Positions 1-64,000 of a stretch of 64,000 nucleotides of DNA are shown here, piece by piece; position 1 is the first letter of the stretch; every line of letters begins with the position of its first letter. The stretch covers positions 53,302,876 through 53,366,875 of the forward strand of contig NC_054712.1 of assembly GCF_016097555.1 (NCBI RefSeq). Reading direction: 5' to 3'. A program made the translations under genes and the position numbers. The notes beneath the pieces are model-generated. The model had not been told where the DNA came from and searched no databases. It worked only from the letters and a program-made list of their open reading frames with translations. Origin of the DNA: Gigantopelta aegis (Eukaryota > Mollusca > Gastropoda > Neomphalida > Peltospiridae).

Positions 1-560
1 GCATAGAATAATCACAGTATTTTTAAAGAGCATTTACAGGCATAGAATAATCAGTTTTTTAATATAGCATTTACATGAATTTTTATAGTAAATATATTTA
101 AAGTAGTGAGTATTGTATTGTATTGTTTTTGCTTAACCACACCTCTAGAGCACCATGTTTTATTATGCACTGACTACTGGATGTCAAACATATGATAATT
201 CTAACAAATAGGCTTTGAGAAAATCAATATATTTGTAAATTCACGTTCCCAAGCTATTTATTAAATAGAACATTCACAGGCATATAACGCTTATTGATAG
301 CATTTAAATAACACTGACAGAGATGACATTTATATATTTTAGAATAAACCTCATCACATATGATACTTGCTTAAATATATTTAAATTTTTCAGCATAATC
401 TTGACTTACTATTAATAAAATAATTAGTTTTCTGAGCCCAGCATGATCTATTATGAGATATTTATTAGAAATGTTTGCTCAACAAAACCATATTACTTTG
501 TTCCAACTATAATTAATAACTAAAAACATTTTTTTATTGGCAGCCAATTCTTGTTTCAAT

Positions 561-842
561 AATGGTACGGTGCTCACCTGATGCACAGTCGGTCTAGGAT
601 CGATCCCTGTCGTGGGCCCATTGGGCTATTTTTTGTTACAGAAGAGCACCACGGTTGGTATATTAAAGGCAGTGGTATGTGCTATCCTGTCTGTGCATAT
701 AAAAGGTTCCTTGCTATTAACAGAATAATGCAGTGGGTTTCGTCTCTAAGACTATATGTCTAAATTACCAAATGTTTGACATCCAATAGCCGATGATTAA
801 TAAATCAATGTGCTCCTATGATGTCATTAAACAAAAAAAACC
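561..842 (+). repeat. tRNA-derived SINE, head A with tail 2
   Basis: Contains the B-box-like ggatcgatccctgtcg, the shared body gcatataaaaggttccttgc and a tail ending gtcattaaacaaaaa. The A-box end is degenerate. Lies downstream of TCAIM exon 991-1123, in the next intron. Confidence 0.75.
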
Positions 843-990
843 TTTAACAATGACCCCATTGGCTACAAATCGTGTTACCAATTTAGATTATCTATAACAA
901 ACCCAAGTAGCTTGTGAATGAATGTGAAAAACAAGTGCTATCAACAGACATAAACACAATTTTCTATTTCATTAAAATAAATGTGCTTAC

Positions 991-1123
991 ATTTCTTTAA
1001 CTCATCTTTGGATTCGTCTTGAGGACGGACATAAAATAAGACATTGGTCGGCCTGGCAGACCCCGTCTTCTGGAGTGACGACAAATATTCATGTAATTTC
1101 TTTAGCGATTCCTCATTTACATT
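991..1123 (-). CDS. TCAIM: TCAIM exon after FGQFPRER
   Basis: A 133-bp exon. The acceptor is a poly-T tract followed by cag (1124-1126); the donor is gtaagc just below 991. It is in frame with the 2135-2258 exon and ends in phase 1. It codes NVNEESLKKLHEYLSSLQK, then KTGSARPTNVLFYVRPQDES and KDELKK. The next exon is outside the window. Confidence 0.85.
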
Positions 1124-2258
1124 CTGAAAAAAAAAAAAAAAATGATCATTAAGTAATAAACCTACAAATCAAGACTCAGGGTCCGACAAATCCACTAGCC
1201 CTCGGTCCCAGCTAGTGACGTTCTGGTCTGCAGGAGCTAGTGAAAATATTCACCAGTAATACACTAACCAAAGCTTCTGTGTGGACTAGTGACTTTCTAC
1301 AGAAATGTCTCAAACCCTGAGACTCTTATAGTAAACAAATGTTTTTTTATTTAACGACGCCACTAGAGCACATTGATTTTTTATCTTATCATCGGTTATT
1401 GGACGTCAAACATATGGTCATTCTGACAGGGGTTTTTTTGGATTTTTTTTAAAGAAGGGTTTGAAGTCGGTATCTGGATTAAAAATCCCATGCCTCGACT
1501 GGGATCCGAACCCAGTACCTACCAGCCTGTAGACTGATGGCCTAACCACGACGCCACTGAGGCCGGTCCTATAAATAGATACAACAGTCAATATATAAGC
1601 AGGGTTTAAACTGTTGTTTGCCAAATCACCAGCAACAACAAGTTCTATATAATTTGCAGATTTATTTCATTATTTATTCATTGATCAAAAAACTATTTTT
1701 AAAAAATCATGTTTCTTTATAGATCTACAACATTTTTTAGTGGTTTGGCTGAGACTTATATTTAAGTACATTTTTTTTTTTTTTTTTTTACCAAATGGCT
1801 AATGGTTTTTGGAATCCAGTTTAAACACTATGTAAGTCAAAGAAATGAACAATGAATAATTCTTTGATTATTTAAAATAACAAAGGTTGTCAGGTCCTGT
1901 TTAATTTAAACAGAGCCAACACTGGAAAGAATTTAGTTTTAGCCAATTTTTAGATAGGTAGAGAATTTTGTTTAAAATATTAAAAAGCGATTAATTTAAA
2001 CAAAAAATGTATTTGCTAAATACTAAATATTATAGCCACTTTACAAGTATAAAAATTAGCAATTGGCTAATTTGGCAATGTTCAGGGTGAGCCCTGTTAA
2101 ATGCAGTAAATGACCATTGAACAATTTCTCTTACCCTTTCTCTTGGAAACTGTCCAAACAAGTCTGGGTGGACGATGAAGTAAAATGGTCTCAGAGCATT
2201 TGCAGTTTCTTGAGTAGACAAACTTCGCACAATTGTGTAGACAATTCTATATCGTAAC
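991..2258 (-). CDS. TCAIM: TCAIM homologue, two internal exons (partial gene)
   Basis: Two exons, 2135-2258 then 991-1123, join in phase and give a peptide with ALRPFYFIVHPDLFGQFPRE followed by NVNEESLKKLHEYLSSLQK and NVLFYVRPQDES. I recognise the N-terminal part of T-cell activation inhibitor, mitochondrial (TCAIM; DUF4460 region), whose human form has ALRPFYFAVHPDFFGQHPRE and VNENSLKRL at the same places. The HPD tripeptide recalls the J-domain signature. Family members are mitochondrial; the exact biochemical role is not settled. Both exons have AG acceptors and GTAAG donors. The 5' exon with the start codon lies to the right of 2258 and I could not find it; the remaining exons lie left of position 1. 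SINE fragments sit in both introns. Confidence 0.85.
1171..1325. repeat. Short MITE, CAGGGT terminal inverted repeats
   Basis: About 150 bp bounded by gactcagggt and accctgagac with repeated ctagtga/tcactag motifs inside. The CAGGG termini resemble hAT-type elements. It lies in a TCAIM intron. Confidence 0.45.
1337..1567 (-). repeat. tRNA-derived SINE, head B, internally deleted
   Basis: Head accggcctcagtggcgtcgt with B box gggttcggatccca sits at the right end (about 1500-1567). The central body is missing, the head running directly into the tail region ttggacgtcaaacatatggt. It lies between the two TCAIM exons. Confidence 0.75.
1892..2096. repeat. AT-rich dispersed repeat (CAGGGCTCACACTG family)
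   Basis: Has the block ttagccaattttta and ends ttcagggtgagccctg. Related copies are at 16496-16650 and 26772-26940. The termini cagggctcacactg/cagtgtgagccc are again hAT-like. Directly 3' (transcript sense) of the TCAIM exon at 2135. Confidence 0.45.
2135..2258 (-). CDS. TCAIM: TCAIM exon with the FYFIVHPDLFG motif
   Basis: A 124-bp exon. The acceptor is ttccag with its AG at 2259-2260; the donor is gtaag just below 2135. It begins with the last base of a split codon, so the upstream exon must end in phase 2. It codes LRYRIVYTIVRSLSTQETAN, then ALRPFYFIVHPDLFGQFPRE and R. The basic, hydroxyl-rich stretch ahead of the motif fits a mitochondrial presequence that starts in the previous exon. 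Confidence 0.85.
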
Positions 2259-2607
2259 CTGGAACCAGTTTAAATAACAATAATTACTTAGACATCATTA
2301 TAAATTATATAATAATTTATACGAACAGGGCAAGTTCTGGGTCAGCAGAAACGTTCGTTAAATTATTTAGTAAATTAAAAAAATTTAAGAAACCCATTTA
2401 TTTTCTAAAAACGTATTAATTATTTCATGAAATTATTTCGCCAAATTAAAATAAAATTTGCCATTGTTTTAAAAATTCACAATTGGCAAGTGCTAGTCCC
2501 GACAAATGTTCGATGACTTTTAAAATTAACTAGTCAAAAACAAATACTGTAAATCATAAAATGTTAGCGATATAAAATTTTGAGAAATCCAAATAAGTGA
2601 CATAAAA

Positions 2608-2786
2608 GTTTGTTTTGTTTAACGACACCACTAGAGCACATTGATTTATTAATCCTCGGCTATTGGATGTCAAAGATTTGGTAATTTTTACAGTCTTAGA
2701 GGAAACCCACTACATTTATTCATTGGTAGCAAGGGATCTTTTATATGCACCATACAACAAACAGGATAGCACATACCATCGGCTCT
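2608..2786 (-). repeat. SINE fragment, tail 2
   Basis: Starts tttgttttgtttaacgacac (reverse of the tail) and stops after gggatcttttatatgcacca; the tRNA-like head is missing. Lies in the TCAIM intron upstream of exon 2135-2258. Confidence 0.7.
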
Positions 2787-3116
2787 CCGATGAAGGGGCG
2801 AATATACAGTTTTGCCAAGTTACGTAATAACGTTATCAAAATTTGACGTTTTTAAAAATGATCCTATTTGAAACTGATATCATAAAATCTCATAAAATTT
2901 TGACAGTCATTAAACTGAACATTGTGTATTTTAATTCCAGAAGGTTTCATGTGATTCTGAATATTTTTTCTATTAAATAGTCTGTTTAAGTACATATTCG
3001 CCCTTTTGTGAAATAACATATCATTCCACTTTGATGATTCAACCACAATTTCCCTTTTTGATGGATATCGTCTAGCTTGGCTGCAATGTATTCAGCATCT
3101 GTTCTTTATTGATTTG

Positions 3117-3385
3117 ACCGGCCTCGGTGGTATAGTGAGTAACTTACAGCTGGTAGGTACTGGGTTCGCATCCCTTTATAGGCTTCCACCCAGAAAGAAT
3201 TCTCTAAATGAATTAATGTATGGTTAACAAAGCCCAAGCACAAAAAACACACCAGCCATTAGGTATCAAAGGTTAAGTACATGAATGAGTTCGCTATTTA
3301 ACCACCGACAACTACCCTGTCCTAGACAGACCACCCAGATAGTGAAGGTGAGTGTCCAGGGCATGGTGCTTTAAGTTTAATATAA
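3117..3385 (+). repeat. tRNA-derived SINE, head C
   Basis: Head accggcctcggtggtatagt with B-box-like gggttcgcatcc, then a body unlike the A/B families: aatgaattaatgtatggtta, ctgtcctagacagaccaccc. It ends in gctttaagtttaatataagc. Other head C copies: 11434-11712, 20160-20720 (interrupted), 27672-27930. Confidence 0.7.
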
Positions 3386-3713
3386 GCAAGGAAAAATCAA
3401 AGTTAAGCTGAATTAAGATAACCATATTCTAACGATTTTGGTCTAAAAATGAAGCAGTTATAATGTGGCTGGCAATTAATGATCCAATATTAAAACATAC
3501 AACATAATTTAATTATAGAACAATAGTTGGACAATGAGTAACTTACACGACCGCTTTGATGTCTATTCATGATCATAATAATGAATTTTATGGCAATTTT
3601 ATTAAGAAGACGTTCAACATGAACATCAGTACGTCTTATTTCTGCATTGTCATAAAATAGCAAACTAGCAATTAATAGTATTGAAAAACGAAAAAACACA
3701 ACACTTCACTGAA

Positions 3714-4027
3714 CGTTTGTTTTGTTTAACGACACCACTGGAGCACATCAATTAATTAATCATCAAACTGGATGTCAAACATTTGGTAATTTTGACTTGT
3801 AGTCATCAGAGGAAACTCGATACATTTTTTCTAATGCAGCAAGTGATCTTTTATATGCACTTTTCCAGAGACAGGAAAACACATGACACGGCCTTTGTCC
3901 AGTTGTAGTACACTGGTTGTAACGAGAAGAAAACCCAATCAGCTGAATGGATCCACCTAGGTGATTCAATCTTGCGACGGAAGCACCTCAAGCGAGCACT
4001 CAACTAACTGAGCTAAATCCCGCTCCC
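3714..4027 (-). repeat. tRNA-derived SINE, head D with tail 2
   Basis: Head at the right end reads, on the minus strand, gagcgggatttagctcagtt (a textbook A box TAGCTCAGTT). The B-box region is degenerate. The body has the shared tataaaagatcacttgctgc, and the tail is the caaacatttggtaattttga type. A second head D copy is at 10840-11053 and a remnant at 23560-23768. Confidence 0.75.
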
Positions 4028-4209
4028 TTCATTGAACATATGCATAGCTGGTGTCAGTAACTGCTGATTCCAGATTTCAAATCAAATGATCAAAAATGCA
4101 TATAATAATGAAACAATGTTATTCAGTAATTAATGAATATCCATGATAAATCAATACAATATAACATTCCCATTCATGAACTAACATTATAGATGATGAC
4201 ATTAAACTT

Positions 4210-6590
4210 TAAAATATACTGATCAAAATAAGTAAGGAATATTCGAAATCAATTGTGAATAATTACAGAACGAAAACAATATAAAAATATAAACCAGGTG
4301 CATTATGCATTATAACATTTCTACTTAACGCATCCCCCAAACACAGCTGTTCGTAGAAACACAAATCTTGTGAGCACATATTGAACATGATTGGTGTGCA
4401 ACTTCGAATTTAACACTGTTTGCATACATTCTGCATTCACGTCTTGTTTTAATACATACACTAGGTCTCAACCCCAGAGGCACACTGTCGTCAATATTTG
4501 TCCATTTCGTAAACATTTAACATCTGCAACGTGGGAAAAGAGTTCTGGGTATGCTCCAGGTTGGAACAACGTAGCGAATTGTTGCACAAACACTCAACGT
4601 GTCTCAGAGAGTGATTAGTAGTTTGTGGACCCGACATCCAATGACTAAACGTGAATGATCGGCCTCGTTTAGGCCTGCCTAGGGCCACAACTCCAGTTCA
4701 AGATCGCCTCATCAGAACCTACACTTTGAGAAATCGAGGCCAATCTGCATCTCAGATAGTCAACCACCTTCGTGTTACAGCTGAAGTGAGGATCTCAGGT
4801 CAGACGATTCGAAACAGATGGCGTGCACATCAACTCCAACGCTGGACTCACTTCACGACCACTTTGACGGTGAGACACATTGCTGCCAGACGTAGACAAT
4901 GGTGGGCACGTCGCTGGACTAGAGTGATGTTTTCAAAGGAATCATGGAGTACTCTCTAGATGTGCATGATCAGCATGACCGGATTTGTCAATGTCCCATT
5001 GAGCCATATGTCGAGGTTAACATCCAAGTTCATGACTATTTTGGAGGGGGCAGTTATGCCTGTGGTGAAATTGCCATGACTTCCAGAATGTAACTTTTTT
5101 TTTTAATTTTTTTTTTTTTAAATAATTTATTGCCCCAGAAATAGGTTATATAGTGTCTGGGTTGGGGCCCTGATTTCACTACCTTACAATGTACATAGCA
5201 AACAATATACTATTACTAATATATAAGAAAGGAGCAGTAACAAAAGTGGAAATAAAAAGAAGATTGAAAATAGTAAACTTAAAATGAAGTTATTGATATA
5301 CTTCCAAACTGGCGTCATACTTAAAATTATGCACATAACAAAAGTATTAAGTGTCTCAGTTGTGGCATTCTAGAACTTTTAACCATGGTCCCCAATTGTC
5401 GTCGAATTCTGTATGTAAAAAGTTTTTATAATATATGTATTTTTCTATTTGTAAATTATCTTTAATAAAATTGTTGATACCAGTTTCATTTAGTGTACTC
5501 TTTTGTAATTTTGATTTGTATATGTAATATTTTACGTTAACAATTAACCAGTTTACAAATGTATGTTTACTATTTATAATTCCAAATAAAACTGTGTTCC
5601 TATTCAACTGGGTATAATCACCTTTTTGTAATAACCATTTTTCTATAATAGTTCAACGACTTTAGGACATTCATAAAATAGATGCTGCAGTGTTTCTGGT
5701 TCATGTGAACAAAAGTTACATATACTAGAATCAATCAGTTTTATTTTATGTAAAAAGGCATTTGTTGGTATAATTCTATGTAAAATCTGGTATTGAAACC
5801 ACAACAGCGTTGGGTCTTTTAAAGAGCAAAATGGTAAACTATAATATTTTGCCCATAATGAAGAGGTAAAATCACACCCTTCCGCTGAATATTTCATTTG
5901 TGATGTAGGAACTATAGATGATTTATTTAGTAGTTTGTAAAAGATTTTACTTCCCAATTGGTCTTTTAGAAAGAATTTAATTTTCCATGGAAATATTGGA
6001 TTTTTGCCTAAATTGAATGTTTGGTTATTTGTATTTATTTTATCATGCATAAAGGATTCCAGAATGCAACTTCACATTGTCCAATGGAGGCTCACAGGCC
6101 AGTACTATTGACTAATGTGTGTGCCTTTCGCGTGTCACGTTGACCAAAAATTTGTTTGTCAAGACAACAATGTCCGTGCATATCGTAGTAGACTAGTGAC
6201 GGCATTCGTGCAACAGCAAAACATCCACGCACTTCCTTGGCCAGCTCCAGACCTTTCAACCATTGAACAAATCTGGGACATTATGGGGCGACAAGTTGAA
6301 GGTCATCTGACTACTTTGGCCGAGTTGGGAGTAGCACTCTAAGACGAATGGGTCAGAATACCCCATCATCAGATTGGACACTTGATAAGTAGAATGTCTG
6401 ACCGGATCCATGCATGTTTGGCAAATCGTGAGGATTCAACCAGTTACTAACCCCTGAACCAAAAACATCAATTTGTGGTTCATCTCTCCATGTCAAACTA
6501 CCCAGACATTAAAATTTCACGCTAATGCATTGTCTAATAACCTGTTGTTATTTTGCAATAATTCCTATTAAAAGATAAAATGAACAATAT
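4210..6590 (+). mobile_element. Tc1/mariner-like DNA transposon, degenerate, split by a LINE
   Basis: The left part (about 4530-4960) keeps a Tc1 helix-turn-helix region: NDRPRLGLPRATTPVQDRLI, then IRTYTLRNRGQSASQIVNHL and ISGQTIRNRWRAH. The right part (6115-6342) keeps VCQDNNVRAYRSRLV and WPAPDLSTIEQIWDIMGRQV, the PW-P-SPDLNPIEHLWD region with the second and third catalytic acids. Frames are broken in several places, including a stop at 4957-4959 just past FSKESWSTL. The two halves are separated by an L1-like fragment. Weak terminal inverted similarity is seen near 4225 and 6570; exact ends are uncertain. Confidence 0.8.
5096..6056 (-). mobile_element. L1/Tx1-like LINE 3' fragment inserted in the Tc1-like element
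   Basis: Minus strand codes the C-terminal region of an L1-type ORF2: WFQYQILHRIIPTNAFLHKI, then DSSICNFCSHEPETLQHLFY and ECPKV, a CxxC-H-C knuckle typical of the clade. A frame break lies between 5607 and 5643. The + strand left end is a poly-T tract (5096-5120), i.e. the poly-A tail of the minus-strand element. The sequence ttccagaatg[t/c]aact flanks it at 5081-5095 and 6057-6071, a clear target-site duplication. Only the last 960 bp were inserted, so it is 5'-truncated. Confidence 0.85.
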
Positions 6591-6602
6591 CCATTAGTTA
6601 AA

Positions 6603-7205
6603 TAGAGGATAATAAACGAGTTACCAGTTATTATCAAATTTATGTCCCGAGTGAAATAATTTTCAGTTGTCGCGAGCTTTAGCGAGTGACAAATGAAAAT
6701 TATTTCACGAGGGACATAAATTTGATAATAACTGGTACTGAGTTTGTTATTCTATTTATTACCTCAGCTATTTTTTCTCTAAAGGCTTTAGTTTCGACGC
6801 ACATGCATGAAGGCTAACCTGTATAGGAACGATGTAAACCACTTTACGCACTGTTCTGAGAATTACTATAATGTTATAATTTAATCACGTTCATAGATAA
6901 TTTTAAAAAACACAAGTTCTCTTTATTCTGCTTCCAAATCTATAATGAATTGCATTAAAATGACATTTTGTTATTAATTTAACACCAAAAACAGAGACCC
7001 GTAAAGGCAAACTCTTTAAACTACATGACGTCATTTTGTGTTTGTCAAATCGTGATGCCGTCATATTTAGTACCGACAAAGTCATTGGTTTGTAAGCGTC
7101 AAATTGTCCAATAGTATTGTTCGTTAGACCAATGCAGAATATTTCTCACTGAGAAATATGGAAAATATTTTCCGTTATGAGTGACCGCTGGGGTAATAAT
7201 GTTAT
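6603..7205. repeat. Hairpin MITE, ttattacc(c/t)cagc family, copy 1
   Basis: First an imperfect palindrome (6603-6770): ccagttattatcaaatttat and tttatgtcccgagtgaaata recur inverted after a short loop. Then a segment bounded by attacctcagc (about 6769) and gctggggtaat (about 7190). Copies: 31960-32262, 36888-37458, and a fragment at 25190-25312. No coding capacity. Confidence 0.6.
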
Positions 7206-8468
7206 ATATGAATACCCCTAATTATTTTGAACAGTATATAATAATAATTTTATCATGAATGGAACAAAATTAATTATTGGAGCTAATCAACACTAGACAT
7301 ATAGTAGTTGTGGGTGATCCCTAATGCTAGCAGTGATCAATTTGAAATTTACATGAATATAAGATTGATAAATAGAGCACGTGTTTATAAATGCATTCAT
7401 CAAGTTGTCTTTTGCATTAAAACATTCGCCTTTTGTGCGAGAATATAATGCACTAGTTAATCTCGTCACTTCTCTGACAAACCGGCGAATGTAAATACGG
7501 CTGTTCGTCAAATAATGCTACAGGCTTTATCCAACAATCTGCCTCACTGTCTAAAAGTAATTAATTAATTAACTAATTAAAGAAGTAAAATATCAAGTTG
7601 CTGTTTTCAGAATAAAAATCTACGGGCCCAACCATATGAAAAATGTTTTTATGTCAATTTTCAAAACTTTGAATATTCACCCCTTCGTCGGAGCGCCGAC
7701 GATACCACAGCCCTTGATATACTAGCTGTGGTGCACTGGCTGGAACGAGAAATAGCATTTAAAAGAATCCATATTAAAAAATTTCCTGGAGAATGCCCCC
7801 GTATTCCCCTAGACATTTCAAACAGTCACACTGCGACCCTAATAACGACACCGATCACTGCCCCCTCCCCCCCCTTAAAAATATGCTCCGAAGGGGCTGC
7901 AACATTCAATGTCACTTTGTCACGTTTGTTTTCAGAATATACAAAATAACAGTACGACTTGCTTCTCAAATTTCATTAAAAATAAACAACAAGTAAATTA
8001 CGACTTTCGATACACTTTTTTTCGATTGTTTTGAATAATTGACATTTGAAGCACCAGCAAGGTCAGTAAAAACACGGATTGTTTGGTGGGAGCCACAGAT
8101 ATTCATTGAAAACACACCTGTGGATTAGTGACCTCAACATTACTGTAAGCAACAAAATGTTTGCATATGAGCATGATGATACTCTTCTACGCCTTTCATT
8201 TTTTCAATAAAACAAACTTTAATCACTTGAAACGTTCCGTGTTTTTTTAACATTAAAGAATAGGGGTAGATAACTCTCAATACTCAACAGGGGCCTGTTT
8301 TAGGTAAATAGATTGTGTGACAATTTAAAAAAAAAGAAGAGACATTACTCCGATTATTTACTAAAAGAACAAAGTGCTTGAGAATATTTACTTTACCAAT
8401 GAACAATAATGCTGTGCTATTTGAATATTAACTTGCTCTGTTTGTTAGTCCGATACATGTCATCAACA

Positions 8469-8480
<12 letters not shown>
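7200..8480. other. Intergenic, no gene seen
   Basis: AT-rich. A head A SINE scrap sits at 7690-7765 (ctagctgtggtgcactggct). It is preceded by ttcaccccttcgtcggagcg, which recurs inverted at 2786-2806 (ctctccgatgaaggggcgaa), so both belong to one further dispersed element. I see nothing else. Confidence 0.5.
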
Positions 8481-8732
<252 letters not shown>

Positions 8733-8996
8733 CAGTGTGGGTGTATGGTGGGGAAGAGTTAGTTTTGTTTTAATAATTTATATTGGTCATAATTGTTGTC
8801 ATCATTCTTTATAATTATGGTTGTTATTATAGTGTTCTTATTAGATGACCACAGGGCAAATTAGCTAAGCCTTGCAGTGTATCATTTAAAAAACATAATC
8901 TTCTTCTTATTATTATTAAACAACAGCTTTTTGTTCAACAACTTAACCCAAAATGTAAGAATAAAAATAAACTTTATTGCCATCAATCCAGACAGT

Positions 8997-9262
8997 GAGC
9001 GAGACATAGCCCAGTGGTAAAGCACTCGCCTGATAAGCAGTCAGTATGGGCTATTTTTTGTTCTGGCCAGTCTATGACTGGTATATTAAAGGTATGTTCT
9101 ATCCTGACTCTGGGATGGTGCATATGAAACATCCCTTGCTTCTAACTGAAAAATGTAGCAATTTCCTAAGACTGTCAGAATTAGCAAATGTTCGACATCC
9201 AATAGCCGATGATTAATAAATAAATGTGCTCTAGTGGTGTTGTTAAACAAAAACAAACTTTT
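8997..9262 (+). repeat. SINE, head A with tail 2, B box deleted
   Basis: Has acatagcccagtggtaaagc (A box) but passes from agcagtcagta straight to tgggctattttttgttctgg, lacking the ggatcgatcc B box. Ends ctagtggtgttgttaaacaa. Such a copy should be unable to transcribe from its own Pol III promoter. Confidence 0.75.
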
Positions 9263-9738
9263 TCAATCCAGACACCTGTGGATTTGTACGAGAAGTGGTA
9301 TCGAAGTTTACCTAGTAGTAGGTGACAATAGTAGGTGGTTACACGTTCTGCTATAAAATACTAGACGTATTCACTGAACACTTTGAAGAGGTCAAACTAA
9401 GCCCACAGCTAAAGCCGATGGGAAATGGCAGCATTAGGTCGTTTTGCCCTTATTCGTGTTTGCCCTGGGTCATTTCGTCCTCCAAATGGGTCGTTTCGTC
9501 GCCTCCCACCTTCATATTTATTGTAATATGCTATTCTTTTTTTTTTTTTAGCAAGGAACAATTTTAACTGAGCGAGAGGGTGGGAGGGAAACCAAGCATA
9601 TATTATGCACATTTTTTATTTGTTGGTTAAAGTAATACTTATTGCTGTTCAAAAACAGTAGCGGTCTGAGGATATGACTTGGATTCGGGAATGGCAGGCG
9701 TGTGGGTGGCATGGATGGCTGCACATATCAAGTTGGGG

Positions 9739-10235
9739 GAAGGGGCGGGACATAGCCCAGTGGTAAAGTGCTTGCTTGAAGTGTGGTGGGTCTGGGATCA
9801 ATTCCCGTCGGTGGACCCATTGGGCTATTTCTTGTTCCAGCCAGTGCATGGTGCATATAAAAGATTCCTTGCTACTAATGAAAAAATATAACAAAGAAGG
9901 AAGGAAATGTTTTATTTAACGACACACTCAACACATTTTGTTTACGGTTATATGGCGTCAGACATATGGTTAAAGACCACACAGATATTGAGAGAAGAAA
10001 CCTGTTGTCGCCACTTCATGGGCTACTCTTTTCGATTAGCAGCAATGGGCCCACCGATGGGGATCGATCCCAGACTGACAGCGCATTGAGCGAGCGTTTT
10101 ACCACTGGGCTACATCCCGCCCCGAAAAATGTAACAGGTTTCCCCTCTAAGATAATATGTCAGAATCACCAAATGTATGACATCCAATAGCCGACATCAA
10201 TGTGATCTAGTGGTGTCATTAAACAAAACTTTTTG
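9739..10235 (+). repeat. SINE (head A, tail 2) split by another SINE
   Basis: Outer element: head ggggcgggacatagcccagt at 9739, body to 9890, resuming at 10124 and ending tgtcattaaacaaaactt. The inner one is a minus-strand head A/tail 1 SINE at about 9895-10123. Flanks gaaaaaatataac (about 9878-9890) and gaaaaatgtaac (10124-10135) are the inner element's target duplication. The outer copy is therefore the older. Confidence 0.85.
9895..10123 (-). repeat. Nested SINE, head A with tail 1
   Basis: Tail gaaatgttttatttaacgac at the left, head cactgggctacatcccgccc at the right. The central body is short: ttagcagca runs directly into atgggcccaccgatgggga. Confidence 0.85.
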
Positions 10236-10276
10236 GAAAGACATGAACCATGATGTGTGGGCAGCAAAAGGTGTTC

Positions 10277-10558
10277 AGGGCTTCTAGAATTTTATAAAAA
10301 TCCACTAGCCATGATTAAAAATTCACTAGCCCTACTTTAAATAAATAAAATTTTACTAAAAGTAATAATCAGATATGTCACCTAAAGAGGGAGATAGAGC
10401 TTAAAAATCCTTAGATTGGGGGTGGAAAGAGGGGGCAAGATATTCATGTTTACAAAATATGTAAATGCAGCATTTGACAAGGGGTTGTAGTTATTTACTA
10501 GCCCAACACTCAATATCACTAGACATGGGAGTGGGGCTACCATAATCTAGAAGCCCTG
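10277..10558. repeat. MITE with agggcttctaga termini, copy 1
   Basis: About 282 bp bounded by cagggcttctagaat and taatctagaagccctg, with internal ccactagcc/ggctagtg motifs. The flanks share ggtgtt, a probable target duplication. CAGGG termini suggest a non-autonomous hAT-type element. A longer inverted copy is at 14571-14913. Confidence 0.65.
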
Positions 10559-10839
10559 GTGTTGGAAAATGGGATGAGCTGCCAGATTAGCAAGACATAA
10601 GATGGAATTTAAAAGAAAAAAGAGAAACGGGGCAGTGGGATAAAACCCCCAGAAAAGTGTTCATATAGTGAATTGAACACAAAAGTTTTTTCATGACACT
10701 GATATGTTCCACACACCACAGCAGATGTTGTTAATCAGTTGACCCATTCTTCGATTATTTTTATCAAACTCCACCCAGTGCCCCACGACTGATATATATG
10801 TGGTATGTGCAGTCCTGTATTAGGCAAAATGTCAACCGA

Positions 10840-11200
10840 GGAAATCCGCGACATGTTTTCATTAGCAGCAAGGGATCTTTTATATGCACTTTCCCACAGA
10901 CAGGAAAGCACATACCACAGCATTTGATCAGTTGTGATGCACTAGTTGGAAGGAGAAAAAATCCAATCAGTTGAATGGATCCACTAAGGTGGTTCGATCC
11001 TGCAATGCAAGCACCTCAGGCGAGCACTCAACCGACTGAGCTAAATCCCGCCCGTTCAAATAAAAGATCCCTTGCTGCCAATAAAAAAATGTAGCACGTG
11101 TCCTCCAAGACTATGTCACAACTGCCAAATGTTTGATATCCAGTAGCTAATGCTTAACAAATCAATCGTTCTCTAGCAGGGTCGTTAATAAATTTTAAAA
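10840..11200 (-). repeat. SINE head D copy abutting a SINE tail 2 fragment
   Basis: 10840-11053 is a minus-strand head D SINE with head ctgagctaaatcccgcccg at its right edge. 11054-11200 is a plus-strand body/tail 2 fragment (aataaaagatcccttgctgc to agcagggtcgttaataaa). They meet head to body, either nested insertion or recombination. Confidence 0.65.
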
Positions 11201-11433
11201 ACCTCAGTAGTACTAGTCTCTTATTAAATCAAAACAACTTCAGACAGCAAATTTCCATTTATTTATAAATAAAACATTTAATTAAATCTGTAGTGCTGAC
11301 AAAAGCTAATTTTTTTCAAGTTACAAAATACAGTACCCGTATATTAAATTACTGAAGCGATCATAATAAAACTGTAGACAGACATCACTCTTCTCAATTT
11401 GAAATAATCGAGTGCAGCACATTTTAGTATGCC

Positions 11434-11712
11434 TTGCTAATATTTCATTTCAACTTATTTTCGTGCTTATATCCAATTAAGGTTCAAGCACACTGTCTTG
11501 GGCACACACCTGAGCTATCTGGGCTGTGTGTGCAGGACAGTGGGTTAATTGTTAGTTGGTTAGTGGTTAGTGAGAGAGAAGAGGGTGTAGTGGTCTTACC
11601 CATTGAGCCATTAAGAACTCGCTCTGGATGGGAGCCCGTACCGGGCTGCGAACCCTGTACCTACCAGCCTGTAGTCTGATGACTTAACCACTGCACCACT
11701 GAGGCCGGTGCT
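11434..11712 (-). repeat. tRNA-derived SINE, head C
   Basis: The head at the right edge reads (minus) accggcctcagtggtgcag with B-box-like agggttcgcagcccgg. The body contains gtcctgcacacacagcccag and the tail ataagcacgaaaataagttg. A near-identical copy is at 27672-27930. Confidence 0.75.
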
Positions 11713-11924
11713 AATAACACAATGATAACTCTATGCAATGTATGGATATCCATGTATGTGTGCACAAATGACTAGTGTTGATCATTTATCCATGATCAGT
11801 ATATAAATTTGGTTTGGCTACCATTCAGTTTAAAAAACACCCACATTAAATTTATGCAAAATAAAGAAAGTCTTTCTTTTTAAAAATAACAAGCATTCTG
11901 AGAGTACTGCTAAAACAATACTGG

Positions 11925-12140
11925 GCCCAACAAATTTTCATATCTCCAAAGTTCAAGGGACATAACTCTGAAAAATTAATAAATTGCCATGAGAGTCAAA
12001 CTGGATCACAAAATTTGGGTTCAAGGCATTGCAAAAAAAAATCACGAAAGAAAAAGTCTGGAAAACTTTATTACGTGGGACAGACAGACAGAAGGATAGA
12101 GGCGAAATCTATAGTCCCTTCAGTTTGGACTGGTAGGGGA
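11925..12140. repeat. Dispersed repeat D (gtcccct/gggcccaac family)
   Basis: Bounded by tgggcccaacaaattttcat and tggtaggggactaataa, with degenerate (gacagaca)n in between. Related copies at 25540-26160 (plus orientation) and 34157-34462. It lies just downstream of the C18orf21 stop codon. Confidence 0.55.
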
Positions 12141-12329
12141 CTAATAAAGGAGATGACGGCTAACACAACTGACCATTAAAAAAAAAATCTTAATAAAATC
12201 AGCCTGTGAAAGATGACATCAGTGATCTGGTACTTTTGTTTTTCAGAACAAACACTGGAATGGCAAGTATTTCCGATTACTCTGTAGTCACACAAACTAT
12301 ACATTTGTACGCAGGTAAGAAATCAGCAG

Positions 12330-12669
12330 TCATAAGCTGGTAAGAAAATCTTGTAAAGAATTTCCAGATTTTTTCTCTTTGTCAGCTGCTAAAACCTTTT
12401 GCAACTGCTGGTGAAGATCTCGACCTTTCTTTTTCTTTGATTTCACAACACCAACAGCTGCAGTCTTCTTCTTTGAAACAGAATTTTGAGACACACCACT
12501 AGTCCTGCTTGCATTGTGAAGTGTCTTGACAGAAAAAGATGGCTGAGTAACATTTAGACTTTTGTGTAAAATTGGCTCTGTAGTTTTTCTGGTTTGAGTT
12601 TCTGGAACTGTTAGGACTGGCATCTCCGGACCAGGAACTGGAGCCTGTTCCGAATCTTCTTCTGGAATA
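12330..12669 (-). CDS. C18orf21: C18orf21 last exon
   Basis: A 340-bp terminal exon with acceptor ctttcag. It codes IPEEDSEQAPVPGPEMPVL, a long Ser/Thr/Lys-rich linker, and the C-terminus GRDLHQQLQKVLAADKEKKS, GNSLQDFLTSL and a TGA stop. The ending matches the conserved family tail. Confidence 0.85.
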
Positions 12670-15600
12670 CTGAAAGGAGAATAATGGAGTTAAGTCCTTG
12701 TGATCATGTAACAAGAAAAATCTGACAGAAATGTTATTTTAAAACTCTTTTTAAATGTAGTGTCTACAATTACTGAGAATTCATATACAGTGAAACTCCT
12801 CTAAAGCGGACACCCAAAGGGCCAAGTAAAAAGTTTTGTTTCAAGGGATATCCAGTGTACATAGGTTCCAAACAGATGTGTTAATATAAAGTGTGAAAAA
12901 TGTCTGGTTTTGGGGGAATTCTGATTGACCAAGGGTCCAGTTTTGAGAAGTTTAATATACAATTAAATTTCAGGTCTTCCAAGGCTCTGGATTTCACAAA
13001 AACAATAATTTTTAATGAACAATATAATGGAACCAAAATTCTGTTACCTATTATCATGTAACACGATAACAGACTTTTTTTTCTGATGGGTTCCATTGAT
13101 CATTAAACATGGAAACAAAAACGTGATTTCTATAAAAATTTATTAGTGTCTATTCAGTAATAAAAATAGTATTCTTTCACCAACTTGTTTTTCTTCTTTG
13201 CAGCTGCTAAAGCTTCCTCTTCATTGTCAAACAAGAATTTAGTGAACTTCTTTTTCTGTCTCAACGTCTTTCTCTTTTTTCTTTTCTTTTGGTTCTTCGT
13301 CATCACTTTCTCATCTTAAAATAAATTTATATAATATAGTTCTTATGTGTTTAATCATGCTTTTCGAGAATAGCGAGGTAGCTTAAAAGCCAGGGGTCTA
13401 ATTCACAAAGGTCTCTTAGGCTCTGCTAGACAACAAAGCACCCTCTTTGTAAGTCTTTTAGCATTGCACTGCGACATCGCAAAGTTGCCAGAGTTTAGTG
13501 AACTAGGCCCCTGGTATTTAACACAAGGATCTACAAGACTAAACAATTTGTTACACAAAAACTCTAGCTAAATTCTTCTCAGATTACAAAAGCATTTAAA
13601 GTACGAAAAAAAACATTAATCTGTGATTAGGATGATGTGAAAAAATAGTTTTATTGCATCTCTCATCATGATAATGATTATGTGTGTTGTGTGTTGGTGT
13701 GTGTATATGTGTGTGTGTGTGTGAGTGTGTGTGTGTCTGTGTGTGTGGGTGTATGTGGGTGTGGGTGTATGTGTGTGTGGGTGTGTGTATGATGTTTGTT
13801 TGTTTTTGTTGTTTTTTTCACATTCAAGCTTAAGTTGTATCTTGGTTTTCATGGTAGATGTGAAATTAAGAATTTCCTTGAATTTATTTATTTATTTTAA
13901 CTGTTGCAGTTTCTAACTTTATACATTTTAACAATTTTGAAAAGAGTTTTTTGTAAAAAAGAATAGTTATACAGTTACAGTAAAATATGTACAGAAAAAA
14001 AACATACCTATTTCTTTAGGAGCAGGTTTGAACAGCTGTTGTATTCTTTCTTCGTGACTCTGACATGCCATCTTTACAGTTTTCTTACAGGTAAAACAAG
14101 AAATTACCTGGAAACAAAATAAGTGTCAAAAATTCTAAATGTCTTGCAGTAATCTGTGAGACATAAAAGCTTCAAACATTAGCCTATTTCTTAATGTCAA
14201 TGCAAATACATGTAATTTTGTTTTAATTTTTAAATTTAAATTTGCAAACATAAAATATACAAAAAGGACAACCGCTAAAAATATAATAAGTTGCATTTAA
14301 ACATTATAAATGTATTATGCATAATAATACATAAAATTATTTTGGTTCAAAATTATTTTCATATGCATGATAATCATACAAGAAAAAAGCAAAAAATATT
14401 AGAATATTTAATTTTTATGCCTTCAATTATAGATCAGATGAACATAATGTGACTGGATTATGACCATGCAAATTAAGGCAAGCAGTATATTCCAACAAGA
14501 ATTGGGCAGAAGTAAACATCTTGCCTACTGTAATATTTTTCAGAGCAGTGTGATCAACATCCATAGGTACTAGGGCTTCTGGATTATGGTAGCCCCACTC
14601 ACATGGCTAGTGATATTCAATGTTGGGCTAGTAAATAACTACTATTGCCATGCCTGATGGCTAGTGAAATTTTGTTTGCCAAATGCTACATTTAAGTCTG
14701 TTTAGTAAATGTGAATATCCTGCCCCTTTCTCCCCTCAAATCTAAGGGTTTTTAAGCCCTGTCTCCTTCTTTAGATGACATGTCCTATTATTCCTATTAG
14801 TAAAATTGTATTTACTTAAAGTAGGGCTAGTGAATTTTTAATCATGGCTAGTACATTTTTCAAATCACTGATCCCACGACTAGTGGAGTTTTATAACAAT
14901 TATAGAAGCCTTGGGTATAACGATAAACCTAATTTCACTGACCTAGAACTTATAGTTTGTGAGAAACTGACATAAACCTAATTTCACTGACCTAGAACTT
15001 ATAGTTTGTGAGAAACTGACATAAACCTAATTTCACTGACCTAGAACTTATAGTTTGTGAGAAACTGACATAAACGTGAAACTTTAAGGCAAAGAGTGTC
15101 GCTGCTGCCACATTTGGAAAAGTAAGACCTATATTTCACTTTTTTTTACTTCATAAAGGCAACACAAAAACAGCACCATGTATAGACGATTCGTCAACAG
15201 AAAGTAAAATATCTACACTAATAATTTGTGTAATTATGAATACAAACACTCTGTAGTGTGGTACTGAGTTACACCAAGAACCCACCAGCTTATTTCTACT
15301 CTGAAGATACAGGTCGACCATCCTTTTCTGAAAAGTCCCAAGCTGTTTTGAAGACCCTTTACTTTTGGCAAGCAGCTTATGGACAGAGTGTGAGATCTTT
15401 CTTCTGGGCTTCAATCTGATTTGATGGTTTCCTGCCTGGAAGATGGTAAAACAGTGATAACAGTGGCTGGTCTTCTTGGGAATTACTCGATTACCTGTTA
15501 AATATGACAAAAGTGCACATAAGATTACATTCAATGACACCAATGACAAACAAATTCATGTACAGAACACTACATGAGTGGCTGTTAGCAAGCGCATGTG

Positions 15601-16413
15601 CAGTGAGAGGTATTCTGGGGTCGAAAACCCTCCCTGCACAAGCAAATTTTCTGGGGGAGTGTGACTCGACCCCACCCGCTTATAAATTTTACTCATAAGT
15701 TTCAAAATGTATATAACAAGTGAAGGAGAGTTGAATACATTTATGAACAATGAGTTGCAAGATTTAAACTTAACAGTAGCACCAACACTAATTGTCGTAG
15801 ATGTGATATGAATTGCCCGAGGTCAGGGACTTTACCTATGTGATTTTTTGCTGCTAGATAAAAGTTACTGCCCTTGGTTGAAAGGATCATTATTAGATTT
15901 TACTTTTATTGCAAAAGATAATGGGTTAAATATGATGTATGCAGGATACAAATTGCAAAACCTATACTATATAACAAAACATCAATTATTACATAATATT
16001 TCCCCATTAAATTAAAATAAAATTTGCCAACTCTTTTTACAATTCTAAATTGTTGAATTTGGTGAGTGGAAGAGCTAGCACTTCTGTACAGTAGATTAAA
16101 ATTCTTATGATCAGGTCTTGTAAATGATATCTAATGGACATAAATATAGTTATTTGTTTTTTTTACATACCCTGAAAAACAAAAACAGATTTAAATGAAA
16201 TTTAAAGTTTTTTTTAACTAGAACCTATTTACGGTACTTGCATTTGTAATTAACTTATAATGTGTCATTATTAGTATTCAACACAGGTTAATATTCTAAC
16301 CAGCTCATATCCTATCCTTTGCCAATTTCAGCAAAATCTTGTATCTGCCAATTTCTAACTTCTCACCTGGCATATTACTTATGGCTTTTCTTTTCATGTT
16401 CACAGCTCTAGAT
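12330..16413 (-). CDS. C18orf21: C18orf21 (UPF0711) homologue, five exons
   Basis: The exons, in transcript order, are 16367-16413, 15286-15494, 14008-14107, about 13185-13314 and 12330-12669. Phases agree at every junction. The core resembles human C18orf21: CYHCFTIFQAGNHQIRLKPR (human CPYCFQLLVLDNSRVRLKPK), then KLVISCFTCKKTVK (human VLLITCKTCNRTVK), giving two CxxC pairs that probably bind one zinc. The protein ends SLQDFLTSL (human DFRNFLSSL). The fourth exon is a lysine/arginine block suggesting nuclear or nucleolar location. The first ATG in the chain is at 16395-16397, but the first exon is open upstream and a further 5' exon carrying the usual N-terminal helix may exist. Function is uncharacterised, though the zinc-ribbon layout recalls RNase P/MRP-type proteins. 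Introns hold a 49-bp triplication and MITEs. Confidence 0.8.
13185..13314 (-). CDS. C18orf21: C18orf21 basic exon
   Basis: The acceptor is ttttaag. The exon codes DEKVMTKNQKKRKKRK, TLRQKKKFTKFLFDNEEEAL and AAAKKKN. A donor gtt at 13182-13184 gives the phase 2 end required by the last exon; a stronger-looking gtgaaag at 13174-13180 would leave the wrong phase. The 3' boundary is therefore uncertain by a few bases. Confidence 0.65.
13391..13513. repeat. Hairpin MITE, CCAGGGG termini
   Basis: gccaggggtctaattcacaa and tgaactaggcccctgg form imperfect terminal inverted repeats of about 20 bp around 85 bp. Intron of C18orf21. A different hairpin of like design is at 23395-23512. Confidence 0.5.
13684..13798. 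repeat. TG-rich microsatellite
   Basis: Imperfect (TG)n with GGTGTA interruptions, in a C18orf21 intron. Any open frame here is repeat-driven. Confidence 0.9.
14008..14107 (-). CDS. C18orf21: C18orf21 exon with the second CxxC
   Basis: A 100-bp exon between tttccag and gtatgt. It codes VISCFTCKKTVKMACQSHEE followed by RIQQLFKPAPKEI. The CFTC pair would complete the zinc site begun in the preceding exon. Confidence 0.85.
14571..14913. repeat. MITE with agggcttct termini, copy 2 (inverted)
   Basis: Begins tagggcttctggattatggt and ends attatagaagccttggg. It is an inverted, diverged copy of 10277-10558; both carry tagccccactc and ttgggctagtaaataact in opposite orientation. Intron of C18orf21. 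Confidence 0.65.
14923..15078. repeat. 49-bp unit, three tandem copies
   Basis: Units start ataaacctaatttcactgac at 14923, 14972 and 15021 and are essentially identical; a fourth breaks off at 15070. Near-perfect identity implies recent amplification. It lies in the C18orf21 intron about 200 bp from an exon. Confidence 0.95.
15286..15494 (-). CDS. C18orf21: C18orf21 exon with the first CxxC
   Basis: A 209-bp exon. The acceptor is taacag; the donor is gtgggt. It codes NRVIPKKTSHCYHCFTIFQA, then GNHQIRLKPRRKISHSVHKL and on to LQSRNKL. It carries the CYHC half-knuckle and the basic IRLKPRRK block typical of the family. Confidence 0.85.
16367..16413 (-). CDS. C18orf21: C18orf21 first recognised exon
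   Basis: A 47-bp exon between tttttcag (acceptor) and gtgaga (donor). It codes SRAVNMKRKAISNMPG with split codons at both ends. The fit of the 3' phase to the next exon is exact. Whether the internal ATG at 16395-16397 is the true start, or the exon continues an upstream coding exon, cannot be decided from sequence alone. Confidence 0.55.
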
Positions 16414-16731
16414 CTGAAAAATATTCACATTAAAACATAATCAATTAACTTTGATGGAATATTAAAGTCATGTGATTGTAATGTATACTTTATTCAGGGC
16501 TCACACTGAAATTTTTGTTTGGTTTAGCCAATTTTAAAAAATATATAGAGTATTTCCATTTCGAATATAAATGAGCAATTGGCCCTGCTTTATAAATTAT
16601 ACTGGCTGATCAAAACAAAATGGCAGCCAACAAAAATTTCATTGGCTATATTTTATGGATTGAAATACAGATTAATTACAATGACAACCACGCAGCAGAT
16701 TACTATGAATAAACAGCCTACTACTTTAAAA

Positions 16732-17056
16732 TGGGGTGGGACGTAGCCCAGTGGTACAGCGCGCGCTCTATGCGCGGTCGGTTTGGGATCGATCCCCATT
16801 GGTGGGCCCACTGGGCTATTTATCATTCCAGCCAATGCACTATGACTGGTATATTAAAGGCTGTGGCATGTACTGCCCTGTCTGTGGGATGGTGCATATA
16901 AAAGATCCCTTGCTGCTAACTGAAAAGAGTAGCCCAGTGGTGACAGCAGGTTTTCTTTCTCAATATCTGTGTGGTCCTTAACCATATGTCTGATGCCATA
17001 TAACTGTAAATAAAATGTGTTGAGTGCGTCGTTAAATAAAACATTTCTTTCTTTCC
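16732..17056 (+). repeat. SINE, head A with tail 1, near full length
   Basis: Head gggtgggacgtagcccagtg, B box gggatcgatcccc, body gtgcatataaaagatccctt, tail tgttgagtgcgtcgttaaat and (CTTT)n end. Flanked by ctactttaaaa on both sides (about 16722-16732 and 17057-17067), an 11-bp target-site duplication. Confidence 0.9.
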
Positions 17057-17099
17057 TACTTTAAAACATAATAAATATTCTAACTTTAAAGTACTGACT

Positions 17100-18590
17100 G
17101 AATGCTTATATTATATTCAAATAAACCTAAGTATGATACTACTGGCAGTGTTTCACACTAAAACCAGTGACATGTTCAGGAGGTCAAGTATTAACAAACA
17201 ATTTGACTGGTTTCCTTTTTTCTAATCCAATCCAAGCTTCCAGATATTATGCAAACACTCATTTCAGGTAGCCTTGCCTGAAACCTCAGTGGTATAGGGG
17301 CATGTAAAAATACTTTCAAGTCTGAAAAATCAAGTAAATGAAATGCTGTTATCCACTATCGTGTAACATAATCAGCCATTACCACGATTAACAGAAAACA
17401 GTTTCTGATGGGTTCAGATGATCACTGGAGTTGGAAAAAAAGAAAGAAATGTTTTATTTAACGACACACTCAACACATTTTATTTACGGTTATATGACGT
17501 CAGACATATGGTTAAGGACCACACAGATTTTGAGATGGAAACCCGCTGTCGCCATTACATGGGCTACTCTTCCGATTAGCAGCAAGGGATCTTTTATTTG
17601 CGCTTCCCACAGGCAGGATAACACAAACCATGGCCTTTGTTGAACCAGTTATGGATCACTGGTTGGTGCAAGTGGTTTACACCTACCCACTGAGCCTTGC
17701 GGAGCACTCACTCAGGGTTTGGAGTCGGTATCTGGATTAAAAATCTCATGCCTCGACTGGGATCCGAACCCAGTACCTACCAGCCTGTAGACCGATGGCC
17801 TGCCACGACGCCACCGAGGCCGGTTACTGGAGTTGGATACAAAATTCCATTACCCATTATCACGTAACATAATCTACCATGATTACCCAAAAAAGAAAAG
17901 GTGAAAAAAAAGACAGTTTTCAATGGAGTCCAAAAAAAAGGTGCTTTCCATAAAATTTGACTTCCGAGGTCTGAAATGACATTCATTTAACATTAGGCCC
18001 CGAAGTCAGTATAGTGACTTCTAGCACTCATTTTCCTGAAACATGCCTCATTTTTTCAATGACTGATATATCGAAGACTGTGGTGTTGGGTCGTCTGCAT
18101 AGAAAAAGATGCCTTACTGTTAATTATAAAGAGTAGCCTGTATCCTCCAGTAACCGTGAAACAGCCTATTAACAGAAAATGGTTTCTGCACACGCGCATT
18201 GTAATGCACGATCATTTTGATGAAATGTTTTACCTTGTTCACTTTCTTGTTAAAATCAACCAACAAATAATATCCATGCCATTTTCTGTTGTGAAGAGAT
18301 TAAATACATGTCGTGGTCTAATGATGATATTCTTCAGCTACTCCCGTAAACCGGGCTATTGTTTTCAAGTGACGCGTGTCACATGACATCACCAAAACTC
18401 TTATGCAATGAATCTGTGAAGCAGATGAGACTGTGACAATGACAGCTGTGTAAAACATTTGTTTATTTAGGTTTGTTTAATATTACACGCCATTTAATAT
18501 AGTGCGCACAATGCAAAATGGCCGTGGTCTATGATTATTATTTTCCCAATGATTATCGGACCTATGTATAAAAATAATTTGAATGGTGTA
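17100..18590. other. Upstream side of C18orf21, mostly without features
   Basis: Apart from the SINE at 17439-17824 I see no gene. The stretch 18170-18400 has more CpG than its surroundings (cacacgcgcattg, agtgacgcgtgtcac), which could mark a promoter for the minus-strand C18orf21 gene, but no TATA box or conserved first exon is evident. Confidence 0.3.
17439..17824 (-). repeat. SINE, head B with tail 1, near full length
   Basis: Tail gaaatgttttatttaacgac at the left; head gacgccaccgaggccggtt at the right with B box gggatccgaaccca. Flanked by cactggagttgga and tactggagttgga, a 12-13 bp target duplication. Confidence 0.9.
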
Positions 18591-18654
18591 TATGTTTTAT
18601 TTGTTGTGTACTAAGCCAAAACAAGGGTGAGAAAAGTGACTGTTATCAACCTTA
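18590..18654. repeat. Solo end of the TAAGGTCGA MITE family
   Basis: tgtgtactaagccaaaacaa, agggtgagaaaagtgactg and tatcaacctta match the right terminus of the MITE at 39959-40526. Only this end is present. Confidence 0.7.
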
Positions 18655-19185
18655 AAAAACAGACTGGTTTATGGGGTAGCCCAGTTCATGTTTTTTCATG
18701 ATATTGTGTAGGCCACTACTAGGCACTAGTCCAAAAGTTACTACAAGTTTGGAGTCACTACATTTCTTCATAGTTAGCACGTTTGGCAGATAATAACAGA
18801 AGGTTAAAGAAATGGGTTGTCTTTAAACAGATATTCTACGTCAGGAGAGATTTCCAAATTAAAAAATTATCTTCGTGAAGTTCGTCCGAGTTCGGATTTT
18901 ACTTTCGCCTTGTCAGCACGTGCGAAAACCACATGGAAGCACTTTCACAAAACCTCATCTATCATAGATTCTAGGTACTTTTGCTCTGCTGACTTACAAA
19001 TAATATCTTGAAAGAGCTGGATTAGACAAACAATATATTTTTGCCATCTTTTTAAAACATTTCCACGACAACTGGACACAGCTTGCCATTTTGTCTACTT
19101 TCTTTTTGGTCGTGTTGGTATTGGGTACATTCTTCCTTCGAGAAGAGCATTAGACATTTAAACCATAGATTTAACCGGACCAAAG
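18655..19185. other. No convincing gene
   Basis: A 64-codon open stretch on the plus strand (18817-19011) has no recognisable similarity or splice context beyond a chance tttaaacag. Slightly higher GC around 18860-18970. Confidence 0.3.
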
Positions 19186-19189
19186 TTAA

Positions 19190-19933
19190 AGTTTGTTTTG
19201 TTTAACGACATCACTAGAGCACATTAATAATCATCTGTTACTGGATGTCAGGCATTTGATAATTCTGACATATAGTCTTAGAGAGGAAACCCGCTACATG
19301 TTTCCAGTAGTAGCAAGGGATCTTTTATATGCACCATTTCACAGACAGGTTAAAGTTTGTTTTATTTAACGACGCCACTAGAGCACATTGATTTTTAATC
19401 TTATCATCGGCTATTGGACGTCAAACATAGGATCATTCTGACACTGTTTTTTTTTATAGAGGAAACCCGCTGTCACCACATAGGCTACTCTTTTACGATA
19501 GGCCTTTGTTGAACTAGTTATGGATCACTGGTCGGTGCAAGTGGTTTACACCTACCCAATGAGCCTTGCGGAGCACTCACTCTGGGTTTGGAGTCGGTAT
19601 CTGGATTAAAAATCTCATGCCTTAACTGGGATCCGAACCCAGTACCTACCAGCCTGTAGTCCGATGGCTTAACCACTGTGCCACCGAGGCCGGTCACAGG
19701 CCGGTTAATCATGAGGATAGCAGATACTAACGTCTTAATATACCACTAGATTGTTCGGTTAGTAGCAAGGGATCTTTTATATACACAGACAGGATAGTAC
19801 ATACCACAGCCTTTGTTACACCAATTGTGGAACACTAACTGGAACTAGCCCAATGGGCCAACCGACGGGAATCAATCCTAGATCGATCGTGCATCAGGCA
19901 AGCACTGTACCACTGAGCTACGTCCCGTCCACC
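19190..19933 (-). repeat. SINE cluster: head B SINE inside a head A SINE
   Basis: 19190-19350 is tail 2 plus part of the body of a minus head A SINE; 19351-19695 is a minus head B SINE; 19755-19933 is the remaining body and head of a head A SINE, ending gagctacgtcccgtcc. This reads as one old head A copy split by a head B copy, with some loss at the right junction. Confidence 0.65.
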
Positions 19934-20159
19934 GGGTTGACAGTAGAGGACAGTGGGTTAGTGTTTTCTTATTAATACAGGCCCGTAGCAACAATTTCTG
20001 GAGTAGGGGGCACAATCTCTAGATGAGGGAGGAACAGTCTGTAATGGGTGGGGGGGGGGGGAGTTGAGGCACAAGTCAGATTATCTTTACATATTCATCC
20101 TGGAGTGTGTGTGTGAGGGGGAATATCCCCCCCGTTTCTATGGGAGTATAATGATTAGT

Positions 20160-20720
20160 GAGAAAATGAATGTTTAATGACATCCCAGCACACAAAATAT
20201 ATCGGCTATTAGGTGTCAAACAATGGTAGACCCCTAAATATAAAGGGGTGGGACATAGCCCAGTGGTAAAGCGTTCGCTCAATGTGCAGTTGGTCTGGGA
20301 TTGATCCCAGTTGGTGGGCCCATTGGGCTATTTCTCGCTCCAGCCAGTGCACCACAACTGGTATATCAAAGGCCATGGTATGTACTACCCTGTCTGTGAG
20401 ATGGTGCATATAAAAGATCCCTTGCTGCTAATCAAAAAGAGTAGCCCATGAAGTGGCGACAGCAGTTTCCTCTTTCAATATCTGTGTGGTCCTTAACCAT
20501 ATGTCTGACGCCATATAACCGTAAATAAAATGTGTTGAGTGTGTCGTTAAATAAAACATTTCTTTCTTTCTTTCTAAATATAAAATGAGAAATTGGTGTA
20601 GTGGCCTTACATCTACCCATTGAGTCCATAAAGTTGCTCAAAGTGGGAGCCGGTACCGTTATGTGAATCCAGTACCAAACAGCCTTAAGTCCACTGGTTT
20701 AACCATTACAGCACCAAGGC
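20160..20720 (-). repeat. Head C SINE, split by a head A SINE
   Basis: The left part (20160-20242) has the tail aatgacatcccagcacacaa; the right part (20574-20720) holds taccaaacagccttaagtcc and the head tacagcaccaaggctggt. Between them is the head A SINE 20243-20573. The right edge runs into the 58-bp tandem array, whose unit copies this head. Confidence 0.7.
20243..20573 (+). repeat. SINE, head A with tail 1, full length
   Basis: Head ggtgggacatagcccagtgg, body gtgcatataaaagatccctt, tail tgttgagtgtgtcgttaaat and (CTTT)n. Target duplication ctaaatataaa at about 20231-20241 and 20574-20584. Confidence 0.9.
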
Positions 20721-21410
20721 TGGTAACTAGGACCAAACAGCCTCAAGTCCACTGGTTTAACCATTACAGCACCAAGGCTGGTAACTAGGACCAAAAAGCC
20801 TCAAGTCCACTGGTTTAACCATTACAGCACCAAGGCTGGTAACTAGGACCAAACAGCCTCAAGTCCACTGGTTTAACCATTACAGCACCAAGGCTGGTAA
20901 CTAGGACCAAACAGCCTCATGTCCAAACAGCCTCAAGTCCACTGGTTTAACCATTACAGCACCAAGGCTGGTAACTAGGACCAAACAGCCTCAAGTCCAC
21001 TGGTTTAACCATTACAGCACCAAGGCTGGTAACTAGGACCAAACAGCCTCAAGTCCACTGGTTTAACCATTACAGCACCAAGGCTGGTAACTAGGACCAA
21101 ACAGCCTCAAGTCCACTGGTTTAACCATTACAGCACCAAGACTGGTAACTAGGACCAAACAGCCTCATGTCCAAACAGCCTCACGTCCACTGGTTTAACC
21201 ATTACAGCACCAAGGCTGGTAACTAGGACCAAACAGCCTCAAGTCCACTGGTTTAACCATTACAGCACCAAGGCTGGTAACTAGGACCAAACAGCCTCAC
21301 GTCCACTGGTTTAACCATTACAGCACCAAGGCTGGTAACTAGGACCAAACAGCCTTAAGTCCACTGGTTTAACCATTACAGCACCAAGGCTGGTAACTAG
21401 GACCAAACAC
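20673..21410. repeat. 58-bp minisatellite grown from a SINE head
   Basis: About 12-13 tandem units beginning aggaccaaacagcctcaagt and ending ccaaggctggtaact. The unit equals the 5' part of the head C SINE (its A-box side, read on the minus strand as ggtgctgtaatggttaaacc) and stops before the B box. Two places carry an extra 16-bp partial unit (atgtccaaacagcctc). Units are nearly identical, so the array is young. Confidence 0.95.
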
Positions 21411-22440
21411 AACGTCCATGACTCGACCTTAGCGGTAGCCCGGGGTGTTTTGGCTACCGACTTCTCACGCGGACTACCAGTTGTCTAACCCCAGTAGTCT
21501 CCCGGGCTACCAAATGTTTTGGCATGTCCAGTTACTCCACAATCAACAACACGTTTATTTCATCAGTCCATCATTTGTTAAAAACAATTAAGTTATAAAG
21601 TTTGTTTTGTTTAGCGACACCACTACAGCACATCGATTTATTAATCATCGGCTGTTGGATAGTCGTAGAGAGGAAACCCACTACATTTTTCCATTAGCAG
21701 CAAAGGATCTTTTATATGCACCATCCCACAGACAGGAGAGCACATACCGTGGCCTTTGATATACTAGTGGTGCATTGGCTGGAATGACAGTTACGTTATA
21801 AAGTCAGACATGAACATGTTAAGCAGGCACAGGAAAATAAAAATGTGACTTATCATGAATGGCAATACAAGATAAATATTTGTTTGGTCTTAATTCTGTT
21901 TTAGTCTGGTCCCATGTTGATAAATCGGATGTTTCCTGCTGTTCGAGTCCAGTAGTATTCATTGTTCTCCAGCATTTGTTGTTTAGATATTAAAATTATT
22001 TTAAAATTACTGGTATTATTTCAACTAATCATTTTTCATCATTTAATAGGTCATCATGTCAAGCAATATACATTGTACATTCTGCTCTGAAACTTCTGAA
22101 ACATGCTCATGTTGTTGATGATCTATTCCTTTTCTTGATGTTCATAATTCACAAATTTGATTAAAGTTGCTTTAATTTACCCCCCCCACAACCCCCCCCC
22201 CCCCACAAAAACAACCCAACAACAACAAAAAAACATAACAAAAAACCCCAAAACATTTCAATAAAAATAAGATTTATTAGAAAAAAGTTGCTCAAGCATG
22301 CATAGGTGAATGACATACCAATACATTACAAAATATGAGGACTATAATATTAAGAAATTAGTTGACACATGTATAATAATAATAACATTTACAAAATAAT
22401 TATTTATCAAACCTCCAAGCCTTCTCATTATAATGGAGAT
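21410..22440. other. Intergenic, one SINE fragment, no gene seen
   Basis: A minus-strand head A/tail 2 SINE fragment lies at 21596-21786, flanked by gttataaagt on both sides. A short C-run block is at 22182-22206. The segment 21410-21530 contains two inverted copies of a gtagcccggg/cccgggctac motif. Nothing coding is recognised. Confidence 0.5.
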
Positions 22441-22529
22441 TTACTATTTAATTTAAATTATGCAACAAGAATAATGAAGTGAATATCAAAGTAGTTCTTC
22501 ACAGATTGAAAAAAACCCTCACAATTTTA

Positions 22530-22746
22530 TGGATATTCATCCTGTAGAAATGAATCGCCAAATTATTTGAAATTACCACACTTAAATGTGGAAGTTCTGT
22601 AATGCCACAAGAATGTACATGGATGAAAAAAGAAAGAAAAACGTACAGTGCACAAACTAAACAAATCAGAGTTGCATGGACATTCATCCTGTAGAAATCA
22701 AGTGCTCAACTATTTTTACTTGCCATACTAAAATGTGGGATGTTAA
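22530..22746. repeat. Diverged direct duplication of about 80 bp
   Basis: tggatattcatcctgtagaa at 22530 recurs as tggacattcatcctgtagaa at 22677, each followed by a diverged copy that ends in aaatgtgg(a/g)a. No coding content is apparent. Confidence 0.7.
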
Positions 22747-22887
22747 TAGTACTCAGAGATGAAAGTGGATTATGACCAAATTTTTTTTACAAATTTTTAT
22801 ATTGGTAGTCGGATAGTGAGATTGGCCCTAGAGTTAAAGTTGCACAATGGTTTAAAATAGCGATCAAGATTCACAATGTACTAGTAA

Positions 22888-23267
22888 AGTTTCTTTTATT
22901 TAACGATGCCACTAGAGCAGATTGATTTTTTATCTTAACATCGGCTATTGGACGTCAAACATATGGTCATTCTGACAGTTTTTTAGAGGAAACCCGCTGT
23001 CACCACATAGGCTACTCTTTTATGACAGGCAGCAAGGGATCTTTTATTTGTGCTTTCCACAGGCAGGATAGCACAAACCATGGCCTTTGTTGAACCAGTT
23101 ATGGATCACTGGTCGGTGCAAGTGGTTTACACCTACCCATTGAGCCTTGCAGAGCACTCACTCAGGGTTTGCAGTCGGTATCTGGATTAAAAATCCCATG
23201 CCTCGAATGGGATCCGAACCCAGTACCTACCAGCCTGTAAACTGATGGCCTAACCACGATGCCGGTT
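22888..23267 (-). repeat. SINE, head B with tail 2-like end, near full length
   Basis: Left end aaagtttcttttatttaacg, right end accacgatgccggtt. B box gggatccgaaccca. Flanked by aatgtactagta on both sides (22876-22887 and about 23269-23280), a 12-bp target duplication. Confidence 0.9.
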
Positions 23268-23394
23268 GAATGTACTAGTATGCAATGTATCAGCTGAAAC
23301 CATATCACAAACGTGTGAAGGGAAGATATGGAAAATTTTATGGACAATACAGCAGAAAACCTGGAAACACTGTACCGACGATTGAAGGATTAAA

Positions 23395-23512
23395 AATTCA
23401 GCTCTCCATTTTACAGAGCGATCTTAGTGTTAAAATCATCCAAAGTGTGTCAAGTAGTTAGGCACTTAAAGTCATTTTAGTGCTGAGATCGCTGCATAAA
23501 ACGGGGCCCAGA
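23395..23512. repeat. Short hairpin MITE
   Basis: cagagcgatcttagtgttaa and ttttagtgctgagatcgctg form inverted arms about 20 bp long around 60 bp. It ends ggggcccag. Noncoding. Confidence 0.45.
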
Positions 23513-23559
23513 ATTCTAGGTAAATCCGGAAAACTATTTTTGAGTACTGTAAATATAAA

Positions 23560-23768
23560 GTTAGTTTTGTTTAATGACTCCTCTAGAGCACACTGATTTT
23601 ATTAATAATTGGCTATTGGATGTCATACATTTGGTGATTGTGACATATAGTCTTAGAGAGGAACAGCTAAACATTTTCATTAATAAGGGATTGTTTATAT
23701 GCACCATCCCATAGATTGTACATAACACCTCAGAAGAGCACTCTACTGACTGAGCTAAATCCCTCTCT
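23560..23768 (-). repeat. SINE remnant, head D with tail 2
   Basis: Tail gttagttttgtttaatgact at the left; head gagctaaatccctctctg at the right. Much of the body is lost. It adjoins the 34-bp array. Confidence 0.6.
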
Positions 23769-23770
23769 GA

Positions 23771-24835
23771 CATATTTCAGTACCAAAATGCCTGCAACAC
23801 AAACCACATTTCAGTACCAAAATGCCTGCAACACAAACCACATTTCAGTACCAAAATGCCTGCAACACAAACCACATTTCAGTACCAAAATGCCTGCAAC
23901 ACAAACCACATTTCAGTACCAAAATGCCTGCAACACAAACCACATTTCAGTACCAAAATGCCTGCAACACAAACCATATTTCAGTACCAAAATGCCTGCA
24001 ACACAAACCACATTTCAGTACCAAAATGCCTGCAACACAAACCACATTTCAGTACCAAAATGCCTGCAACACAAACCATATTTCAGTACCAAAATGCCAG
24101 TACGGCAACACATAAATCACATTTCAGTAACAAAATGCCTGCAACACAAACCATATTTCAGTACCAAAATGCCTGCAACACAAACCATATTTCAGTACCA
24201 AAATGCCTGCAACACAAACCATATTTCAGTACCAAAATGCCAGTATGGCAACACATAAATCACATTTCAGTAACAAAATGCCTGCAACACAAACCATATT
24301 TCAGTACCAAAATGCCAGTACGGCAACACATAAATCACATTTCAGTACCAAAATGCCTGCAACACAAACCATATTTCAGTACCAAAATGCCAGTACGGCA
24401 ACACAAAAATCACACTTCAGTAACAAAATGCCTGCAACACAAACCATATTTCAGTACCAAAATGCCAGTACGGCAACACATAAATCACATTTCAGTAACA
24501 AAATGCCTGCAACACAAACCATATTTCAGTACCAAAATGCCAGTACGGCAACACATAAATCACATTTCAGTAACAAAATGCCTGCAACACAAACCATATT
24601 TCAGTACCAAAATGCCAGTACGGCAACACATAAATCACATTTCAGTAACAAAATGCCTGCAACACAAACCATATTTCAGTACCAAAATGCCATACGGCAA
24701 CACATAAATCACATTTCAATAACAAAATGCCTGCAACACAAACCATATTTCACATAAACCATATTTCAGTACCAAAATGCCAGTACAGCAACACATAAAT
24801 CACATTTCAATAACAAAATGCCAGCAATACAAATC
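23771..24835. repeat. 34-bp minisatellite with higher-order dimers
   Basis: The left third repeats a 34-bp unit (accaaaatgcctgcaacaca and on to catttcagt). To the right it alternates with a longer variant containing ccagtacggcaacacataaa, giving a dimer of about 75 bp repeated some six times. Neither variant contains a stop in any forward frame, so long open frames run through it without being genes. Confidence 0.95.
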
Positions 24836-25540
24836 AAGAACTAAAGATCTATAGACAGAATAAAAAACCCCAAATCAGTCCAAAATATAAAAACATTTAA
24901 AATAAACATCAAATCACCTAATGCTGAGAGACTGTGGCCATTTTATATATGCATAATTTATTAATGCAGCAGCAAGTATCACATATACATCACTTGTGGA
25001 ACACCAACATGGAAGAACAAATGGACAAAAATCCCTCTGAATACAATTATTGAATGTTCATTTCTACTACAAAGCTTCCAGAGCCTAGAGAAACAAACGG
25101 TCAATAGTAACATCATTAACATGCACATGTCATTCAGGGAAATATGAAAACTGATCATGCATTGGTGTAACGAATAATACTATTGGGATAATTTGGCACT
25201 TACAATCCAATGACTTTGTCGGTATTAAATATAACATGATCCCAATTTGAAAACCATACACAATGATGTGACATAGTTTAAAGAGTTTGCCTTTATGCCT
25301 CTGTCTTTATAGTTAGTCCCCTACCAGAGGGAACCATACAGCCGTGTGAGAGGGGCTGGAACAAAAAAGCTTACTGCGGCCGGGGTCTTGGGGCCGGTCA
25401 AGGGCCCCTGAAGGAAAATTGTTGTTTGCAATGGCTGGAACTGCCAAAAATTGCATTCAATGCTAACAAATCTAAACTGGTTATATCTTATAATATAAGG
25501 CACACATCATAAACTTGAAACCGTGAAAACATGCAAATGA
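24836..25540. other. No gene seen
   Basis: AT-rich. 25190-25312 is a fragment of the hairpin MITE family (gactttgtcggtattaaata recurs inverted at 7062-7081). 25320-25400 shows tagtcccctaccagagggaa, the edge of dispersed repeat D. Confidence 0.45.
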
Positions 25541-26160
25541 ACCTTGTGTGGTCAACAGTATTGAACATCATGTTTTTTTGTGTTTTTTTAGACGAAATGG
25601 AAAAGCGCATTTACGCGTAGCTCTCACATCCCTGGACTATAGGTTTCATCTCTGTCCTTCTGTCCGTCTCTCTGTCCATCCCAAATATAATTTTCATGAT
25701 GATTTTTTCACAATGTCTCGAAATATTGAGATGAAAATTTTATGTATAACTTTATCATATACTGTGACAGATCAAGTTTGATTTTCATGGCGATTTACCC
25801 ATTTTTGACACAGTGATGGCCCTTGAACTTAGGCGATATGAAAAAAGAAAAATTCAACAATACCCTCAAGATATTGAGCTGATATTTTCTTTTTAACTTT
25901 ATCATGTTCCTTTCCAGATCAAGTATGACTTTCATGGCAATTTACCCATTTCGTGGCCCTTGACACTTAGGAGATATGAACAATTGTTTTCTTGACCTTT
26001 GAGTTTACAATACCTGAAAATATTGAGATGAAATTTTGTATATAGTTTCAACTGTTGCATATCAAGTTTAACTTTCATAGTGATTTTCTAATTTTTCACA
26101 GTTATGGCCCTTGAACATAATTATATGAAAATTTGTTGGGCCCAGTATATTGCTTTAGCC
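25540..26160. repeat. Dispersed repeat D, long copy
   Basis: Begins about gcgcatttacgcgtagctct, then a pyrimidine block (gtccttctgtccgtctctct). After it come three diverged iterations of a module with atggcccttgaacttaggcg and atattgagatgaaaatttta. Ends tgttgggcccag. Shorter copies at 11925-12140 and 34157-34462 lack two of the iterations. Confidence 0.6.
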
Positions 26161-27070
26161 GTACTCTCAGAATGCTGGTTAAATTTGTAATAGAATAGAT
26201 AGAACTTTGGTTTTTGAAAATTATCTGTGACAGAAGGTAATGTTGGTCATGAAGTGTGACTAGAGAATTTGGTACAGTGCCCAAGCTAAGATTGGATAGT
26301 CTCAATACTAGGAAGTGAATCCAGCACCTACCTAGCCTGAAAAAACAACCTAGGATGCAGGAATTTTTTTTTTTTTTTTTTTTTAAATCAGTAATATAAG
26401 ATCTTCTCCAGATAGACAAAAACGGAACTTTCTCGAACCCACCCCACCCCACCTGACCTAACTAGCCTTAAAGCTGATGGCTTAACTGCTATGTCACGGG
26501 CAGTTCCTCCCTGTCATGCCAGATGAGTACCCACAGGCCTCTGAGAACTGAAAATTTGCGTAAACCATTTATAGGTGACGCAAAAACTAATTTCAGGTAA
26601 CCCATTTCGTTTTTACGTAACCCATCATGAACATGTAAAGGATATCATAAATTGAATGCACGAATGATAAATGGGTTATGCAAACTATACTTACACAAGC
26701 GACGCACAAGCTACACTATTGCTCTCACAATTTTCAGAGGCCTGACCTAACCACGAACAGCTGTTAAAGCAGGACTCAGCCTGTACACTGCCAAATTAGC
26801 CAACTGCTCAGTTTTATAAAAATGGCTACATAATTTAGACTTTGGCTAATAAAATATTCCTCAAATTAACCACATTTTAATTATTTTCAAGAAATTTCTG
26901 AAAACCGGCTAAATTGAAATGTTCCAGTGTGAGCCCAGTTAAAGGGGCATCATCAGCTAGAATATTTCATGTCTTTCTGACTACATGTAATGTCAATCAC
27001 AGCCTTGTAGTACACATTCTTTGTACTTTTGTATATAGGAAGAATTTTGATGTTGATATATAACCTCATC
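26160..27070. other. 3' flank of CYBA, repeats only
   Basis: A poly-T tract (26367-26384). A small inverted motif around gtaacccattt/aaatgggtta (26596-26680). A CAGGGCTCACACTG-family repeat at 26772-26940. I see no coding sequence. Confidence 0.45.
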
Positions 27071-27485
27071 AACAGGTTACTTTCAAATGCTGATGGGTCA
27101 ATGTTGACATTTGAGTTTATCAACTAACAGGTCACTTTCAGTTGCTGACAGGTCAGTATTTGACTTTATCAACTAACAGGTCACTTTCAGTTGCTGACAG
27201 GTCAGTATTTGAGTTTATCAACTAACAGGTCACTTTCAATTGCTGACAGGTCAGTATTTGAGTTTATCAACTAACAGGTCACTTTCAGTTGCTGACAGGT
27301 CAGTATTTGAGTTGATCAAGTAACATGTCACTTTCAGTTGCTGATGGGTCAGTATTTGAATTTATCAACTAACAGGTCACTTTCAGTTGCTGATGGGTCA
27401 GTGTTGACATTTGAGTTTATCAACTAACAGGTCACTTTCAGTTGCTGATGGGTCAGTGTTGACATTAGAGTTGATCAACAATTTC
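27070..27485. repeat. CYBA: 49-50 bp minisatellite in the CYBA 3' UTR
   Basis: About eight units of tttatcaactaacaggtcac plus tttcagttgctgacaggtca. It reaches to within about 15 bp of the CYBA stop codon (27499-27501). The sequence just 3' of the stop, tgacctgtcagaaattgttg on the minus strand, looks like a diverged first unit, so the array probably grew from the 3' UTR itself. Confidence 0.9.
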
Positions 27486-27498
27486 TGACAGGTCATCA

Positions 27499-27636
27499 TC
27501 AGACTCTGTTTTGTCTGCTGGTACTAGGGCTAGCTCTCCTCGGCGGAGGATGTCGGGGCGGGTGCATAACTGTTGGTCCTTCGTGGGATGGCTCATCCAA
27601 ACCAGCTGGAATCCATTCTTCACCTTTAATAGCAGC
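27499..27636 (-). CDS. CYBA: CYBA exon 6 with proline-rich tail
   Basis: Acceptor gtttcag. It codes AAIKGEEWIPAGLDEPSHEG, then PTVMHPPRHPPPRRASPSTS, RQNRV and TGA at 27499-27501. AAIKGEEWIP matches human AAVRGEQWTP. PPRHPPPRR corresponds to the human SH3-docking PPSNPPPRPP. The acidic/Ser-rich extension present in the vertebrate tail is missing. Confidence 0.93.
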   Translation of the reverse strand, partial: AAIKGEEWIPAGLDEPSHEGPTVMHPPRHPPPRRASPSTSRQNRV

Positions 27637-30600
27637 CTGAAACAAAACAAAAAATACAGTGAAACCTGTCATTTCATTTCAACTTATTTTTGCATTTATA
27701 TCCAATTAAGGTTCAAGCATGCTGTCCTGGGCACACACCTCAGCTATCTGGGCTGTCTGTCCAGGACAGTGGATTAGTTGTTTGTGAGAGAGAAGAGGGT
27801 GTAGTGGTCTTACACCTATCCATTGAGTCGTTAAAACTCACTCTGGGTGGGAGCCGGTACTGAGCTGCGAACCCTGTACCTACCAGCCTTATGTCCGATG
27901 GCTTAACCATAACACCACCGAGGCCAGTAAGAAACATGTCTGAACCGGACCCCAAAAACAGGACTCCTGTCAAAAAACGGCCAAGATTCATGGTCTTGAA
28001 TTTTCAAAATTCTAAACGATGACCCTCTAAACACGAGATTCTGTCTAAATCAGATAAATATTAGGTCCCCAGCATGATCTAATTCAGACACGTTTCATTG
28101 TATATTCTTTATGGCAGTCATTGCATACAATTATAAATATCTGGCATGTGCTTATAAAACATTTAGAGTCTAGATGCAAGATTCTAACAGTCTGCGACTT
28201 TAACGTTTATGACGTCATACAAACTGTATGGTGTCATTAGAGATTGAGTTTTATAAGCATGGGTCCTGAGGTGTAATTCATTCATGTTCTTTAGTATACA
28301 TCTCTTTGTGTAATCTTGCACCAATAGACAGAGGGGCGGGACGTAGCCCAATGGTAAAGCGCTCGCTTGATGTGCGGTCGGTGTGGGATCGATCCCCGTC
28401 GGTGGGCCCATTGGGCTATTTCTTGCACCAGCCAGTGCACCACGACTAGTATATCAAAGGCTGTGGTATGTGCTATCCTGTATGTGGGATGGTGCATATA
28501 AAAGATTCCTTGCTGCTAATCAAAAAGAGTAGCCCATGAAGTGGCACCAGCGCATTTCCTCTTTCAATATCTGTTTGGTCCTTAACCATATGTCTGATGC
28601 CATATAACTGTGTGCTTGAACCTTAATTGGATATAAGTATGGAAATAAGTTGAAATGAAAATGAATGAATGAGGGCCACTAAACTCCATTTAAACTTTCT
28701 GGTGCATAGCACAGGTTAGATCTCAATATCTGTGTGGTCATTAACCGTATGTCCAATGCTATATAACGGTAAATTAAATGTGTTGAGTGCGTCATTAAAT
28801 AAAACATTTTCTTCCTTTCTTCCAACAGACAGAAATATTCATACACTGATGCACACATTAATCAGTGAGTTTTAGAGTTAATTATCAGACTTGTGACAGA
28901 TAATCAGACCTACTGTCTTTACAACACTTGGCCAAGTCTAAGAATGAAGGACAATACAGTATCACATTTACACGAGTTACAAAATGCCAAATGGTATTAA
29001 CACGGTTTTGGTAACGACACCACTAGAGCACATTGATTATTAATCATTTGCTATTGGATGTAAAACATTTGGTAATGCTGACTTATAATCTGAGAGGAAA
29101 CCCGCTACATTTTTCCATTAGGTCAGGCCATGTCAGTAAGTTTAAAGTGCACATTCAGAACAAGCTGTTGTAATGCACGCCTGTCCTGGGCACAGATGCC
29201 GGCCTCAGGTTTTTTCCATTAGTATAATGGGATCTTGTATATGCACCATCCCACAGACAGGATAGCACATACCAAAGACAGGATAGCACATACCACTCAT
29301 GGTGCACTGGCTGGAACAAGAAATAGGCCAATTGGGCCACTGATGGGCAACAATGCCAGACTGACCTCACATCAAGCGAGCTCTTTACCACTGGGTTACA
29401 TCCCGCCCCCACGGTTTCAATACAGAACATACACTGTAAGACCACCACTCCCCATCTAAACATTCCGGTGCTAGGCATGGGTTACATCCCGCCCACACGG
29501 TTTCAATACAGAACATACACCGTAAGACCACCACTCCCCATCTAAACATTCCGGTGCTAGGCATGGGTTACATCTCGCCACCACGGTTTCAATACAGAAC
29601 ATACACCGTAAGACCACCACTCCCCATCTAAACATTCCGGTGCTAGGCATGGGTTACATCTCGCCACCACGGTTTCAATACAGAACATACACTGTAAGAC
29701 CATAACTCCCCATCTAAACATTCCGGTGCTAGGCATGGGTTACATCTCGCCACCACGGTTTCAATACAGAACATACACTGTAAGACCACCACTCCCCATC
29801 TAAACATTCCGGTGCTAGGCATGGGTTACATCTCGCCACCACGGTTTCAATACAGAACATACACTGTAAGACCACCACTCCCCATCTAAACATTCCGGTG
29901 CTAGGCATGGGTTACATCCCGCCCAAACAGTTTCAATACAGAACATACACTGTAAGACCACCACTCCCCATCTAAACATTCCTGTGCTAGGCATGGGTTA
30001 CATCTCGCCACCACGGTTTCAATACAGAACATACACTGTAAGACCACCACTCCCCATCTAAACATTCCTGTGCTAGGCATGGGTTACATCTCGCCACCAC
30101 GGTTTCAATACAGAACATACACTGTAAGACCACCACTCCCCATCTAAACATTCCGGTGCTAGGCATGGGTTACATCTCGCCACCACGGTTTCAATACAGA
30201 ACATACACTGTAAGACCACCACTCCCCATCTAAACATTCCGGTGCTAGGCATGGGTTACATCTCGCCACCACGGTTTCAATACAGAACATACACTGTAAG
30301 ACCACCACTCCCCATCTAAACATTCCGGTGCTAGGCATGGGTTACATCTCGCCACCACGGTTTCAATACAGAACATACACTGTAAGACCACCACTCCCCA
30401 TCTAAACATTCCGGTGCTAGGCATGGGTTACATCTCGCCACCACGGTTTCAATACAGAACATACACTGTAAGACCACCACTCCCCATCTAAACATTCCGG
30501 TGCTAGGCATGGGTTACATCCCGCCCCCACGGTTTCAATACAGAACATACACTGTAAGACCACCACTCCCCATCTAAACATTCCGGTGCTAGGCATGGGT

Positions 30601-33600
30601 TACATCCCGCCCCCACGGTTTCAATACAGAACATACACTGTAAGACCACCACTCCCCATCTAAACATTCCGGTGCTAGGCATGGGTTACATCTCGCCCCC
30701 ACGGTTTCAATACAGAACATACACCGTAAGACCACCACTCCCCATCTAAACATTCCAGTGCTAGGCATGGGTTACATCCCGCCCAAACAGTTTCAATACA
30801 GAACATACACTGTAAGACCACCACTCCCCATCTAAACATTCCGGTGCTAGGCATGGGTTACATCCCGCCCAAACAGTTTCAATACAGAACATACACTGTA
30901 AGACCACCACTCCCCATCTAAACATTCCGGTGCTAGGCATGGGTTACATCCCGCCCCCACGGTTTCAATACAGAACATACACCGTAAGACCACCACTCCC
31001 CATCTAAACATTCCAGTGCTAGGCATGGGTTACATCTCGCCACCATGGTTTCCATACAGAACATACACTGTAAGACCACCACTCCCCATCTAAACATTCC
31101 AGTGCTAGGCATGGGTTACATCCCGCCCAAACAGTTTCAATACAGAACATACACTGTAAGACCACCACTCCCCATCTAAACATTCCGGTGCTAGGCATGG
31201 GTTACATCTCGCCACCACGGTTTCAATACAGAACATACACTGTAAGACCACCACTCCCCATCTAAACATTCCGGTGCTAGGCATGGGTTACATCCCGCCC
31301 CCACGGTTTCAATACAGAACATACACCGTAAGACCACCACTCCCCATCTAAACATTCCAGTGCTAGGCATGGGTTACATCCCGCCCAAACAGTTTCAATA
31401 CAGAACATACACTGTAAGACTCCCCATCTAAACATTCCGGTGCTAGGCATGGGTTACATCCCGCCCAAACAGTTTCAATACAGAACATACACTGTAAGAC
31501 CACCACTCCCCATCTAAACATTCCGGTGCTAGGCATGGGTTACATCCCGCCCCCACGGTTTCAATACAGAACATACACCGTAAGACCACCACTCCCCATC
31601 TAAACATTCCGGTGCTAGGCATGGGTTACATCCCGCCCCCACGGTTTCAATACAGAACATACACCGTAAGACCACCACTCCCCATCTAAACATTCCAGTG
31701 CTAGGCATGGGTTACATCTCGCCACCACGGTTTCAATACAGAACATACACTGTAAGACCACACACTCCCCATCTAAACATTCCAGTGCTAGGCATGGGCT
31801 ACATCTAGCACAAAAATAAAGTGAACTTACCACAAAATATATAATTCCGGTAATGAGAAAACACACTCCTCCGATTAATGTAGGCAGAATAAAACAACAT
31901 GGGACTGTTAAACTGCAAAACAAACAAACAACCAAGATAATTATAGCATATTAAATGAGCTTCCGTTTCGTATCATGTTTATGTCCCGAGTGAAATGATT
32001 TTCAATTGTCACGAGCTTTAGCGAGTGACAATGAAAATTATTTTACGAGGGACATAAACATGATACTAAATGGTAGCAAGCGTAATATCCTATTTATTAC
32101 CCATAATTGATCTTAATTTATATCACTCAACTCGTTTTGTTGACATTCTTGAAAGGTTGTAGTGTGCCAACCGATGACGTCATTGTGAGACGTCCCACTT
32201 TGTGTTGTAGTATCACTTTGATATGTACCAAGATATTTTTAACCATATGGGTAATAATATATAGCATTTCCACTGCAAACTTCAATGATTACAGAATACA
32301 CCAATTTAGACGAAATGAATTCAGTTATATTTTCAATTTGTAATTACATTGTAAATTTGATTTATTTTATTACATATCTTATCTACTGGTAATATCAACA
32401 TACCGGTAACTAATTTGTCAGGTATTTTTATATTTCTGTGTTAATTTGATGTTCAGATAAGCCTCATTAGTGAATAAAAGAATTTCACCCAAATAACAAC
32501 AAAATGACAAACTGACAATTACTCACATTAAATACAAGACAAATCGGACAAAATAATTTCTTGTTACAATTCCTCCCAGCTTTACTATATGAGTAAATAT
32601 TTTCTGAAATCTGAAAGAAAAATAAAAGAAGTAAGTCAGACAACATTGTACACAAATTTCAAAATATCAAAATGGAAGACCGTAAATTTAATTTAAGAAT
32701 GTTAAAGGTTTTTTTTTTTTAAAGTACAAAAAACAATTCATTATTAACTTTATTAAAACCATATTACTAGCATTAGGCATTACTTATAATTTAATAATTA
32801 ATCATAATCAATTTAATGTATCAACATATGAATCATGGCCAGTGCTAGAAACCTAAATCATTCTATTGAAATTGTTGTAAGTGTATTTGTTTTGGACATA
32901 TATCAATGTTTAAACTTTAAGTGTTTTTTTTGTTCCCTTTCTTATTGTTTTTCTTATAAATATGAATCTTCTGGGGGGGTTTTGTGGAGTTTTTTGTGCC
33001 AAATCTCTTTTTATATCAGGGTCCAATGTTGACAGGTTTGCATTACCTTCTTTCAATAGTTTTTCCTGACTGTCGTTTTCCTCTTGGAAATTCAATAATA
33101 AACACAAACAATGCAGCCACTCTGCTATGAGTCAAGGACATAAACTAAATGTACTATCAATTATTTAATATTAATTTAAAATAAAACATTATTACCAATG
33201 CAAATGAAAACTAGTATTCAAATGCAGATGTACAAATATCTATTATGTGACTGATCGACATAATAGGTTGAATAACCATATGCTGTTAAAATAACCAACA
33301 GTTAAATCAACTTTACTTTATTAATTTGATTACCTACATCCATTTAAATGCTACAGAGTAAATAAGATAAAACAAAACTGACACCAAGGCAATATTGTAA
33401 ATAAAGTTAAAGTTTGTTTTGTTTAATGACATCACTAGAGCACACTGATTTTATCAATCATTGGCTATTAGATGTCAAACAGTTGGTAATTTTGACATAT
33501 AGTCTCAGAGAGGAAACCCACTACATTTTGTTTATTAGTAGCAAGGGATTTCTTTTAAATATAAGACATGAGAGCACATATCATGGCCTTTGATATACCT

Positions 33601-36600
33601 GGTTAGAATGAGAAATAGCCCAATAGATCCACCAACGGGGATCGATCCTAAACATCAAGATAGCACTTTACCACTATGCTACCACCTGTCCTTTGTGAAT
33701 ACAGGTGACTGGTATTTATTTTATAATGATAGGGTTTCTGTCAGAGGGTTAACCTCTTGACAAAATTAATTAATCTTGTCATTACTGTACGATTTTCTTA
33801 CACCTAACCTTAAACGTAACCCATTTTCTTTCTGGGGGAGGCCCTCCATAACCCCTGTTGACTGTGGTTGCTTTCAATTCCATAGCACCATACCCAAATA
33901 TTTCTTTCTGGCAGAAACACTGGTGGACCATATGATAACTCTTGTTTTGCGCTTCCCACAGGCAGGATAGCACAAACCATGGCCTTTGTTGAACCAGTTA
34001 TGGATCACTGGTTGGTGCAAGTGGTTTACCCATAGCCTTGCAGAGCATTCACTCAGGGTTTGGAGTCAGTATTTGGATTAAAAATCCCATGCCTCAACTG
34101 GGAAATCAATTGATAAAGTAACGATATATAAAACAAGCAAGCAATACATGTCCCCTACAGAGCCCGACAATTTTTCGTATCTACTAAACTCTGAAAAGTG
34201 GGTAAATCACCATGAAACTTCAATTTGATCTGTAAAGCTATATACAAATGATAAAGCTATATACAAAATTTCATCTGGATATATCCAGGCATTGCAAAAA
34301 TCTGAAAAAACTAATTTTCACATCGCCTATGTTCAAGGGCCACAACTCCGTCAAAAATGGGTAAATCGTCATAAAAATAAAACTTAATCTGTAATAGTAC
34401 ATGATGAAACTATATACAAACTTTCAAACCTATAGCCCCCTCCGGTCGGACCGGAAGGGGACTAATAAAACAGCAAAACACACATTGATTAAATATTTCC
34501 ATTGAAGCAAATGCAAATCAAGACGTGAACTGCGCCAAAACAGACAGGGACCGAAACAGCTGGGGTTGAACATGCACCAGGTCCGAAACCGTATATACCC
34601 TCAACATTAATTTTTGGCAGAAAGCCTGTAATTATATATAAAAACGTTCTTCAGGATACATTCCATAAACACCAAACTGCCAGCGGTCGAACATGGCAGC
34701 CACAGCAACTATTCCTCCAAGAAGAGTAGCTACAAAAAAAAAAAGGACAACGTATTGGTATTTCTGTGTGTTTTAAATCAATCTGCATTTTATTCTTGTG
34801 CTTATTTCTAAAACTGGTAATTTATCATATACTGTATTACCTATTTACTTATTATTGTTTGATGTGAACTTCTACCAAATAAATTATGTAATGGAGCCAC
34901 TTTCTCTAACACATTAAATCTGGGGTTTATTTGTTGTCCAATAATAACAATTCAAAAGCTGTTTGATCAAAACCATTGAACTGATTTGAAATTGATTATT
35001 GTATAGGGTCAAAATGAGGGGTTTTCTTTAATTACATTCATTATATTGAACACAATTTTGTTCTAACAAATTTTGCCTGGAAAAGGAAATTTCTACTTTA
35101 TAGCATTTTGTATTCAAAAGATAATCCTCAACCCTATAGGCTACCAGTATTAGAATAAATTGATCTTCCCCATGTCTATATTGTTCAAGTGATACCCATA
35201 ATAAATGTATTGAGGAAGCAAGTAATTTGCCTCAATGCTTGGCCAACTTTTTACAAGTGGTCAACTTGCCTCAATCCCACTGGTTACAGCTCAATAGTCC
35301 GAAGCTTCAATGATCTGAAGGTTCAATGGTCTGAAGGTTCAACCCTAACTCTAACCCTAGGTTCAGTAGTACGAAGATTTATAGACCTAACCCCGGACTA
35401 TTGAACCTTCAGACCATTGAACCTTTGGACTATAGAGCAGTCCCCATCCCACTTCACTTTCAAGTAACATAGTACAGCCATTCCTTCCTAATATACAAAT
35501 GTTAAAGGCACTGTCCTGAGTTAGCAACCATTGCAAGATGGTTTTGACAACTAAAATTACTAAATACATTTTCTTTTTTAGAATATATGAGTAGCAGTTA
35601 TTTGTCATTTTATGTTTTAATATATATATTTTTGAACAAACAAAATTATTGGAAGGAAAAGTCTGGTTTGTGCTTCTTCAAACAGTAGGACAACAACAAA
35701 CACTTTGGTTTATACAGACAATGACATTCTAAACAAGAAAATATACTGAATATGTAACTTTAGTTTAAGAGGCTCCTTTTGGAAGAAATATCTTACAAAG
35801 CCTGCAAACTAATGACCGTCTCTTTAACGTTATGTATGGTGTAAGATTTTCTGAGGAAATAAACCTTCCCTATGCCAGATATTTAGATTAAAGTCCGAAC
35901 CAAATTGTTAACAACTAACTTTAATTACTGTTAGATTTTCCACAAATTTTGTCCAGACACAAATTGTGAAAACCCCCATTACAGTGACAAAAATTCCACA
36001 TACGAGACTCTAACAATGTCATAGATTTTAATTTCGCTGAGAATGCATATGGCAAAAGGTTACCAGTCATATCGTCCCCGGGTCGTATTATCCCAGTGTG
36101 AAAACGTCCCCGGTTCCTTCCAAAATGTCCCCGGTCACACATTACACTGACTACACAACGCATACACAATAATTATTTGAGAGAAGTGGAATCAAATTCA
36201 ATGTCATTTCAACCCTATTCAATCCCTGAATGCCATTAGGGACAGAAACTCTAGCTGTCAGTTTGTGCCCAAGACAGGTGTGTTTGAACACATCTGGTGA
36301 TGTAAGCACTTTAATAATTTGTCCAATCCAGTCCTATTTTAATATTTTGCGGATTTTTGCCATCGTAATATGCCTATTCAGTCAAACTGACTATCTAAAA
36401 TTGTTTAGAAAGCACACAGAGCCATAATGATGTTATGGTCTGTCCTTCGTATGCGAAGATGAAATGTACTGTAACATTTGAACTTTAATTTAGTCAAATT
36501 AACATCCTAGAAAGCACATAGGGCATTACTTAAAGGCATACTGTCATGGATTTAAGGACCTTATTTCTCTAAAAATGGATAACTAAAAATTACATTAATT

Positions 36601-39600
36601 GTTGGAAACCAAATCTAGCTACTGAATCACCGTAACTGAACCACGATGGAGTGAAATCCATGTCAACCCTCTCGGCAATTTTAGTTTTCAAATTATGGAC
36701 CACTGCCATAATTATTTTTTACAAAATATCACTAATAAATATAGTTTGGTGGTTATGAAGATGGTTGAATAAAGTACCGTACATTTAGGGACAAATCAAA
36801 TTATTGTTGTTTAGGTAATACTTTGTTAGACCATTAAATAGGTCAGTGGTCTGTGACAATATGCCTTTAATATACAGAGGATAATAAACGAGATACCAGT
36901 TATTATCAAATTTATGTCCCGAGTGAAATAATTTTCACTTGTCACAAGATTTAGTGAGTGACAAGTAAAAATTACTTCACTCGGGACATAAATTTGATAA
37001 TAACTGGTACCAAGTTTGTTATTCTATTTATTACCCCAGCTTTTTTTTTTTTTTAAAGCCTTTATTTTCGATATCACCTACATCGGCTACACATCCATGA
37101 ATATAGAAATGATGTAAACTACTTTACTGTTCTGGGTATTGCTTCAACTTTGTATTTTATTCACAGTTTACAGATAATTTGTAAAACCCAAAGTTCTATA
37201 TATTCAGTAAAAAAAAAATCTATAATGAATTGCATTAAACTACCATTTTATTACAACTTTAACACTGAATCCAGAAAGACGTAAACGCAAATGCTTTAAA
37301 CTACGTGACGTCAATGTGTGTACTTTGCCAAATCGTGATGACGTCATATTTAGTACCGACAAGGTGATTGGTTTGTTGACGTCAAATCATCCAATAGTAG
37401 TGTACGTTAAACCAATGCGTGAAATTATTATTTTTATTTTCCCTGCTGGGGTAATAAATAATGATATGACATGGGGACATTATGGTCCTTCGTATGCGGG
37501 GACGATTTGACGTGGGGACGATTTGACACAGGGACGTTATGACTGGTCACTGGGCAAAATACATGCAGTTTTCTGCCGTCTGCCATTTTGCTTATTTATG
37601 GAATACTCTTCAAGAGGGGTGGATCGATATGACGTAATCTAACAACATCATGACATGCGCTAAGGTATGACACACTCATCATGATGTCAGATTAATTATG
37701 CTGCATACTTAGGAGGCTTGAAGAGTATTCCACAAAAAAACAAAATGGCAGACGGTGAAAAATTGCATGTATTTTGCCCTATGCAATCTCAGTTAAGTCA
37801 ATATCAGTGAATTTGTTACAGTCTCGTATGTGGAATCTGTCATTGCAATGTTTTTTTCACGATTTATGTTTGAACAAAAAGTGGAGAAAATTAAACAGTA
37901 ATTAAAAGTAGAAGAGTAATTTATCACAGTTGTTAAGGTCGATGACAGTCACTTTTCGCACCCTTGTTTTAACTTCGTACACAATAAATGTAGCATATCT
38001 TATCATAATCACTTGAAATCCGTAAAAGGTACAATTTTTTAATCACAGAATTTTCTTCAAACACATTCAGGTGCATTAGTAATGTTCAAACAAAACATTT
38101 TCAATAGCAATTTTGCACTGGAATTTATCCAACATTCTTAAAACGGCAACATAATTTACCAAGTTTATAGTTATTGTAAGGAGATGCAAAGTGACATTAT
38201 TGGAATACTGACGTCATTCAAATTCATAATTAGCTATATGATTACAATGCTTCGCCACATTAAAATAAAAGCTGGTCTACTAACCTTTACTCCTGTCAAA
38301 TTTCTATAACAAGCAGACAACGCTGTTTACAGGTCGGTATTTTTTTATTTTTCATAATTCTGGATAGTAGGACTTTCCTTCGGCACTGTCATGTAAAAAG
38401 AACATTATAAATACTATCATAAATAGAGTTAAAGTTAATGATAGTTCATCAAGATTAACCTCGAGTGCAAGCATATTGTGAGGTTAATCCACCCAAGGCA
38501 TTAAGCCTGTCGCAGATCTGAACTGTTCCGAGGAATTTTGCTCGGAACGGAATTGCAGTCAAAATAATGACTACCATCACATTTTCCCACCCTAATCGTG
38601 TATTGTGATCTATTTCAAGCTCATGGAGACCAAGAAATACTTACTTTGAAATGATCTTCACTTTGAATTAAAGGAAAAAATTTATTGTGTGTTTTTTTTT
38701 TTACCAAGCGGATTCTAGCAGCCAATTATGCTGGCAGACAATTTCAGCAGACACGCATGGCAACGTTCTAAACACCGGATTCATATGCCTTTCGATTATC
38801 TGTATTTCCCACACTTTTAAACACACTGTTATGCTAATTACTAGTATTCACTATAAGTTAAGAATTTCAGAGTTTTAAAGAGTATCTTCATATAAAAACC
38901 CCAACCAAGACTCATTTTTATAGTCTTATATTGTTACTAATATCTGTATAATTTATACAACATAACCGTTTTATTAAGCACTTTTTTAACATCTGAAGTA
39001 TCACTTTAAAATCATTCTGTACTACGGTAAGATCGGGGTGTTCAACTAGTTTCATAAAGACCACAACACGATTGACCGATAAATATGTTTATTTTTTTTA
39101 ATAAATATTAATTTTATCCATCTGCAGGCCCTTTTACAATGTGTGACAGGTTGTGGTCTTATGCAAGATTACTATTTGGACAAAATGTCTGTATATATAC
39201 ATCTCTTATTGTGCCATGAAATAATTAATTCCATGATTTTATCGATTCCGCTTGTTTCGGCCATTAAACTTGTAAACATCGGAGGTCCAATAAATGTCAA
39301 AATGTTAAAAAACGTACCGTAGATGTTTACCGTGATGAACTAAAGTCCGAACCAAAATGTTAACAATTACGAAAAATTGCTCTCCTACCTTTATTTTTCG
39401 TTAGATTTTACCCACATTTTGTTCAGATAGAAATCTTGAAACAACCATTACAATGACACAGATTCCACATACTAGATGATAACCATGTCACCTATATCAA
39501 CTTTGCTGAGATTGCATAGGACAAAAAGCATGTAATTTTGTGCCGGCTGCCATGATGACTTTTTATGGAATAGTCTCCAAGAGTGGTGAAAGGATATGAC

Positions 39601-40726
39601 TTAATCTAACAATGTCATAACAATTTTATTATTATTAAAAAAAAAATAATGATACTACTAGAGATCATTGTTTTATATTAATTATGTCACATACTTTGGA
39701 GGCTTTCACCCCTCTTGAAGAGTATTCCATAAAAAAAACAAAATGGCAGATGGCAGAAAACTGCATGTATTTTGCCCTATGCTATCTCAGCTAAGTCGAT
39801 ACTGGCAACATCGTTAGTCTCATATGTGGAATCGGTGTCACTGCAATGGGTTTTTCACAACTTGTGTCTGGACAAAATCTGGAGGAAATATAATGGTAAT
39901 TCAACGTAGAAGAGTAATTTATTGTAGTTGTTAACAAGTTGGTTTGGACTTTTATATTTAAGGTCGACGACAGTCACTTTTCGCGCCCTTGTTTTGGGTT
40001 CGTACAAAATAAATATAGCATATCTTACCGCAATTTCACTTGAAATCCATATTTCGTAAAAGATACAATTTTTTAATCACAAGATTTTCTTCAAACACAT
40101 TCATATGCATTAGTAATGTTCAAACAAAACATTTTCAATAGCAAGTTTGCATTGGAATTTTTCCAGCATTCTTAAAACAGAAACGTCATGTACCCAGTGT
40201 ATGGTTATTGTAAGGCGATTCAAAGTGACATCATTCAAATTCAAAATTAGCCATATTATTACAATGCATCACCACATTAAAGATTAAAATAAAAACTGGT
40301 CTGCTAACCTTGACCCCTGTCAAATTTCTATAACAAGCGGACAGGTTGGTATTTTGTTATTTTTCATAATTCTGGACAAAACATTAATTTTAAGTTTCAA
40401 CAGATGAAAGAAATAAAAAGTACCTTTTGTCAAATATATCATATAAAAAAATTACCGTTGGATTTGTTTTATTTACTGTGTACGAAGCCAAAACAAGGGT
40501 GCGAAAAGTGACTGTCGTCGACCTTAGAACAGTGACTGTCGTCGACCATAACAATTTGGTTTGAACTTTTGGCTACCTAATTCCAACGCTAATTGAAGCA
40601 AGTGGCAATTTTTCGGCATCTCTTAGTTAACAAAATCAATGTCTTATATGATGTATATTATAACAAACCTGCAGCACTAACTAATGCTTGTTCATTTGCC
40701 CACATTGACCATTCAATCTTGCCCAT
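27499..40726 (-). CDS. CYBA: CYBA, p22phox subunit of NADPH oxidase, six exons, complete
   Basis: Exons: 40669-40726, 34660-34729, 33047-33121, 32527-32610, 31831-31912, 27499-27636. Together they give 507 bp and 168 residues. p22phox is the membrane partner of NOX enzymes; it stabilises the catalytic subunit and offers a proline-rich docking site for p47phox/NOXO1-type SH3 domains. The protein starts MGKIEWSMWANEQAL (human MGQIEWAMWANEQAL), has EFPRGKRQSGKTIERR, VKLGGIVTRNYFVRFVLYL and a PPRHPPPRR docking motif at 149-157. As I recall the human protein, the alignment is gap-free to Trp131, so Gly24, Glu53, Arg90, Ala124 and Ala125, which are mutated in human chronic granulomatous disease, keep their numbers. 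Four hydrophobic stretches are visible (about 14-32, 38-52, 91-108, 110-126). The tail is shorter than in human (168 versus 195). All five junctions are phase-compatible; no frame break is seen. Confidence 0.93.
27672..27930 (-). repeat. tRNA-derived SINE, head C, in CYBA intron 5
   Basis: Left end caacttatttttgcatttat, then ggttcaagcatgctgtcctg; right end caccaccgaggccagt. A close relative of 11434-11712 in full order. Confidence 0.75.
28330..28812 (+). repeat. Chimeric SINE: head A body interrupted by a head C tail piece
   Basis: 28335-28608 is a good head A element (gggcgggacgtagcccaatg, gggatcgatccccgt). At catataactg it switches to tgtgcttgaaccttaattgg and aagttgaaatgaaaatgaat, the head C family tail. 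Tail 1 sequence returns at 28716-28812 (ctcaatatctgtgtggtcat to cattaaataaaacatt). Confidence 0.7.
29008..29408 (-). repeat. SINE, head A with tail 2, interrupted; seed of the 86-bp array
   Basis: Tail at the left (gtaacgacaccactagagca), head at the right (ctctttaccactgggttaca to cccgcc). An unrelated 90-bp piece (29125-29213, with cagaacaagctgttgtaatg and gcctgtcctgggcacagatg) sits between two copies of ttttccattag. That piece recurs at 60828-60900. Confidence 0.75.
29393..31809. repeat. 86-bp tandem array, about 28 units, in CYBA intron 5
   Basis: Unit: ggtttcaatacagaacatac, actgtaagaccaccactccc, catctaaacattccggtgct, aggcatgggttacatc, then a variable junction. Three junction classes alternate: tcgccaccacgg, ccgcccccacgg and ccgcccaaacag. 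The segment gggttacatcccgcc is the reversed 5' end of the SINE head, and the array starts exactly where the SINE at 29008-29408 ends. One unit (about 31390-31435) lacks caccac and neighbours. The right edge lies only some 20 bp from CYBA exon 5. Confidence 0.97.
31831..31912 (-). CDS. CYBA: CYBA exon 5
   Basis: Acceptor ttttgcag; donor gtaagt. It codes LTVPCCFILPTLIGGVCFLI and TGIIYFV, covering the third and fourth membrane helices. The adjacent intron 5 (27637-31830) is mostly an 86-bp tandem array plus SINEs. Confidence 0.92.
31960..32262. repeat. Hairpin MITE, ttattaccc family, copy 2
   Basis: Palindrome arms tcgtatcatgtttatgtccc and gggacataaacatgatacta around cacgagctttagcgagtg. It then runs from tattacccat (32095) to atgggtaata (32252). 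CYBA intron 4. Confidence 0.6.
32527..32610 (-). CDS. CYBA: CYBA exon 4
   Basis: Two tandem ttcag sites occur; the upstream one (cag at 32611-32613) gives the correct phase and the residues RFQKIFTHIVKLGG, matching human RWGQKYMTAVVKLFG. The donor is gtgagt. It carries TRNYFVR with the conserved Arg90. Confidence 0.93.
33047..33121 (-). CDS. CYBA: CYBA exon 3
   Basis: Acceptor atagcag; donor gtaatg. It codes VAALFVFIIEFPRGKRQSGK followed by TIER. This is the second helix and the basic cytosolic loop; EFPRGKR is a p22phox signature (human EYPRGKR). Confidence 0.93.
33410..33690 (-). repeat. SINE, head A with tail 2, diverged
   Basis: Left end aaagtttgttttgtttaatg, right end accactatgctaccacctgt. 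B box gggatcgatccta. CYBA intron 2. Confidence 0.75.
33948..34110 (-). repeat. SINE head B fragment
   Basis: gcgcttcccacaggcaggat to cctcaactgggaaa; both the tail and the outer part of the head are missing. CYBA intron 2. Confidence 0.7.
34157..34462. repeat. Dispersed repeat D, copy in CYBA intron 2
   Basis: Ends ctccggtcggaccggaaggg followed by gactaataaa, with cctatgttcaagggccacaa inside. Same family as 25540-26160, reversed. Confidence 0.55.
34660..34729 (-). CDS. CYBA: CYBA exon 2
   Basis: Acceptor tgtag after a T-rich tract; donor gtatcc. It codes TLLGGIVAVAAMFDRWQFGV and YG, first membrane helix and loop. Phase 2 at the end joins exon 3 to make the Ile of YGIVAA. It is separated from exon 1 by a 5.9-kb intron full of nested elements. 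Confidence 0.92.
35291..35435. repeat. Small foldback repeat
   Basis: caatggtctgaaggttcaa (35324-35342) and ttgaaccttcagaccattg (35401-35419) are perfect 19-bp inverted arms; smaller echoes (agtccgaagcttcaatgatc) lie outside. A short ccctaactctaaccctagg is in the loop. CYBA intron 1. Confidence 0.7.
36057..37551. repeat. Nested non-autonomous element, accagtcat termini
   Basis: Ends accagtcatatcgtcccc (36062) and atgactggt (37539-37547) are inverted; inner parts repeat cgtcccc/ggggacg several times. [t/g]ggcaaaa flanks both sides (36050-36057 and about 37551-37558), consistent with an 8-bp target duplication as in hAT elements. It carries the hairpin MITE 36888-37458 within it. No transposase is visible. 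Confidence 0.6.
36888..37458. repeat. Hairpin MITE, ttattaccccagc family, copy 3
   Basis: A palindrome at 36890-37025 (ccagttattatcaaatttat inverted) and then ttattaccccagc (37028) to gctggggtaataa (37443-37455). Best-preserved copy; very close to 6603-7205 in order and content. Confidence 0.65.
37934..38365. repeat. TAAGGTCGA MITE, copy truncated on the right
   Basis: Starts taaggtcgatgacagtcac, then cgcacccttgttttaacttc, and follows 39959-40526 as far as tttttcataattctgga. The right terminus is missing. Confidence 0.75.
38390..39340. other. CYBA intron 1, nothing recognised
   Basis: AT-rich single-copy-looking sequence. A chance hairpin ctgttccgag/ctcggaacgg is at 38522-38550. No gene or known repeat family was seen. 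Confidence 0.4.
39347..39953. repeat. Foldback element, copy 2, complete
   Basis: Outer ends taaagtccgaaccaaaatgt (39348) and aagttggtttggactttta (39933-39951). The arms are roughly 250-290 bp each and pair almost throughout (ttccacatactagatg with catatgtggaat). The centre has a short A/T run. Noncoding. The TAAGGTCGA MITE starts 6 bp beyond its right end. Confidence 0.75.
39959..40526. repeat. TAAGGTCGA MITE, full copy with perfect 26-bp termini
   Basis: 568 bp. taaggtcgacgacagtcac plus ttttcgc at the left is matched exactly, inverted, by gcgaaaa plus gtgactgtcgtcgacctta at 40501-40526; similarity extends about 20 bp further inward. No coding capacity. Other copies: 48102-48685, 37934-38365 (partial), 18590-18654 (end only). 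A second terminus (agtgactgtcgtcgaccat) lies at 40531-40549. Confidence 0.9.
40669..40726 (-). CDS. CYBA: CYBA exon 1 (start codon)
   Basis: The ATG is at 40724-40726. The exon codes MGKIEWSMWANEQALVSAA and ends in phase 1 before gtttgt. The start is fixed by the near-identity to the family N-terminus. The 5' UTR continues to the right with no clear TATA element. Confidence 0.93.
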
Positions 40727-41600
40727 TATTTCCGGGTAGAACTCTTCTTTAATGAAACACAAAAATAAAGACGTCTTTATAAAATATGTTTTGACTGGTC
40801 CAAATGATTGCTAGTCAATTAGTACCATAGTCATTTCGTACCTGATTAGTCGTTTCCTACCCTGCTCATTTTGTACCATTTGCAAAAAAAGCCATAGCGT
40901 ACAATTCCAAAAAAATCATTTGGTACCATAACTGAAAAAGTCATATCGTACCATAACAAAAATGCCATAACCATAACCATAACAAAAATGTGTAATGTTG
41001 GTGTTTTGGTTTTTTTTTTTTACAAAATAACATTACATTACATATTATATAAGATGCAAACAGCACCTGCAACTGATTTTTTTTCTTCTTTTTTCTTTGA
41101 CTTTATAAACTATTATTTTGTACACTGAATTTTGATTTAGTCGTAAATTTACGTTTACGTGCAAAACTAGGCTTACAATGTTTGTGAAATTGGTCCCTGC
41201 ATGGGCATTGCTACATGATCGACGTACAGTTCACAACCAACAAACCTAAAAGTTGGCAGTTATATTAGTAGTAAATGGGTCATTCTACAGAAAGTGTCAC
41301 TTTTATGTCCATGTACAACTTCTTTTTTATTTATCTATAGAAAACTAAATTTGTTGTCTTTAACGATACCTTATTAATAATATTTTATTCGAGATTAGTG
41401 TAAAATGTCATGTGTTACCTGTCCCTAGATCAACACTATACATAACATGCACTGTTAAAATATATAACAGAAGACATAACACTGAATACGTTTAATATAA
41501 TAAGTGCTGACATATGAACAGTTGTGAATAGTTTTCTTTAAATGTCATGAATGTGTTGTTAAAATATAAAACTAGGTTTATTCACTGCCATTGGTGTTAC
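40727..41600. other. Upstream region of CYBA
   Basis: 40795-40990 is a short repeat built on taccatagtcatttcgtacc and cataaccataaccataac. Poly-T/A tracts at about 41010 and 41080. A promoter for CYBA is expected here, but I see no TATA box or recognisable factor cluster. Confidence 0.35.
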
Positions 41601-41803
41601 AAATCAAATCAAATCATTTATTTATATATGAATCATATAAACATGGCATGGTATACATTGGACAACATACATAATTAGAATATAAGATGGTAAGATCAGA
41701 CACATAGTAATAATAATGATGACAATGAGTATATACGTGTAATAGTTATACGACATGTACACGTAAATGTGTGCAGTGTCACTGAGTGAGTATACGTGTT
41801 TAT

Positions 41804-44527
41804 TCAAGTTGGTGTTGTAGTAGAGGGTCTGGTAAGTTCATTTTGCCTATGGTTGAACATTTCATAACAGAATTGTCCAACAGTTGGAGTTACTTGTTCT
41901 GGGCCGTCAAGAAGGAAAACACATTTTTCCAGTTCAGACAGAAATGTGAACTCAGAACATATTTGACCGACTTTATAGTATAGTATTTTTCTTAAATGCA
42001 TATTTATTGGACACCGAGTCAAAAAATGAATCTCATCTTCTGGTTCTTTTTGGCACAGCCGGCATATACGGTCATTTCTATGGATATTCCTATAACGTCC
42101 TACCTCGATTTCCAGTCTGTGAGCACATAAACGTAGTTTTGTGAGAGCTTGTCTAAAATTGGTATTTTTTATATATTTCAAGTAATTTGCCATTTCATAT
42201 TTGTTTTTAATATGTTTAAATATTTGCAGCTTTTCAGAGTTCTGTAACTTGATTTTAAAGTGTTCGTAATATCTGTCATCAAGGATTTTGTTAGCGTAGC
42301 TAGAGTTTGATTTTGGGTGAATTTTAGCGTTAGTTAATAGACTTATGTCAATGTTGTTATTATCAAGCATATCTTGTAAATAGGCATGCCAGCCTATGTT
42401 GTGTTGTGTTTGTAGCTCTTTGCTACAGGATACTGCATCATATAATATAGATCTTGATTCTTCTACATTTTCTAGGTACATAAAATATTTACAAATATTT
42501 GTATGTATGCTATTTATAAGTGGGTAGCGCCCCAGTTCACTCCTGCAGGCAATGTTAACACTGTTTCGTGGGACTTGAAGATTAATTTTACAGAATTTTA
42601 TATGTAATTTTTCGAAGGGTTCAGACTCTAATATGTCAAAGAATTTGTATTGGTTGTGTTTCTTTAGTTTGCCATGCAGTTCCGTGCCCCATACTTCCGA
42701 GTTATAGAGTAGAATAGGTTTAATTAGTGTATCAAACAGTTGATTATATATATGTGGGGGTGGATTGACACCCGAGAAAGCTTGGTGTAATCTGAAGAGT
42801 GCTTTTGATCCCTTATTACCGAGTACAGTTTTAGTTTCAGTAAAGTTTCCAGTTGAGTTTCTAGTGCATCCCAGATACGTGTATGCATTTGTTTGAAAAA
42901 TTGTATTGTTATCTAGGTAGAGTTTACTAGTTGTGGGGCTTTTCCCTTTTTGTATGATCATAAAATTTGATTTTGAATGGTTTATATTTAGGTGCCATAG
43001 CTTACAGAAGTCATCAAGACTATTAAGACATTCCTGAAGGCCTTGTGGGGTTTCAGACAGGAGGAGGAGGTCATCTGCCCATAACAAATGGGATAGTTTT
43101 TCTTATTGTAGTGTAACAGGTGCACATATAGTTGATTTAAAATTTAGGTCTTCTATGAAAATGTTAAACATGGCAGAGCTGAGTGTATCACCTTGTTTTA
43201 CCCCTATATTTGAGGAAAATGTATCTGTAATGTTATTTGCGAACCTAATTGCGACTTCAATTTTGTCGTAGATTGATTTAACAATGTTGTAGAATTTCCC
43301 GCCAATCCCTAGACGTAAAATTTTAAGAAGAAGTCCTTCTCTCCACACAGTATCATATGCTTTTTGGAAATCAATAAAACATATGTAGAGTCGTTTGTGT
43401 AATTTGGTTACATATTTGTGTATTAGGGTTTTAAGAATAAATATGTTATCGGCTGTTCTTCTACCTTTCCTAAAGCCAGACTGGTTATCTGATAATAGTT
43501 TTTTCTTTTCTAAATGATTGACTAGGCGGTTATTCAGTATCATGGAGAAAAGTTTTCCTAGACAGCTTGTTATAGTTATTCCTCGGTAATTTGTCGGGTC
43601 CATTTTGCATCCTTTTTTGTGAATTGGAGTTATATATCCTTTAGTCCAATAGTTTGGAAATATGCCAGTTTTGTACACCGCATTAAACAATTTAACAAGA
43701 GAAGAAAGTAATACTGATTTTCCGAATTTTATCATTTCATTAGATATTAGATCAAGCCCGCAAGATTTGTTATTTTTTAGGCATGTAATAGCTATTAAGA
43801 CTTCTTGGGTTGTAATATGGCCATCAAGGTCAGGGAATATTGTTTGTTCATTTTCCCGTTGACGGAGTTCTTCTTTGAGTAATTGTGATTTTTCATCCGT
43901 GTGAGAATTGGTGTCATTGTTTAAGGATTGGAAATGATTTGTCATACGTTTTACAAGTTCGTTAGGGAGATCGATGTCGTCTTTGTTTTTGTTAATAATG
44001 TTGTTAATAATAGACCAGTATTCTTTTGGGTTATTATTTTGTATGTCCTCCATTTTGTTATATAATTTTTCTTTCAGGTCCCTCTCTACCCGTTTGTTGG
44101 CTTTATGTATTTTTTTCTTTGTACTCATTAATCTTGTTCGCAGGTTAGCATTAAATGGATCTGCTTTTAGTTGCCTAGCTAGGTCCCTGAATTGTGTTTG
44201 GAGTCTAGAAGTTGTGATTTTATGTTTTTTCTTTTGGGTCCTTTTAGAATGATTAATCTTTTTTGTTGGCGACATTCTAGACGCTGCAGTTAGCACGATA
44301 TCATTTAATGAGCTAACAGCTTGGACAGATATTTCAGTATCCATAAAGTTTTGTATTTTGCTAAGCGAGTCAGGTGATAGAAGTTCTTGTTGATACATTG
44401 TACTGTTGTCATCATTGATTTTATGTTTGTGTTGCATTGGATGCAGTATCGTCTCTTCTGTTAGTATTGGCATTTGTTTGCATTTCATAATCACAGATAG
44501 TGGGCAGTGGATGGAATGAGGAGACAT
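41804..44527 (-). pseudogene. LINE reverse transcriptase and C-terminal domain
   Basis: Visible RT blocks: NYRGITITSCLGKLFSMIL, SGFRKGRRTADNIFILKTLI, LYICFIDFQKAYDTVWREGL, IGVKQGDTLSSAMFNIFIED and LLWADDLLLLSETPQG (the catalytic A-D-D box is WADD). The C-terminus has CRLCQKEPEDEIHFLTRCP, a zinc-knuckle-like motif. The frame runs from 44527 to 41804 with a single in-frame stop at 43103-43105 just before the WADD box, so this copy was lost recently relative to most repeats here. Confidence 0.85.
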
Positions 44528-44544
44528 AGCCTTAACATTTAAAC

Positions 44545-44960
44545 TTATAATATCGCAAAGTCCCTTTTCTTCACAGATAACATAGTCAACAGGCTTGTTC
44601 CTTGTGCATTAAAACATGTTAATTTACCTAAATAGTCACCAGGACTTCTCCCATTCAGAATGCGGAGGCTTGTTGTTGTGCATAAGTTTATGAGATGTCT
44701 GCCATGTGAGTTAATAGACGTGTCTTGTGAGTTTCGTTTTTTGGATATATAATCTGGAGTGTATCCTTCAGGAAGGGGTAGGAAGTCATCTGTATCATGC
44801 GGTATATAGTCTTTAAGAACTGTGTTTGCATCAGCAGTGCGAGCATTAATATCTCCCATTATTAGTACAGTGCCCGCCATGCTGTAGGTTGCTATTTCAG
44901 CTTCTAGGGTGGCAAATTGATCTTGAAAGTAGGGGGACTCTGCAGGAGGTATATACAAGG
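44545..44960 (-). pseudogene. LINE endonuclease domain fragment
   Basis: Codes YIPPAESPYFQDQFATLEAE, VLIMGDINARTADANTV and LRILNGRSPGDYLGKLTCFN. GDINAR is the endonuclease motif holding a catalytic Asp. A one-base frame change near 44598 separates it from the downstream reverse transcriptase. The N-terminal half of the endonuclease is missing because of 5' truncation. Confidence 0.8.
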
Positions 44961-45129
44961 AGCAATCGTATTACGATCGTATTTATGTAATGGTTAATAA
45001 TTTAAAGAAACTTTTAGTATGTTATTGTAAACATCGTATGTCTGCTACAGCATGCACTTTTTCAGTTTTCTCAACTGTTTCTTTAGAGAGCATGAATTAA
45101 TTATGCACTTATTTGTTATTGGTGTTACC

Positions 45130-45590
45130 AGATACTGAGTTTCACCAATGACTATTAGTACTACCAATGCCAGTGCGTTTGAATAAGATGCCGTTTTCCT
45201 CGCTTTGCATATTTTTGAAGATGATTTGAAAATTAAAGGGACTTGTACAGCATCATAGCTGCATAATGGCACTTCGGGTAAAATAAATGTTTTGCTGGAA
45301 TGTAAAGCGTGTATCTTCAACGTCCCTAACTGCGTTATGCTTGGTTCGCGCAATTAACATCCGATTTGTTGTCGTCTGCTTGTCGTTCAATTGTGAGGTT
45401 TTTCTTCACAGTTATTGAAGATTCCCATTAACAATAAAGTTCAGACAAGTAAGTATCTAAATATAAAACTTTACAAACCCCTAAAACCATTAAGTTTACT
45501 ATAGGCCATCCCAGAACTACAATTTAAGTCGTTTGTTGTTGTTGTTTTTCTTATCTTTTTTTTGTTAATAATTCCAACATACAAAAAAAC
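45130..45590. other. No gene seen
   Basis: A possible 100-codon minus-strand open stretch (45045-45353) straddles the LINE target duplication and has no recognisable similarity. AT-rich elsewhere. Confidence 0.35.
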
Positions 45591-45595
45591 ATAAT

Positions 45596-45796
45596 CCGTA
45601 CGTACAATTTATAACTCGTACGTACGATTTACAAACCGTACGTATGGTTTATAACTCGTATGCACGATTTATAACCCGTACGTATGATTTATAATCCGTA
45701 CGTACGATTTGGTTAATTCGTACGTACGATTTGGTTAAAGTGTACGTGCGATTTAACAATCCGTACGTTCGTTTTAATAATCCGTACGTACGATGT
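45596..45796. repeat. CGTACGTACG minisatellite
   Basis: About nine imperfect units of 20-24 bp with the self-complementary core ccgtacgtacg followed by atttataa or atttggtta. Units diverge by single bases. It ends about 60 bp before the integrase-like reading frame. Confidence 0.9.
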
Positions 45797-45853
45797 AGTA
45801 GGCCTAATTCGTAAACACGCGTGATTTCAGAAATACGAGACACTACTACACCA

Positions 45854-46744
45854 TGACGGACACCATACATGCAATACAGTTTTATCATTCTCTTGGACTA
45901 CCACACAGAGAAATTGGGGAATATCTAGCCACAGTAAACAGAATAGTTATTAGTGAAAGAACACTTAAACGGATTTTGAAATCCGTTGGGCTTTTTAGAC
46001 GTAAATATCATTCAATCTGATATATTGGATGTTGCATTGTTCTTAGAACTGGAGATGGAACTATCTGGTCAGTTACATGGGTATAAATTTATGCATCTTA
46101 AATGCATCCAGTCAGGGTACGTTGCGAGTCAAGAAACGGTCAGGCTTCTCTTACATATTGTCGATGCGAATGGTGTTTTCTTTCGACGTAAAGGCCGATT
46201 GAAGAGAAGAACCTACTGTAATCCAGGTCCTGATTTTCTTTGGCATATTGATTCTTATGATAAACTGAAACCGTATGGTATTTGCATTAATGGCTGCATA
46301 GATAGATTTTCACGACACATCATATAGTTGGAAGCATATACGACTAACAGTGATCCTGCTGTTATTGGAAGCTACTTTATGACATCTGTCCACTCAAGAA
46401 TGGGTTGTCCTAAAAGAATACGAGCTGACATGGGCACAGAAAACGGTAATGTAAGAAGCATGCAGACTTTCCTACGCTATGACCATGACGAATATGCGAG
46501 AAGGTCGTTTATATGTGGATCTATTAACCATAATCAACGGATAGATGCTTGGTGGTCTTTTCTACGGAGACACTTAGTGCAGTTTTGGATGAATCTGTTT
46601 CAAGCTATGGAGGAAAACGACACTTTTGCTGGTGATTTCCTGGACAGGAACTTGATACAGTTTTGTTTCATGCAGATTATACAGGTTTGCTTTATGTTAT
46701 TTTATAAAAGCGACTTCGTCTTCCATGGTAGGCCTACATTGTAA
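45854..46744 (+). pseudogene. Integrase-core (rve-like) gene, fossil
   Basis: The left part (45854-46015) reads as a short helix-turn-helix region: FYHSLGLPHREIGEYL and ISERTLKRILKSVGLF. Then comes an integrase-type catalytic region: FLWHIDSYDKLKPYGICING, CIDRFSRHII and KRIRADMGTENGNVRSMQTF, then DAWWSFLRRHLVQFWMNLFQ. I know this arrangement from multicopy integrase-core genes in molluscs, cnidarians and fish; whether they belong to a mobile element or are domesticated is unclear. This copy is broken in several places and ends near 46744. No terminal repeats were found around it. A CGTACGTACG minisatellite lies directly 5' of it. Confidence 0.65.
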
Positions 46745-47110
46745 ATGATGAACTGGGAATCAACAGTGAAGTAGTCGATTATAATATCACTGTAAAGTAT
46801 TTTCCATCTTCTTAAAAATTTAATATCAATCTTGAATACCTTACAGCATGGTTGTGATTATGTTAAAGAGCAATTATAGAATCGTGCCCCCCCCCCCCAC
46901 TAAATATTCTTTAAAAATGAATATTTTGGCAGAGATTCTATAAAAAAAAAAGTGGGGCATGCAGATTAAAAAAGAAGAAATAATTGAAGTTTGAACAGTG
47001 GGGGGCAAAGCCCCACAAACCCCCTTCCAATTTTTAAGGATAGCCGTGAACCCGAAAATAGTGTAAATAATAATAATGGTGATCAAACCCTAAAATACAT
47101 CTGTGTAAAT
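46745..47110. other. No gene seen
   Basis: Includes a C-run (46887-46896), an A-run (46945-46952) and ggggggcaaagccccacaaa at about 46999, the edge of the G/C-tract repeat type. Small (gtaaataataataa)2 at 47063-47120. Confidence 0.4.
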
Positions 47111-47114
47111 AATA

Positions 47115-47422
47115 ATAACAGTGGCAGGGGCGTGCGCAGGAAATTTTGCAGGGGGGGGGGGGTCGAGGTGTCTGTCGAAGCCCGACACCGCGAGCGCCGC
47201 AGGCGCGAAGCCCGTGGCGGAGGGTCTGGGGGCCCTCCCCCCGAAAATTTTGAAAAATTGACCCCTTCTAGGGCTATTCTGAGGTGTTTTCTGCTGGCTA
47301 GCCGAGCTGCTTTCTGACCACATTAACAGGAATGTAAAAAATCGGGATATGAAAACATTTTTCGCCTTGAGCAGGGGGGGGGGGGGGTCGACCCCCTCCT
47401 CCCCGGCGCACGCGCCTGAGTG
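47115..47422. repeat. G/C-tract element, ggcgtgcgcagg termini
   Basis: Bounded by caggggcgtgcgcaggaaat and ccggcgcacgcgcctgag, with G-runs inside each end (47150-47161, 47374-47386). It contains gcgaagcccgtggcggaggg, far more GC-rich than its surroundings. Related short forms: 15596-15690, 63400-63552. Noncoding. Confidence 0.6.
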
Positions 47423-47424
47423 GG

Positions 47425-47945
47425 CCCTAAAACAATCCCCAAAACTCAGGTTTGTAGTTAAAGACAAGATAAGCAAGTTAATTGCCAAATAATTGATTGG
47501 GGCCATGATTCTATAATCGTACCGAAAAGGAGATGTGAAAAAAACAAAAGAGAATTTATAACCTTGTTACAAATATTTCCATCAATGTTTGTTTCAGAAA
47601 GTAGTCCAACATTTAAACTTATGCTCCTTGAAATAAACGTTCATGTCAATATTTAAAGGACTCGTCTTGTCCCGACATTACACAACTAGGTCAGCTGTGT
47701 TACTACGCGGACCGATGAACCATCAATTATTACACGTACGAATATAGTTCTATTTAAACAATAAACAGAAATAAGAAAGAACGAGTGAAAAGTTACCTAT
47801 AATTTTAATGATATTATTTGAAATGCCTTTCAAAGACAATGTAATAGCTAAAATTCACGAACAATGTAATATTTAATTTGCTCGTAATACGTCACAAAAC
47901 CTTCAGCGCGCCAGTTTTATCAACGAAGAAAAATGTCAAGAATTG
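47425..47945. other. No gene seen
   Basis: AT-rich. No repeat family was recognised except a weak match to the surrounding MITE-rich DNA. Confidence 0.35.
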
Positions 47946-47946
47946 T

Positions 47947-48105
47947 TCACTCAATGTCTGTGTCGTCATTGGTGTGTTTTCTTTTATTGATGTTCATGGA
48001 ATTATTCGTTGCTGAAAAATTGAAGTTTAGATTATATGTGCCTCCATAAATCATCGCTCCACTGAATAATCCGGTTGTCAGTTTATTCAAGTCATTGTTG
48101 CTAAA
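47947..48105 (-). CDS. Unrecognised short C-terminal reading frame
   Basis: Reads DFSNNDLNKLTTGLFSGAMI, then YGGTYNLNFNFSATNNSMNI and NKRKHTNDDTDIE before a stop at 47947. The upstream side runs straight into a MITE end at about 48102, so any 5' part was displaced. The amphipathic SGAMIYGGTYNLNFNF stretch and acidic tail look protein-like, but I do not recognise the family and no splice partner was found. Confidence 0.25.
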   Translation of the reverse strand, partial: FSNNDLNKLTTGLFSGAMIYGGTYNLNFNFSATNNSMNINKRKHTNDDTDIE

Positions 48106-48685
48106 GTCCACGACAGTCACTTTTCGCACCCTTCTTTTGGCTTCGTACACAATAAATATACCATATTTTACCGTAATTTCACCAGAAATCCATATTTCGT
48201 ATGTACAATTTTTTAATCAAAAGATTTTGTTCAAACACATTCATGTGCATTAGTAATGTTAAATAAATAAAAAAATTCAATAGCAATTTTGCATTGGAAT
48301 TTTTCCAATATTCTAAAAAAGGAAACGTCATGTACCCAGTTTATGGTTATTGTTAGGAGATGCAAAGTGACATTGGAATACTGACGTCATTTAAATTTAA
48401 AATTAGCTGTATTTATTACAATGCTTCGCCACATTAAAATAAAAACTAGTCTACTAACCTTGTCCCCTGTCAAGTTCCTATAACAAGCAGACAACGCTGT
48501 TTATAGGTCGGTATTTTTAAATTTTTGACAATTCTGGACAAAATGTTAATTTTAAGTTTTAAAAGATGAAAGAGATAAAAAGTACCTTTTGTCAAATATA
48601 TCATATCACAAAATTACCGTTGGAGATGTTTTATTTATTGTGTACGAAGCCAAAACAAGGGTCCAAAAAGTGACAGTCGAACTTA
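48102..48685. repeat. TAAGGTCGA MITE, second full copy
   Basis: Left end taaagtccacgacagtcac, right end aaaagtgacagtcgaactta. Internal landmarks (cttcgccacattaaaataaa; acaagcagacaacgctgttt) match 39959-40526. The termini are diverged at several sites, so this is the older copy. Confidence 0.85.
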
Positions 48686-48905
48686 ATCGTGGATTAAAAG
48701 TTCGTTGGTGAGTAGTGTTCCTGTCTCTAGTTTTGGTATCGCGCTCATTAAATTGTAATATTCATCACCGTTTTTGTCTGTTTTCAGTTCACATTTTCCA
48801 CAAAATAGAATTTTAAACATGCATAACAGTTAAGTGCTTTAATAAGCAGTTCAAACCAAGCACCAACTTTGTTTACATATCACTAAGGGCATTCCCGGTA
48901 ACCAT

Positions 48906-49596
48906 TATTCTAATTAAAATTAGCTCCACTATTACATGTGGATCTAACACCAGCCAGTTGGAGCTCATGTCCACCAATCAAAACCTTACTTGCAGAATCA
49001 TGCCAGTGATTTAAAAATAATTTGAAAACATTCCGTATTATCTTGAGGGTATACGACATGTTTCGTGTGAATTACGAATGCCTTAAAACATGTTTTATTT
49101 TATAAAATAAATAATTTGTAATGTAAAACTGAAGACTGATTTAGTTTGTTTAGTTTTTTTAATAAATAAATAATTTGTAATGTAAAATTGAAGACTGATA
49201 ACCCATCCCGTACATATTGGTTCGCTGTACTGCGGCCACTAAAATAGACTCGCCCGATATTTTTAGAATTTTTATGCTCCCAAATAACGTTATAAAAGGC
49301 GAAGTTTTAAATTATTTTTTACAGACGAAATGTTACCTGGACATTGGAGACTACGCAGTGTTGTTAGCAATCTGATTAAAATTAGTTCTACTGGTCTAAA
49401 TTAGTTCTACTGGTCTAAATAAGGCATTCGTAATTCACATGAAACATGTATACCCTCAGGATAATTCGGAATGTTTTCAAATTATTTTCAAATCACTGGC
49501 ATGATTCTGCAAGTAAGGTTTTGATTGGTGGACATGAGCTCCAACTGGCTGCTGTTAGATCCACATGTAATAGTGGAGCTAATTTTAATTAGATTG
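48906..49596. repeat. Foldback element with 9-bp target duplication (MULE-like)
   Basis: 691 bp with inverted arms of about 175 bp: attctaattaaaattagctc at the left, gagctaattttaattagatt at the right, pairing through cagaatcatgccagtgattt and gtatacgacatgtttcgtgt. ggtaaccat flanks both sides (48897-48905 and 49597-49605). Long terminal repeats plus a 9-bp duplication are the hallmark of Mutator-like elements. The centre holds a 2-copy tandem of ataaataatttgtaatgtaa and no gene. Confidence 0.85.
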
Positions 49597-49609
49597 GGTA
49601 ACCATGTAC

Positions 49610-51530
49610 TATAAATAGTAGCGTTGAATACGGCATAGTTCCGGCAGTTGAGTTGAATACGAAAAAGTGTATTTCATTTTTGTATTCAGGACTGTATTTA
49701 TATAGTAAGATTTAATGGGTATGTAATAAAATATAGAAATACAAAACTACATATATGTGGTTTTCTTCATTTCTGTATTCCACTCGTGTATTTCCTGCCG
49801 GAAACCTCTCTGGTGGCAACTGTCATGTGTAATGTTGTGTAGTACAGTCTGTTTAAAGATGTCGGCATAATTTGCCTGTATTACATTGCCAACATAATTA
49901 TTTTTCATCCAAAAGACATTTTAATGTTTATTATGCCTGATACCTTGCCAGAGACTGGGCCAGGGGCTGATTTGTCTGAACCTTAAAGGAGAGGACAATT
50001 AAGGCATTTGGCATAGTATGCATATTCAACGATATATAATGCACATTTTTGCTTAATATCAACAAGTATAATCGTATAGTTAATTAATAAAACGGTTAAA
50101 TGTGACGGCTATTATATATAACGGGCGCAGCCATTTTGTACCATCTCAGTGAGTATGCCCTCTGGCGAGCTGGTGGTTACGTAATACTTAACGCGTAACG
50201 TCAGGAATGAGCCTTAGAACTAGAGAAACACAATCTACCTGGTTTTTGCGGGATGATAAATAGTCATACAATGCAATGTTCTGTAATAATACACATCCCA
50301 GTAAGCCAGCAATAAGTATATCCAGCACTATATATATTATTTTTCAATACAAAATAAAATACCATTGTCAAAGTGGCTACACAACAAGTCGAAACAATTA
50401 ATAATGTTTTGCCCATGCATTAACCTACGTACTGAAATGATACACGGAGTGTTTTCTTAGTTAATTGGTCTATGCTGTTAGTTGCTTCTACCTGTGATTC
50501 CTGATTTGCAGGTGTGTATTTGATTGGTAACCAGACGAGCTACTTAATTGACGCTGTCTAGACACAAAAATACATACCGGTATTGTGGAATATTACCTGT
50601 CGCCCCTAAAATTGTAATGGTCATGGTTTATTACTGTAAATAGTTCTGTAAAACTTTTGATTAAGTAGACTTTTCCATCTAAAACCACATAACTGACCAA
50701 TTACGTAGTCCCAAAGAAAAGAAAATTATCACTTGGGTATCATGGGTTGTCGTTTTTGCTCCAACGTAGCATATCAATAGGCCTAATAGTGTACATTTTT
50801 TCTTTAGATTATTTAACAGAGAAAAATACTATAACCCCATTTTGTTCCGTTAATGCAACTTGAAATATATTTAGTTAAATAGTTTATTATATTATTACGT
50901 CATTTATGCCGTTTTACAAGTCAGGTTGACCAAAGAGAAGCGCCTTGTCGAAAATTACTGCTTTTGTTTACACTGTACATACAGGAGATGGTCAGGAGCT
51001 GACGTCACTTCGCCCAAGCCTTCCCACCGAACGTCACAAAAACGAAACAAAATGGCTGCCCCCCAGTTAGCAGGAATAATCATGTTTTTTTATTAATTCT
51101 AAAATTACGCGTTTTTCATTTGCTAAAGTGTCAGTATGTGTTGGTGGTCCGGGTATGCATCTTTCCAACACATAAGGCTCTTGTTTGAGTTGACCCTACC
51201 TTGGCATGTTAAACAAGTTAAGTTAAGTTATGCCTGCTATTTGTATATAGTAATGTCGCAAGCAGTGTTTTTAGTTCTTTATTCCACAGAATTTCAAATA
51301 TAATAAGTACAACTTCGAAGTGTATAATTTTTCAAGACTTTAGTAATCATGATCGTATAAATCGTATATTTGGAACTATAAAACAAAGATATGGCTGCTT
51401 ATTGATATATATTTTTATTTTTCAAATTAAAAACATTCAGCATTATGCATTTCAACGAATCTTGCTAATTCAAACTCAAAGAGCATACATGCACTTATAG
51501 TCCGTGCATTTCGAAAAGGTGTTTATGTAC
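49610..51530. other. Long stretch without recognisable features
   Basis: Almost 2 kb, AT-rich, with no gene, SINE or clear repeat. CpG is slightly raised at 50100-50220 (ggcgcagcc; acgcgtaacgtc). Runs such as gaaatgttgtgtagtacag look unique. Candidate single-copy or undetected regulatory DNA. Confidence 0.4.
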
Positions 51531-51534
51531 ATAA

Positions 51535-51965
51535 TTTAGTTTGACTTTACGTAAAAAAACCAACAACGACGTAAACAAAACAACAACAACGTAAACGCAT
51601 TTTTTTTAATAAGCAAAATACACAAGTTTTATGTTGTGATTGAAAAAACCCCAACTGTTAACAAATTAATAACAATATAATATTTAAAAATAATCTGAAA
51701 TTACAACTCATAGCGCTCATCAGTTATACGTCATAGCAAGGGAGATAACTACATTCCATTTATTTTAGTTATCTCCAATTGCTAAGACGGATAACTGATA
51801 GCAATCCAAACGCCACGAGTTGTATTTTTAGATTGTTTGTAAATATTATATTGTTATTAATTTGTTAACCATTATTGTTTAACACTAACACAGAAATAGT
51901 GCATATATTTTGCTTTATTTCAAAAATGATTTTACATTTTTTCTTACGTCAAGTCAAATTGAATT
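51535..51965. repeat. Foldback/palindromic element
   Basis: The inner arms pair strongly: aacaaattaataacaatata (51659) with tatattgttattaatttgtt (51848-51867), and taatctgaaattacaactc with gagttgtatttttagatt. The outer parts (tttgactttacgtaaaa versus cttacgtcaagtcaaa) pair less well. The centre is aagggagataact/agttatctcc. Confidence 0.7.
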
Positions 51966-52359
51966 ATTAAGGAAACACATTTTTGTAATGCTGGGACGGA
52001 TTATAAATGAGCATCGCATTTTAACAATCTCGAAAAAAAAAGTAATTTGGAAATGTACAACGAACTCTCGTGTTCCTTAGGTTAATCATTCCAACAAAAT
52101 ATTGGTAATATTACCAGCCAAGCTTAAATTAAAAGTAACTAAAATTCTACATTGAAAGTGGTGTAGAATAAAAAATCAAAAGTACATCGGTAATTTAACA
52201 TCAGTGGAATTCTGTAATCTGTATCCAACATGAACACTAAATGTACGATCTATGTATTATCATTATTACTGAACATGGTATAGGTCGTGTAATATGATAG
52301 ATCAACCCAAATCGGTAACATTCAACATAATTAAAAATATACATTCCTCATGTTCATGG

Positions 52360-52562
52360 GCGTACATGGGGAGGGGGGGGGGGGGGGGTTTCGATGGGTT
52401 CAACCGAAACCCCCCCCCCCCTGAAATCGCTTTTTTTATAATTTAATATATCTGACATTGATATCTGACATTATTATATTTACTCAACATAGAAATATAT
52501 GCCCAATATCTCTGCAATCTACTTTTGGAACCCCCCTTTTTTTCAAATCCTATGTACGGACC
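52360..52562. repeat. G/C-tract element, gggcgtacatggg termini
   Basis: Starts atgggcgtacatggggaggg, runs through a G-run (52371-52388), an inverted gtttcgatgggttcaaccga hinge and a C-run (52412-52421), and ends cccccctttttttc...ctatgtacg. Same design as 62268-62444. Confidence 0.55.
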
Positions 52563-54333
52563 ATGAGTATGCAGATCTGATAAATTACCTGATTTTTAGC
52601 CAAGCCATTTTTATACGCTGAAGGACTTCCAGAATTATAAAAGTTTGGATGCATATGACCGTTTTGTGTGTGGTTGGGTGAGGGATGTTGGTGTTTACAT
52701 CCATGATTCAGTCCATGTGATACGTGCAAGGGTGATGTATTCACAACGGCTTAGTGACACATCGCTTTATTCGTGGATTATTTTCGATAAAGCTGGTAAA
52801 GTTCTTTGTGCCCATTGTAATTGTAAAACAGGACTTGGCGAATCATTTTCTCATGTGGCATCCACGTTATTATATTGAAGCCAGTGTGAGGTTAAGACAA
52901 AACAGCACTGTGACACAGACACCAGCCTACTGGATGTTGCCTGCAACACGAACTTCTGTTGACTGTTCACCACTTAAAAACATTAACTTCACTTCGTCAA
53001 GAACTTTAAAAAAAACCCATCGGCTGGATGAGCAGGTAGATCAGCCTCCACCGAAAAAAGCAACGGAATCAACAGCTCATCAAAAAAAGGAAATTCATAG
53101 GGCTACATCAGCAAAGTTGGATGTATTTTTCTATGCAATTAAGGATGAAAAACCAGCATGCTTGTCTGTAAGAAGAGCGTACAATGAATGCTATATTCCA
53201 AAGGGACTCGAACGCAAATATCCTGTTATCCTAACTCAGATTTATTCAGATGACTCTCAGTCTGCATCCAAGTCTGAAATAATAACTCACTGCAAGTTAC
53301 TGTTTAAGGACATTACTGTCACAGAGGAAGACGTGATTAATGTTGAACTGGCCACCAGAGAACAGGCCAGTTCGAAACTGGCATAGATTTCAGACCGGTC
53401 GGGCCACAGCTTGTCGAATGAAGGCATTTTTTGTAGTACCTCATGTGAGAAGCCATCTATGAGCTTGTTGGGATCCATTTGGTATCCAGTTGAGGCAAAC
53501 TTCTCTACTGCAACACCTAGATTGGGATGCCAACACGATTTGACAGCAAGACCGGAACAGGCGAGAACAGATCACCATAACGTTCATAACCAGATGGCCT
53601 AGTGGAATGCGATTGCTGTGGTCTTGGATGTATTGAAATATTATGTCCATACTGTATGAAAGATAACGGCATAACAGATGGAAAAAATATCCTTCTTTAA
53701 AGCGGTTGACGGCAGTCTTCAGCTGAAGAGAAACCATCCATGCATTCACTGTTGCATGTTTGTAATTTTGATTACTGTGACTTTATAGTAATTATCTTTT
53801 TATCAAGAGGATTGAACCCTGCTCCGAGCTTTGGGAAACCATTGCAGAGAAGTCAACAGGTTTTTTTTTTACCTACGTCACATGCCAGAACATGTGGGTC
53901 AGCCTTTTAGCAGGAAAGCTACTACCATGACAGATACCACTAACCAGGTCGACAAAAGTAAACAGCTGGTGAGCAAGAAAAAAGTATCACTTGACACAAA
54001 TTTTAATGTGGAAAATGAAAAATCCTCAGAGTACTTTGCTCAAAGACAGTGTACCAGAACTGTCCACTGTCGACTGATCCATCAACTTCTGGTGCTACAC
54101 TTGACAAATCAGATGAAGATCCAGCACTATATTGTATTTGCAATGATTCTGCTAATGATTCACCAATGATCGCATGCGATTCAGCATACTGTCCCCACAA
54201 GCCATTTGAATGGTTTCATTTTTCTTGTATGGAATTAAAGAATGCACCCACTGGAAAGTGGTATTGTATTGACTATAGGAAGGGAGTGGCAGTGAAGAAA
54301 GTGAAATGTGCTAATAAAACTAAAAGAAAATAA
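52560..54333 (+). pseudogene. SWIM zinc finger - YqaJ nuclease - PHD finger gene, broken copy
   Basis: Three parts in order. About 52620-52880: YKSLDAYDRFVCGWVRDVGV and KVLCAHCNCKTGLGESFSHV, a SWIM-type CxC...CxH finger. About 53290-53600: VELATREQASSKL followed by remnants of a YqaJ-type recombinase/exonuclease region (SCEKPSMSLLGSIWYPVEAN; LGCQHD). About 54090-54333: a PHD finger, DPALYCICNDSANDSPMIAC, then CPHKPFEWFHFSCMELKNAP and WYCIDYRK, then a lysine-rich end. I associate SWIM-YqaJ-PHD proteins with large expanded families in molluscs and cnidarians, possibly mobile. This copy is interrupted by several breaks and is probably not functional. Confidence 0.65.
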
Positions 54334-54334
54334 C

Positions 54335-54960
54335 TTTTCAAATACAAACTACTGTACACCTGTACAGGCATTTAGTATCACTGGTGATGGGTTTATGAAC
54401 ATTGAATTTAATTATAAAACTATGTGAACTATACGTGTACTTATTACAAATTATGACGAACTCGCCCAAAATCACGTCTGCAGTTTTCTTATCAATACTA
54501 ATTGATATGAAACCCAAGCTGCACTGATGAGCCCTGGGAGGGCGAAACGTGTACACAGTCAAAACGCGAGAAAATGTTTTTACAGGCCTGAATATTGCAA
54601 GTTAAATTCAGTTATGATGATTATAATTTAACAACACTTTTATTTAGTAATTAGTTATTTTGTCAGCACCTATATAGCTGTCATTACTTTGTTACATATG
54701 GTCTGGGAAGTAGTCCAGTGGTAAAGTGCTTATCTGATGCATAGTCTGGTGTGGGATCGATCCCTGTCTGTGGGCATATTGGGCTATTCCGTGTTCAAGC
54801 CAGTGCACCACGACTGGTATATCAGAGGATGTGGTATGTGCTATTCTGTCTCTGGAATGGTGCATATAAATTAAGCACAATGTTTCAATTATAAATGTCC
54901 TAATAAAACATTTACAGGTGTGTGATGGGATTTTCATTCTTCAGTCAAATGGAACTGATG
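54335..54960. repeat. SINE (head A) and flanking DNA
   Basis: 54700-54870 is a plus-strand head A SINE (gggaagtagtccagtggtaa; gggatcgatccctgtct) that stops after gtgcatataaa, so tail and target duplication are lost. 54335-54700 shows nothing identifiable. Confidence 0.65.
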
Positions 54961-55243
54961 GGTACATATTTGTAAGGGCACAGCACACACTTGTAACACA
55001 ATTTTATTAAAAACTGGGTTTGAACTGTCAGTTTTTGTTATAAGATAATCAATAGGACATGTCCTAGGTCCGATCGGTTTATAGCTTAAAGCCAAGTAAC
55101 CTAGCCAAAGCCTCCATCTTTCACTTGTTTCTTTAGTTTCTTCACCCTGACGCGCGATTATAATAGGAAGCCTAAAAAAAAAATCCTTTATTTTCTCTCC
55201 CGTAGCGGGCATTACAACTGACAATGTCACAAGTAGTCGGCAT
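54960..55243 (-). pseudogene. THAP-domain fragment
   Basis: From an ATG at 55241-55243 the minus strand reads MPTTCDIVSCNARYGRENKG, with C-x4-C as at the start of a THAP zinc finger. After a ten-base A run (55174-55183) the frame changes and continues FFFRLPIIIARQGEETKETS and ERWRLWLG, resembling the family block FRLP-I-NQGE-TKELSE-RR--WL. The rest of the domain is not recognisable. THAP domains bind DNA and occur in P-element-like transposases and in host factors. A decayed copy is most likely. Confidence 0.5.
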
Positions 55244-55249
55244 AATGTT

Positions 55250-56015
55250 GGTTCAGGACGAATGAAAACTAACAAACAGGTTCGACAAATAGGCCTAGCT
55301 ATTATGAGGTGTTGATGCCTTCCAACATGGACGACCGCTATGGAACTTGGGTAATCTAGTATGACGCGTAACCCTGCTGGAGAAAATTACGGGTATCCTT
55401 TTCAAGAAAACTGTTGACTTTGTTTAAACAAGTAAGTGTTATTTATTACAAAGGAACCGTGTACTTTTGAGAAGATATAGATCAATTTTATCTATTGAGA
55501 TCGTGTTAGGGAGCGCACTAGTTAGTTCTGCACTTGTAAAATTTGAAATGGTACTTCCGACTTCGCGTCATGTCTTGGTTCTTGGGCACAGCTGGCCTCA
55601 GATTACAGTTATCTTCCCATTTGGTTGTCCAAAATCCGGAAATTTGACCGCGCAAGTAGTCTGCTGTTTGACTGTGATTATTTCATGGCAGACAGCTATG
55701 CAGTGGGGTCATTTTGGCGCTTTTGAGGCCACTCACCTTCACTCAATGTTGTTTCATGAACATTTAACATACTATCAATTTCATTATGTTATTATATGTA
55801 TGTCAGAAAGGACAGTGAACATAAAAACGGCCGCCTGAGTAGTTACCGGGCGAGCCAAATTTCATGCCAGTACTTGTTTATGTTCTCCGTTATATAGTTC
55901 TATTGAGTGAAGAAGCATCGCTGCAGCAAGATGCGGTAATAAAGGTGGAACTATTGTTAACGGGATTACTGTTAAGACACAGGGGATCTCAGGTGCAGGG
56001 TTAGGACCAAGCAGC
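55250..56015. other. No recognised gene
   Basis: Higher GC than most of the window (55500-55740). A 123-codon plus-strand open stretch at 55467-55838 includes VLVLGHSW but shows no family I can name. Possibly a remnant of a mobile element linked to the THAP fragment. Confidence 0.3.
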
Positions 56016-56021
56016 AGAAAC

Positions 56022-56683
56022 AATCGTGTTTTATTTAACGACGCACTCAACTCATTTTATTTACGGTTATGTGGCGTCAGACATATGGTTAAGGACCACA
56101 CAGATATTGAGAGGAAACCCGCTGTCGTCACTTCATGAGCTACTCTTTCTGATTAGCAGCAAGGGATCTTTTATATGCGCCATCCCACAGACAGGGTAGT
56201 TCATACCACGGCCTTTGATATACCAGTTGTGGTGCACTGGCAACGGCCTCGGTGGCGTCGTGGTTAGGCCATCCGTCTGCAGGCTGGTAGGTACTGGGTT
56301 CGGATCCCAGTCGAGGCATGGGATTTTTAATCCAGATACCGACTCCAAACCCTGAGTGAGTGCTCCGCAAGGCTCAATGGGTAGGTGTAAACCAGTTGCA
56401 CCGACCAGTGATCCATAACTGGTTTAACAAAGGCCATGGTTTGTGCTATCCTGCCTGTGGGAAGTACAAATAAAAGATCCCTTGCTGCTAATTGGAAAGT
56501 AGTGGCGACAGTGGGTTTCCTCTCAAAATCTGTGTGCTCTTAACCGGAGTGCGTCGTTAAATAAAACATTTCTTTGGTGCATTGGCTGGAGCGAGAAATA
56601 GCCCAATGGGCCCACCGACGGGGATCGATCCTACACCGACCACGCATCGAGCGAAAGCTGTACCGCTGAGCTACGTCCCGCCC
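56022..56683 (-). repeat. SINE (head A, tail 1) interrupted by a head B SINE
   Basis: Outer copy: tail aaacaatcgtgttttattta at the left, head gagctacgtcccgcccc at the right, B box gggatcgatccta. It is split at tggtgca[c/t]tggc, which appears at both edges (about 56230-56241 and 56576-56587). Confidence 0.9.
56242..56575 (+). repeat. Nested SINE, head B with tail 1
   Basis: acggcctcggtggcgtcgtg to gcgtcgttaaataaaacatt and tcttt. B box gggttcggatcccagt intact. Opposite in orientation to its host SINE; the 12-bp duplication shows direct retroposition into it. Confidence 0.9.
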
Positions 56684-56942
56684 CTAATGTTCAATACTAC
56701 CTATCCAACATTTTTTAAAATTTAGAAACAAAAGTGAATAATATATTGGTACATGAAAAAGTATTTTAAATGATATAGCAATAATTAAATTAAATAAAAG
56801 CGTATCCTGCATCGAGCTTGCAACAAAACATATAACTGATTTTTACTTTTAAAGTCACCAAAGGCATTTTGTAGTCGTAATATCAGTTCAAATGAAGAAA
56901 CATGTTCCAACGTGCAACTGTCAAATTTTAGGCTATATCCAT

Positions 56943-58923
56943 TTACATACAAGATGGGACATTCAAAATGTTATTAAATTCGCATCTCAATTCAGGGTAT
57001 GATTGGTACGTTGATGGCAGTTCAAGACAAGGTCCACACGTGTTAGTAACAGGACGTTTTGCTAAACCATCCAGTGTCGAGAAACTATCTTTTCAATGCA
57101 TATTACATCTGTTCCCGTAAGAAACCGCAGACGTTTTCGCAAAGCAGTGAGTTCTTGTTGGGACTTAATATACTGTTGAAAGAACTTCAAGCTTTCATTT
57201 TCAGCTTGTGTTGCTGGGTTTGCCCGAATCACCTTCAACACTTTTGGAACAGTCGGTGTTTTTTGTTCATACATTGTTTCCATGGCTCGCATATTTGGGA
57301 TTTGTTCCACAAGCTTAACTCTTGATACTTCTGCTATTTTGTCCAAGGCATATTTTGGTTTTTGAATCAATTCTTTATGAACGATCTGGAGGAAAGTGCC
57401 TTGCATCATATTTTGACTTGGGACATGCTTACATCCTAATCTATCCAATACGCCAATTAGCTCCTCGGTGTCATCATTTGAAAGAGACCCATCAATGGCT
57501 GATGTGACCAAATCTCGGTCTGGTTTGTTAAGGTATAGCAAAAATGATTCAATCAGTGTTCCTGGTGAAATCGTGTGCTCGCCAATTACAACTGCATTTG
57601 TAAATGATGGCGCTAGTTGAAGCGGGAAAATATTATGATCGAAGAACCCCTTGAGTAGAATTCTTCCTACTGCTCGCCATTCATCAACCTGCCAGTGTGC
57701 ATTTAATGCTGGTACTCTAGCATCATCTCCTTCGACACTTTGTGAGAAACATTCCACCCAGAAAAAGGAATATGCATCTCTAGAAACACCTGATTGGTCA
57801 GCATCTTCTTCGTTCACAAACGTAAATTGTATTTGTGTCTCTATAACGGCAGGGTTTTTAAAATGAGAAAAGATATCCTCCTTGATTTTCACACTGTGTA
57901 CACGTAAAGATATTGGTGATTCCACATCAGCAGGAGGCGGGGTTGGTCCTCTTGGTGAAGGTGTCTGTGGTGATCCAATGCCTGAAAACATTTCAGCATC
58001 ATCCACCAAGGTAGGATCCTCTGAAGCAATCAAGTTTTGGGGGCTTGAGGTAGTTTGCTCTGCCGGTAGTACAATTATTTGCGAAGGTTCAAAGTCTAAA
58101 ATACTGTAACAACTGCCAGCGGTGTTTGCGTTTTCCAGTGTTAGCACTGCTAATGACAATTCATTACTTGATTCTATTTGCCACAATGTGGGATTTTGGT
58201 CATATGCTACCTTTTTAGATGAGGACTCATCTAAATTACTTGTTACGACGTCCATATCTGCAAAAGATCTCCCTTGTATTCCTGAATCTGATTATTACGA
58301 CGTCCATATCTGCAAAAGACCTCCCTTGTATTCCTGAATCTGATTCTGTTTCAGGCGTTTTAAGTATTGAGGAATGATCATCATTGGAACTCGTTCCTTC
58401 TTGAAAAGAATGTTTTGGAGTAGAATCTCAAAATACCTATTTTGATAGTCTCATACAATGTCGAAATAATAACATCATCAGGAAATTCTGTTTGCGCAGT
58501 CAAGTAAATCGACATTCAATGAAGCAATTGGTAGACCTTTCTTTGATTTCCCTTGGGAGAAGAATAAATCTTTTGCCATGACCAAAATATCTTCTTTTTT
58601 CCGATTCTTGAGATTTCCACTTTTTGGCTACTCCCTCCATTCACGCTCCGAACTTGCTTGCCATTATGTATCCATCCTAATTCAAGTTTCCAAGTAAGTT
58701 TCTTTGCATTTGTATTTCCTCTTAAATTTTCACTTTTTGTTCGTTTTCCATTATTAAAATCAATTGATCTACTGTCTCCATGACCAAAGTTCATTCCCTT
58801 CCTTAAACGATCGAACAAAACATCTTTCTTTGATAGTGACTGTGTTTGGCAGAATTCTCTTAGATGAATTCGGTCACCAAATGCGGGTACGTACTCTTCC
58901 AACTCAGTGTCATTCATCAGCAT
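56943..58923 (-). pseudogene. HECT-domain (G2E3-like) E3 ligase-type gene, frame-broken
   Basis: Begins MLMNDTELEEYVPAFGDRIH and LREFCQ (SAM-like end), then a Lys-rich linker with WKLELGWIHNGKQVRSVNGG. After a disrupted stretch (58255-58516) a 397-codon frame holds the HECT N-lobe: FTFVNEEDADQSGVSRDAYS, RVPALNAHWQVDEWRAVGRI, LIESFLLYLNKPDRDLVTSA, KYALDKIAEVSRVKLVEQIP, FLTGTDVICIEKI. A one-base shift near 57085 separates it from a C-lobe remnant (to 56943) reading LAKRPVTNTCGPCLELPSTY, which keeps the catalytic-type Cys after NT. A 52-bp tandem duplication at 58243-58346 adds another frame break. Similar multicopy HECT genes occur in molluscs and fish. The upstream SAM exon was not found. Confidence 0.75.
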
Positions 58924-59280
58924 AATAGCATTGATGTCAATATGAAAAAGAATTGCACAAAGTTATTAAAATAAATATTGCAAATAATGGTGACATGCAT
59001 GTAAACACAAAACGTATTCTTTGCATTCAATACCACAGTTTGAAAGGTCAGGTCAGGTAAATGTTTTGCGTGCGTATATACCACTGAAGCTTCACGCACG
59101 CCTGTCACGGGCTTAATCTCCGACTTTCGCCAGTAACAAAGTCCGGGCCAGGAGGGACTTTGAAAGGGTGTTGGTAAATCCCGAATCAGAACAGAACAGA
59201 ATAACAGGAGGATATTTTCCAATTTTTAAATAAACAATGCTTTTTGAATAGGTACGTAATGATAGATATATATAACTGAC
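58924..59280. other. Upstream side of the HECT-like gene
   Basis: 59090-59180 carries cacgcctgtcacgggcttaa and ccgggccaggagggac, a dispersed repeat also seen at 60720-60800. No upstream SAM exon was found. Confidence 0.4.
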
Positions 59281-59298
59281 TAGTTACCAGTTTTCACC

Positions 59299-59681
59299 GG
59301 CCTCGGCGGCGTCGTGGTTAGGCCATCGGTCTACAGGCTGGTAGGTACTGGGTTCGGATCCAGGTCGAGGCATGGGATTTTTAATCCAGATACAGACTCC
59401 AAATCCTGAGTGAATGCTCCGCAAGTCTCAATGGGTAGGTGTAAACCACTTGCACCGACCACTGATCTATAACTGGTTAAAAAAAGGCCATGGTTTGTGC
59501 TATCCTGCCTGTGGGAAGCGCAAATAAAAGATCCCTTGCTGCTAATCGGAAAGAGTAGCCCATGTAGTGACGACAGCGGGTTTCCTCTCAAAATCTGTGT
59601 GGTCCTTAACCATATGTCTGACGCCATATAACCGTAAGTAAAATGTGTTGAGTGCGTCGTTAAATAAAACATTTCTTTCTT
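59299..59681 (+). repeat. SINE, head B with tail 1, full length and young
   Basis: Complete from ccggcctcggcggcgtcgtg through catgtagtgacgacagcggg to cgtcgttaaataaaacattt. Flanked by tagttaccagttttca on both sides (59282-59297 and about 59683-59698), a perfect 16-bp target duplication. It is the cleanest SINE copy in the window. Confidence 0.95.
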
Positions 59682-59971
59682 AGTTACCAGTTTTCAGTAA
59701 TAACAAATTTCCTCCTTTTGGTAAAGCGGAAATATGGAATTAGCGAAAGTATATACATATTCAATTATGTAATCACTTATACCATAACGTACCTGTTTGA
59801 AACATTGTTGATTGATTCCCCAATAGGTTAAAAGTTATTGTTATTTTTAATTAATTTCTATTAAAATTGAATGTGGATATTATTGAAGTACAATCAAGTG
59901 TCGTTCGCGGGCATTCGGGTCCTGGTTGGAGTTTTGTGGGTTTTAGTTAGGTGGGGGTTTTTGTAAACACC

Positions 59972-60621
59972 AAGGAATGGAACGAGTCCATGGACGACTT
60001 ACGGCGGCTATTGTGTATTGTGTTGTATATACAAGTCTTATATAAACTGAGAGGCATAAATAACGTAATGGATATTTCGCTGAATATTTTTTTACATAAA
60101 TATTATGTAATATATTTTAGAAATGATGGCAAATTATGTATTCGTAACACCCAACTGTAATTCAAAGAGGATATTTGCTCAAAGAGAATAAACGAATAAT
60201 AAAATGTGTTTGAGGCAAAAAACACAATATGGTTTACTGGTATATTGCAGTAACGCAGCATTGCATATGGAAATCATTTTGCACGTGCGTTGCCTACACT
60301 CGTCTCGCAATAAAAGCAACAGTTCTTTTCTTTTTCCTGTATATTTTAAAATATGCCTTGAAAAAAAAATACTGAGAGGAATCAAGCTAATGAAATGATG
60401 AACGCCGAACTTACTAACGCGATCATTGCACGCCATTTCAAATTCTATTATTCGATGATAACTGGACTAAGAACACGATTTCTTGCAATAGCGAGAGTTA
60501 ATATGTAACATCTAAATTTGAAATTACCATATATATTCTGTACTTAGTAAATGCGTTATTTATGCCTCTCAGTATATACACAAAACACACAATAGCCGCA
60601 GTACGTCGTTCCATTCCACGG
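59972..60621. repeat. Foldback element, about 640 bp
   Basis: Arms of roughly 85 bp: ggaatggaacgagtccatgg, ggcggctattgtgtattgtg and gaggcataaataacgtaatg at the left; tgcgttatttatgcctctca, cacacaatagccgcagtacg and tcgttccattcc at the right. The centre is AT-rich and noncoding. No clear target duplication. Confidence 0.75.
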
Positions 60622-60639
60622 CGGTTATAACGAGAGGGA

Positions 60640-61650
60640 AAAAGTGAAGCAGGGACGACCACGGTAACTGGGATGGGATGGGATGGGAACTCTATTTACG
60701 TGCCCATATCCACAGTGGTTCAGGCACGCCCACCTCGGATTTAGCCTCTGACTTCGCCAGTGACCAATTCCGGGGCAGGAGGACGGTAACTGGCCTGAAA
60801 CAGGTCAAGGTCAAGGTCAAAGGGTTTTACGTGCACGTTCAGAGCAAGCTGTTGTAGCGCACGCCTGTCGTGGGCACAGTTGCCGGCCTTGGCCGGCCTC
60901 TCTGTCCAAGACAGGAAAGGTGGGGGGGGGGGGGGAGGAGAAGGGACCGTCTGCACTGGCAGGTGCAAGGGAGCACCAGCAGTCCGATTGAATCGGTAGC
61001 AGGCGGATGGGTTTTGGGTGCTATGGAATTTTGAGTGGAGCGATTTATCAAAAGAGAAAAGGTGCGCAGTTTTGTTGAGTGATTAGGCGCAATTTTGAAC
61101 GGTCGGTCGAATGGTAAAATGAGCTAGTATAGATTTTGGAATTCGAGTGTAACTCGTTAGTGGTTCGAGAGTAGCTCGTTATTTCTAGACCTTCATGATG
61201 CTGGTTGTCTCCCTAGGCTGTCCATGGGGTCCTTAGAAGGACCTGACCTACTCAGGTCGTGGCATGACAGCCCAGAGGAGACTCGTGCAATTGTGTAGAC
61301 ACTGGTAGGCAAGGCAGTTGTTCCGGGGTGGTAGAAGCGCAGGTGTTGATTTGGTCTTCAGTTTGCTCCTCAGTGACACCAAGTACATTCCAGCAGCGAG
61401 TATTTTGGTTTATTGGGGTGGGGGCGGCCGGTATTCTTTTGTTCGGCCTACCCCGGGTGTTTGCAATTGTGTACTCGGAACCGGTTTCTTTTGTCCGGTT
61501 CCTTATTTGAGCACGTGCTGGCCATTTTAGTGTTGGGCGGATGCATTGTTATCATTAGTCAATGCATCCTGTGTGCTGTTTGCGGTGAGCATGCTGTCTG
61601 TGTGTAGTCCTAGTTTGGTGTTTAGGTTGTACCTATTGTCTTACGCCTGA
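60640..61650. other. GC-richer repeat block, no gene named
   Basis: (GGGAT)n-like start (60668-60690). Then 60720-60910 contains the dispersed repeat with cagagcaagctgttgtagcg and cacgcctgtcgtgggcacag, matching 29140-29205. 61180-61600 is a GC-rich unknown (ctaggctgtccatggggtcc; ctaccccgggtgtttgcaat). Two overlapping plus-strand open stretches here show no recognisable similarity. Confidence 0.4.
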
Positions 61651-62155
61651 AACAGGTGCAGTCTCATCTTTTTATAGGATAATAGGGCGTGAGGTGATAC
61701 AATAGAACTACCTCATCCGTCACTCAAAACTTGTTTCGTTAGACCACGTGTTTCACGACCTTTGAGTCAATGCCCTCGATCATTACAACCGCCACCCAAA
61801 GGCTGCAAAAACCGTGGTCTAACTAAAATAATCGCTCATAAGGAATGAGGTACATGTAACTACTACGTAAACTTTCAGTGATTATTTGGCTGTGAACTTG
61901 GACCTATCCCTTTAAGCTATGAAAGCGGCGAATGGCAGATACCCATACCAATGTTTATAACAGGTCTACATGTCCTTTAACAATTTAATTAGTATTTATA
62001 CATATCGTTGCCATTTCTTTAAATATAAATTATTCATTTTGCTCTCTTTTTTAAAACTATAACGTCCATAAATGCTAATATTTTATAGTCATAATACAAT
62101 AACTACAAAATATCATACATACCATTTATTGGCGGTAGATATATAATAAAAGAGT
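61650..62155. other. No gene seen
   Basis: Contains gaactacctcatccgtcact and ctcataaggaatgaggtaca, weakly inverted, perhaps another MITE. AT-rich afterwards. Confidence 0.35.
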
Positions 62156-62267
62156 AATTGAGCCATTTACAAATTTATCTATCAGACACACCCCCCCCCC
62201 CCCCCCAACGTTTTATTGACATCATTTGTTTCCACTTTGAATCAACAACCAAACGAACTTCACTCAT

Positions 62268-62444
62268 AGTCCTGCACATGGGCGTATGGGGACTCTTTGA
62301 TTTAGGGGGGCTGGAGGGGTTGATTTGCCCGAAATTTTACCCAGATAAAAACTGCCCGAAGTTTTCCCACTGTTTTGCCCGAATTTGGGGGGGGGGGGAA
62401 TCCCCCCCCCCCCCCCCCCCCCCCGGGTTGTACGCCCATGGTCC
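62268..62444. repeat. G/C-tract element, atgggcgta/tacgcccat termini
   Basis: catgggcgtatggggac at the left and ttgtacgcccatgg at the right are inverted; G-run at 62386-62398 and C-run at 62402-62424 sit next to the right end. Internal ttgcccgaaattttaccc/actgcccgaagttttccc repeats three times. The flanks share gtcctgca (62265 and about 62441). Confidence 0.65.
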
Positions 62445-62445
62445 T

Positions 62446-63205
62446 GCAGCACAGGCTGAAAAAGAGCCTTATTTATTTTAGCAACCGGATCTGGAAGGAT
62501 AACATTTGTCACTATGGCTAAACATGATCTGTGGGTTGTGCAGTTCATGAAAATATAAGCTGACATTTTCTAAAGTTGTGCGAACAAGATGGCGGCCATT
62601 TAAAAATGGCAGCCAGTATATTATTAGAATTTTATATATCCTTAAATATAACCCTTTAGGAAGAGGATTTTAGTGTCAAATCTTTGGTTTTGAAGGTGAG
62701 CAAGTTACTCAATATTTGTTTTGATATTATCAGGTATAAAGGATAACAAATAATCAAAATGTCCGACTAAAATGGCCACTTTTTGCATTAAAAGCTATAA
62801 TAAATTATGTATTAGTCAAAAGAGAAAGACAGCTTTGGTGTTGTAACTTAGGTTTTGATAATATATAAGTATGAAATTAATATTAGGTTCGTCTCAAAAA
62901 ATTAAAAGAGAAATATTGCGCTGTACGAAGAACGTTCGGTTGAGGATACGGTACTAGAGTCTAGTTAAAACCGGTTTGATATTGACAACGTATTATCGAC
63001 AGGCATATCTTCCTATTTCAGAATTGATATTTTATAAAGTGTTAGTAGAACTTTAAAAGTTTAGTTTGTATACTAGTATCACATTAATCATATATATATT
63101 TTAAAAATAAAATATACTAAAGTAGACAATGGACGTTTTCACTTCTTAATTTTACGTGTTAAAGTCGACAAATTCAAATAAATATTATTTCGTTTGGAAA
63201 GGGTA
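62446..63205. other. No gene seen
   Basis: Contains caagatggcggccatttaaa, an inverted YY1-like ATGGC motif pair, in otherwise AT-rich sequence. No open frame of note. Confidence 0.35.
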
Positions 63206-63209
63206 AAGT

Positions 63210-63685
63210 TGGGGAGTGTTTAACGACATCAAAGATAAAGCATATTGATTCAATAATCATCCGACCCCATACAACCGTAAATAAAATGTGTTGAGTGCGT
63301 CGTTAAATAAAACATATCCTATCCTTCCTTCCATCTGCTGTTGGATGTCTAACATTTGGTAACTTTTAAATATAACCTAAGAGAGGAATCGGGTGCATGT
63401 GCAGGGGGAGGGTATTGGAGGTCGAAACCCTTAGTTGCCCAAGCTTAAAAAAAATTGAAATGTATTTCTTGGGGGAGCATGCCCCCATATAAATTTTGCT
63501 TAACACAATCTATAACCCTAACCCCGCTGAAATCCCTGCACACGCGCCTTGGTACCCCGCTACATTTTTTTTAGCAAGGGATCGTTTATATTTAACATCC
63601 CACAGAGAGGATATCACATACCATGGTCTTTTTGTATACCCGCCGATGGGGATCAATCCTAGACTGACCGCGCATTTCCAAAAAA
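63210..63685 (-). repeat. Old SINE (head A, tail 2) carrying two insertions
   Basis: Tail 2 pieces (gtttaacgacatcaaagata; tgttggatgtctaacatttg), body (agcaagggatcgtttatatt) and head side (ccgatggggatcaatcctag) lie in order. They are broken by a tail 1 fragment (63268-63318, ccgtaaataaaatgtgttga) and by a G/C-tract short element (63398-63552, gtgcagggggagggtattgg to ccctgcacacgcgcc). Confidence 0.65.
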
Positions 63686-64000
63686 CACCTTTTTAGGTCT
63701 AAGTAATGAATAAAAATAACATATAGTCTTGAAAAATGTTACGTAAATCGAACACAGTACCCTCTTCCTCTACCCCTAGAGCGTTACGTAATTAGTAACA
63801 CCCCCTTACATGTAACGCGTATGCCAACAGCTGGCCACTGTCAAAATTTCAAGGCAAATCCCCCACTCACCGACCCCTGGAAAGGCGTTGTACCATACCT
63901 CTATGGATATAAATATGTTTTGGAGATATGAGACGATCCCTCAATCAAGATAGTTAAATATTATGTTAAAAAATTGCGAAATCTCACGTGATCTCTTGTT

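Follow-up and report, generated by a model that had tools for sequence, protein, structure and literature searches.

A complete six-exon p22phox (CYBA) gene of ordinary invertebrate type in the gastropod Gigantopelta aegis

The window analysed here, a stretch of 64,000 nucleotides from Gigantopelta aegis (C14:53302876-53366875 in an assembly of 1,149,253,464 bases and 5216 contigs), carries on its minus strand, from 40726 to 27499, a complete gene for p22phox (CYBA). It is almost certainly an intact orthologue and is the sole copy found, and its product is predicted to pair with a NOX2-type catalytic subunit and to dock an organiser with its tail. Judged from its sequence it is an ordinary invertebrate orthologue of an already known kind, and no tested feature departs from the family.

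Six exons join into one frame of 507 bp from ATG to TGA, which gives a product of 168 amino acids followed by the TGA stop. Exon 1 (58 bp, 40669..40726, donor gtttgtta) holds the start codon and residues 1-19, MGKIEWSMWANEQALVSAA, and exon 2 (70 bp, 34660..34729, acceptor ttttgtag, donor gtatcctg) carries Gly24. Glu53 and a polybasic PRGKR lie in exon 3 (75 bp, 33047..33121, acceptor catagcag, donor gtaatgca), Arg90 in exon 4 (84 bp, 32527..32610, acceptor tttctttcag, donor gtgagtaa) and the final hydrophobic stretch in exon 5 (82 bp, 31831..31912, acceptor ttttgcag, donor gtaagttc), while exon 6 (138 bp, 27499..27636, acceptor tttgtttcag) contains Ala124, Ala125, Trp131, the cytosolic tail and the TGA stop. 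All six are on the minus strand. The five introns, of 5939, 1538, 436, 614 and 4194 bp, all start with GT and end with AG, the coding sequence is interrupted after bases 58, 128, 203, 287 and 369, and the phases after exons 1-5 are 1, 2, 2, 2 and 0. The first-pass annotation of the window had proposed six exons of just these lengths, and they were recovered at the positions it gave, with GT-AG introns and 168 residues when joined. More than half of intron 5 consists of an 86-bp tandem repeat (29392..31805, 28 copies, 96% matches), a minisatellite that stops 25 bp short of exon 5, and a 49-bp tandem repeat (27109-27457, 7 copies, 92%) starts about 40 bp past the stop codon, presumably within the 3' untranslated region.

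The joined protein matches the Pfam family Cytochrom_B558a (PF05038) over residues 2-159 with 190.3 bits (E 3.2e-56, cut-off 25), and among the PDB sequences there were three distinct matches at E<=0.001, all of them p22phox and the best of them human (E 8.7e-51). E values of 3.2e-56 and 8.7e-51 exclude chance, and together with the intact frame they bear out the earlier claim of a complete CYBA orthologue. On the window itself, a tblastn search with residues 1-162 of human p22phox matched four of the six exons singly, with 26.9 to 37.7 bits (4.5e-5 for exon 1 and 3.7e-6 for exon 3), and gave no match for exons 5 and 6. In a simple control of 20 shuffled windows, in which dinucleotide blocks were permuted inside 300-bp blocks, the top match reached 23.5 bits and 17 of the 20 were without any match at E<=1.

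Over residues 1-131 the protein is identical to human p22phox at 72 positions, and the first gap in the alignment comes only beyond residue 136, so that the gap-free match to Trp131 claimed for it stands. Gly24, Glu53, Arg90, Ala124 and Ala125, also claimed as kept, are all the same as in the human protein, as is Trp131. We take Glu53, Arg90, Ala124 and Ala125 to be sites that are changed in human chronic granulomatous disease (CGD). For Gly24 there is a published CGD variant of CYBA, Gly24Arg (PMC8818666). Hydrophobic stretches with a Kyte-Doolittle mean above 1.6 are found near residues 13-34, 37-55 and 88-127. The tail keeps the proline-rich PPxxPPPR core: the predicted PPRHPPPRR site is there at residues 149-157 (codons at 27535..27561, minus strand), opposite human PPSNPPPRP (P151-P159), and PPPR is followed by R-A here and by P-P in human. 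The protein is also shorter than the human one, 168 against 195 amino acids, with the difference within the tail, as had been said of it.

The gene structure adds a further line of evidence. Human junctions can be read from published splice-site variants: c.58+4_58+7del puts one after base 58 (PMC11219406), c.59-2A>G and c.204-2A>G mark 58/59 and 203/204, and c.129-23_129-5del marks 128/129 (PMC8818666), c.287+1G>T puts one after base 287 (PMC12343970) and c.370-1G>A marks 369/370 (PMC13177377). All five intron positions of the gene studied here are equal to these human ones, and they are therefore independent support for the exon borders as well as for the orthology.

A gene can look intact in its frame and nevertheless be silenced or decaying. 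Against such a reading stand 507 coding bases without a stop, frameshift or broken splice site, the strong conservation of residues towards human p22phox, and the lack of any other copy found in the assembly as a possible replacement; we regard decay as exceedingly improbable. When the joined protein was searched against the whole 1.149-Gb assembly, seven matches at E<=10 were obtained, namely the six exons and one stretch on C8 with 33% identity and E 0.63. An internal stop appears in two of the exon matches, since these overrun the exon borders; the exons themselves are free of stops. The first-pass annotation had named a second intact CYBA elsewhere as something that would tell against it; the assembly yielded no such copy, in a search that scored the best candidates only and that a diverged copy could escape. 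A search of the assembly with the family profile gave nothing at E<=0.001, the known gene included, probably because the exons are short, and was discarded as uninformative.

p22phox is a small membrane protein that partners NADPH oxidases, the enzymes that make superoxide, and its role and that of its proline-rich region (PRR) are described in PMC2121648. Members of the family form stabilising heterodimers with NOX1-4. By analogy, the protein encoded here would pair with and stabilise a NOX2-type catalytic subunit as a heterodimer. A PX-SH3 organiser would bind its proline-rich cytosolic tail through tandem SH3 domains, and once docked would bring an activator to the oxidase, which would be expressed and produce superoxide. 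The organiser in this animal could be p47phox-like or Tks/SH3PXD2-like.

The earlier suggestion to look for a NOX2-like gene in the same genome led to a positive answer, and such a gene is present, by sequence similarity, on C4. There, on the minus strand at C4:43468724-43489200, lie 10 of the 31 matches that human NOX2 gave in the assembly at E<=1, in order and with 43-72% identity, and they cover human residues 47-113, 198-228, 268-385 and 397-570 in pieces. Three of the ten hold stops, which may be run-through into introns. The top match of the human NOX2 query was on a short contig (C1204), with 34% identity. The Pfam domain NAD_binding_6 gave eight matches in the assembly at E<=0.01, two of which were searched against the PDB; the exon on C4 is nearest to human NOX2 (1.2e-16, against 0.04 for NOX5 and 0.07 for DUOX1), and a match on C5 is nearest to NOX5 (7e-32). 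Others among the eight matches may be DUOX-like.

For the organiser the picture is more suggestive than firm. The tandem SH3 part of human p47phox gave 38 matches at E<=1 in the assembly, mostly unclassified, and six of them (E 7e-6 to 0.32) lie together on the minus strand at C10:56982463-57001427. From the part of the query that each of them covers, these six can be read as five SH3 domains. The p47phox PX domain was matched three times in the assembly, and two of these matches are on the same strand close by, at C10:57018459-57018557 and C10:57023084-57023182, each weak alone (E 0.37 and 0.46), and their frames, FPLEAGVIEPAQRTLPILPG and AQRISQCDVVLDFFTVEPDDLDPPTNSK, are ordered as in a p47-family PX. 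Proteins that combine a PX domain with three or more SH3 domains have the layout of SH3PXD2 (Tks). In primitive animals, according to Kawahara and Lambeth, the p47phox-like genes resemble SH3PXD2 more closely than they do the p47phox of vertebrates (PMC2121648), and an association of TKS5 with p22phox is mentioned in a review (PMC7663256). The C10 region is thus likely to be a PX and multi-SH3 gene of the p47phox/SH3PXD2 (Tks) family. With the Tks4-Tks5 and p47phox proteins it has in common the p47-like PX pieces and the SH3 matches, which is the type of docking partner that would be expected, and it differs from p47phox or NOXO1 in having more SH3 domains. A clear p47phox or NOXO1 was not identified with the p47phox SH3 and PX queries, nor among 26 PX matches in the assembly, of which 24 loci were translated and one was classified by search. 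That one, a PX exon on the short contig C990, was rejected as p47phox, as it came closer to a designed CISK PX (2.6e-7) and to KIF16B (3.1e-5) than to p47phox (1.2e-4). For an activator of the p67phox/NOXA1 type, the p67phox query gave one weak match (E 0.0015), which lies at C10:47112365-47112580 and is 26% identical to residues 1-72, and no unambiguous p67phox was identified with it in the assembly.

Other candidates were set aside because of where they lie, as loci on short contigs seldom have repeats in common with the window. Shared repeats turned up at a single one of the 22 short-contig loci and at 30 of the 35 loci on contigs of chromosome size, taken as those with a contig number up to 20. 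This count covers 57 of 69 loci and leaves out those within the window (L001-L006) and those overlapping others (L031, L038, L045, L050, L053 and L061). The short contigs at issue, for instance C629 (L042, L064-L066), C1992 (L043) and C1204 (L008), may belong to another organism in the sample, or may be unusually poor in repeats. The p47-like SH3 exons on C629 (L042 and L064) and on C1992 have no repeats in common with the window and were not credited to the animal. The strongest of the three matches to the p47phox PX domain, on the short contig C1136 (53% over 30 residues, E 0.019), was set aside as well.

The first-pass annotation had concluded that the animal has a p22phox-dependent NOX system with SH3-type organiser regulation, and had asked for p47phox/NOXO1-like genes. 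The catalytic half of this is borne out by the NOX2-like gene; for the organiser half the searches yielded the likely C10 gene of the p47phox/SH3PXD2 family and no clear p47phox or NOXO1. We find it plausible that the animal has a NOX that depends on p22phox and uses an SH3 organiser, since the NOX2-like gene and the likely PX-multi-SH3 gene share one assembly.

The protein could instead mainly serve a NOX4-like enzyme that is constitutively active, with a proline-rich tail that does not serve SH3 docking. Vertebrate NOX4 needs p22phox, yet disruption of the PRR leaves its production of ROS unaffected (PMC5372347), a Nox4-like gene has been reported in a limpet (PMC2121648), and it would fit that no clear p47phox was identified in the searches made here. 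The NOX2-like gene in the assembly and the kept PPxxPPPR core argue in the other direction, as does the report that the PRR is highly conserved across all p22phox orthologues (PMC2121648), and we consider this explanation quite improbable. A variant of the docking model is that no organiser other than a multi-SH3 scaffold of Tks/SH3PXD2 type docks on the p22phox tail here. We would call such a sole Tks-type organiser rather unlikely; if it were true, one protein would still serve both the assembly of the oxidase and podosome-type cytoskeletal scaffolding, much as has been proposed for the ancestor of the p47phox family.

Several other features were seen in the window. Upstream of exon 1 and on the same strand, at 41804-44970, there is a broken LINE-type element, with an endonuclease-like frame (weak, below the cut-off) and a reverse transcriptase across two frames, and a remnant of a mobile element lies at 45980-46744, where a pair of frames with a stop between them matches an integrase core domain (Pfam rva_4). 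The tandem array of 34/75/150 bp at 23671-24757 gives overlapping open frames of 195, 317, 114 and 208 amino acids on the plus strand, which is an effect of the repeat and not a gene. A PHD-finger frame lies at 54019-54330, and 57062-58291 holds an open frame of 409 amino acids without a Pfam match at E<=0.01. In the p22phox protein itself, residues 16-128 give a weak Pfam match to Cg6151-P (E 2.6e-5, 24.9 bits, under the cut-off of 29.2), presumably the calcium channel Flower family. This match, below the cut-off as it is, hints that p22phox and Flower may be distantly related; in the collection of papers searched, none mentions the two together.

Molluscan p22phox is not new, and the first-pass annotation overstated how surprising the gene is, as p22phox and other Phox-related genes have been reported from molluscs (PMC2121648, PMC5372347, PMC4892480). 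In 2007 Kawahara and Lambeth described from the limpet Lottia genes like those for p22phox, p47phox and p67phox, together with a Nox4-like gene and an ancestral Nox2 (PMC2121648). A survey from 2017 counted 20 p22-phox genes in 18 of 95 genomes, included Lottia in its alignment figure and found the PRR undetectable in two annelids only (PMC5372347). From the transcriptome of the Sydney rock oyster a p22phox of 172 amino acids was described in 2016, and p47phox was not found there (PMC4892480). Because the limpet gene and the oyster protein were already published, both the gene and its short tail were to be expected. Going by its reported length, the oyster protein is nearly equal to the one described here (172 against 168 amino acids), and the p22phox gene is common to G. 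aegis and Lottia gigantea by report rather than by alignment (PMC2121648, PMC5372347). With human p22phox (PDB 7u8g, 8gz3, 8kei) the protein shares the ungapped identity up to Trp131, the five intron positions and the PPxxPPPR core.

What the analysis documents is an intact p22phox with the intron positions of the human gene, beside a NOX2-like gene and a likely PX-SH3 gene elsewhere in the same assembly. It leaves the view of the NOX family unchanged, and is useful for annotation and for the question of which organiser invertebrates use.
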